37,566 nt of DNA. It comes from Bacillota bacterium. GTDB taxonomy: Bacteria; Bacillota; Clostridia; Peptostreptococcales; Anaerovoracaceae. The translations under genes were made by a program, and so were the position numbers. Shown here in pieces: positions 1 through 37,566 of the stretch. Numbering within the stretch: the first letter of the stretch is position 1; each line of letters starts with the position of its first letter. The DNA lies in contig JAUNCY010000005.1 of assembly GCA_030526325.1 (NCBI GenBank), forward strand, positions 1 to 37,566. Reading direction: 5' to 3'. Under the pieces are notes generated by a model, which was given only the letters and a program-made list of their open reading frames with translations, was not told the origin of the DNA and made no database searches.

Positions 1-1
1 G

Positions 2-961
2 ATTTTACGGGACAGCATGAGGGGAACCAGACTTTCGGGAGAAAGAATAGGAAAATGCCTTGCGGCTGATGAGGACGCCCTTGAAAAATATGCCGAATTC
101 CTAAAATCTACTGTAGAAGGCAATTTCGAAGGCATGAATATTGTTCTCGACTGTGCCAACGGAGCGTCATATCAGGTGGCGGAGAAAGTGTACAGAGAAC
201 TGGGAGCAAAAGTAAAAGTAATAGGAAACAGCCCGAACGGATATAACATAAATGAAGAATGCGGTTCTACTCATCCCGAAAAAATGTGCCGGGAGGTTAT
301 CAGCTGGGGTGCGGACTGCGGCCTTGCTTTCGACGGAGACGCCGATAGACTTATTGCTGCGGATGCAGACGGAAATATAATCGACGGAGACAGACTCATT
401 TATATATGCGCAAAGGCTCTGCACGAAAAAGGCCAGCTTAAGGACGGGCTTGTTACCGCTACGGTCATGAGCAACATGGGCTTTTATAAAGCCGTAGAAA
501 AGCTGGGCGGAAAAGTAGACACCACAAAGGTCGGCGACAGGTATGTTCTTGAGAAGATGCTGGAAACCGGATGTGTTATAGGCGGAGAACAGTCGGGACA
601 CATCATATTCCTGAACCATACCACAACAGGGGACGGAATTCTGAGCTCTCTTCAGCTTATGCAGGCTGTAAGGGATTCGGGAAAAACACTTGCGGAGCTT
701 GCCTCCGAGGTTGTGATGTATCCTCAGGTTCTTAAAAATGCTAAAATAAAAAATGAAAACAAGAAAAAGTATATGCTTGATCCTGTTGTCAAAAATGAAA
801 TAGAAGAGCTTGAAAAGCTGATGAAGGGAGACGGCCGCGTGCTGATAAGACCTTCCGGAACCGAACCTCTGGTCAGGGTTATGCTTGAAGGTAAAGATCA
901 GCATAAGATTAACGAATACGCGTCTGCGCTTGCGGCTCTGATTGAACTCAGATTGGGATAA
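2..961 (+). CDS. glmM: Phosphoglucosamine mutase GlmM, 5'-truncated by window edge
   Basis: Converts glucosamine-6-phosphate to glucosamine-1-phosphate in the cytosol, on the way to UDP-GlcNAc and peptidoglycan. The frame is open from base 2, so the N-terminal part with the phosphoserine loop lies outside the window; about 319 residues of a family length near 450 are visible. Seen: the Mg-binding loop FDGDADR, the sugar-recognition loop GEQSGHIIF, and the C-terminal phosphate-binding loop RPSGTEPLVRVM. The first in-frame ATG at base 17 is internal, because family-like sequence (ILRDS) continues upstream of it. glmS follows 31 bases after the stop, the classic glmM-glmS pairing, so both enzymes of the branch are probably co-transcribed. 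Identification rests on these motifs plus context; the loss of the 5' end is only the window boundary. Confidence 0.95.
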   Translation: MLRDSMRGTRLSGERIGKCLAADEDALEKYAEFLKSTVEGNFEGMNIVLDCANGASYQVAEKVYRELGAKVKVIGNSPNGYNINEECGSTHPEKMCREVISWGADCGLAFDGDADRLIAADADGNIIDGDRLIYICAKALHEKGQLKDGLVTATVMSNMGFYKAVEKLGGKVDTTKVGDRYVLEKMLETGCVIGGEQSGHIIFLNHTTTGDGILSSLQLMQAVRDSGKTLAELASEVVMYPQVLKNAKIKNENKKKYMLDPVVKNEIEELEKLMKGDGRVLIRPSGTEPLVRVMLEGKDQHKINEYASALAALIELRLG

Positions 962-992
962 ATGTAAAAAAACAGAGAAAGGAAACTGTATT

Positions 993-2822
993 ATGTGCGG
1001 AATAGTTGGGTATATAGGCGACGGAAATGCCAAGGATATCATAATTGACGGTTTAAAAAGGCTCGAATATAGGGGGTATGATTCTGCAGGAATCGCAGTA
1101 CATAAAGACGGAAATCTGGTTGTGAGAAAGCATATCGGAAGAATATCAAATCTGGAGGATATGATACAGGGTGAAAATCTTGACAGCCCTGTGGGAATAG
1201 GCCATACGAGATGGGCAACTCACGGAGCTCCGTCGGACATTAATGCTCACCCTCACAGCAGCAGAGACGGCAGGATTGCGGTAGTTCATAACGGAATAAT
1301 TGAAAATTACGTAAAGCTTAAACAGTGGCTCCGCGAAAATCACAACATAGAATTCAAATCCGAAACAGACACCGAGGTAATAGCGCAGCTTATCGGAGTT
1401 TTCTATGACGGAGACCTTCTGGATGCCGTTTACAAGGCTGTGGACATGATGGAGGGCGCCTATGCCATAGGAGTAATAGCGGCAGACGAGCCGGACAAAA
1501 TCGTCGCGGTCAGAAGAGACGCACCGCTTATAGTAGGCCTGGGAAACAACTGCAATTTCATTGCATCCGATATACCGGCACTGCTTAAACATGTAAGAAA
1601 GATTTATCTGATAGAAAACAATGAGACGGTTGTTATCACAAAAAACAGTGCGAAGATTCTTAATGAGGAACGCAAAGAGGTTAAGAGGGACGTATTCAAC
1701 GTTACCTGGGATGCCGATGCAGCAGAGAAGGAAGGCTATGACCATTTCATGCTGAAGGAGATTCACGAGCAGCCTAAGGGAATCTATGAGACTCTGATGA
1801 GAAGACTCGATGAAAACGACAGTATTAAGCTGGACGGAATCACTCTTACAAAAGAGGAACTGGACAAAATAAATAAAATATATATAGTTGCCTGCGGGAC
1901 AGCTTATCACGCAGGTCTGGTAGGAAAATACGCAATAGAAAAGTTTGCAAAAATCCCGGTTGAGGTGGATGTTGCCTCGGAATTCAGATACAGAGATCCG
2001 TTTGTGGATGAAAACACACTGTTTATTGCTGTAAGCCAGTCCGGAGAAACTCTGGATACTCTTGCCGCATTGAGAGAAGCTAAGAGCAAGGGAGCAAGAA
2101 TTCTTTCCGTGGTAAATGTAGTGGGAAGCTCTGTCGCAAGAGAATCAGATGATGTGTTCTATACATGGGCGGGACCTGAAATTGCGGTGGCTTCGACCAA
2201 GGCTTACACCACACAGCTGATATGCATGTATCTGATTGCATTGTACATGGCTGTACTTAAGGGCAGCATTACGGAGGATTACTATAAATTTGTTATGGAT
2301 GAGCTGAAGGCTCTCCCTGAAAAGCTGGAAGAACTGCTGAAAAAAGAAAAGGATATCGAAGAAATTGCCAAAAGCCAGTATAAACGGGAATGCGTATTCT
2401 TCATAGGCAGAGGCTCAGATGTGGGCGTTTCATATGAAGGCTCACTAAAACTGAAGGAAATTTCATACATCAATTCCTTTGCAATTGCAGCCGGCGAGCT
2501 TAAGCACGGCACTATTGCTCTGATAGAGCAGGGAACTCTTGTTATAGCTCTGGCGACCCAGGATAAGCTTTACGACAAAATGCTTTCCAATATTCAGGAG
2601 GTAAAAGCAAGAGGTGCATATGTTATAGGGCTTGCAAAGGAAAGCAACAAAGAGATTGAAGCTCAGGCAAACGATGTTATTTACATTCCGGACTGCGCTG
2701 ACGAGGTTACACCTATTCTGGCAGTGGTTCCTCTTCAGATTCTGGCATACTATATTGCAAAGCTCAGAGGCTGCGATATAGATAAGCCTAAAAACCTTGC
2801 CAAAAGTGTAACGGTAGAATAG
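993..2822 (+). CDS. glmS: Glutamine--fructose-6-phosphate aminotransferase (isomerizing) GlmS
   Basis: Makes glucosamine-6-phosphate from fructose-6-phosphate and glutamine, the first committed step of amino-sugar synthesis. The 609-residue protein begins MCGIVGYIG. Cys2 is the glutaminase nucleophile after Met removal, which fixes the start at 993 rather than at an in-frame ATG at 942 that would add 17 residues and overlap glmM. An AGAAAGG ribosome binding site lies upstream. Visible are the N-terminal GATase-2 domain (HTRWATHG, HNGIIENY, ETDTEVIAQL) and two SIS sugar-isomerase domains (first SQSGETLDT, STKAYTTQ; second GRGSDVGVSYEGSLKLKE), with the conserved C-terminus LAKSVTVE. Only 31 bases separate it from glmM, so there is no room for a glmS ribozyme, and none is seen. 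Control presumably comes from upstream of glmM. Confidence 0.97.
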   Translation: MCGIVGYIGDGNAKDIIIDGLKRLEYRGYDSAGIAVHKDGNLVVRKHIGRISNLEDMIQGENLDSPVGIGHTRWATHGAPSDINAHPHSSRDGRIAVVHNGIIENYVKLKQWLRENHNIEFKSETDTEVIAQLIGVFYDGDLLDAVYKAVDMMEGAYAIGVIAADEPDKIVAVRRDAPLIVGLGNNCNFIASDIPALLKHVRKIYLIENNETVVITKNSAKILNEERKEVKRDVFNVTWDADAAEKEGYDHFMLKEIHEQPKGIYETLMRRLDENDSIKLDGITLTKEELDKINKIYIVACGTAYHAGLVGKYAIEKFAKIPVEVDVASEFRYRDPFVDENTLFIAVSQSGETLDTLAALREAKSKGARILSVVNVVGSSVARESDDVFYTWAGPEIAVASTKAYTTQLICMYLIALYMAVLKGSITEDYYKFVMDELKALPEKLEELLKKEKDIEEIAKSQYKRECVFFIGRGSDVGVSYEGSLKLKEISYINSFAIAAGELKHGTIALIEQGTLVIALATQDKLYDKMLSNIQEVKARGAYVIGLAKESNKEIEAQANDVIYIPDCADEVTPILAVVPLQILAYYIAKLRGCDIDKPKNLAKSVTVE

Positions 2823-2843
2823 AAAGACGAGGTAAATTTTCAA

Positions 2844-4223
2844 ATGAAAAAATACGATATAGTGATAGTAGGTTCCGGGGCTGCCGGAGTTTTCATGGCG
2901 TATGAACTTACAAAAGTAGAAAATAAAGCAAAAGTGCTGGTTTTGGAAAAAGGAACAGAACTGGAGAAAAGAGTATGCCCAATCAAGTCCAGAAATGACG
3001 GGAAGTGCATCAACTGCAAGACCTGCAGCATAATGAACGGCTACGGCGGAGCCGGCACCCTCTCGGACGGAAAATATAATATCACCACCCAGTTCGGGGG
3101 AGATATTCACCGATATGTGGGCGTTGATGAAGCGATAGATCTGATGGAATATGTGGATTCCGTTCTTTGCAGCATGGGAGGCAGTGATGCAAAGCTGTTC
3201 TCCACTGCCAACGGAGATTTAAAGACGATTGCTCTGAGAAACAATCTCCACCTCCTCGATGCAAAGGTAAGACATCTCGGAACCGACAGAAACATGAAAA
3301 TCCTCGAGAGAATATACGAATATACAAAGGACAGAATAGATATCAGCTTCAATGAAGAAGTTCTTGACGTTGAGGTGCTTGAAGGCGGCGGATTTACAGT
3401 AACAACAAACCGGGGCGAATACTCTGCAAAGGATGTTGTTATGGCTACAGGAAGATCCGGCTCCAAATGGATATCCGGAATCTGTGAAAAACTGGGAATA
3501 AACACAAAGAGCAATCGAGTGGATATCGGTGTAAGAGTTGAGCTGCCGGCAGAGGTATTCAAGCATATTACCGATGATGTTTACGAGAGCAAGATAGTAT
3601 ACAAGACGGATCGTTACAACGATATGGTCAGAACCTTCTGCATGAATCCTTACGGGGAGGTCGTGGCTGAAAATACAAACGGCATAGTGACGGTAAACGG
3701 TCACAGCTATGCAGACCCTGCTCTTAAAACAGAAAATACGAACTTTGCTCTGCTTGTAAGCAACCGCTTCACGGAACCGTTCAGAAACAGCAACGAATAC
3801 GGTGAGTCCATAGCGAGACTTTCCAACATGCTGGGCGGAGGAGTACTTCTTCAGAGATTCGGAGATCTTGTGAAGGGAAGAAGAAGCAGCGAAAGAAGAA
3901 TGGAAAAATGCTTCACCAGACCTACACTTAAGGCGACTCCGGGCGACCTCAGCCTGGTAATCCCGAAGAGACAGCTGGACAATATTATTGAAATGATATA
4001 TGCTCTTGACAAAATTGCTCCGGGTACAGCGAATGAAGATACTCTGCTCTACGGGGTAGAGGTTAAATTCTACAATTCAAATGTAGAAGTAGACAACAAT
4101 CTCGAGACAAAGGTTAAAGGCCTCTACGCTCTGGGTGACGGAGCGGGGGTAACCCATTCACTGTCTCAGGCTTCGGCCAGCGGGGTTTATGTGGCAAGAA
4201 GACTTGCTGAAAAATACAGATAG
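2844..4223 (+). CDS. FAD-dependent dehydrogenase/oxidoreductase, COG2509-like
   Basis: A 459-residue flavoprotein of unknown substrate. The N-terminus has a Rossmann dinucleotide-binding motif (VGSGAAG, Gly10-Gly12-Gly15), with an acidic residue in LEKG near residue 35 to bind the FAD ribose. A cysteine cluster follows (Cys45, Cys55, Cys58, Cys61) leading into a GGAGTLSDGKY stretch; this arrangement is characteristic of the COG2509 family and could bind metal or an Fe-S cluster. The C-terminal FAD motif YALGDGAGVTHSLSQA closes the flavin site. The start is supported by GAGG 14 bases upstream. It lies 21 bases after glmS and probably shares its transcript. No physiological reaction is established for the family, so I give only the fold-level call. 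No signal peptide or membrane segment is seen. Confidence 0.85.
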   Translation: MKKYDIVIVGSGAAGVFMAYELTKVENKAKVLVLEKGTELEKRVCPIKSRNDGKCINCKTCSIMNGYGGAGTLSDGKYNITTQFGGDIHRYVGVDEAIDLMEYVDSVLCSMGGSDAKLFSTANGDLKTIALRNNLHLLDAKVRHLGTDRNMKILERIYEYTKDRIDISFNEEVLDVEVLEGGGFTVTTNRGEYSAKDVVMATGRSGSKWISGICEKLGINTKSNRVDIGVRVELPAEVFKHITDDVYESKIVYKTDRYNDMVRTFCMNPYGEVVAENTNGIVTVNGHSYADPALKTENTNFALLVSNRFTEPFRNSNEYGESIARLSNMLGGGVLLQRFGDLVKGRRSSERRMEKCFTRPTLKATPGDLSLVIPKRQLDNIIEMIYALDKIAPGTANEDTLLYGVEVKFYNSNVEVDNNLETKVKGLYALGDGAGVTHSLSQASASGVYVARRLAEKYR

Positions 4224-4230
4224 GAATGAA

Positions 4231-4268
4231 TCCGAACAATGGATGCTATGCGGCGTTCGTTGTTCGGA
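4231..4268. repeat. Perfect 9-bp inverted repeat, then a CTTAAG dyad
   Basis: TCCGAACAA (4231-4239) and TTGTTCGGA (4260-4268) can form a 9-bp stem with a 20-base loop, seven bases after the stop of the FAD protein gene. No T-run follows directly, so it is a poor intrinsic terminator. A second small dyad, CTTAAG-N7-CTTAAG, sits at 4271-4289. It may protect the 3' end of the glmS transcript or mark an inefficient terminator. Confidence 0.4.
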
Positions 4269-4327
4269 AACTTAAGGGAAATACTTAAGAATTATCCGTG
4301 TTGAGTAAAAAAAATATTTTATTGATA

Positions 4328-4355
4328 TTTACAAATGACAAAATAATGGTATAAT
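4328..4355 (+). promoter_or_regulatory. Extended -10 promoter for tRNA-Leu and xpt operon
   Basis: A TTTACA -35 (4328-4333), a 16-base spacer, and TATAAT (4350-4355) preceded by TG one base away (extended -10, TGGTATAAT). It lies about 17 bases ahead of the tRNA-Leu gene, where a transcription start near 4362 would leave a short 5' leader. The match to the sigma-A consensus is strong. Confidence 0.8.
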
Positions 4356-4371
4356 AATCGAGTAAGTATGA

Positions 4372-4458
4372 GCAGGCATGGCGGAATTGGCAGACGCGCA
4401 CGGTTCAGGTCCGTGTGAAAGCAATTTCATGGAGGTTCGAGTCCTCTTGCCTGCACCA
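4372..4458 (+). tRNA. tRNA-Leu (anticodon CAG), CCA encoded
   Basis: The 87-base gene has a GCAGGCA acceptor strand pairing with TGCCTGC, discriminator A and an encoded CCA. The anticodon stem CACGG/CCGTG holds the loop TTCAGGT, giving anticodon CAG, which reads CUG. The D-arm (GGCGGAATTGGCAGACGC), a long class II variable arm and a GGTTCGAGTCC T-arm are present, all as expected for leucine tRNA. Nine T residues follow CCA, but only 28 bases separate the tRNA from the xpt start codon, so the tRNA is probably cut from a longer transcript that includes xpt. Confidence 0.96.
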
Positions 4459-4486
4459 TTTTTTTTTACGGGAATTTATAAGAGTC

Positions 4487-5071
4487 ATGGAATTATTAAA
4501 ACAGCGTATACTTAAAGACGGAACTGTAAAAATGCCCAATATAGTCAAGGTGGACTCCTTCTTAAATCATCAGATAGATATTGATCTTCTTGATGAGATA
4601 GGAAAGGAGTTTTATCGCAGATTTGAAAAATACGGTATTACCAAAATCGTAACCATCGAAGCTTCCGGTATTGCCATTGCTTGTTCTGCGGCGCGATATT
4701 TTAATGTGCCTGTTGTTTTTGCGAAAAAACACGAGAACAAAAATATGGATGCGGACGTTTACCAGGTTACGATTCATTCGTTTACGAAGGATAAAGACTA
4801 TGTGGCTAAAATATCAAAAAGATATCTCGACAGCAGTGACAGGGTTCTGATTATTGACGATTTCCTGGCGAACGGAGAAGCTGCAAAAGGACTGGTGAGC
4901 ATGGTCGGCATGTCGGGAGCAGAAATAGCGGGAATAGGGATAGTAATTGAAAAAGGTTTTCAGAATGGCGGAAAAGCACTCAGAGAAAAAGGATTAAAAG
5001 TTGAGTCTTTGGCCATTATTGAAAATATAAAAGATGACGAAGTTATTTTCAAAGAATCAGGGAGGAAGTAA
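4487..5071 (+). CDS. xpt: Xanthine phosphoribosyltransferase
   Basis: Transfers phosphoribose from PRPP to xanthine to give XMP, for purine salvage in the cytosol. The 194-residue length matches the family. The type I PRPP-binding motif is clear (VLIIDDFLANGEAAKG), and the N-terminus MELLKQRILKDG resembles known Xpt. The start at 4487 is chosen because longer versions in this frame would be translated from inside tRNA-Leu. The ribosome binding site is weak, with only a GGGAA-type sequence upstream. It is followed by a nucleoside ABC transporter beginning 4 bases after its stop, which fits joint purine uptake and salvage. In many Bacillota xpt has a guanine riboswitch; here there is no space for one, so control must differ. 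Confidence 0.93.
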   Translation: MELLKQRILKDGTVKMPNIVKVDSFLNHQIDIDLLDEIGKEFYRRFEKYGITKIVTIEASGIAIACSAARYFNVPVVFAKKHENKNMDADVYQVTIHSFTKDKDYVAKISKRYLDSSDRVLIIDDFLANGEAAKGLVSMVGMSGAEIAGIGIVIEKGFQNGGKALREKGLKVESLAIIENIKDDEVIFKESGRK

Positions 5072-5075
5072 ACAA

Positions 5076-6191
5076 ATGAAAAAAACATTAGCTATCTTGC
5101 TCGCTTTGGCTCTGGCAATGGCAACACTGCTGGCAGGTTGCGGTTCAGAGGATGAAGGCGGCGAAACAACAGGCGAAACTGCACTGAAGGTTGGTTACAT
5201 CTTTATCGGTGCTATCAACGACGGAGGATTCACACAGTCAATGTACGAAGGCGCTAAGGCGGCTGACGAGCATTTCGGAGATCAGATGGATTTCCTGTAT
5301 GTTGAAAACATCAACGACGGTGATACATCAGCTTCAACAGATGCTGCTGTAAATCTTATCGATCAGGGCTGCAACGTTATCGTAGGATGTTCATACGGTT
5401 ACATGGACGCACTTGAAGCTCTTGCAAATTCAGGAGATTATGATGATGTAACATTCTTACATTTCTCAGGAAACAAGATGAATGACACAAACTTTGACAA
5501 TTGGTTCGGTTCAATGGAACAGGCTAGATACTTAACAGGTATGGCTGCTGCTGCTGTTGCCGAAGAAGGTGTTGTAGGTTATGTTGCTGCTCATCCTTAT
5601 ACAGAAGTACAGATCGGTATCAACGCATTTACACTCGGTGCTCAGGCTGTAAATCCTGACATTGAAGTTAAAGTTGTATATATCGGAACATGGGGAGACG
5701 CTGAAATCGAAAAGACAGCTGCTGAACAGCTTATCGATGCAGGCGCAGAAGTTGTTTGCTACCATGCAGACTCAACAGCTACACAGATTGCCGCTGCTGA
5801 AGCAGGTGATGTATATGCTATCGGCTGGAACTATCCACAGAATGACTGCGGAGATTTATATCTGACAGCTGCTTACTGGAATACAGAAAACTATTTCATT
5901 CCTACATTCCAGGCAATCATGGACGGAACATGGAAGCCTGAAAGCCACTACGGCACAATGGCAACAGGTCTGATTGCTATCGACGAAATCAGCGATGCAG
6001 TTCCTGCAGATATCAAAGCACAGATTGAAAGTGTTAAAGCTGAAATGGAAGCAGGCACATTCGACGTATTCAAAGGCCCTATCTACTACAATGACGGAAC
6101 AGTTCTCTGCGAAGAAGGACAGGTTCTTGACAGAGCAGGTATCTGGTCAATTACAAAAGAAGTTAAAGGCGTTACAGCTACTTCTAACTAA
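5076..6191 (+). CDS. BMP-family nucleoside-binding lipoprotein
   Basis: Extracytoplasmic binding lipoprotein of a purine nucleoside ABC importer (Pfam Bmp family; similar in role to B. subtilis NupN/YufN). The 371-residue protein starts with a lipoprotein signal peptide (MKKTLAILLA...) and lipobox LLAGC, with Cys22 the lipidated residue, then an acidic Gly-rich linker (GSEDEGGETTG). The mature part begins KVGYIFIGAINDGGFTQSMYEG, the usual Bmp start with the DGGF/TxxMYEG ligand-site segment. A strong GGGAGGAAG site lies 7 bases before the ATG, and a longer upstream start would destroy the signal peptide. Codon use differs from its neighbours (many GCT, ACA, TCA codons), consistent with high expression. 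The ligand is inferred from family and from the adjacent xpt, and is not proven. Confidence 0.9.
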   Translation: MKKTLAILLALALAMATLLAGCGSEDEGGETTGETALKVGYIFIGAINDGGFTQSMYEGAKAADEHFGDQMDFLYVENINDGDTSASTDAAVNLIDQGCNVIVGCSYGYMDALEALANSGDYDDVTFLHFSGNKMNDTNFDNWFGSMEQARYLTGMAAAAVAEEGVVGYVAAHPYTEVQIGINAFTLGAQAVNPDIEVKVVYIGTWGDAEIEKTAAEQLIDAGAEVVCYHADSTATQIAAAEAGDVYAIGWNYPQNDCGDLYLTAAYWNTENYFIPTFQAIMDGTWKPESHYGTMATGLIAIDEISDAVPADIKAQIESVKAEMEAGTFDVFKGPIYYNDGTVLCEEGQVLDRAGIWSITKEVKGVTATSN

Positions 6192-6226
6192 TTTCACAGA
6201 CGGTTTTTTAATAAGCTAACATTTCA

Positions 6227-6254
6227 GGGGGCACTCATTTGAATGCCCCCTTTT
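6227..6254 (+). terminator. Intra-operon terminator/attenuator hairpin
   Basis: GGGGGCA (6227-6233) pairs with TGCCCCC (6244-6250) around a 10-base loop and is followed by TTTT. It lies between the binding-protein gene and the ATPase gene and ends just before the ATPase ribosome binding site (AAGAGG, 6255-6260). Probably partial termination or 3'-end protection keeps the lipoprotein mRNA more abundant than the membrane-component mRNA. Confidence 0.75.
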
Positions 6255-6266
6255 AAGAGGTTAAAT

Positions 6267-7814
6267 ATGCAGCAGAATTTAGCGATTGAAATGAAGAATA
6301 TCTCCAAGTCTTTCGGAGAGATAAAGGCAAACGACAATGTAAGCTTAGACGTGCGTAACGGTGAAGTGCATGCTCTTCTTGGGGAAAACGGAGCAGGCAA
6401 AACCACTTTGATGAACATGCTTTCGGGAATTTACACTCCTGACAGCGGAACTATTGCCATAAACGGAAAAGAAGTGGAGTTTACATCCCCGAAGGATCCT
6501 ATAGAAATGGGCATCGGCATGATACATCAGCATTTCAAACTCATCGATGTAATGAGTGCCAAGGAAAATATTGTGATCGGCCAGAAGGGCGGATTTTTCA
6601 CAAAGGGCAAGGCTCTTTCTAAAGAAATTAAGGAGCTGTCGGACAAATACGGCCTGGATATAGATCCGGATAAAAAAGTATATGAGATGTCTGTCGGAGA
6701 AAAGCAGACACTTGAGATAATTAAGGTCCTTTACAGAGGGGCTAAAATCCTGATTATGGACGAGCCTACGGCGGTTCTCACCCCTCAGGAAATAAAGAAG
6801 CTCTTCAATATTATCAGAAATATGAGGGATCAGGGCTGCGCAGTAGTAATCATTACCCATAAGCTCAATGAGGTAATGGAGATTTCCGACAGAGTAACTG
6901 TACTCAGGAAAGGTCAGTCAATAAAAACTCTCGTAACAAAAGAGGTAAATGTTTCCGAACTGATTGAGCTGGTTGTAGGCAAAAAGGTGGATTTGAGCAT
7001 AGAAAAGGAAAAGCTGGAGGACAGAAATAAGATTCTCAGCCTCGACGGAATTACCGTGCATGACCCGGACGGTAAAAATGCCCTTGAGGATGTAAGCTTC
7101 GATTTATGCACTCACGAAATTCTCGGGGTTGCCGGAGTTGCAAACAGCGGTCAGAAAGAACTGTGCGAAGCTATTGCCGGACTGGTGAAGGTTCCGAAGG
7201 GAAGAATTTTCTTTGACGGACAAAATATAGTAGGCAAGACTCCGAGAGATATAATAAAGCTTGGAATAAGAATGGGATTTATTCCGGAAGACAGACTGGG
7301 CATGGGCCTGGTTGCTAGTATGGATATTGTAAACAATATCATTCTCAAGGATTATCAGAATCAGCCCGGAATAATACTTCGAAGAGGCGAATGTATAGAA
7401 AAGGCTAAAAATATAGTAGATACTCTGGATATTCAGACAGAAAGCATTTTTGCACCTGTAAAGAAAATGTCGGGCGGAAATATCCAGAAGGTTCTTCTGG
7501 GAAGAGAAATTGACTCCTCGCCGAAAGTGCTTATTACGGCATATCCGGTAAGAGGACTGGATATCGGTGCGTCATATAAAATATACGATCTTCTTAACGA
7601 GCAGAAGGAAAAAGGAGTGGCGGTTCTTTTTGTAGGAGAAGATCTGGACGTTCTGATGGATTTATGTGACAGAATCGTCGTTCTGTGCCACGGCAAGGTT
7701 ACCGGAATCGTTGACCCGTCAGAGGTTACAAAGGATGAAATAGGTCTTCTCATGACCGGTCACAGTATAGAGGAAATCAAAATAAAAGGAGAGGAGGGGG
7801 AACTCGATGACTAA
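6267..7814 (+). CDS. Nucleoside ABC transporter ATPase, two NBDs (NupO/YufO-like)
   Basis: Energises nucleoside import at the inner face of the membrane. The 515-residue protein carries two nucleotide-binding domains. The first is complete: Walker A GENGAGKTT (about 39-47), signature SVGEK (about 142-146) and Walker B ILIMDEPTAVL (from about 161). The second is degenerate at Walker A (AGVANSGQKEL) but keeps the signature MSGGNIQKVLLGRE; its Walker B reads LITAYPVRGLD, where family members usually have a Gln after Ala. One weakened site is normal for this sugar/nucleoside-type ATPase class. The start at 6267 has AAGAGG 6 bases upstream; an ATG at 6243 lies inside the terminator hairpin and is rejected. 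It overlaps the next gene by 8 bases, which suggests translational coupling. Confidence 0.9.
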   Translation: MQQNLAIEMKNISKSFGEIKANDNVSLDVRNGEVHALLGENGAGKTTLMNMLSGIYTPDSGTIAINGKEVEFTSPKDPIEMGIGMIHQHFKLIDVMSAKENIVIGQKGGFFTKGKALSKEIKELSDKYGLDIDPDKKVYEMSVGEKQTLEIIKVLYRGAKILIMDEPTAVLTPQEIKKLFNIIRNMRDQGCAVVIITHKLNEVMEISDRVTVLRKGQSIKTLVTKEVNVSELIELVVGKKVDLSIEKEKLEDRNKILSLDGITVHDPDGKNALEDVSFDLCTHEILGVAGVANSGQKELCEAIAGLVKVPKGRIFFDGQNIVGKTPRDIIKLGIRMGFIPEDRLGMGLVASMDIVNNIILKDYQNQPGIILRRGECIEKAKNIVDTLDIQTESIFAPVKKMSGGNIQKVLLGREIDSSPKVLITAYPVRGLDIGASYKIYDLLNEQKEKGVAVLFVGEDLDVLMDLCDRIVVLCHGKVTGIVDPSEVTKDEIGLLMTGHSIEEIKIKGEEGELDD

Positions 7815-8886
7815 TCCGCTGAAAATTACCAAAAGATCGGATCTGAGCAGAAGAAATGAAATAATCATAAGAGTTCTCGCCGTGTTCCTGTCCATTATAT
7901 GCGCCGGACTGGTGCTTCTGATTCTGGGACTTGACCCGATAAAAATTTTCGGATCCATAATAGACGGATGCGTAGGAACCGAATTAAGAATAAAACAGAC
8001 AGTCGTAAAAGCAATCCCTCTTACGATAGCATCCATGGGAATTATCGTGGCATTTAAAATGAATTTCTGGAACATCGGTGCGGAAGGTCAGATTACTATG
8101 GGAGCTTTCGGTGCGACCCTCGTGGCTTTAAATGTGCCGGAAACCATGCCTGCGGCAGTCGTGCTTCTTCTCATGTTTGTAAGCGCAATCGTATGCGGGG
8201 CGGTATGGGCTTTTATTCCTGCGATATTTAAAGCAAAGCTTGGAACCAATGAGACAATCTTCACGCTGATGATGAACTATGTGGCGATAAAATTCGTAAC
8301 ATATCTTCAGTACGGACCGTGGATAGATCCCAACGGCGGAGGTTTTCCGAGAATAGCACAGTTTTCAAAAAACTGCATTCTGCCTTCTGTTCTGGGTGTG
8401 AATATGGGATGGATATATGCGATACTCTGCGCAGCTATGGTATATTTCCTTATATATCATACAAAAAAAGGATATGAGATATCTGTTGTGGGACAATCCT
8501 ATGAAACAGCAAGATATGCGGGAATGAACATCAGCAGAATTATTATAGTTGCAATGCTCATCTCCGGCGGTTTATGCGGAACCGTAGGAATGATTCAGGC
8601 TTCTGCCGTTGAAAAAACCCTTGTTGCCGGAATAGCAAACGGATACGGCTTTACTGCAATTATCACAGCATGGCTGTCAAGACTGAACCCTGTCACCTGT
8701 ATATTTATCTGCGTTGCTTTTGCGGCTCTGATTCAGGGCGGTGCATATATACAGATTGCAATGGGAGTTTCGAGTGCGGTTTCCTCTGTAGTTCAGGGCC
8801 TGATACTGTTATTCGTTTTAGGCAGCGAATTCTTTATTCAGTATAAGGTCGGACTTAAGCACAGAGAAAAAAAGGAGGTGGCGTAG
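7807..8886 (+). CDS. Nucleoside ABC transporter permease 1 (NupP/YufP-like)
   Basis: Integral membrane permease of the branched-chain/BMP transporter class, forming half of the nucleoside channel. The 359-residue protein has a basic cytoplasmic N-terminus (MTNPLKITKRSDLSRR) followed by multiple hydrophobic segments. The family signature AFKMNFWNIGAEGQITMGAFG appears near residue 80, as in YufP-type permeases. GGAGGGGG lies just ahead of the start within the end of the ATPase gene, and the 8-base overlap indicates coupling. It is followed after one base by its partner permease. It is a member of the family that pairs a longer permease (about 350 aa) with a shorter one (about 310 aa), which is exactly the arrangement here. 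Confidence 0.9.
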   Translation: MTNPLKITKRSDLSRRNEIIIRVLAVFLSIICAGLVLLILGLDPIKIFGSIIDGCVGTELRIKQTVVKAIPLTIASMGIIVAFKMNFWNIGAEGQITMGAFGATLVALNVPETMPAAVVLLLMFVSAIVCGAVWAFIPAIFKAKLGTNETIFTLMMNYVAIKFVTYLQYGPWIDPNGGGFPRIAQFSKNCILPSVLGVNMGWIYAILCAAMVYFLIYHTKKGYEISVVGQSYETARYAGMNISRIIIVAMLISGGLCGTVGMIQASAVEKTLVAGIANGYGFTAIITAWLSRLNPVTCIFICVAFAALIQGGAYIQIAMGVSSAVSSVVQGLILLFVLGSEFFIQYKVGLKHREKKEVA

Positions 8887-8887
8887 T

Positions 8888-9814
8888 ATGACAGCTTTCC
8901 TTGCATCCTGCGTTGTAGCCGGAATACCTCTTCTGTTTGCTACAGTGGGTGAACTGCTCACAGAAAAAGCCGGAAACCTGAACCTGGGTGTTGAAGGCAT
9001 GATGCTCATGGGTGCGGTTCTGGGCTTCATTACAGCTTGCAATACCTCGAACCCGTATTTTACAATACTGGCAGCGGTTCTTGCCGGGGCGGGCTGTGCT
9101 CTTTTATATGCCTTTATTACAGTAACTCTGAGGGCAAATCAGACTGTAACGGGTCTTACCCTTACGATTTTCGGTACAGGCCTGTCTAAGTTTCTGGGAC
9201 AGAATTACCTGGGCAGCGGAGTTCCTGAAAATGTAAGCAGCTTCTTTGCAAAATCAGCAATACCTGTTCTGGGAGATATTCCGTTTGTAGGGGACATATT
9301 TTTCCGTCAGGATAAATTTACATACATTGCATACATTGTATGTATTATTGCCGCAGTTTATATGTACAGGACAAGAACAGGTCTTAACCTTAAAGCTGTG
9401 GGTGAAAATACATCGGCAGCAGATGCCTCCGGCATAAACGTAAATCTGTATAAATATGTGCATATCCTCGTGGGAGGTGCATTGTGCGGTCTTGGAGGAG
9501 CATATCTCTCCATTATCCGAATTCCTATCTGGCAGGAAGATGTGGTTAACGGAAGAGGCTGGATTGCCGTTGCGCTGGTAATCTTCGTTGCATGGAACCC
9601 GATAAAAGCGTTTTTCGGAGCAATTCTTTTCGGAGGCCTCAGCATTATGGGCATGAAACTTCAGGTTCTGGGACTGGATTTTTCACAGTATCTGTTCGAC
9701 ATGATTCCTTATGTGGCAACAATTATTATAGTAATTTTCAGTACTCACAAGAAGAGAAAGGAAAGCCAGCCGCCTCAGGATCTGGGCAACAACTATTTCC
9801 GGGAGGAACGGTGA
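8888..9814 (+). CDS. Nucleoside ABC transporter permease 2 (NupQ/YufQ-like)
   Basis: Second permease of the BMP-type nucleoside importer, 308 residues and very hydrophobic. It carries the family signature LTEKAGNLNLGVEGMMLMGA near residues 18-37 and a later conserved segment RTGLNLKAVGENTSAADASGINV, which corresponds to the cytoplasmic loop that contacts the ATPase. It starts one base after the stop of the previous permease, with GGAGGTGG just upstream. It ends the transporter operon; a strong hairpin follows at 9866-9902. Substrate preference for purine nucleosides is inferred from linkage to xpt and from characterised relatives. Confidence 0.9.
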   Translation: MTAFLASCVVAGIPLLFATVGELLTEKAGNLNLGVEGMMLMGAVLGFITACNTSNPYFTILAAVLAGAGCALLYAFITVTLRANQTVTGLTLTIFGTGLSKFLGQNYLGSGVPENVSSFFAKSAIPVLGDIPFVGDIFFRQDKFTYIAYIVCIIAAVYMYRTRTGLNLKAVGENTSAADASGINVNLYKYVHILVGGALCGLGGAYLSIIRIPIWQEDVVNGRGWIAVALVIFVAWNPIKAFFGAILFGGLSIMGMKLQVLGLDFSQYLFDMIPYVATIIIVIFSTHKKRKESQPPQDLGNNYFREER

Positions 9815-9865
9815 CGGATTTCTAATCAAAAAACCTGAAAATTTTCAAATTTCATCAAATTATCC

Positions 9866-9911
9866 TTATAGCATATTGATTTTTATTATCAATATGCTAT
9901 AATTTTGTTTG
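9866..9911 (+). terminator. Terminator of the nucleoside transporter operon
   Basis: A perfect 15-bp stem (TTATAGCATATTGAT at 9866-9880, its complement at 9888-9902) with a 7-base loop, followed by TTTTGTTTG. The stem is AT-rich but long, and this is the only terminator-like structure after the permease gene. It opens the 377-base gap before potA. Confidence 0.65.
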
Positions 9912-9958
9912 CTGTAGCATCTGTTGACGCAATTATTACGGTGCTGGGCAAAATTAAC

Positions 9959-9995
9959 TTAATATGCGATTTTAGTACGGTATATTTTACCGTAC
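9959..9995 (+). promoter_or_regulatory. Possible pot promoter overlapped by an operator-like dyad
   Basis: TTAATA (9959-9964), a 16-base spacer and TATATT (9981-9986) make a plausible promoter for the pot operon. Overlapping its -10 is a perfect 8-bp dyad, GTACGGTA-N5-TACCGTAC (9975-9995), which would be well placed for a repressor. Assignment as a promoter is tentative; the dyad itself is certain. Confidence 0.4.
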
Positions 9996-10191
9996 AGGCA
10001 TCTGAAAAAGTATTTTAAATCACAGATTCATGGGTATCGCCTAAAAACGGGCCGTTCTTTCATCAGCATTCAGGCAGCGGTTACGATTAGATAAAAGCCT
10101 TTTGCGGGAAGCGGTACGAAGGTCTGTGGGTTGGCAGGGTTTATTTAAAAATTTACCTGCTTTAACTAAAATCCGCAAAGGGGGATGCATC
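9996..10191 (+). other. Untranslated leader of potABCD with local pairing
   Basis: A stretch of about 196 bases between the dyad and the potA start has no convincing CDS. It can form nested pairing: AGGC (9996-9999) with GCCT (10039-10042) and ATCTG (10000-10004) with CAGAT (10023-10027). A later GCAGG...CCTGC hairpin lies around 10134-10160. The potA ribosome binding site (AAGGGGGATG) closes the region. It could be a regulatory leader RNA, but I recognise no known riboswitch class in it. Confidence 0.3.
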
Positions 10192-11241
10192 ATGAACGAC
10201 ATCATTATCAGTCTGCAGAATATTACTGCAGAGTACGACGGAGAAAAGGTTATTGAAAATATGAACCTTGATATCCGTGACCACGAGTTCGTCACGTTCT
10301 TAGGCCCCTCAGGTTGTGGTAAAACTACAACATTGAGAATAATCGGCGGTTTTGTCGAGCCTACGGAAGGTGATGTTTTTTTTGAGGGTAAAAGAATAAA
10401 CGACGTTCCGCCCTTCAAAAGGAATGTCAACACAGTTTTCCAGAGATACGCTCTGTTCCCGCATCTGGATGTGTATGACAACATAGCTTTTGGACTGAAG
10501 CTGAAGAACACACCGAAGGAGCAGATAAGAATTAAGGTTGCCGAAATGCTGAAACTTGTAAATCTCGAGGGATACGAGAGCAGAAACATAAATCAGCTTT
10601 CCGGAGGACAGCAGCAGCGTGTTGCCATTGCGAGAGCACTGATTAATGAACCTAAGGTTCTGCTTCTGGACGAACCCCTGGGAGCTCTGGACTTAAAACT
10701 CAGAAAGGAAATGCAGCTGGAACTCAAGAGGATTCAGCAGGCGCTGGGGATTACTTTCATTTATGTAACCCATGACCAGGAGGAAGCTCTGACCATGTCG
10801 GACAGGGTGCTGGTTATGAGGCACGGAAAAATCCTTCAGAACGGAAGCCCTGAGGATATTTACAATGAACCCGCAAACGCTTTCGTGGCGGATTTTATCG
10901 GCGAGAGCAATATAGTCAGCGGAGTAATGCATAAAGACTATCTGGTTGAATTTGCGGGAGTAAAGTTTGAATGCGACGACAAAGGCTTTGCGCCGCTTGA
11001 AGCAGTGGATGTTGTAATACGTCCGGAAGACTTCAAGATGGTTTCTGTGGACGAGGGACAGATCGTAGGCAAGGTTGAAAGCATTACATTTAAAGGTGTA
11101 CACTTTGAAATCATCATGGAGGGTCACGGGCTGAAATGGATGATACATTCTACACAGTCAAGAGAAGTAGGAGCTATGATCGGTCTTACACTGAACCCGG
11201 ATGATATTCATGTTATGAAGAAAATGGAGGAAACGCTATGA
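10192..11241 (+). CDS. potA: Spermidine/putrescine ABC transporter ATPase PotA
   Basis: ATPase of the polyamine importer. The 349-residue protein has Walker A GPSGCGKT (38-45), Q-loop [10 protein letters not shown], signature [15 protein letters not shown] (136-150) and Walker [13 protein letters not shown] (156-167), then a C-terminal TOBE-type domain ([11 protein letters not shown]) typical of PotA/CysA-class ATPases. The ATG at 10192 follows AAAGGGGGATG; an in-frame ATG at 10102 would add 30 residues lacking any ABC similarity and is not used. The four pot genes overlap by 4 bases each (ATGA), so they are translationally coupled. Function as polyamine rather than another cation or iron uptake is supported by the PotB/C/D neighbours. 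Confidence 0.94.
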
Positions 11242-12050
11242 GAGTAAAGGCGGCAGCTTACCCCTATGTGGCATGGGCTCTGCTCCTTATAGCCATTCCT
11301 TTGGGACTTATTATATATTTTTCATTTACCGACAGCGCAGGTTCTTTCACTATGGAGAACCTGATTCAGGTAGGCGGCTATTCAAATGTGCTTATCAAAT
11401 CTGTATGGCTGTCTGTAATTTCCACTATTATCTGCCTGCTGATGGGATATCCGGTTGCATATATTATGTCCAGAAGCAGTGCGGTAACGGCAAGAACGCT
11501 TCTTCTGCTTATAATGCTTCCGATGTGGATGAATTTTCTGCTCAGAACTTACGGATGGATGAGCATTCTTGAAAACAACGGACTTATAAACCAGTTTTTT
11601 GGACTGTTCGGTCTGGGGCCTTTTGAAATGATAAATACCCAGGGCGCAGTAGTTCTCGGCATGGTTTACAACTATATTCCGTTTATGATTCTTCCCCTTC
11701 ACTCGGTAATGACAAAAATCGGCAAGGATGTTATCGAGGCTGCTCAGGATCTGGGAGCGGGACCGGTCAAGGTTCTGTCGGAGGTGGTTCTTCCCCTCAG
11801 TCTTCCGGGAATAAAAACCGGGGTTATCATGGTATTTGTACCTGCGGTAAGCACATTTATTATCTCTCAGATGCTGGGAGGAGGCGGAAATCAGCTTATC
11901 GGTGACATTATTGAGCTTCAGTTCCTGGGCAACGCATACAACCCGAACCTGGGTTCCGCAATATCCCTGGTGCTCATGCTCCTTGTATTATTGATAATAA
12001 GCGTATCAGGATTCCTGAACGATGATGATTTGGAGGAAAAACTGCTATGA
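11238..12050 (+). CDS. potB: Spermidine/putrescine ABC transporter permease PotB
   Basis: Membrane permease of the polyamine importer, 270 residues with about six hydrophobic segments. The cytoplasmic EAA loop that docks onto PotA is visible as [26 protein letters not shown] around residues 171-196, and the segment [23 protein letters not shown] is the usual PotB sequence. The start codon overlaps the potA stop (ATGA), and a GGAGG-like site lies at the end of potA. It pairs with PotC, encoded next with another ATGA overlap. Confidence 0.94.
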
Positions 12051-12889
12051 AAGCTTTTGCGAGAACCTATCTGGGTGTATTCATGGCATTCCTGTATGCG
12101 CCCATTGTTGTACTGATAGTTTTTTCCTTTAACGAGTCAAAAGGAAGAACTTTTACCGGCTTTACCGGGAAGTGGTATGCGCAGCTGTTCAGCGATGCAG
12201 CTGTAATGGATGCCCTTTTTACCACTCTGGTAGTTGCTTTTACAGCTTCTATAGCGGCAACGGTGATGGGAACCGCGGCTGCTATAGGTCTGGAAAAAAT
12301 GGACAGCAGACTTAAATCCGGAGTAATGAAACTGACTTATCTGCCGATTATCAACCCTGAGATAATTACAGGCGTTTCATTTATGCTTCTGTTCGTAGTA
12401 GCAAAAAATGTGCTTAATTCGGTGGGGATTCCTTTTCAGTTCGGATGGATTACTCTGATACTTGCCCATATAACATTTAACGTGCCTTATGTGATTCTTA
12501 ATGTACTTCCGAAGCTCAGGCAGATGGACGGCTCTCTGGTGGACGCCGCAATGGATTTAGGCTGCAATCACTGGCAGGCTTTTACAAAGGTTGTAATTCA
12601 CGAAATAAAACCGGGAATAATATCGGGCTTCCTGATGTCTCTGACATTTTCTATGGATGACTTCGTTGTATCATATTTTACGACGGGTGCAAAGCATCAG
12701 ACTCTGTCTGTGCTGATATATTCCATGACCAAGAAGCGGGTGAGCCCGGAGATTAACGCACTTTCCACTATTATTTTCCTTGTAGTGCTGGCAGTGCTGA
12801 TAGCGGTAAATCTTGTGGAGAGAAGAAATATTAACAGGGCGAAGAATGCCCGAAAAGAGAGACAGAGAGAAGGAGGATCATTCAGATGA
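12047..12889 (+). CDS. potC: Spermidine/putrescine ABC transporter permease PotC
   Basis: Second permease of the polyamine importer, 280 residues. The family start (AFLYAPIVVLIVFSFNESK) is followed by FTGKWYAQLF, as in PotC proteins. The EAA loop reads DAAMDLGCNHWQAFTKVVIHEIKPGI, and FSMDDFVVSYFTTG is a conserved PotC segment. It overlaps potB and potD by 4 bases at each end. The C-terminal tail after the last helix is strongly charged (RRNINRAKNARKERQREG). Confidence 0.94.
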   Translation: MKAFARTYLGVFMAFLYAPIVVLIVFSFNESKGRTFTGFTGKWYAQLFSDAAVMDALFTTLVVAFTASIAATVMGTAAAIGLEKMDSRLKSGVMKLTYLPIINPEIITGVSFMLLFVVAKNVLNSVGIPFQFGWITLILAHITFNVPYVILNVLPKLRQMDGSLVDAAMDLGCNHWQAFTKVVIHEIKPGIISGFLMSLTFSMDDFVVSYFTTGAKHQTLSVLIYSMTKKRVSPEINALSTIIFLVVLAVLIAVNLVERRNINRAKNARKERQREGGSFR

Positions 12890-14103
12890 GAAAATTAATT
12901 GCGTCGATAGTGGCAGCAATTATTATGGTGACTGGATTAGGCACAACTGTTTTTGCGGCTCCTGAAGGAGACGACGGCACCTACGACATGGATTATTACG
13001 GCAGATTCCAGGGACAGGATATGGAAATCAACGTATACAACTGGGGTGAATATCTGTCCGACGGAGAAGACGGACTGATGGATATCAACGCGGAATTTAC
13101 AGAGCTTACCGGAATTAAGGTTAACTACCTTAATTACGAAACAAATGAAGCTATGTATGCGAAGATTAAAAGCGGAGCGAATTCCTATGATGTAATATTC
13201 CCTTCGGACTACATGGTATCAAGACTTATCGGTGAGGGCATGATTCAGGAACTTAATTATGACAATATTCCTAACATGAAATATATAGACAAATCATTCC
13301 TGAATCCGGTATACGATCCGGAACAGAAATATTCCATTCCTTATGCATGGGGAAGAGTAGGAATAATCTATAACACAACCATGGTTGACTATGAGGTTGA
13401 CAGCTGGGATGTTCTCTGGGATGAAAGCCTGAAGGGAAAAATCCTTATGTTCAAGAATTCAAGAGACGCTTTCGGCGTTGCTCTTCTGAAATTAGGATAT
13501 GACATTAACACAGAGGATAAAGAACAGCTTGATGAGGCGGCTGCTTTATTAAAGGAACAGAAGCCGCTTGTACAGGCATATGTAATGGACCAGATTTTTG
13601 ACAAGATGCAGAACAATGAAGCTGCAGCTGCTGTATACTACGTAGGAGATTATTATATTATGTCAGAGGTTAACGAAGACCTGGCGCTTTATATTCCTGA
13701 ATCTACAAATCTGTTTGTGGATGCGGTATGCATACCTGCGGATGCACCAAACAAAGAAGCGGCGGAAATGTACATTAACTTCCTGAACGAGCCTCAGGTG
13801 GCTGCTGAAAATATGGAATATATATGCTATTCCACCCCAAATACAGCGGCTAAAGAACTGCTCGAAGACGAAACAAAGAACAACGAGGATTTATATCCTT
13901 CTGCAGAAGAACTGGCTGACGATACAGCATTTGTGAACCTGTCGGAGGAGACCAATCTCTATCTTGACCAGCTCTGGACAGACATACTTGCAGACGAAGA
14001 AGGGTATAACAGATGGTTCATGCCGGCTTTCCTTGTTGTTGCAGTGGCGGCTATAATAATTTCTTTTATTGTTAAGAAGAGAAAGAAATCGAGAGACAGA
14101 TAA
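12886..14103 (+). CDS. potD: PotD-like polyamine-binding protein with C-terminal membrane anchor
   Basis: Extracytoplasmic binding protein of the polyamine importer, 405 residues. An N-terminal signal peptide (MRKLIASIVA..., cleavage probably near VFA-AP at residue 24) has no lipobox cysteine. The mature start contains MEINVYNWGEYLSDG, the PotD/PotF hallmark, followed by EFTELTGIKVNYLNYETNEAMYAKIKSG and the core of the solute-binding domain. Unusually, the protein ends in a hydrophobic helix (about residues 378-396, FLVVAVAAIIISFIV) and a basic tail KKRKKSRDR. So it appears anchored as a single-pass protein with its tail in the cytoplasm, instead of by a lipid. The start overlaps potC by 4 bases behind GGAGGATC. 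It shares one base with the next gene (TAATG). Confidence 0.9.
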   Translation: MRKLIASIVAAIIMVTGLGTTVFAAPEGDDGTYDMDYYGRFQGQDMEINVYNWGEYLSDGEDGLMDINAEFTELTGIKVNYLNYETNEAMYAKIKSGANSYDVIFPSDYMVSRLIGEGMIQELNYDNIPNMKYIDKSFLNPVYDPEQKYSIPYAWGRVGIIYNTTMVDYEVDSWDVLWDESLKGKILMFKNSRDAFGVALLKLGYDINTEDKEQLDEAAALLKEQKPLVQAYVMDQIFDKMQNNEAAAAVYYVGDYYIMSEVNEDLALYIPESTNLFVDAVCIPADAPNKEAAEMYINFLNEPQVAAENMEYICYSTPNTAAKELLEDETKNNEDLYPSAEELADDTAFVNLSEETNLYLDQLWTDILADEEGYNRWFMPAFLVVAVAAIIISFIVKKRKKSRDR

Positions 14104-15044
14104 TGATTGTTGTTTTTACAAAGGTACTTGAAATTTTTGCGATACTGGCAATAGGATACGGCGCTAATAAGAAGGGGATTCTGCCCAGTGAGGCAAACCA
14201 GTATCTTGTAAACCTTCTGATGATAATAACCTCGCCGTGCCTCATAGTGACATCAATAGCATCTAAGGAGCTCACCCAGGACACTTTCAGGGAGACTATG
14301 TATGTTTTCGCGGCAAATATTGTTTTCTTTGCGGTCGGAGCGGCAGCGGCGCTTATTCTTATGAAGGTTCTCAGGATTGAGCCGAAGGAGGACAGAGGGG
14401 TGCTGTCTGTACTGATGTGCAGTGTCAACTCCGGATTTATGGGTTTTCCGATAACCCTTATGATATTCGGGCAGGAGGGACTGTACTATATGGTTTTGTG
14501 CAACATAGTCCTGACATTTTACCTGTACTCTATTGCTTTTGTACAGATAGGAAGCAGCGGCGAAAAAAGAACCTTCCGTGAGGCTGTAAAACCTATGCTT
14601 AATCTGTGCATATTATCCGCAATAATAGGCGTGTTCCTGCTGTTCACGGGAATTAAAATTCCCGCAGCTCTGTTTGAACTTATGGAGCTTATCGGAGATG
14701 CAACCATTCCTCTGGCTATGATTATAGTGGGAATGCTGTTTGCGGAAAGCGATATAAAAAGCACAATTAGAGATAAAAACCTTATTAAACTGACTTTTTT
14801 CAGCATGCTTGTGTGGCCGACGGTTACATTTGGTGTGATGTATTTCATTCCTATGCCGGTAATGCCGAAAGCTATAGTGATTTTCAGTTCAGCGTTTCCT
14901 TCGGCAGCCATTGTTCCCGCCCTTGCACAGCAGCAGGGAAAGAATGCAAAGCTTGCGGCTCAGGGAGTTTCTGTTACGACTCTTGTTTCGATGATAACAA
15001 TACCGGTTAAGGCTATTATTCTGATATCGGTGTACAATCTGTAA
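14103..15044 (+). CDS. AEC (auxin efflux carrier) family transporter
   Basis: Integral membrane protein of the AEC family (Pfam Mem_trans), 313 residues with about ten predicted membrane helices in two halves. Seen: the N-terminal half ending SVNSGFMGFPITLMIFGQEGLYYM, with the conserved N-S/G-FMG-P motif of the discontinuous helix, and the second-half signatures GDATIPLAMIIVGM and SSAFPSAAIVPALAQQQG. Bacterial members export or import organic acids such as malate or malonate; the substrate here is unknown. It begins at the last base of the potD stop (TAATG), so it is translationally coupled to the polyamine operon and may be part of that physiology. A terminator follows at 15057. Confidence 0.85.
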   Translation: MIVVFTKVLEIFAILAIGYGANKKGILPSEANQYLVNLLMIITSPCLIVTSIASKELTQDTFRETMYVFAANIVFFAVGAAAALILMKVLRIEPKEDRGVLSVLMCSVNSGFMGFPITLMIFGQEGLYYMVLCNIVLTFYLYSIAFVQIGSSGEKRTFREAVKPMLNLCILSAIIGVFLLFTGIKIPAALFELMELIGDATIPLAMIIVGMLFAESDIKSTIRDKNLIKLTFFSMLVWPTVTFGVMYFIPMPVMPKAIVIFSSAFPSAAIVPALAQQQGKNAKLAAQGVSVTTLVSMITIPVKAIILISVYNL

Positions 15045-15056
15045 AACAAAGAAGCA

Positions 15057-15097
15057 AAGCGGTGAATCCGGGTATATGTGATTCACCGCTTAATTTT
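15057..15097 (+). terminator. Intrinsic terminator of pot-AEC operon
   Basis: AAGCGGTGAATC (15057-15068) pairs perfectly with GATTCACCGCTT (15080-15091) around an 11-base loop, followed by AATTTTT. It sits between two convergent operons. On the minus strand the tract beyond the stem (TGCTTCTTTG) is less uniform, so it may also serve xth, but less efficiently. Confidence 0.85.
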
Positions 15098-15150
15098 TCC
15101 GTGTCTGAAATTATTCCCGGATTTTTATAATTCTGTGATGCCTTAAGAAA

Positions 15151-15909
15151 TTATAAATCTATGACAACCTCAACCGGGCAGTGATCGGAGCCGAAGATTT
15201 CCGTATGTATGGCTGCGGATTTAAGCTTATCCTGAAGTCTGTCCGATGCGCAGAAATAATCGATTCTCCATCCGGCATTTTTTTCTCTGGCTTTAAATCT
15301 GTAGGACCACCAGGAGTAAATGTTTTCAGCGTCCGGATAGAAAAATCTGAAGGTGTCGGTGAAGCCCGAATCAAGAAGGTCAGAGAATTTTCCTCTTTCT
15401 TCGTCGGTGAAACCGGCGTTTTTTCTGTTTGTCTTCGGGTTCTTCAGGTCAATTTCCTTATGTGCCACGTTAAGGTCGCCGCAGAAGATAACCGGCTTTT
15501 TTTCGTCGAGATTTTTCAGGTAAGCTCTGAAAGCATCTTCCCACTCCATTCGGTAGTCGAGCCTTGCCAGCTCGTTCTGGGAGTTTGGCGTATAGCAGGT
15601 TACAACATAATATTCAGGGTATTCAAGAGTAATCACTCTTCCTTCTTTGTCATGCTCCTCAATCCCTATACCGAGAAAAACAGAAACCGGCTCCTCTTTT
15701 GCAAAAATTGCCGTGCCGGAATATCCTTTCTTCTCCGCATAGTTCCAGTATTGCGAGTAGCCCGGAAGTTCCATTTCAATCTGTCCCTCCTGAAGTTTGG
15801 TTTCCTGAAGACAGAAGAAATCAGCATCAGCCTCGTTGAAGAAATCCATAAAGCCTTTAGTTACACAGGCTCTCAGCCCGTTGACATTCCATGATATAAA
15901 TTTTTTCAT
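15151..15909 (-). CDS. xth: Exodeoxyribonuclease III (AP endonuclease)
   Basis: DNA repair enzyme that cuts 5' to abasic sites and has 3'-phosphodiesterase activity. The 252-residue protein shows every motif of the ExoIII/EEP fold: [14 protein letters not shown] at the N-terminus, FFCLQETK with the metal-binding Glu, [20 protein letters not shown] with catalytic Asp and Asn, the family-specific [16 protein letters not shown] segment, RIDYF and the C-terminal SDHCPVE with catalytic Asp-His. Its start follows AAGGAGC on the minus strand. It is 27 bases downstream of the DUF445 gene and is probably the last gene of that operon. Confidence 0.95.
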
Positions 15910-15936
15910 TCTATGCTCCTTTAAAAATAAGTGATT

Positions 15937-18207
15937 CTATTGTTTTTTACTGTCCAGCAGCTTGTCCGCAATGAACAGAATAAAAGCGAGATAAGTGTTT
16001 ATTCCGAAGACACAGCCTATGCTTCCGAGTTTATACAGACTTATGAAGGCAGGGGCAGCGAAGGACATTACTACGTTCTTAATTTCCTCGGGTTCCAGTG
16101 CGGCGACTTTTTCCTCGGTAATCTCAGAAATATGAACATCTTTTATAAGCTCCGGAACGGAATCAACCGCCGAAGCATATACGGCTTCCGCACATTTGTC
16201 CGATATTGAGGAAGCAAATTCCGGAGAAAAATATTTTTCGCTGTCGGAAACAAGCTTTTCTATACAGCTTCCGACAGCGTTTCTGAAATCATCAAAAGCG
16301 TAATTGTCAGAACAGATTTTTGCAAGTGTTCCCGCTGCGGAGGCTGATAATTCATCCATTGAGAAGAATTCACCGATTTTCCTGTCGGCAATCTCGGTCA
16401 TATAAAAAGTTTCAGCCAGATACCAGACTTTTTCCTTAAGGGAGGAATTTCCCCTGATAATATTGGACAGAGCATATGCGGTAAATCTGTAATCGTATGC
16501 CTCGTCATCTTTGTCGGGCGGATTTTCGGCAAGTTTATCCAAAAGCCTGAAATACAGCTGCAGGCCTTTTTTCTTTACGACAGGATTATTAAGGTTGATA
16601 AACGAGCCGAAGGTGCGCCCCCCGAGACCTCCGCTGAGGGCATCAGCGATATCAGTTCTGTTTTCAGACATCTTGTTGAAAACATATGCGGAAATTCTTG
16701 CCGCGCCTTTTCTTTTTCCGGCTTCTCCGCCAAAATATGAAAGAAGAGCAGGCATTATATTTTCACCAAGAGTTTCGATGAAAGAAGCTTTGTGGGTTTC
16801 GAGCATTTTAATAATATTGTCCGGAGTGAGAAGCTCTGTCCCGATGTATTCCCCGAGTGTGTGGGCAAATACTTTCTGATTCTGCAGAATGAGACCCCTG
16901 GAGAAGCACTTCGTGTGTCTGAATTTTGAAAGGGTTTTTATCTCCTTATACGGGTGGAAAAACATCTTAATGGCTATTACGTTTGTAATAATGCCGATGA
17001 ATCCCATAAGCAGTATCAGAAATATCAGATTGAACGGGCTATGAGGAAATCCGGAAGGTGCAAAGCCTCCCAGAGTTATCATAAGCGCCGGAATGCTCAG
17101 CAGAAATCCGAGAACACCGCCGAAATAAGACAGATATTTAAGCTCACCTTTCATAAGACGCTCAGCCACATCGCAGAGCTGATCCGGATCCAGCCTTCCC
17201 AGTGCGATTTTTACGGTTTCCTTAACCTTGCCGCCGAGAAGTCTGACTATGTTGCTGTCAAGATAATCGTATATCATTCCGGAGACTGTCTCTCTTAATC
17301 TTCCGCTTTCGGAAATGCCGGTTATAAGAGGAGAAATATCCTCGTTCGAAAGACTGTCGACTTTTTCTCTGTACTTTTTAAGGATTTCCGCTTCTATTTT
17401 TTCCGCAAGCCTGTCCCTGCTTTCTTCGTTTACGTATCCGGAAGCAGTTTTGTCTTTTATGAATCCGGATACTCCGGAGGAGATAAGATTTCTAAATGCC
17501 GCACTGATTTTATCCGGAAGATTCATCGAGGCAAGGTCCGCAAGAGGATTTCCTCCTCCGCCTCCGAACAGCTTGGATGCGAGAATGCTTAGAGCAGCTC
17601 TGCCGTCAGGATTGAACATGGCGGAGAACAGCAGCTCGGTTAACAGCCTGCTGATTATGTCTTTTATGGCAAAGTTGTTTTTGAAAGCATGCTTCAGACT
17701 CTCATAGAGATTGTCCGAGGCTGTCTGAATCTGCCTGTCGTTGATGTAATCCGACAGGTTTACTGCATCGAGAACGTGTACCAGAAGCTCTGAGGTGTTT
17801 TCGTCCAGAACCTCCTTGAGACATTCGTAAAGAGAAGCGTCTGTGTTTTCAAAGCCCTTAAGTTCAGAAAGCTTTATGCTTTTAAAGCTTTCTGGAAGGG
17901 AGTCCATAATGAAACGGTCGACGATTTCGTCGATATGAGCCTTCATGGTGTCATTTATTATCTCTTCTTTCAGAACATCTGCGGTCAGAATCCTGCGCTC
18001 GACACAATCGCTGAGGCTGTCTATGAAGGCCTCCTGCTTTTCATCTGTACTGAGAATGCTTACATCAAAGATCTGTCTGCCGAACAGTTTAACCGGCTTG
18101 AAGAGCCACCTTACCGCGTATTTGTTTGTTATATATCCTGCAATGGTTCCGGAGAGTACCAATGTTACTGCCGTAATAACAGTAATTACTGTCTGCTGAT
18201 CGTTCAT
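15937..18207 (-). CDS. Large DUF445-family membrane protein with internal duplication
   Basis: A 756-residue protein of the DUF445 family (COG4399-like, related to B. subtilis YheB); biochemical function unknown. The signature glycine-rich turn GYITNKYAVRWLFKP follows the first membrane helix (about residues 8-30) and occurs again in variant form as GIITNVIAIKMFFHPYKEIK after a pair of helices in the middle of the protein (roughly residues 365-425). This suggests two tandem DUF445 modules. Long charged helical segments separate them, and a final hydrophobic helix (CVFGINTYLAFILFIADKLL) ends the protein. The start is ATG at 18207, four bases after the upstream radical SAM gene. It is longer than most family members (about 400 aa). 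Confidence 0.8.
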   Translation of the reverse strand: MNDQQTVITVITAVTLVLSGTIAGYITNKYAVRWLFKPVKLFGRQIFDVSILSTDEKQEAFIDSLSDCVERRILTADVLKEEIINDTMKAHIDEIVDRFIMDSLPESFKSIKLSELKGFENTDASLYECLKEVLDENTSELLVHVLDAVNLSDYINDRQIQTASDNLYESLKHAFKNNFAIKDIISRLLTELLFSAMFNPDGRAALSILASKLFGGGGGNPLADLASMNLPDKISAAFRNLISSGVSGFIKDKTASGYVNEESRDRLAEKIEAEILKKYREKVDSLSNEDISPLITGISESGRLRETVSGMIYDYLDSNIVRLLGGKVKETVKIALGRLDPDQLCDVAERLMKGELKYLSYFGGVLGFLLSIPALMITLGGFAPSGFPHSPFNLIFLILLMGFIGIITNVIAIKMFFHPYKEIKTLSKFRHTKCFSRGLILQNQKVFAHTLGEYIGTELLTPDNIIKMLETHKASFIETLGENIMPALLSYFGGEAGKRKGAARISAYVFNKMSENRTDIADALSGGLGGRTFGSFINLNNPVVKKKGLQLYFRLLDKLAENPPDKDDEAYDYRFTAYALSNIIRGNSSLKEKVWYLAETFYMTEIADRKIGEFFSMDELSASAAGTLAKICSDNYAFDDFRNAVGSCIEKLVSDSEKYFSPEFASSISDKCAEAVYASAVDSVPELIKDVHISEITEEKVAALEPEEIKNVVMSFAAPAFISLYKLGSIGCVFGINTYLAFILFIADKLLDSKKQ

Positions 18208-18211
18208 ATTA

Positions 18212-19237
18212 TCACCTTAATTCTGCCTTGTATTTGTAATCCGGAAGAGTGTTGTCCTTTCTGTAAAGAAAACGGTACTCCGGATAGACTGTCGAGAAAT
18301 ATTTTTTGTTTGAGCCCTTCATTCCTATCATATTTGAAAAGGAATGCTCGTTTGAGGTCAGAATAATTTCACCGCTCCCGTCCGAGGCAAGCCGTTCCAG
18401 CTCCCTCCGGATTTTTTCCTTTGCAATTTCGCTTTCCACAAGCTGGCGGAAGGCGGGATGAAAGGTATTTCCGTATATTTCCCCTTTTTCATTTATTATG
18501 TCACTGCTTTTAAGCCCTACTCTTATTATGTTTATTCCGGCGTCCTGCAGTATCGTATACATCTGTTTTGAGGTTTCTACGGCCTCCTCAAGGGTGAGGG
18601 GGGTATACTGACCGCTTCTGTACATATCGAGAAGTTTTGTGTCTTCGATTACTATCGTTGGATAAATTCTTGCCAGTTCCGGCATTATTTTCACTGTTTC
18701 ATAAGCGGAATATACAGATTTTTCCCGGGTATCTCCGGGAAGTCCCACCATCAGCTGTATGCCTAGGGTAAATCCATAGTCTTTTATAAGTTCGCAGCTT
18801 TTGTAGACTGCAGCGCTGTTGTGGCCTCTTTCGGACAGTCTAAGGACCTCGTCGTCAAAGGACTGAACTCCAAGCTCAATTATATCCACGTCGTGTTTTT
18901 TCAGATTTTCAAGTATCTCCGGACTTATGTAGTCAGGCCTGGTGGAAAGATGGATTTTATCGATAAGACCATTGTCCTTGTACCCTTTGGCAATATCGAG
19001 GTATTCGTTCTGCTTTTCCACAGGAATCCCGGTAAAGCTTCCTCCGTACATGGCCATCTCGATTATTTCCGGACGGGGATTGTTCAGAGTAGACAGATAC
19101 CTGGACGCAGTTTCTTCAATATCTACTTTTTCTTCCGCATGAGTTCTGGCCGTAATTTTCTTCTGATTGCAGAAAACGCAGTCGTTCGGACATCCCTCAT
19201 GGGGTATGAATATGGGTATTATTGCGTGTTTCTTCAT
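18212..19237 (-). CDS. Elp3-like radical SAM protein without acetyltransferase domain
   Basis: A 341-residue radical SAM enzyme. The cluster motif is CPNDCVFC (Cys16, Cys20, Cys23) in IPHEGCPNDCVFCNQKKIT, as in the bacterial Elp3-like group (COG1243-related). Next come MYGGSFTGIP, equivalent to the SAM-binding GGE motif, STRPDYI, IELGVQSFDDEVL and GLPGDTREK, all usual for the Elp3/HemN-like TIM barrel. The C-terminal part (to residue 341) has no GNAT acetyltransferase domain, unlike true Elp3 (about 500 or more residues), so tRNA wobble carboxymethylation should not be assumed. It overlaps the upstream DUF6873-like gene by 4 bases and is followed after 4 bases by the DUF445 gene, so all are probably one transcript. 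Confidence 0.85.
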   Translation of the reverse strand: MKKHAIIPIFIPHEGCPNDCVFCNQKKITARTHAEEKVDIEETASRYLSTLNNPRPEIIEMAMYGGSFTGIPVEKQNEYLDIAKGYKDNGLIDKIHLSTRPDYISPEILENLKKHDVDIIELGVQSFDDEVLRLSERGHNSAAVYKSCELIKDYGFTLGIQLMVGLPGDTREKSVYSAYETVKIMPELARIYPTIVIEDTKLLDMYRSGQYTPLTLEEAVETSKQMYTILQDAGINIIRVGLKSSDIINEKGEIYGNTFHPAFRQLVESEIAKEKIRRELERLASDGSGEIILTSNEHSFSNMIGMKGSNKKYFSTVYPEYRFLYRKDNTLPDYKYKAELR

Positions 19238-19926
19238 TTTATATAACCTGTATAAGGAGACTTCCCGGCAGAATCTGAGGTGCAGATTATTGAGCCGATG
19301 TCTTCCAGCATGTATTCTTCGAAAAATTTAAGGGAAAGCCCTCTGGAAAGTATAAAATCCTCTATTGCCTGAAAATCCGGATGGGCGGACAGATTGCCGT
19401 TGAATATGATTTCATTCCCCACACGCCCGCAGCAGCCGCCGATAAAGCCGTAATCATAGTGAGGAAGGCTGATGTATCCTTTTCGTATGAGAAGCACATC
19501 GATTCCGTGAATGCTCATAGCCTTTGCGCTCCCTTCATCGGATGTAATAACCGAAGTTTCGTCTATTATCGCTATACTGCATCGGGAATAGCCCTGTCTT
19601 GTGTTAACAAGGGTAAATCCGGAACTTTTTGCCTTTTCCAGAAGCTCCTGATCTGTAAAACGGAAATTATGGATGAAAAATTTTCCGGTACAAGCCGCGT
19701 TATATGGCACATCAAAGGGATATTTGTCTTTCAGCTTTGAAGGATCTCCGAAGAATACCGGAGAGTCATCACTGACTCCGAGCTTGCACATATAAATATC
19801 CGGGTGGGTTGAAATTTTTGAATCCAGTCCGGGTTCTCCTGTTACCGGGCGTATTTGCCGGTCATCGGCCTTAAGATATTCAATTAATAAGTGATTCGCA
19901 TTTTCCGATAAATAAATATTTTTCAT
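19234..19926 (-). CDS. DUF6873-like protein (GME/pentein-type fold suspected)
   Basis: A 230-residue soluble protein. Its sequence pattern matches my recollection of the DUF6873 group of Bacillota proteins, thought to share the guanidino-group-modifying (pentein) fold: ISTHPDIYMCKLG, PYNAACTGKFFIHN, LVNTRQGYSRCSIAIIDE, VITSDEGSAKAMSIHGIDVLLI, YGFIGGCCGRVG and FNGNLSAHPDF. These are repeated beta-turn elements with conserved His and Cys residues, but which of them are catalytic I cannot tell. It is the first gene of a minus-strand operon, has its own promoter (19936-19964) and overlaps the radical SAM gene by 4 bases (ATGA). No signal peptide or membrane segment. No function is assigned. Confidence 0.65.
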   Translation of the reverse strand: MKNIYLSENANHLLIEYLKADDRQIRPVTGEPGLDSKISTHPDIYMCKLGVSDDSPVFFGDPSKLKDKYPFDVPYNAACTGKFFIHNFRFTDQELLEKAKSSGFTLVNTRQGYSRCSIAIIDETSVITSDEGSAKAMSIHGIDVLLIRKGYISLPHYDYGFIGGCCGRVGNEIIFNGNLSAHPDFQAIEDFILSRGLSLKFFEEYMLEDIGSIICTSDSAGKSPYTGYIK

Positions 19927-19935
19927 AACTATTTT

Positions 19936-19964
19936 AGTTTATGACATATATTGTGCTTAGTCAA
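19936..19964 (-). promoter_or_regulatory. Promoter of the DUF6873-radical SAM-DUF445-xth operon
   Basis: On the minus strand TTGACT (plus 19959-19964) and TAAACT (plus 19936-19941) are separated by exactly 17 bases. The -10 ends only 9 bases before the ATG of the 230-aa gene, implying a nearly leaderless transcript; that gene shows no clear ribosome binding site, which agrees. Confidence 0.6.
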
Positions 19965-19974
19965 TATCTTGGTG

Positions 19975-19980
19975 TATAAT
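19975..19980 (+). promoter_or_regulatory. -10 element for the pseudo-MoaA/pseudo-Fic operon
   Basis: TATAAT at 19975-19980 has a weak -35 candidate (TTGTGC, 19951-19956, 18-base spacer). It lies 36 bases ahead of the first gene and overlaps the divergent promoter region, so the two operons could share regulation. Confidence 0.5.
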
Positions 19981-20016
19981 GAAATTTAACAGAAATTCAC
20001 AGGAGTGGAGGTCGAC

Positions 20017-20319
20017 ATGAGTAACCAGAATGAAGATAAAATGAATAAAGAACAGAACCCTGCAGAAGAGCAGGAAATTATAGTATACGGAAAGTCGAAA
20101 ATTGACGGAGTTGCCGTGCCGTCTGCTGCCCTCGTGCAGGCAACAGAGGACTATCCTGTTGTGCTGATGGTGGGAGTGGATTTCATCCCGGTAAAAGCCG
20201 GCGACGAAATCAAGACTCCTTACGATGCGGTAATGACTATGGATGAGATACAGAAAATCGGCCCTATGATCAGAATCATAAAGAAGGTTGAGCCAATGAC
20301 CAACGTGGAGGAACTTTAG
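20017..20319 (+). CDS. Hypothetical 100-aa protein, first gene of pseudoenzyme operon
   Basis: I do not recognise this protein. The first 20 or so residues are charged and low-complexity (SNQNEDKMNKEQNPAEEQE), probably disordered. The rest looks like a compact, beta-rich domain (IIVYGKSKIDGVAVPSAAL, DYPVVLMVGVDFIPVKAGDE, then IGPMIRIIKKVEPM). There is no signal peptide, membrane segment or cysteine. The ATG at 20017 is preceded by AGGAGTGGAGG; a GTG at 20005 is in frame but lies within that ribosome binding site. Its stop is 2 bases before the start of the MoaA-like gene, so the two are almost certainly co-translated, and it may be a partner of that protein. Confidence 0.75.
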   Translation: MSNQNEDKMNKEQNPAEEQEIIVYGKSKIDGVAVPSAALVQATEDYPVVLMVGVDFIPVKAGDEIKTPYDAVMTMDEIQKIGPMIRIIKKVEPMTNVEEL

Positions 20320-20321
20320 AG

Positions 20322-21176
20322 ATGAAGGAAATAAAAGAACTTAGAATACAGATTACCAGGAAAAACAAGTTTCCGAGATTATATGACTACGATTTGTTCG
20401 AAGATGCTGAAGCTGAGCTTTCAAATGAGGAAATAACCGCTGCTGCAGCCGCCGCTGCAGAACTGGGTATCAGGTCAATCAGATTCACCGGAGGAGAGCC
20501 TCTTGAGAGAAACGGCATCGAAGAACTGGTAAAGAAGGTTAAGTCTGTGGAAGGAATAGAAAACCTGTCCATGACAACAAACGGAATTTTTCTGGCATCA
20601 AAGGCAAAGGCGCTCAAAGAAGCAGGTCTTGACAGCGTAAATGTTCTTTTGGATACGTTCTTTGAAGAAAAATACATATATATGACAGGCGGAGGCCCTA
20701 TTGACGAGGCTATGGACGGTCTGGAGGCTGCGGTAAATGCGGGAATGAAACCTGTAAGGGTTGAAACCACCGTTATCGAGGGAATAAACGACGATGAGAT
20801 TCTTACTTTCGGTCAGTTTGCTCTGAATGAACCTATCGATATATTATTTGCGGAAAAACCTAACAGAGACGGAGAAAAACTGAAGGAATCCGACAAAGAG
20901 CAGAAATTTATGGCAGCTGCAGATATTAAGAAAAAATTCAAAGGGGCAGTAAAGGTTCCTTCGGAGGATCCTCTTATTGAAAACTGCAAATGGTTTGAAG
21001 CGAAAGGAAAAATCGGGTTTACAGATCTGGATAGAGCCCGGGAGCACGGTCCTGAGATTACAGCGGAAGGAAAACTCAAAAAATCTCTCATTGATTCTCA
21101 GCCGGCTGACATCAGAGAAGCTGTTTCTTCGCTTGATATAGAAAAGATAAAAACCGCACTGGAGTCAAATTTATAA
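20322..21176 (+). CDS. MoaA-like radical SAM homologue lacking all Fe-S cysteines
   Basis: A 284-residue protein that aligns along its length to the barrel of MoaA (GTP 3',8-cyclase). Seen: LRIQITRKNKFPRLYDY in the place of the MoaA cluster loop; SNEEITAAAAAAAELGIRSIRFTGGEPL with the GGEP motif at 57-60; LSMTTNGIFLASKAKALKEAGLDSVNVLLD; MTGGGPIDEAMDGLEAAVNAGMKPVRVETTVIEGINDDEI. By motif alignment without gaps, the three cluster cysteines are replaced by Asn15, Arg19 and Asp22. The C-terminal second-cluster region (GPEITAEGKLKKSLI) also lacks cysteines; the only Cys is Cys222. So it should not bind [4Fe-4S] or do radical chemistry; a SAM, nucleotide or scaffolding role is possible. The reading frame is intact. 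Start by the 2-base spacing to the preceding gene. Confidence 0.8.
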   Translation: MKEIKELRIQITRKNKFPRLYDYDLFEDAEAELSNEEITAAAAAAAELGIRSIRFTGGEPLERNGIEELVKKVKSVEGIENLSMTTNGIFLASKAKALKEAGLDSVNVLLDTFFEEKYIYMTGGGPIDEAMDGLEAAVNAGMKPVRVETTVIEGINDDEILTFGQFALNEPIDILFAEKPNRDGEKLKESDKEQKFMAAADIKKKFKGAVKVPSEDPLIENCKWFEAKGKIGFTDLDRAREHGPEITAEGKLKKSLIDSQPADIREAVSSLDIEKIKTALESNL

Positions 21177-21219
21177 TACAGAGTATTTGTGCGCATCCGC
21201 GTCAGACTGGAGGGAAGCC

Positions 21220-21960
21220 ATGAAATTAGTGGAATTGAGAGCTGACCTGAACGAGAGACTGAAGGACAAATCGGAAATGAAAAGAAAAATCACAGCCATA
21301 TCAAAGCTGCAGTGGATTGAATCCTCTTATGATTTTGATACGGCTTATACCCGTTTGGACGAGCCTCTGAGCGCGGAGGAAATACAGGCGATAATAAAAG
21401 GCGAATATCTGGAAAGCCGTACCGTCAGGGACCATACAATGATAAATAATTATTATGATATGGTTAAACTGGTTTACGGGGTTTCTCCTTTGAAAAACAA
21501 AACCGATGTACGGCTGACAGAGGAAATAAACAGAATGCTTACCAGAGACGACATGTACACGGAAAAGGAGGACTGCTTCAGAAAGGACAGACCGCTGGTT
21601 AAGGAATTCGCTATGGTTCCGGGACATCCTTCAACTGTCAGAGAGGATCTGGAGGGGATAATAAAGAATTATAACGTCGTACGTGACAGCCTTAACCCGC
21701 TTCTGAGAGGATGTTTCCTGCATAATGAGCTGATAAAGGTATATCCTTTCGGTGAGGCAAATGAGGCCACAGCCAGGGCATTGCTTAATTTTGAACTGAT
21801 CTGCGAAGGATTTCTGCCGGCAACCTTTGTCATGGATAAGGATGAATACCGGCACAGCGTCAGCCGGTATATTAACAGCAATGACATGAAGCCCTTTTAC
21901 GATATGATGCTGAGAACCCTGAAACAGAGATATACCAGCTTTCTGGATATGTTCCCTTAG
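21220..21960 (+). CDS. Fic-fold protein with degenerate catalytic motif
   Basis: A 246-residue protein resembling Fic/DOC proteins, which usually transfer AMP or other phosphate-containing groups to target hydroxyls. The Fic-like core includes TVRDHTMINNYYDMVK, LTEEINRMLTRDD, VREDLEGIIKNYN and FLHNELIKVYPFGEANEATARALLNFELICEGFLP. The active-site loop HPFx[DE]GNGRxxR is here Y175-PFGEANEATA-R186: the catalytic His is Tyr, both Gly positions are Ala/Glu and the first Arg is Ala, while Pro-Phe, Glu, Asn and the last Arg are kept. A possible inhibitory helix (WIESSYDFD, residues 32-40) resembles the SxxxE[GN] motif but is also altered. ATG at 21220 follows GGAGGGAAGCC; an upstream in-frame TTG at 21187 is less likely. 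It is 43 bases after the MoaA-like gene. Confidence 0.68.
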   Translation: MKLVELRADLNERLKDKSEMKRKITAISKLQWIESSYDFDTAYTRLDEPLSAEEIQAIIKGEYLESRTVRDHTMINNYYDMVKLVYGVSPLKNKTDVRLTEEINRMLTRDDMYTEKEDCFRKDRPLVKEFAMVPGHPSTVREDLEGIIKNYNVVRDSLNPLLRGCFLHNELIKVYPFGEANEATARALLNFELICEGFLPATFVMDKDEYRHSVSRYINSNDMKPFYDMMLRTLKQRYTSFLDMFP

Positions 21961-22003
21961 AACCTTTGGCAAAAAACACCATGCCGGAATAATTATAAAT
22001 TCA

Positions 22004-22021
22004 TTTGCATAAATATACAAA
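22004..22021. promoter_or_regulatory. ArgR operator (ARG box), perfect consensus match
   Basis: TTTGCATAAATATACAAA at 22004-22021 fits the ArgR/AhrC consensus TNTGNATWWWWATNCANA at every defined position. It ends 6 bases before the argG -35. Arginine-dependent repression of argG is the natural reading; no argR gene lies in this window. Confidence 0.8.
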
Positions 22022-22027
22022 AATCTA

Positions 22028-22055
22028 TTGAATTAATTTGTTTTTGCTATATAAT
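22028..22055 (+). promoter_or_regulatory. argG promoter
   Basis: TTGAAT (22028-22033), a 16-base spacer and TATAAT (22050-22055), immediately downstream of the ARG box and 35 bases ahead of the argG start. Confidence 0.75.
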
Positions 22056-22090
22056 AAAAATGTTGATATTTAATTACGGAGGAAAATATT

Positions 22091-23305
22091 ATGGAAAAGA
22101 AGAAAGTCGTATTAGCGTATTCAGGCGGTCTGGATACATCTGTTATCCTTACCTGGCTTAAAGTGGAATACAATTATGATGTAATCGCGGTATGCGTTGA
22201 CGTGGGACAGCAGGATGACTTTGAAGAGGTTGAAAAGAAAGCATACGCAACAGGCGCAGCAAAGTGCTATATTGTTGATGTAAAAGAAGAATTTATCACT
22301 GATTACATATATCCCACAATGAAGGCCGGCGCAGTATATGAAAACGATTATCTGCTGGGCACTTCATTCGCGCGACCTCTTATTGCCAAGAAACTCGTTG
22401 AAATCGCTCAGAAAGAAGGCGCAGAGGCAATAGCTCACGGAGCAACAGGCAAAGGCAATGACCAGGTTCGTTTCGAAACTACAATTCACGCTCTGGATCC
22501 GTCACTTAAGATTATCGCACCATGGAGAATGTGGAACCTCAGATCAAGAGAAGACTGCATAGAATATGCAGAAAAGCACAATATTCCTATCGCGCAGACA
22601 AAAGAAAAAATATACAGCCGTGACCAGAACATATGGCATATCAGCCATGAAGGCGGAAACCTGGAAAACACATGGAATGAACACAAGGACGATATCCATG
22701 TAATGAGCCTTACTCCGGAGCAGGCTAAAGACGTTCCTTCCTTCATCGAAATCGAATTTGAAAAGGGTATTCCGGTAGCTTTGGACGGAAGAAAAGTCGA
22801 TCCGCTTACACTGATGACTGTTCTTAATGAAATAGGCGGAGAAAACGGCGTAGGAACAATTGATATTGTTGAAAACCGTCTTGTGGGAATGAAGTCAAGA
22901 GGCGTGTATGAAACTCCGGGCGGCACAATTCTTTATGCTGCACACAGAGCTCTTGAAAAACTTATCCTTGACAGAGACACAATGTATCAGAAAAACCTTC
23001 TTGCACAGAAATACGCACAGATTGTTTATGACGGACTCTGGTACACACCTCTCAGACAGGCAATCGATGCATTTGTAAATGTAACTCAGGAAAGAGTAAC
23101 AGGTGTGGTAAGAATGAAGCTTTATAAAGGAAGCGCAACACCGGTTGCATCCAAATCAAAATATTCACTTTACAACGAAGAATTCGTAACCTTCGGAGAA
23201 GATGATGTTTACGACCAGACAGATGCAGAAGGCTTCATCAACCTCTTCTCCCTTTCACTGAAGATTCGTGCGATTATGGAAGCAGGTCTCGACGAGGAAA
23301 AATAA
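22091..23305 (+). CDS. argG: Argininosuccinate synthase ArgG
   Basis: Joins citrulline and aspartate with ATP to give argininosuccinate, the penultimate step of arginine synthesis. The 404-residue length matches the family. The N-type ATP pyrophosphatase motif [10 protein letters not shown] is at residues 9-18, with GNDQVRFE, the [15 protein letters not shown]-type segment (here [15 protein letters not shown]) and [18 protein letters not shown] all present. GGAGG lies 9 bases ahead of the ATG. It is followed by argH, argF and an HD-domain gene on the same strand, with a hairpin in the argG-argH gap. Regulation by ArgR is supported by the box at 22004. Confidence 0.97.
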
Positions 23306-23344
23306 ACTGCAGTGCGGAATGCACCGAAATATCTGTAAATAACG

Positions 23345-23371
23345 GGGCGGATTTAATATCCGCCCATATTT
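23345..23371 (+). terminator. Hairpin between argG and argH, probable partial terminator
   Basis: GGGCGGAT (23345-23352) and ATCCGCCC (23358-23365) form an 8-bp GC-rich stem with a 5-base loop, followed by ATATTTT. The T-run is interrupted, so termination may be incomplete and argHF could be partly transcribed from the argG promoter. I see no strong separate promoter in the remaining 90 bases. Confidence 0.6.
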
Positions 23372-23460
23372 TGCATTAAGGAACCTCAATTTGAGCGGGA
23401 ATTACTGTTAACGGATATTTATATGAGGAAAATCTAAAAAGGAGAAATATATAACACCAT

Positions 23461-24840
23461 ATGGGAAAGAAACTGTGGGGCGGCAGATTCGCCAAAAAAA
23501 CAGCAACTCTGATGGATGAGTTCAATGCTTCCATAGAGTTTGATCAGAAATTATACAAACATGACATCTTGGGCAGCACAGCACATGCAAAAATGCTGGC
23601 AAAACAGGGAATTATTTCGCAGGAGGACTGTGACAGTATAGTAAAATGCCTGGCAGAAATCCTTGAGGATATAGAAGCGGGCAGGATTGAGTTCAGCATA
23701 GAATACGAAGATATTCATATGAACATAGAAACAATTCTCACGGAGAGAATAGGCGATGCCGGAAAACGTCTTCATACAGCCAGAAGCAGAAACGACCAAG
23801 TGGCTGTGGATATCAGAATGTATGTCAAAGACGAAATCAAAAATATCATAGAGCTTCTGAAGAAGCTTCAGAAAACCCTGATAGATGTGGCCGAGGAAAA
23901 CAAAGAGACGGTAATGCCTGGATATACACATCTCCAGCGTGCACAGCCCGTAACTTTTGCATACTATATGATGGCATATTACCAGATGTTCAAAAGGGAT
24001 GAAGACAGATTCGAAGACTGTTACAAAAGGACGGACTGCCTGCCTTTAGGCTGCGGAGCTCTTGCGGGAACCACATACAGCACCGACAGACAGTTCCTTG
24101 CTGATGAACTGGGATTTGCTGAACTCTGTGAAAATGCTATGGATGCGGTGAGCGACAGAGATTTTGCACTTGAATTCCTGAGCAGCTGCTCAATTATGAT
24201 GATGCATCTTTCCAGATTCTGCGAAGAGCTGGTTGTGTGGAGCAGCAGTGAATTTTCTTTTGTCGAGATGGATGACGCATACAGCACGGGAAGCAGCATT
24301 ATGCCTCAGAAGAAGAACCCGGATATTGCTGAACTCATAAGAGGAAAGACCGGAAGAACATACGGAAACATGATAACTCTGTTTACCATAATGAAATCTC
24401 TGACTCTCGCATACAACAAAGATATGCAGGAGGACAAGCCGCCTGTATTTGATTCCTGTGAGACAGTTAAGGCATCTCTTGAAATTTTTACGGATATGCT
24501 CAGAACTCTCATGGTAAAAAAAGACAACATGGAGGCTGCGGCAAAGAAGGGATTTACAAATGCCACAGATGCTGCGGATTATCTGGTATCCAAAGGCCTT
24601 CCGTTCAGAGAATGTCATGAGATTATCGGAAACATAGTGCTGACCTGTCTTAAGAGAGGAATAGCCATAGAAGATCTGACTCTTGAAGAACTGAAGGAAT
24701 TTTCCCCGTGCTTCGAAGAGGACGTTTATGGAAAGATTGACATAAGAAGCTGTATAGCCGCAAAGAAATCCTACGGCTCAACTTCTTTTGAGAGTGTAGA
24801 TACAATGATAAAAAATGCCAGGGAGGACATGAAAAAGTGA
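23461..24840 (+). CDS. argH: Argininosuccinate lyase ArgH
   Basis: Splits argininosuccinate into arginine and fumarate, the last step of the pathway. The 459-residue length is standard. Seen: KLWGGRFAK start, TARSRNDQVAVDIRMY, PGYTHLQRAQPVTFAY, LPLGCGALAGT and the fumarase-superfamily signature GSSIMPQKKNPD with the catalytic Ser. The start is fixed by a stop codon (TAA at 23452-23454) just upstream in frame, yet the nearest good ribosome binding site (AAGGAG, ending 23444) is about 16 bases away, longer than usual. It overlaps argF by 4 bases (GTGA), implying coupled translation. Confidence 0.97.
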   Translation: MGKKLWGGRFAKKTATLMDEFNASIEFDQKLYKHDILGSTAHAKMLAKQGIISQEDCDSIVKCLAEILEDIEAGRIEFSIEYEDIHMNIETILTERIGDAGKRLHTARSRNDQVAVDIRMYVKDEIKNIIELLKKLQKTLIDVAEENKETVMPGYTHLQRAQPVTFAYYMMAYYQMFKRDEDRFEDCYKRTDCLPLGCGALAGTTYSTDRQFLADELGFAELCENAMDAVSDRDFALEFLSSCSIMMMHLSRFCEELVVWSSSEFSFVEMDDAYSTGSSIMPQKKNPDIAELIRGKTGRTYGNMITLFTIMKSLTLAYNKDMQEDKPPVFDSCETVKASLEIFTDMLRTLMVKKDNMEAAAKKGFTNATDAADYLVSKGLPFRECHEIIGNIVLTCLKRGIAIEDLTLEELKEFSPCFEEDVYGKIDIRSCIAAKKSYGSTSFESVDTMIKNAREDMKK

Positions 24841-25844
24841 GTGTAAATTTAGTAGGAAGAAGCTTTCTTACCCTTTTGGATTATTCAAAGGAAGAAATCC
24901 TTTATATGCTTGAGGTGGCTGCAAAGCTTAAGGCAAAGAAAAAGGCCGGAATCAGGGGGAATCTTCTGGAAGGCAAGAATCTGGTAATGCTGTTTGAAAA
25001 AACGTCAACGAGAACGAGATCTTCTTTTGAGGTTGGAATGCAGGATGAGGGCGGTCATGCCACATTCCTGGGAATGGCGGACAGCCAGTTCGGAAAGAAA
25101 GAGAGCGTTGAGGACAGCGCAAAAGTACTGGGAAGAATATATGACGGTATAGAATTCAGGGGTTTTGCCCAGAAAACCGTTGAGGATCTGGCAAAGTATT
25201 CGGGAGTTCCGGTATTCAACGGGCTTACGGATTTTGACCATCCAACTCAGGCACTGGCGGATTTCCTGACAATGTCAGAGCATATAGATAAGCCGTATGA
25301 AGACATGAAACTGGTATTTGTGGGCGACGGAAGAAACAATGTTGCAAACTGCCTGATTATATGCGCTGCAAAGCTGGGTACAGATTTCGCAATACTTGCA
25401 CCTGAGGAACTTCATACAGATGCAGAACTGCTTAATATGGTTAAGGGTTTTGCGGAGGAATCCGGAGCGAAGATTACTGTTACTTCAGACTTTGAAGAAG
25501 CTCTCAGCGGAGCGGATGCGATTTACACGGATATCTGGTGCTCGATGGGCGAAGAGCATCTGATAGAAGAGCGAGTGGCTCTTCTTTCACCGTACAAGGT
25601 TACCATGGATATGCTTAAAATGACCGGAAATCCTGATGTTATTTTCCTGCACTGCCTGCCTTCCTTCCACGACATGGAAACAGGATTTGCCCGCAAGGTT
25701 ATGGATGAATTCGGACTTGATATATGCGAAGTAACGGATGAAGTGTTCAGAAGCAGAAACTCTGTTGTATTTGACGAGGCAGAGAACAGACTTCACACAA
25801 TAAAGGCGGTTCTGGTTACTCATCTGGCAGGATACAGAGAATAA
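24837..25844 (+). CDS. argF: Ornithine carbamoyltransferase
   Basis: Makes citrulline from ornithine and carbamoyl phosphate. The 335-residue protein has the carbamoyl phosphate loop STRTRSSFE (from residue 57), DHPTQALADF, GDGRNNVANCLI and the ornithine-binding segment FLHCLPSFHD (usually HCLPAFHD). It starts with GTG at 24837, overlapping the argH stop; AGGGAGGACATG in the end of argH supplies the ribosome binding site. The biosynthetic (ArgF) role is inferred from linkage to argG and argH and from the absence of arcA/arcC here; sequence alone does not exclude a catabolic ArcB. An HD-domain gene follows 19 bases later. Confidence 0.94.
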   Translation: MSVNLVGRSFLTLLDYSKEEILYMLEVAAKLKAKKKAGIRGNLLEGKNLVMLFEKTSTRTRSSFEVGMQDEGGHATFLGMADSQFGKKESVEDSAKVLGRIYDGIEFRGFAQKTVEDLAKYSGVPVFNGLTDFDHPTQALADFLTMSEHIDKPYEDMKLVFVGDGRNNVANCLIICAAKLGTDFAILAPEELHTDAELLNMVKGFAEESGAKITVTSDFEEALSGADAIYTDIWCSMGEEHLIEERVALLSPYKVTMDMLKMTGNPDVIFLHCLPSFHDMETGFARKVMDEFGLDICEVTDEVFRSRNSVVFDEAENRLHTIKAVLVTHLAGYRE

Positions 25845-25863
25845 TTGTGCGGGAGGATTTGAA

Positions 25864-26406
25864 ATGATTACAAGAGAAGAAGCTTTTGAACTTCTGAAGA
25901 AGTACAACAAAGATGAATTTCATATACAGCATGCTCTCACTGTCGAGGGGACGATGAGATATTTTGCTGAAAAGCTGGGTTATGACAAGGAATTCTGGGG
26001 AATGGTCGGTCTGCTCCACGACATAGATTTCGAGCTTTATCCGGACGAACACTGCAAAAAAGCTCCGGAACTTCTTAAGGAAGGCGGAGTTGAGGACGAT
26101 ATGATTCATTCCATAGTTTCCCACGGATATGGAATATGTGTTGACGTAAAACCTGAACATATCATGGAAAAGATGCTTTTTGCAACAGACGAGCTTACAG
26201 GCCTTATAGGTGCATGCGCTCTAATGAGACCTTCTAAAAGCGTTCAGGACATGGAACTTAAATCAGTAAAGAAAAAATTCAAGCAGTCGAATTTCGCTGC
26301 AGGATGTTCAAGAGACGTTATAAAGCAGGGCGCTGAAATGCTGGGATGGGAACTGGACGAACTCATTCAGGAAACAATTCTTGCTATGAGAACCTGCTGC
26401 GATTAG
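25864..26406 (+). CDS. HD-domain phosphohydrolase-like protein
   Basis: A 180-residue soluble protein with an HD domain. The metal ligands are visible as His23 (FHIQHAL), His52-Asp53 (GLLHDIDFE), then VSHGYG and ATDELTG with the likely distal Asp. This group of small HD proteins, often annotated just as hydrolases, is widespread in Bacillota; its substrate (nucleotide or other phosphate ester) is not known. GGGAGG lies upstream of the ATG. It sits 19 bases after argF and is probably co-transcribed with it, but a role in arginine synthesis is not implied by the family. The C-terminus ends with two cysteines (RTCCD). Confidence 0.85.
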   Translation: MITREEAFELLKKYNKDEFHIQHALTVEGTMRYFAEKLGYDKEFWGMVGLLHDIDFELYPDEHCKKAPELLKEGGVEDDMIHSIVSHGYGICVDVKPEHIMEKMLFATDELTGLIGACALMRPSKSVQDMELKSVKKKFKQSNFAAGCSRDVIKQGAEMLGWELDELIQETILAMRTCCD

Positions 26407-26430
26407 CCGGCGGATTCAGAAACAAATCGG

Positions 26431-26494
26431 AGAAACTGAAGAGGAGATGCCGTATACCTTAAAAAGGTGATACAGCATCTTCTTTTTAAGTTTC
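26431..26494. terminator. Bidirectional terminator between arg operon and Crp/Fnr gene
   Basis: A long imperfect stem centred near 26463: GATGC...GCATC at its base, with GTAT/ATAC and ACC/GGT inside. On the plus strand the tract TTCTTTTT follows. The outer flanks GAAACTGAAGAGGA and TTCTTTTTAAGTTTC extend the pairing, and the right arm overlaps the stop codon of the minus-strand regulator gene (26486-26488). It is suited to stop both convergent transcripts. Confidence 0.7.
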
Positions 26495-27151
26495 AAGCAG
26501 TGTGAATCTGCTTCTGCTGCATTCTATTACACCGTCTTTTCTGAGCCTGCTTATTTCCGCAGACAGCCCGCTTCTGTCCACTTCCAGATAATCGGCAAGC
26601 ACCTGACGGTCGAAAGGGATGGTGAAGGAATTGCTGCGGTTCCTTTTGGCCTCGAACATCAGATATGTCATGAGCTTTTCCCGGGTGGTGCGTTTTGATG
26701 TTATTTCTATTTTTTTGTTGAATTCCAGATTCTTTTCCGCGACTACCCTGAGGAGATTGAATATTATTCTGTTGTGAAAGCTGCAGGAATGGGAGCAGGT
26801 CATGGTTATTCTCCGGCAGTCTATCATCATTACTTCGCTGTCATAGGCAGAGGATACACTCACAGGAAGAACCTCTGTTCCTGCGCAGGCAAAGGATTCT
26901 CCGAACAGCTCTCCGGGGCCCGAACGGGATACTATGCTCCTGTTACCGAAAAAATCCTCTTTTACTATTCTGACTTCTCCCGAAAGCACTATTCCTACAT
27001 ATCTGGCGGGAGAACCCTCCAGAAATATTATTTCGTTCTTTTTATAGGCCGTGATTCCTGCGCTGAGGCATTCCAGAACAGAATCAAGCTCCGCCTCCGC
27101 TATCCCGTGAAAAAGGGGACACTTATTGAGAATTTCATAATATTTTTTCAT
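26486..27151 (-). CDS. Crp/Fnr-family transcriptional regulator
   Basis: A 221-residue regulator with an N-terminal cyclic-nucleotide-binding-type barrel (about residues 10-125; LEGSPARYVGIVLSGEVRIVKED, GPGELFGESFACAG) and a C-terminal winged helix (about 150-221; TTREKLMTYLMFEA, DRQVLADYLEVDRSGLSAEISRLRKDGVIE). It has several cysteines (CRRITMTCSHSC), but not the usual Fnr N-terminal cluster pattern, so the signal is unknown. The ATG at 27151 is preferred because AGAGG lies 5 bases upstream; a GTG at 27157 is in frame but overlaps that site. It is divergent from a ferredoxin-type gene, an arrangement shared by relatives that respond to redox or nitrosative stress, so it likely controls that gene and itself. 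Confidence 0.88.
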   Translation of the reverse strand: MKKYYEILNKCPLFHGIAEAELDSVLECLSAGITAYKKNEIIFLEGSPARYVGIVLSGEVRIVKEDFFGNRSIVSRSGPGELFGESFACAGTEVLPVSVSSAYDSEVMMIDCRRITMTCSHSCSFHNRIIFNLLRVVAEKNLEFNKKIEITSKRTTREKLMTYLMFEAKRNRSNSFTIPFDRQVLADYLEVDRSGLSAEISRLRKDGVIECSRSRFTLLET

Positions 27152-27164
27152 AAACACCTCTTTT

Positions 27165-27178
27165 GTTGAAAATTCAAC
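27165..27178. promoter_or_regulatory. Palindrome GTTGAA-N2-TTCAAC, candidate Crp/Fnr site
   Basis: A two-fold symmetric GTTGAA-AA-TTCAAC sits between the regulator's -10 and its start codon, overlapping the early transcribed region. The half-site TTGA-type sequence resembles Crp/Fnr recognition elements. Its position fits autorepression. Confidence 0.5.
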
Positions 27179-27193
27179 ATACTTTACTGACAG

Positions 27194-27222
27194 ATTCTAT
27201 TACACTGAAACCGTAAAGTCAA
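27194..27222 (-). promoter_or_regulatory. Promoter of the Crp/Fnr regulator gene
   Basis: On the minus strand TTGACT (plus 27217-27222), a 17-base spacer and TAGAAT (plus 27194-27199). It is about 43 bases ahead of the regulator's ATG. Confidence 0.7.
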
Positions 27223-27284
27223 GCAGTTTAAGCTGTAAAGCGCGAAAGACGCCTGACTTATGATATATAACAGGAGGCAATATA

Positions 27285-27980
27285 ATGAAAAGAAAAATTA
27301 TTAAGATAGATGCGGAAAAATGCAATGGCTGCGGTCTTTGCGCGGATGCCTGTCATGAAGGGGCAATCGGCATGAGAGAAGGCAAAGCTGTACTTTTGAG
27401 AGAGGATTACTGCGACGGTCTGGGAGACTGTCTGCCTGCATGTCCCGTGGGAGCGATTTCTTTTGAGGAGAGGGAGGCTCTTGCCTATGACGAGGAGGCT
27501 GTAAGGCTGGCGCAGCTCAGAAAACAGGCATTTTCCCTGCCCTGCGGCTGCCCGGGGACAGAAAGCAGAGAAATCCGCCATGCTCAGGCTTGTGAAGAAA
27601 AAGAAGAAATACCGGCAGTAAGCAGGCTGTCCCAGTGGCCGGTGCAGATTAAGCTGGCGCCTGTAAATGCGCCGTACTTTAACGGAGCAGATCTGCTGAT
27701 TGCCGCAGACTGTACAGCATATGCCTACGGCAGTTTCCATAATGATTTCATAAAGGGCAGAATTACCCTGATCGGATGCCCGAAACTTGATGATGTGGAT
27801 TACACTGACAAACTGACTGAGATAATCGGGAACAATGATATCAAAAGTGTCACTGTTGTCAGAATGCAGGTTCCCTGCTGCGGCGGCATAGAAAATGCAG
27901 TAAAAAACGCTCTTCGGAACAGCGGAAGGTCCATACCGGTGCAGGTGGTTACCGTTTCCACAGACGGAAGGATTGTATAA
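27285..27980 (+). CDS. Ferredoxin-like [4Fe-4S] protein linked to Crp/Fnr regulator
   Basis: A 231-residue iron-sulfur protein. The N-terminal ferredoxin module has C13-xx-C16-xx-C19-xxx-C23 (EKCNGCGLCADAC) and then CDGLGDCLPACP with Cys43, Cys49, Cys53, suggesting one or two [4Fe-4S] clusters. A CGCPG motif follows near residue 87, and the C-terminal domain shows AADCTAYAYGSFHNDFIKG, TLIGCPKLDD and VPCCGGIENAV, which carry further cysteines. The same layout is known in anaerobes beside a Crp/Fnr gene and sometimes the hybrid-cluster protein Hcp; no hcp lies in this window. AGGAGGC lies 8 bases before the ATG. The likely role is electron transfer or redox sensing; the partner is unknown. Confidence 0.85.
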   Translation: MKRKIIKIDAEKCNGCGLCADACHEGAIGMREGKAVLLREDYCDGLGDCLPACPVGAISFEEREALAYDEEAVRLAQLRKQAFSLPCGCPGTESREIRHAQACEEKEEIPAVSRLSQWPVQIKLAPVNAPYFNGADLLIAADCTAYAYGSFHNDFIKGRITLIGCPKLDDVDYTDKLTEIIGNNDIKSVTVVRMQVPCCGGIENAVKNALRNSGRSIPVQVVTVSTDGRIV

Positions 27981-27984
27981 TATA

Positions 27985-28022
27985 AAGCATAAAAAAAATC
28001 CGCCGGATATTTGTCCGGCGGA
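27985..28022 (-). terminator. Terminator of the hom-SEC-C operon
   Basis: CCGCCGGA (28000-28007) pairs perfectly with TCCGGCGG (28014-28021) around 6 bases, and read on the minus strand the stem is followed by eight T residues. It therefore stops the minus-strand operon six bases after the SEC-C stop codon. On the plus strand only AAAATC follows, so it does little for the ferredoxin gene. Confidence 0.9.
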
Positions 28023-28027
28023 AAATC

Positions 28028-28528
28028 TTACTGGTTAGCTCCGCAGCATTTTTTATATTTCTTGCCGCTGCCGCAAGGGCATGGGTCGTTTCTTCCCGGA
28101 GTCTTTTCTTTTACTACAGTCTTGGATTTCTTCCATTTTTTCTTGATTTCTTCACGCTTTTCTTCTGTAAGAACCTTTTCCCACTGAGGAATATTGTAAA
28201 GATAATCTGCACCTGCTTCGAGCATATTAAAGTAAAGCTCCTCAAAGTTTACCTTGAGGTCGATTTCTGTCTCTGATGTTGTGGCTTCAACATCGAGAGG
28301 AGCCTTAAGACTGGAATTGATTCCGTCAAGGAATCCGGTGAAAATAACTTCTGTGGTGTTGAATTTTTCAGCCAGCTCGGAAACAACGCCCTTGAGATGT
28401 CTTCTCGGCTTTGAAAGAATCTCAGTGTAGATATCTGTTTCTGCTGTGCTGTAGGCTGTCCAGAAGTCTCTGAAGGTTTCTTCTGTCTGGTTTTCCAGTA
28501 ATTCTCTCCATTGTTCAAATAAACTCAT
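28028..28528 (-). CDS. SEC-C motif protein
   Basis: A 166-residue cytosolic protein with a C-terminal zinc-binding SEC-C motif ([18 protein letters not shown], about residues 146-163) like that at the end of SecA. The N-terminal 135 residues ([23 protein letters not shown]..., [23 protein letters not shown]) are helical and acidic, ending in a basic stretch before the motif; I recognise no catalytic residues there. It starts 16 bases downstream of hom behind AAGGAG and is probably co-transcribed with it. SEC-C proteins often bind ribosome-, chaperone- or translocon-related partners, but none is shown here. Confidence 0.85.
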
Positions 28529-28544
28529 TTTAATTATCTCCTTA

Positions 28545-29834
28545 TTATGATAGTACTCTTAATATGCTTGTAACTTCTTTAACAAATTTTGAAGCGGTTA
28601 TTTCCGCAAGGGCATCATCCAGCTGTTTTCTCTTTGTCTCGTGCAGGATGTAGATTACAGGTACATCGGCAAGACCTCTGGAACGCTGCATTACTGACTG
28701 AATGCTTATGCCGTGGTTTCCGAAGGCTGTGGATACTTTGCCCAGAGCTCCGGGCTCGTCCCCTACGAGGAAATTGATATAGAACATGCTCTTGCTTTCA
28801 CCTGTCAGTTCGAGTTCTTCTTCTGTAATCGGATAAGGCTGTGCCGGAGTAACGTCCAGCAGATCGGTGCCTATGCATTTTGCAACGGATACCACGTCGC
28901 CCACAACTGCGCTTCCGGTCGGCATAGAGCCGGCTCCTTTTCCGTAGAACATGAGCTCGCCGACTGCATCGCCTTTTACGAAGAGAGCATTGAATTCGTT
29001 GTTAACAGAAGCAAGAGGATGAGTATCCGGTACAAGGGTAGGATAAACATAGTATTTAAGTCTTCCGTTTGAATTCTTTGCGCCGGCAAGAAGTTTAAGC
29101 TTGTATCCGAACTGGGAAGCAAAATCGATATCCTCTTTTGATATCTTTGTTATTCCTTCTCTTGGTATAGTCTTCGGATCTACATAAACTCCGAATGCGA
29201 TAAGCATCAGTATGCATAATTTGTAAGCCGCATCTTCACCTTCAACGTCGGAGGTTGGATCAGCTTCTGCAAAGCCCTTTTCCTGAGCCTGTTTTAAGGC
29301 AACCTCGTATTCCAGGTTGTTCTCGCTCATCTGAGTGAGAATATAGTTTGTGGTTCCGTTTACTATGCCGATAATTTCCTGAAATTCATTGCCGCATAAA
29401 GGCTTGAGCATAGCGGTGATGATAGGAATTCCGCCGGCAACACTTGCCTCGTGTAGAAGAAGAACACGGTTTTGCTTTGCGAGATTCATCAGTTCCGGTC
29501 CGTGGGTAGCTATTACGGCTTTGTTTGCTGTAACGACATGCTTTCCGTTTTCGATAGCTGACTTGATATATTTATATGCTGTGTCAATTCCTCCGATCAG
29601 CTCAACAATTACATCTATATCGGGATTGTTTATTATTTCGTAAGCATCTGTGGTTAAGATTTCCTTTGGAACATCAATATCTCTTTTCTTGTTCACGTCG
29701 GAAACAAGAATTTTAGCAATCTCTATTTTGCTGTTGGATAATCCGGATATCTTCTCCGAATTCTGGGTCAGAATAGTGTAGGTTCCCTTGCCTACGTTTC
29801 CCAAACCGAGTAATCCGACTTTTACATTCTTCAT
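28545..29834 (-). CDS. hom: Homoserine dehydrogenase with C-terminal ACT domain
   Basis: Reduces aspartate semialdehyde to homoserine, for threonine, methionine and isoleucine synthesis. The 429-residue length matches the ACT-containing form. Seen: NAD(P)-binding [66 protein letters not shown] and [19 protein letters not shown] with the catalytic Asp/Lys region, then an ACT regulatory domain (about 350-429; [27 protein letters not shown]), which usually binds threonine. The start follows a GAGGGTG sequence. No thrB, thrC or aspartokinase gene is adjacent; the SEC-C gene follows 16 bases later. Confidence 0.96.
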
Positions 29835-29878
29835 GGTACACCCTCATTTCTTTCGATTATGTTAAAACATACATGGAT

Positions 29879-29907
29879 ATTATATTACATATTTCAGTAA
29901 TTGTCTT
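29879..29907 (-). promoter_or_regulatory. hom promoter
   Basis: On the minus strand AAGACA (plus 29902-29907), a 17-base spacer and a perfect TATAAT (plus 29879-29884), about 45 bases ahead of the hom start. I see no T-box or riboswitch in this short leader. Confidence 0.6.
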
Positions 29908-29960
29908 TTGTTTTTTTTAATATTCGATGTGAAAAATGAAAAAACTGATAACAAATAATA

Positions 29961-29997
29961 AAAAAACGGCCGCTTTTAGAAAGCAGCCGCGTTTTTT
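29961..29997. terminator. Terminator after the NSS transporter gene
   Basis: CGGC-CGCTTT/AAAGC-A-GCCG stem (29967-29989) with one mismatch. On the minus strand it is followed by seven T residues, stopping the transporter transcript before hom; on the plus strand it is followed by GTTTTTT, so it is symmetric in function. Confidence 0.85.
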
Positions 29998-30007
29998 ATA
30001 GTTTTGT

Positions 30008-31435
30008 TTAGCTGAAAATTCCAAGACCCAGGAAGCCGTCAACCTGTCCGACGAGGATGAAAGCCATAGCGACAGGTACGAAGAATTTAATACAGAACTT
30101 GAAGAAACCGTAAGCGGCAAATTTATGTGTGCCGTTGATTTCAACTTCTTCTTTAACCTTGTCAGGTCCTATAATCCAGCCGACTATGATTGACATGAGC
30201 AGTGCGCCGAGAGGCATTAACAGACCTTCTGCGATGAAGTCAACGAAGTCTAACCAGCAGTCATTGAATGAACCTACAACTCCGAGGCTGTTCTGGAACG
30301 GAACCCACATGCCGTTTGATCCGAGACCGTCTGCAGCTATTACGGAAGCGCCTAAGAATATGATTACACATATTACAGCAGTAGCTTTCATTCTGTTAGG
30401 TTCTTTGCCTTTTTCTGCGCATCTGTCAACGTACATTGTTGCGATTACTTCTGTCAGCGAAATAGCTGAAGTCATAGCTGCGATAAGTACCAGCAGATAG
30501 AAGATTGTTCCGAAGATAGGTCCAATCTGACCCATTGATGCGAATACGTCCTGTAATGTGATGAACAGGAGCTTAGGTCCTGACATGGCTGCATCTTCAC
30601 CGCCGAGGGCGAATGCTGCAGGAAGTACAGCAAGACCTGCCATGATAGCAACTATTGTATCGGAAAGTACGATGATTCCTGTGTTTCTAACGATGTTTTC
30701 TTTCTTGGAAAGGTATGAACCGTAAGTGATCATGATACCCATTGCAAGTGAAAGTGAGAAGAACATCTGGCCGCCTGCTACGGAAAGTACGCCGATGAAG
30801 TTTTCTTTGAGCGGTTCAAAGTTCGGAGCAAACATGAACTTGAGCCCTTCTGAAGCGCCCGGAAGTGTAACGGATCTGATGATTACTATAACCAGCATTA
30901 TAGCCAGTGTAGGCATACCTACAACGTTGAATTTTTCGATACCGTCTTTGATTCCGCCTTTTACAATAAGGAAGCAGAGTGCCATAAAAAGAAATGTATA
31001 TACTATACATCCGAACGGGTTCGTAAGCATAGCACCGAACAGGTCGCCGCCTGACATGTTAAGTGTGTGGAATGCCAGGTCTCCGAGATTTACGAACATG
31101 TATTCCATACAATAAGCACCGAGAACGGAATAGAATGTCATAATCAGAAGAGGTACGATTACGGCCATAGCGCCAACCCATTTGAAACCTTTTGCCAGTT
31201 CCTTATAGGTGCCGAAAGCACCTTTTCCGGTTTTTCTGCCCAGTGAGATTTCTGCAATCATGATTACGAAACCTACCAGTACAGCAAGAATTAAATAAAT
31301 AATTAAGAATGCGAATCCGCCGTTTTTACCCATTTTGTACGGGAAGCCCCAGATGTTGCCGAGACCTACAGCGGAACCGATGGCAGCAAGCAGGAAGCCT
31401 ATGTTGCTGCCCCAATTACCACGTGAGTTTTCCAT
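30008..31435 (-). CDS. Sodium-dependent amino-acid-type transporter, NSS/SNF family
   Basis: Sodium-coupled symporter of the neurotransmitter:sodium symporter family, 475 residues with about 11-12 membrane helices. The family N-terminus is clear: NWGSNIGFLLAAIGSAVGLGNIWGFPYKMGKNGG, which carries the unwound helix 1 and sodium-site residues. Later landmarks are FMALCFLIVKGGIKDGIEKFN, FFSLSLAMGIMITYGSYL (helix 6 region) and FYLLVLIAAMTSAISLTEV. Bacterial relatives import amino acids such as tryptophan, leucine or tyrosine; the substrate cannot be read from the sequence. AAGGAG lies 8 bases before the ATG. It has its own promoter (31481-31509) and terminator and is thus a single-gene unit. Confidence 0.93.
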   Translation of the reverse strand: MENSRGNWGSNIGFLLAAIGSAVGLGNIWGFPYKMGKNGGFAFLIIYLILAVLVGFVIMIAEISLGRKTGKGAFGTYKELAKGFKWVGAMAVIVPLLIMTFYSVLGAYCMEYMFVNLGDLAFHTLNMSGGDLFGAMLTNPFGCIVYTFLFMALCFLIVKGGIKDGIEKFNVVGMPTLAIMLVIVIIRSVTLPGASEGLKFMFAPNFEPLKENFIGVLSVAGGQMFFSLSLAMGIMITYGSYLSKKENIVRNTGIIVLSDTIVAIMAGLAVLPAAFALGGEDAAMSGPKLLFITLQDVFASMGQIGPIFGTIFYLLVLIAAMTSAISLTEVIATMYVDRCAEKGKEPNRMKATAVICVIIFLGASVIAADGLGSNGMWVPFQNSLGVVGSFNDCWLDFVDFIAEGLLMPLGALLMSIIVGWIIGPDKVKEEVEINGTHKFAAYGFFKFCIKFFVPVAMAFILVGQVDGFLGLGIFS

Positions 31436-31480
31436 TTTTTTCTCTCCTTAAAAATAATTTTTTGGTAAAAACATATGGCA

Positions 31481-31538
31481 AGTCTAACACACAAAGTTCA
31501 CAATTTCAACACAAAATATTCAAAACTGGCATTTTGTG
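31481..31538 (-). promoter_or_regulatory. NSS transporter promoter with upstream dyad
   Basis: On the minus strand TTGAAA (plus 31504-31509), a 17-base spacer and TAGACT (plus 31481-31486). Immediately upstream of the -35 is a dyad CACAAAAT-N13-ATTTTGTG (31510-31538), at a position typical of an activator site or a repressor blocking RNA polymerase. Confidence 0.5.
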
Positions 31539-31756
31539 AAAAAAAATAAAAAATAGTTTCCCGGGAAGAAACAAAATTCAAAATAACGTTAAATAAATAT
31601 CAAAAATACGAACATATATCCGCGGCGGAGTTTATTTTATGTAAATTTTCATTATATGTACGTATTAAACAATAATTTATATGTACATATATTCGTGTTT
31701 GGGTTAAAATCAGATTCGGTAAAAAAATTGCATAATTAAGTATTTGTGGAGGCAAA
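31539..31756. other. AT-rich gap between NSS transporter and trmL, with palindromes
   Basis: The total gap is 321 bases (31436-31756) and no gene is visible. Besides the promoter, it holds two copies of TTATATGTAC (31652-31661 and 31677-31686). The second lies in a perfect 14-bp palindrome TATATGTACATATA (31678-31691). There is also a GTTTC-N7-GAAAC dyad near 31556. Only a weak CATAAT (31731-31736) could serve as the trmL -10. Confidence 0.45.
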
Positions 31757-32224
31757 ATGTTTAACATTGTTTTAGTTGAACCGGAAATTCCTCAGAATAC
31801 CGGAAACATTGCAAGAACCTGTGCAGCAACAGGAACGGCTCTTCATCTGGTAAAGCCTCTGGGATTTTCGATTGATGACAAGCATCTTAAAAGAGCGGGC
31901 CTGGATTACTGGCCGTACGTGAATATTACTGTTTATGAAAGTCTCGATGATTTTCTGGAAAAACATAAAGACGACACCCTGTTTATGGCAACTACAAAGG
32001 GAGGAAAGAATTACTCGGAAGTAAAATATGAGGACGGCTGCTATATTCTTTTCGGCAAGGAGACAAAAGGACTGCCTGCGGAACTGATAAAAGAGTATTA
32101 TGATACCGCAGTGAGGATTCCTATGGGAAAAGAAGTTAATCTGCGCTCTCTGAATCTGTCCAATTCGGCGGCTGTAATAATATATGAAGCTTTGAGACAG
32201 AACGGGTTCCCTGAGCTGTATTAA
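31757..32224 (+). CDS. trmL: tRNA (cytidine/uridine-34-2'-O)-methyltransferase TrmL
   Basis: SPOUT-class methyltransferase that 2'-O-methylates the wobble nucleotide of certain leucine tRNAs. The 155-residue protein matches the minimal TrmL (YibK) length. Seen: NIVLVEPEIPQNTGNIARTCAATGTALHLVKPLGF, AGLDYWPYV, LFGKETKGLP and the knot-forming SAM-binding segment IPMGKEVNLRSLNLSNSAAVIIYE. AGGC-type GGAGG lies 6 bases before the ATG. It stands alone between two long gaps. Its known substrate class is leucine tRNA, and a tRNA-Leu gene occurs elsewhere in this window, though not adjacent. Confidence 0.95.
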   Translation: MFNIVLVEPEIPQNTGNIARTCAATGTALHLVKPLGFSIDDKHLKRAGLDYWPYVNITVYESLDDFLEKHKDDTLFMATTKGGKNYSEVKYEDGCYILFGKETKGLPAELIKEYYDTAVRIPMGKEVNLRSLNLSNSAAVIIYEALRQNGFPELY

Positions 32225-32330
32225 ACCGGGATATTATATTCAAATCGAAAGCTGCATGAAAATATGAAATCTGACTGCTGACTGAGTTTTTTGATGGCTG
32301 CCGAAGAATTTTCCCGTCTTTCGGACATAC

Positions 32331-32336
32331 TATAAT
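32331..32336 (+). promoter_or_regulatory. -10 element ahead of the Na/Pi cotransporter gene
   Basis: TATAAT at 32331-32336 with no good -35. It lies 4 bases before an in-frame ATG (32340), so transcription starting about 7 bases later would exclude that ATG and favours 32364 as the start. Confidence 0.5.
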
Positions 32337-32363
32337 AATATGTCTCGGAAGGAGAAACTCGGT

Positions 32364-34001
32364 ATGGGAACAGTATTATGGCTGCTTGCCAGGATAATCG
32401 GAGGAGTAGGAGTATTCTTATACGGAATGAATCTCATGTCTTTGTCTTTGGAGAAGACTGCAGGAAGCCGGATGAAGGGAATTGTAGAATCCTGTACCAG
32501 GAACCGGGTATTTGCTGCAGGAGCGGGGGCGGCAGTAACTATGATAATTCAGAGCAGCTCTGCGGCAACGGTAATGACGGTGGGATTTGTGAATGCGGGA
32601 ATAATGACTCTCAGTCAGGCGGCGGGAGTGATAATAGGCGCAAATGTGGGCACTACTGTCACTGCCCAGATAGTTGCGTTTAATCTTGATGCGGCAGCTC
32701 CTGTAATAGCCGGGCTGGGCGCGGCAGGCTATCTGATGTTCAGAAATGACAGAAATAAAAATATAGCACAGATTTTTGTGGGCTTCGGACTTCTGTTTAC
32801 CGGAATTGTATTTTTGAAGGATGCAATGGGTTTTATGGGGGAAAATCCCCGTATTATGGGAATAATAGCGGAGTTTGACGGCAGAAGACCTTTGTCATAT
32901 TTTGTTTTGGTTATTGCAGGGATTCTCGTAACCGTTCTGGTACAGAGCAGTTCCACAGTTACGGGACTGCTGGCAGCTATGGCTTCGCAAAATCTTCTTA
33001 CCATTTATATGGCGGTGCCGCTTATTCTAGGTTCGAATCTGGGGACAACCTGCACTGCTTTGATTTCAGCTGCGGGGGCAGGACGAAACGCAAAGCGCGC
33101 CGCATGGATACATGTGATTTTCAACGGAACCGGTGTGATTCTGTTTGCCGTGTTTCTTCAGAATATAGTTGTGGATGCGGTGGTTGGAATGTCTGCGAAC
33201 GATCTGCCGCGACAGATAGCCAATTTTCACACTGCTTTCAATCTTATTACAGCGGTTGTGAGCCTTCCTTTTATTAATCTTCTTGTCAGGGCTGCCGTGA
33301 GGATTCTGCCTGTACGGGAGGATGAAAAATATGACACGGAAAGTATTCTGGATCCGAGAATGCTGGAGACTCCGCCGATTGCAATAAAGCAGGTCAGAGA
33401 GGAACTGTATGAACTGACCTGTCTGGCATCGGAGAACTACGCTGACGGTGTGGGGCTGCTGACTGATTTCAGTCCTGAGATTTTCGTGAAGGTTGAAAAC
33501 AAAGAAAAGAGAATAAATGATATTCATAATGAAATAAAAGAGTATCTGAAGAGGATAACCGAAAAGGAGGTTTCCGCTCATGAGCGCCGTGAGATAAATG
33601 TACTTTTCAGCATCGACAACGATATGGAGAGAATGGCGGACAACGCCTTCAATATTGCGGAGGCGGCCCGGTACAAATTCGAACAGGGAATAGAGTTCAG
33701 CGAAACGGCTGTGAGAGATATGAAGGAACTGCACAGCCTAGTTATGGATTCCTGTGAGGATATTCTCAGAGGAGTGACTGAATTGAGTGGGGTTTATGCC
33801 GGGGACATTATTGCCAGAGAATATCTCATAGATACGCTTGAGAGAGAATTTCGGGAAAGACATATGAGCAGACTTAACCGGGGAGAGTGCAGCGCCGGAG
33901 CGGGTATGATATATCTGGAGTCCATTGGTTATATCGAAAGGGCTGCGGACCGGATAAGGAAGGCCGCAATGGTTATTTCTGATTTCAAAAATAATAATTA
34001 A
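32364..34001 (+). CDS. Na/Pi cotransporter family protein with PhoU-like domain
   Basis: A 545-residue phosphate transporter of the NptA/YjbB type (COG1283). The N-terminal membrane part (about residues 1-310) contains the two inverted repeats with QSSS motifs (IIQSSSAATVMTVGFVNAG and LVQSSSTVTGLLAAMA), each followed by a GANVGTT / GSNLGTT glycine motif. The C-terminal about 200 residues form a helical PhoU-like domain (ENKEKRINDIHNEIKEYLKRITEK, IDNDMERMADNAFNIAEAA, ESIGYIERAADRIRKAA). The start 32364 is behind AAGGAG with 9-base spacing; an ATG at 32340 is in frame but sits at the likely transcription start. Uptake or export of phosphate by sodium is inferred from the family. Confidence 0.9.
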   Translation: MGTVLWLLARIIGGVGVFLYGMNLMSLSLEKTAGSRMKGIVESCTRNRVFAAGAGAAVTMIIQSSSAATVMTVGFVNAGIMTLSQAAGVIIGANVGTTVTAQIVAFNLDAAAPVIAGLGAAGYLMFRNDRNKNIAQIFVGFGLLFTGIVFLKDAMGFMGENPRIMGIIAEFDGRRPLSYFVLVIAGILVTVLVQSSSTVTGLLAAMASQNLLTIYMAVPLILGSNLGTTCTALISAAGAGRNAKRAAWIHVIFNGTGVILFAVFLQNIVVDAVVGMSANDLPRQIANFHTAFNLITAVVSLPFINLLVRAAVRILPVREDEKYDTESILDPRMLETPPIAIKQVREELYELTCLASENYADGVGLLTDFSPEIFVKVENKEKRINDIHNEIKEYLKRITEKEVSAHERREINVLFSIDNDMERMADNAFNIAEAARYKFEQGIEFSETAVRDMKELHSLVMDSCEDILRGVTELSGVYAGDIIAREYLIDTLEREFRERHMSRLNRGECSAGAGMIYLESIGYIERAADRIRKAAMVISDFKNNN

Positions 34002-34054
34002 TATTAAAATAGATAAATATAGGAGTACTTTGGTATTTTATTACCTGAAATTTA

Positions 34055-35158
<1,104 letters not shown>

Positions 35159-35178
35159 ACACAGCAAAAAAATGACGG

Positions 35179-35218
35179 ATTCCGCATTCTTCGGAAGAAT
35201 GCGGAATTTTCCGCGTTT
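35179..35218 (+). terminator. Terminator/attenuator between gap and pgk-tpi
   Basis: A perfect 13-bp stem, ATTCCGCATTCTT (35179-35191) with AAGAATGCGGAAT (35195-35207), with a 3-base loop CGG, then TTTT and a second CCGCGTTTT. Strong in form, so most gap transcripts likely end here and the fusion gene is expressed by readthrough or from a weak promoter in the 25 bases left. Confidence 0.85.
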
Positions 35219-35242
35219 TAATATATATTTTGTGAGGTTAAT

Positions 35243-37165
35243 ATGAAAAAGACAATTAAAGATATTAATGTAAAAGGAAGATATGTATTTGTAAGATGTG
35301 ATTTCAATGTTCCTATTCAGGACGGAAAAATTACGGATGACAAGAGAATAACAGCAGCTCTTCCCACCATCGAATACCTGATGCAGAAGGGAGCCAAAGT
35401 TGTGCTGTGTTCTCACATGGGAAGACCTAAAGGACAGGTAAACTCTGAGTTTTCTCTCAAACCTGTAGCTGAAAGACTCAGAGAGCTCCTGGGAACCGAT
35501 GTGGCTTTTGCAAACGATGTCATCGGAGACGATGCCAGGGCAAAGCACGACAGTCTCAAAGAAGGACAGGTTATGCTTCTTGAAAATGTCAGATTCCATA
35601 AAGAAGAGGAAAAGAACGATCCGGAATTTGCAAAAGAACTGGCAAAATTCGGAGAATTTTATGTAAATGATGCTTTCGGCGCAGCTCACAGAGCCCATGC
35701 ATCGACAGCCGGCATTGCGGCATATCTGCCTGCGGCAGCGGGATTCTTAATGGAAAAAGAAGTAAAATATCTCGGCGAAGCGACAAACAATATAGAAAGA
35801 CCTTATACCGCCATCATGGGGGGAGCAAAGGTAAGCGACAAAATTCTGCTTATAGAGAACCTTCTTAAAAAAGTAGATTCTATTATTATCGGCGGAGGAA
35901 TGGCTTATACATTTATCAAAGCTATGGGCGGAAATATAGGAAACTCTCTTCTTGAAGAAAACATGGTTGAACTGGCTAAAGACCTTATGACAAAGGCTGA
36001 AAAGGAAGGCGTAAAGCTTCTCCTTCCGGTGGACACTGTTATCACTTCAGAATTTTCAAATGATACCCCAAACAGAGTATGCGATATAATGAACATTCCG
36101 GACGGAATGATGGGTCTTGACATAGGACCGGAAACCAGAAAGATTTTTGCTGAGCAGATAGCTGCTTCTAAAACTGTTGTATGGAACGGACCGATGGGCG
36201 TATTTGAAATGTCAAATTACGAAGCCGGAACAAAAGCGGTTGCGGAGGCTATGGCGGAATGTGACGGCAAGACCATAATCGGCGGCGGAGACAGTGCGGC
36301 AGCTGTAAATCAGTTCGGTCTGTCAGACAGAATGCTCTGGGTTTCAACCGGAGGAGGAGCATCTCTGGAATTTTTAGAGGGCAAGGAACTTCCGGGTGTA
36401 GCCTGCCTTGAAGACAAGGTCAGAATTCCTTTCGTTGCGGGAAACTGGAAGATGTATAAGACAATAAAGGAAGCTGAGGAATTTGTTGAGGAATTCAAAA
36501 AGCTTTACAAAAAAGACGGAGTTGAGGTAGGACTTATGGTTCCGTATCTCCAGCTGGAAACAGTGAAGAGACTTACAGAAGGAACAGGAATAATAGTCGG
36601 CGCTCAGAACATGCACTATGAGGACTTCGGCGCTTTCACCGGTGAGGTATCGGCTCCGATGCTTAAAGAACTCGGCATAGACTGCTGCGTTATCGGACAT
36701 TCCGAAAGAAGGCAGTATTTCGGAGAAACCGACGAAACGGTAAACAAAAAGATGAAGAAGGCAATGTCCTGCGGTATAAAACCAATATTATGTATCGGCG
36801 AAACTCTTGAACAGAGAGAAGCAGGTCTTGCGAAGGAGGTGGTAGGAAATCAGATAAAAGCGGATTTTGAAGGAATACCGGCAGAACAGGCTGCAGAAGC
36901 GGTAGTGGCTTATGAACCTGTATGGGCTATTGGCACGGGAAAAACCGCAACCGCAGAACAGGCGAACGAAATGTGCGGAGAAATAAGAAAAGTACTGGCT
37001 GAATGTTACGATGAAACCGTGGCGGCAGCGGTAAGAATCCAGTACGGAGGAAGTGTTAAACCTGCAAATGCGTCGGAAATTCTCAATCAGCCGGAAATAG
37101 ACGGAGCTCTTGTCGGCGGAGCAAGCTTAAAACCTGAGGAATTTAGTCAAATTGTGAAATTCTAA
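35243..37165 (+). CDS. pgk-tpiA: Bifunctional phosphoglycerate kinase-triosephosphate isomerase fusion
   Basis: A single 640-residue reading frame encodes two consecutive glycolytic enzymes. Residues 1-392 are phosphoglycerate kinase: [62 protein letters not shown] and [14 protein letters not shown]. Residues 393-640 are triosephosphate isomerase: [10 protein letters not shown] with Asn401 and Lys403, [10 protein letters not shown] with His486, [12 protein letters not shown] with Glu558 and [10 protein letters not shown] near the end. There is no linker: the PGK end (PGVACLEDK) runs straight into [11 protein letters not shown]. All catalytic residues are present in both parts. Such a fusion is known from Thermotoga maritima; it is uncommon elsewhere. 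GAGG lies upstream of the ATG. Confidence 0.96.
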
Positions 37166-37232
37166 TTGATTTTATTTCCATATTATGATAAGGTACTAAT
37201 GTTAATTACATGGGAGGAGGTGCAATTAATCG

Positions 37233-37463
37233 ATGAAAATTTTTCTGATGGTAATTCTTGCTATAGCAAGTATTGTGCTTATCGGCAGTATTCTTCTTCA
37301 GTCGGGAAACAGCGCAGGTTTATCCGGTTCTATCGGCGGCGGAGCAGAGCAGATTTTCGGCAAAAGAAAAGCCAGAGGATACGATGCACTGCTGGGCAAA
37401 ATCACTACGATATGCGCAGTATTATTTATTCTTATTTCTATTGTGTTAGTAATTCTCGAATAA
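37233..37463 (+). CDS. secG: Preprotein translocase subunit SecG
   Basis: Small membrane subunit of the Sec translocon, 76 residues with two transmembrane helices (about 1-22 and 54-75) around a short polar loop (SGNSAGLSGSIGGGAEQIFGKRKARG). The helix 1 start MKIFLMVILAIASIVLIGSI and the motif LLQSGNSAGLSG are typical. GGGAGGAGG lies 15 or so bases before the ATG. SecG downstream of glycolytic tpiA is a common Bacillota arrangement, usually followed by rnr. Confidence 0.93.
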   Translation: MKIFLMVILAIASIVLIGSILLQSGNSAGLSGSIGGGAEQIFGKRKARGYDALLGKITTICAVLFILISIVLVILE

Positions 37464-37555
37464 GAGGGTTATGGAGTTACTGACCGGAATGAATAAATAG
37501 AACTGAGTAATTATATTTTTAAACAATTTACAATTTATAGGAGGTTTATTCACAA

Positions 37556-37566
37556 TTGAGAACTTA
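37556..37566 (+). CDS. Possible start of next gene (rnr by synteny), truncated
   Basis: AGGAGG (37539-37544) precedes a TTG codon (37556) by 11 bases, followed by AGA ACT at the window edge. In many Bacillota secG is followed by ribonuclease R (rnr). Only three codons are visible, so this is a guess by position. Confidence 0.3.

What the first reader, a model, noticed from the sequence alone, without database searches (positions are those of the whole stretch)
20017..21960. Three-gene operon of two apparent pseudoenzymes and a small unknown protein
A 100-aa unknown, a cysteine-free MoaA homologue (2 bases apart) and a degenerate Fic protein (43 bases apart) form a compact unit with its own -10, divergent from a minus-strand operon. 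Two independently degenerate enzyme families side by side suggest a conserved non-catalytic complex or signalling module rather than coincidence. I know of no described system with this composition.
Basis: inference. Interest (0 to 1): 0.75.

Follow-up and report, generated by a model that had tools for sequence, protein, structure and literature searches.

The report
Operon of three repurposed dead enzymes
Bacteria related to the source of this window keep a three-gene operon made from two broken molybdenum-cofactor enzymes and one broken Fic enzyme, strongly preserved even in species that can no longer make the cofactor, so the dead enzymes have probably been given a new and still unknown job.

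Summary
All three genes are real, tightly spaced and under purifying selection. The 100-aa 'unknown' is a stand-alone domain II of MoeA, closest to the MoeA-PBP fusion type. Gene 2 is a MoaA that lost both Fe-S cluster motifs and the GG tail. Gene 3 is a Fic-fold protein with the catalytic His replaced by Tyr. Stand-alone MoeA domain II, this pseudo-MoaA and this Fic subtype occur together in exactly 9 of 350 family genomes (5 genera), in one order in the eight where contigs allow a check. Seven of the nine lack MoaC, so the operon does not serve molybdenum-cofactor synthesis. The Fic degeneracy is older than the operon: Tyr-motif pseudo-Fic proteins are common in the family, occur in a second family, and sit beside argG/argH. 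A second, separately branching cysteine-poor MoaA lineage, shrunk to about 145 aa, also lies next to pseudo-Fic. Relatives still carry moeA-PBP-moaA on the same contig as pseudo-Fic and argG/argH, so the operon probably arose in place by exaptation. A physical complex, a single transcript and the function are not shown.

The parts
19975..19980 (+). TATAAT, candidate -10 of the operon
   Evidence: Sequence; no acceptable -35 in the consensus scan, so only plausible
20017..20319 (+). Stand-alone MoeA domain II, 100 aa, acidic N-terminal tail
   Evidence: PRK14498 E 3.6e-7; best 47 PDB fold matches all MoeA/gephyrin E/Cnx1E; profile matches MoeA-PBP at E down to 2.5e-14
20322..21176 (+). Pseudo-MoaA, 284 aa, both Fe-S cluster motifs and GG tail lost, TGGEP kept
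   Evidence: TIGR02666 159 bits, cut-off 284; fold match to MoaA 2fb2/1tv7, TM up to 0.80; residue table
21220..21960 (+). Pseudo-Fic, 246 aa, motif YPFGEANEATAR in place of HxFx(D/E)GNGRxxR
   Evidence: Pfam Fic 35.6 bits; FICD E 1.4e-9; motif survey
22091..25844 (+). argG, argH and ornithine carbamoyltransferase gene: neighbours of pseudo-Fic in many relatives; context, not shown to be part of the module
   Evidence: ORFs; synteny in other genera and in family f9

Best explanation
The operon encodes a conserved non-catalytic module assembled in place. An old Fic-fold pseudoenzyme (Tyr for the catalytic His), beside argG/argH, lay near a moeA-PBP-moaA molybdenum-cofactor cluster. MoeA-PBP was cut down to its domain II, MoaA lost both clusters, and both were kept as proteins made together with the pseudo-Fic. 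Most likely the three products form a binding or regulatory assembly: the Fic fold as docking partner, the MoaA barrel as ligand-binding or scaffold subunit, the MoeA domain as connector. Shown: identities, loss of catalytic residues, co-occurrence and order, purifying selection, persistence without cofactor synthesis. Inferred: in-place origin, a shared complex, ligand binding. Unknown: the target.
For: Identities. Lost catalytic residues. Same 9 of 350 genomes hold all three, gap in score to the next Fic 238 to 134 bits; same order in 8 of 8 testable genomes with gaps of at most about 50 bases between gene 2 and gene 3. dN/dS 0.10, 0.05, 0.03. MoaC missing in 7 of 9. Ancestral-looking moeA, moeA-PBP, moaA order with pseudo-Fic and argG/argH on the same contig in G035 and G084, whose MoaA branch with the triad clade (support 88/83). 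A second cysteine-poor MoaA lineage also sits directly next to pseudo-Fic. Precedents for non-catalytic use of MoeA (PMC10522489, PMC11733289) and of a Fic domain (PMC7842960).
Against: No complex was predicted or measured. The locus inherited its gene order, so proximity is weak evidence of contact. Pseudo-Fic exists in many genomes with no pseudo-MoaA beside it, so it has a role of its own. Branch support for the origin is moderate and branches are long.
Confidence: 0.5

Rival explanations
1. Three exapted proteins kept together only by inherited gene order: each has its own function and there is no common complex.
For: Ancestral cluster in relatives lies on the same contig as pseudo-Fic and arg genes; pseudo-Fic often stands alone.
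Against: Flanking genes differ between triad genera while the triad stays intact; strict co-occurrence of all three in 9 of 9; pairing of a pseudo-MoaA with pseudo-Fic is seen in a second lineage.
Confidence: 0.25
2. The pseudo-Fic is still an enzyme with different chemistry (for example Tyr-based or glycosyl transfer, as Fic-fold proteins without the motif can have other activities), and the other two are its cofactors or regulators.
For: A new, nearly fixed motif: Tyr 71/79, Pro 79/79, Ala 78/79, last Arg 58/79. Fixed motifs suggest a retained site.
Against: His, the Gly-Asn-Gly core and the first Arg, needed for binding and transfer in known Fic enzymes, are lost together.
Confidence: 0.15
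3. A role in molybdenum- or tungsten-cofactor handling, as a regulator or chaperone of the original pathway.
For: Two genes descend from cofactor enzymes; G057 and G064 have both triad and pathway.
Against: MoaC missing in 7 of 9 triad genomes and MoeA missing in the six of these tested; MoCoBD_1 above cut-off only in G064.
Confidence: 0.05
4. Decaying relics of the cofactor cluster without function.
For: Catalytic residues lost; the second pseudo-MoaA lineage gets shorter, from about 280 to 145 aa.
Against: dN/dS 0.03-0.10; in the short forms changes pile up at third codon positions, about 0.6 against 0.10-0.29; intact frames in all triad genomes; about twenty newly invariant positions.
Confidence: 0.03

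Closest known systems
Glp (MoeA2) of Corynebacteriales and animal gephyrin (PMC10522489, PMC11733289)
   Same: MoeA homologues used as scaffolds; Glp has an altered active site and probably no activity
   Different: Those keep the whole MoeA protein; here only domain II remains, derived from the MoeA-PBP type, in an operon with a pseudo-MoaA and a pseudo-Fic; no partner such as FtsZ or a receptor is known
MoaA, GTP 3',8-cyclase
   Same: Fold and ancestry; TGG-P and the Arg17 and Arg71 equivalents (R8, R54) mostly kept
   Different: Both Fe-S clusters, the C-terminal Arg pair, the Ser and Arg pocket residues and the GG tail lost
Fic AMP transferases (FICD-like, class II)
   Same: Fic fold by sequence match; an N-terminal inhibitory-helix-like segment
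   Different: Catalytic His replaced by Tyr, Gly and first Arg lost; family-wide
BepC Fic domain of Bartonella (PMC7842960)
   Same: A Fic domain that acts by protein binding, not catalysis
   Different: BepC keeps the His and most of the motif and is a secreted effector; nothing here suggests secretion (not tested)
TIGR04347 pseudo-SAM/SPASM proteins
   Same: A radical-SAM-fold family named by NCBI as a pseudoenzyme; weak profile match (66 bits)
   Different: Score far below its cut-off of 525; SPASM architecture and archaeal family by name; not MoaA-derived as far as tested

Membership tests
MoaA, GTP 3',8-cyclase | N-terminal CxxxCxxC binding the SAM cluster | tested here: not met
   N15, R19, D22 at these positions in the window; lost in all 9 triad members
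MoaA, GTP 3',8-cyclase | C-terminal CxxC...C cluster and Arg pair | tested here: not met
   Lost or replaced in the triad clade
MoaA, GTP 3',8-cyclase | C-terminal GG tail | tested here: not met
   Absent
MoaA, GTP 3',8-cyclase | MoaA fold | tested here: met
   Best PDB fold matches are MoaA, TM up to 0.80
MoeA molybdopterin molybdotransferase | Domain II fold | tested here: met
   Best 47 PDB matches are MoeA or homologues
MoeA molybdopterin molybdotransferase | Domains I, III (molybdopterin-binding) and IV | tested here: not met
   Protein is 96-131 aa in all nine genomes
MoeA molybdopterin molybdotransferase | Catalytic Asp of the MDG motif | tested here: not met
   D kept in the window (IDG) but K or R in G015, G098 and G029, so not conserved
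Fic AMP transferase | Motif HxFx(D/E)GNGRxxR | tested here: not met
   YPFGEANEATAR; 79 of 84 sequences read are non-canonical, 71 with Tyr
Fic AMP transferase | Fic domain by profile | tested here: met
   Pfam 35.6 bits, cut-off 24
Class II Fic auto-inhibition | (S/T)xxxE(G/N) N-terminal to the motif | tested here: inconclusive
   Aligned segment has Asp in place of Glu in 45 of 79 (window SYDFD); canonical rows have Glu
Protein complex of the three products | Direct interaction | not testable with these tools
   Structure tool folds single chains only; both jobs used

The most novel reading that the evidence does not exclude
A widespread Fic-fold pseudoenzyme family (Tyr for His) twice captured a cysteine-poor MoaA as partner, and in one lineage also a bare MoeA domain II, forming a dedicated complex made wholly of dead enzymes, with a regulatory role possibly linked to the neighbouring arginine genes.
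Probability: 0.3. Interest if true: 0.85.

Novelty: new variant of a known kind. Interest (0 to 1): 0.7.

Why it matters
It is a traceable case of a metabolic gene cluster turning into something else: intact-looking ancestors and finished products both exist in living relatives, so the passage from enzyme to non-enzyme can be tested step by step. It adds a much smaller form of MoeA reuse beside gephyrin and Glp, and a common pseudo-Fic family that profile annotation simply calls Fic/DOC and would wrongly suggest to be an AMP transferase.

Tried and rejected
Moco riboswitch or other known RNA: only a tRNA in the window. Role in Moco synthesis: nearly excluded. Relics: rejected. One origin of both pseudo-MoaA lineages: the tree separates them, but the AU test is undecided (p 0.129). 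In the rows read, the triad clade has NEP-D like the MoaA of G035 and the short clade mostly QH-Y or LH-Y, as in other MoaA, which favours two origins. The divergent DUF6873/radical-SAM/DUF445 operon as part of the module: rejected, not beside the triad in genus g16. hhalign of the small family against one canonical MoeA was weak (34% probability); the fold search and the MoeA-PBP comparison decided it. Literature searches for a Cys-less MoaA and for a Fic/MoaA/MoeA operon returned nothing relevant; the library is open-access only.

Full report
What is there. The window has three plus-strand genes at 20017-20319, 20322-21176 and 21220-21960, separated by 2 and 43 bases. The Fic gene most likely begins at ATG 21220 behind GGAGGG; most orthologues have a start at the matching place. 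A TATAAT lies at 19975-19980, but the promoter scan found no matching -35, so the promoter is plausible only.

Gene 1 is MoeA domain II. Pfam and NCBIfam gave weak MoeA matches (MoeA_N E 0.059; PRK14498 E 3.6e-7). A model from eight orthologues (mean pLDDT 78) has as its best 47 PDB matches only MoeA, gephyrin E domain and Cnx1E. A profile of the eight finds MoeA-PBP proteins at E down to 2.5e-14, canonical MoeA only at 4e-5 or weaker. In 350 family genomes it is a stand-alone gene in nine; every other match lies in a frame of 405 aa or more, mostly 582-734 aa, except one 210-aa frame near a contig start. Draws of 317 genomes from the order and 391 from the class gave no stand-alone copy outside these nine genomes.

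Gene 2 is a dead MoaA. It scores 159 bits to TIGR02666 against a cut-off of 284, and its model matches MoaA structures 2fb2 and 1tv7 (TM up to 0.80). Compared with 27 MoaA rows that keep the cysteines (26 by pattern, one cut by a contig end), the triad clade has lost all six cluster cysteines, the Arg pair and the GG tail, and the Ser and Arg pocket residues at positions 109 and 175. It keeps TGG-P in 9 of 9, the following Glu and R8 in 8 of 9, and R54 in 9 of 9 (the roles of these residues are from general knowledge of MoaA). About twenty positions are newly fixed in the clade and rare elsewhere, for example Q10, P18, G123, W224 and E245.

Gene 3 is a Fic-fold protein (Pfam 35.6 bits; FICD E 1.4e-9) with YPFGEANEATAR where catalysis needs HxFx(D/E)GNGRxxR (motif as given in PMC7842960). 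This is not a local accident. The profile hits 212 of 350 family genomes at E 1e-6. Of 84 sequences read out, five have the canonical motif and 79 do not; of the 79, 71 have Tyr and four Trp at the His position, with Pro in 79 and Ala in 78. The same kind of protein is in another family of the order (f9), beside argG-argH-argF. Caution: the loci read were mostly the better hits, so the share of canonical Fic among all 212 is not known.

Conservation of the set. The nine genomes with stand-alone MoeA domain II are the same as those whose Fic hit reaches 238 bits or more; the next Fic hit is at 134 bits. All nine have the pseudo-MoaA; five genera in all. Gene order is the same in eight; in G029 one contig ends inside the pseudo-MoaA gene and the Fic gene lies near the start of another. 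Between G099 and G016 dN/dS is 0.10, 0.05 and 0.03 for genes 1, 2 and 3, like working neighbours; against the window genome synonymous sites are saturated. The flanks differ between genera.

Not a cofactor operon. MoaC is missing in seven of the nine, the window's own 96%-complete genome among them. MoeA_N is missing in the six of these seven that were searched; the weak G016 match is the small gene itself. Only G057 and G064 have the pathway genes, and only G064 has a MoCoBD_1 domain above the cut-off. The triad persists with or without the pathway. Several of these genomes are incomplete, so single absences are weak, but the pattern repeats across genera.

Origin. In G035 and G084 the order is moeA, moeA-PBP, moaA, with pseudo-Fic and argG/argH on the same contig; their MoaA branch with the triad pseudo-MoaA (support 88/83). 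MoeA-PBP followed by moaA is also seen in Halanaerobium. The simplest reading is decay and exaptation in place: moeA-PBP became gene 1 and moaA gene 2, next to the older pseudo-Fic. A second clade of cysteine-poor MoaA-like proteins, about 280 down to 145 aa, lies directly upstream of pseudo-Fic in genera g34, g53 and g68, and about 1 kb away in g59. The tree puts it apart from the triad clade; the AU test does not exclude a single origin (p 0.129), and both clades have long branches. In genus g68, three genomes show pseudo-Fic without a detected MoaA remnant.

How it may work. Nothing measured here shows a complex. The case for one is short gaps, constant order while neighbours change, strict co-occurrence, and pairing of pseudo-MoaA with pseudo-Fic in two lineages. 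The case against is that the locus probably inherited its order, so proximity alone is weak evidence. Precedents show that MoeA homologues (gephyrin, Glp: PMC10522489, PMC11733289) and a Fic domain (BepC: PMC7842960) can act by binding rather than catalysis. I therefore favour a binding or regulatory assembly (0.5), with separate functions in a fossil operon as the main rival (0.25).

Literature. Searches of the held open-access library returned nothing on a Cys-less MoaA and nothing relevant on a Fic/MoaA/MoeA operon. Absence there is not proof of novelty.

Noticed in passing
L119 3635-4360, L190 2425-3270, L117 4626-5189, L122 5008-5448, L125 4094-4537, L186 3361-3801, L184 3296-3733: Cysteine-poor MoaA-like proteins of about 280 down to 145 aa directly upstream of pseudo-Fic in genera g34, g53 and g68; the shortest keep only the middle of the barrel and the GRIGF segment.
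   Followed up: partly
L029 (G062:C13), frame at 1294-2118: A MoaA-like protein that keeps CxxxCxxC but has lost the second cluster and the normal C-terminus; its pseudo-Fic is on another contig. It looks like a half-degenerate form, on a very long branch.
   Followed up: partly
L118 5584-6306 (G059): The one non-canonical Fic that keeps the His (HPFSEYSEVMAR) while the rest of the motif is lost.
   Followed up: no
L180 2013-6662, L181 1999-6580: In family f9 pseudo-Fic lies beside argG-argH-argF, as in the window, so this neighbourhood is older than the family.
   Followed up: partly
L141 (G253), L185 (G271), L187 (G231): Genus g68 genomes with pseudo-Fic but no MoaA remnant found upstream: a recent loss or a remnant below detection.
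   Followed up: no
window 15937-19926, minus strand: Divergent operon of DUF6873, a radical SAM protein with Radical_SAM_C, and DUF445; opposite the triad in genera g1 and g64 but not g16.
   Followed up: partly
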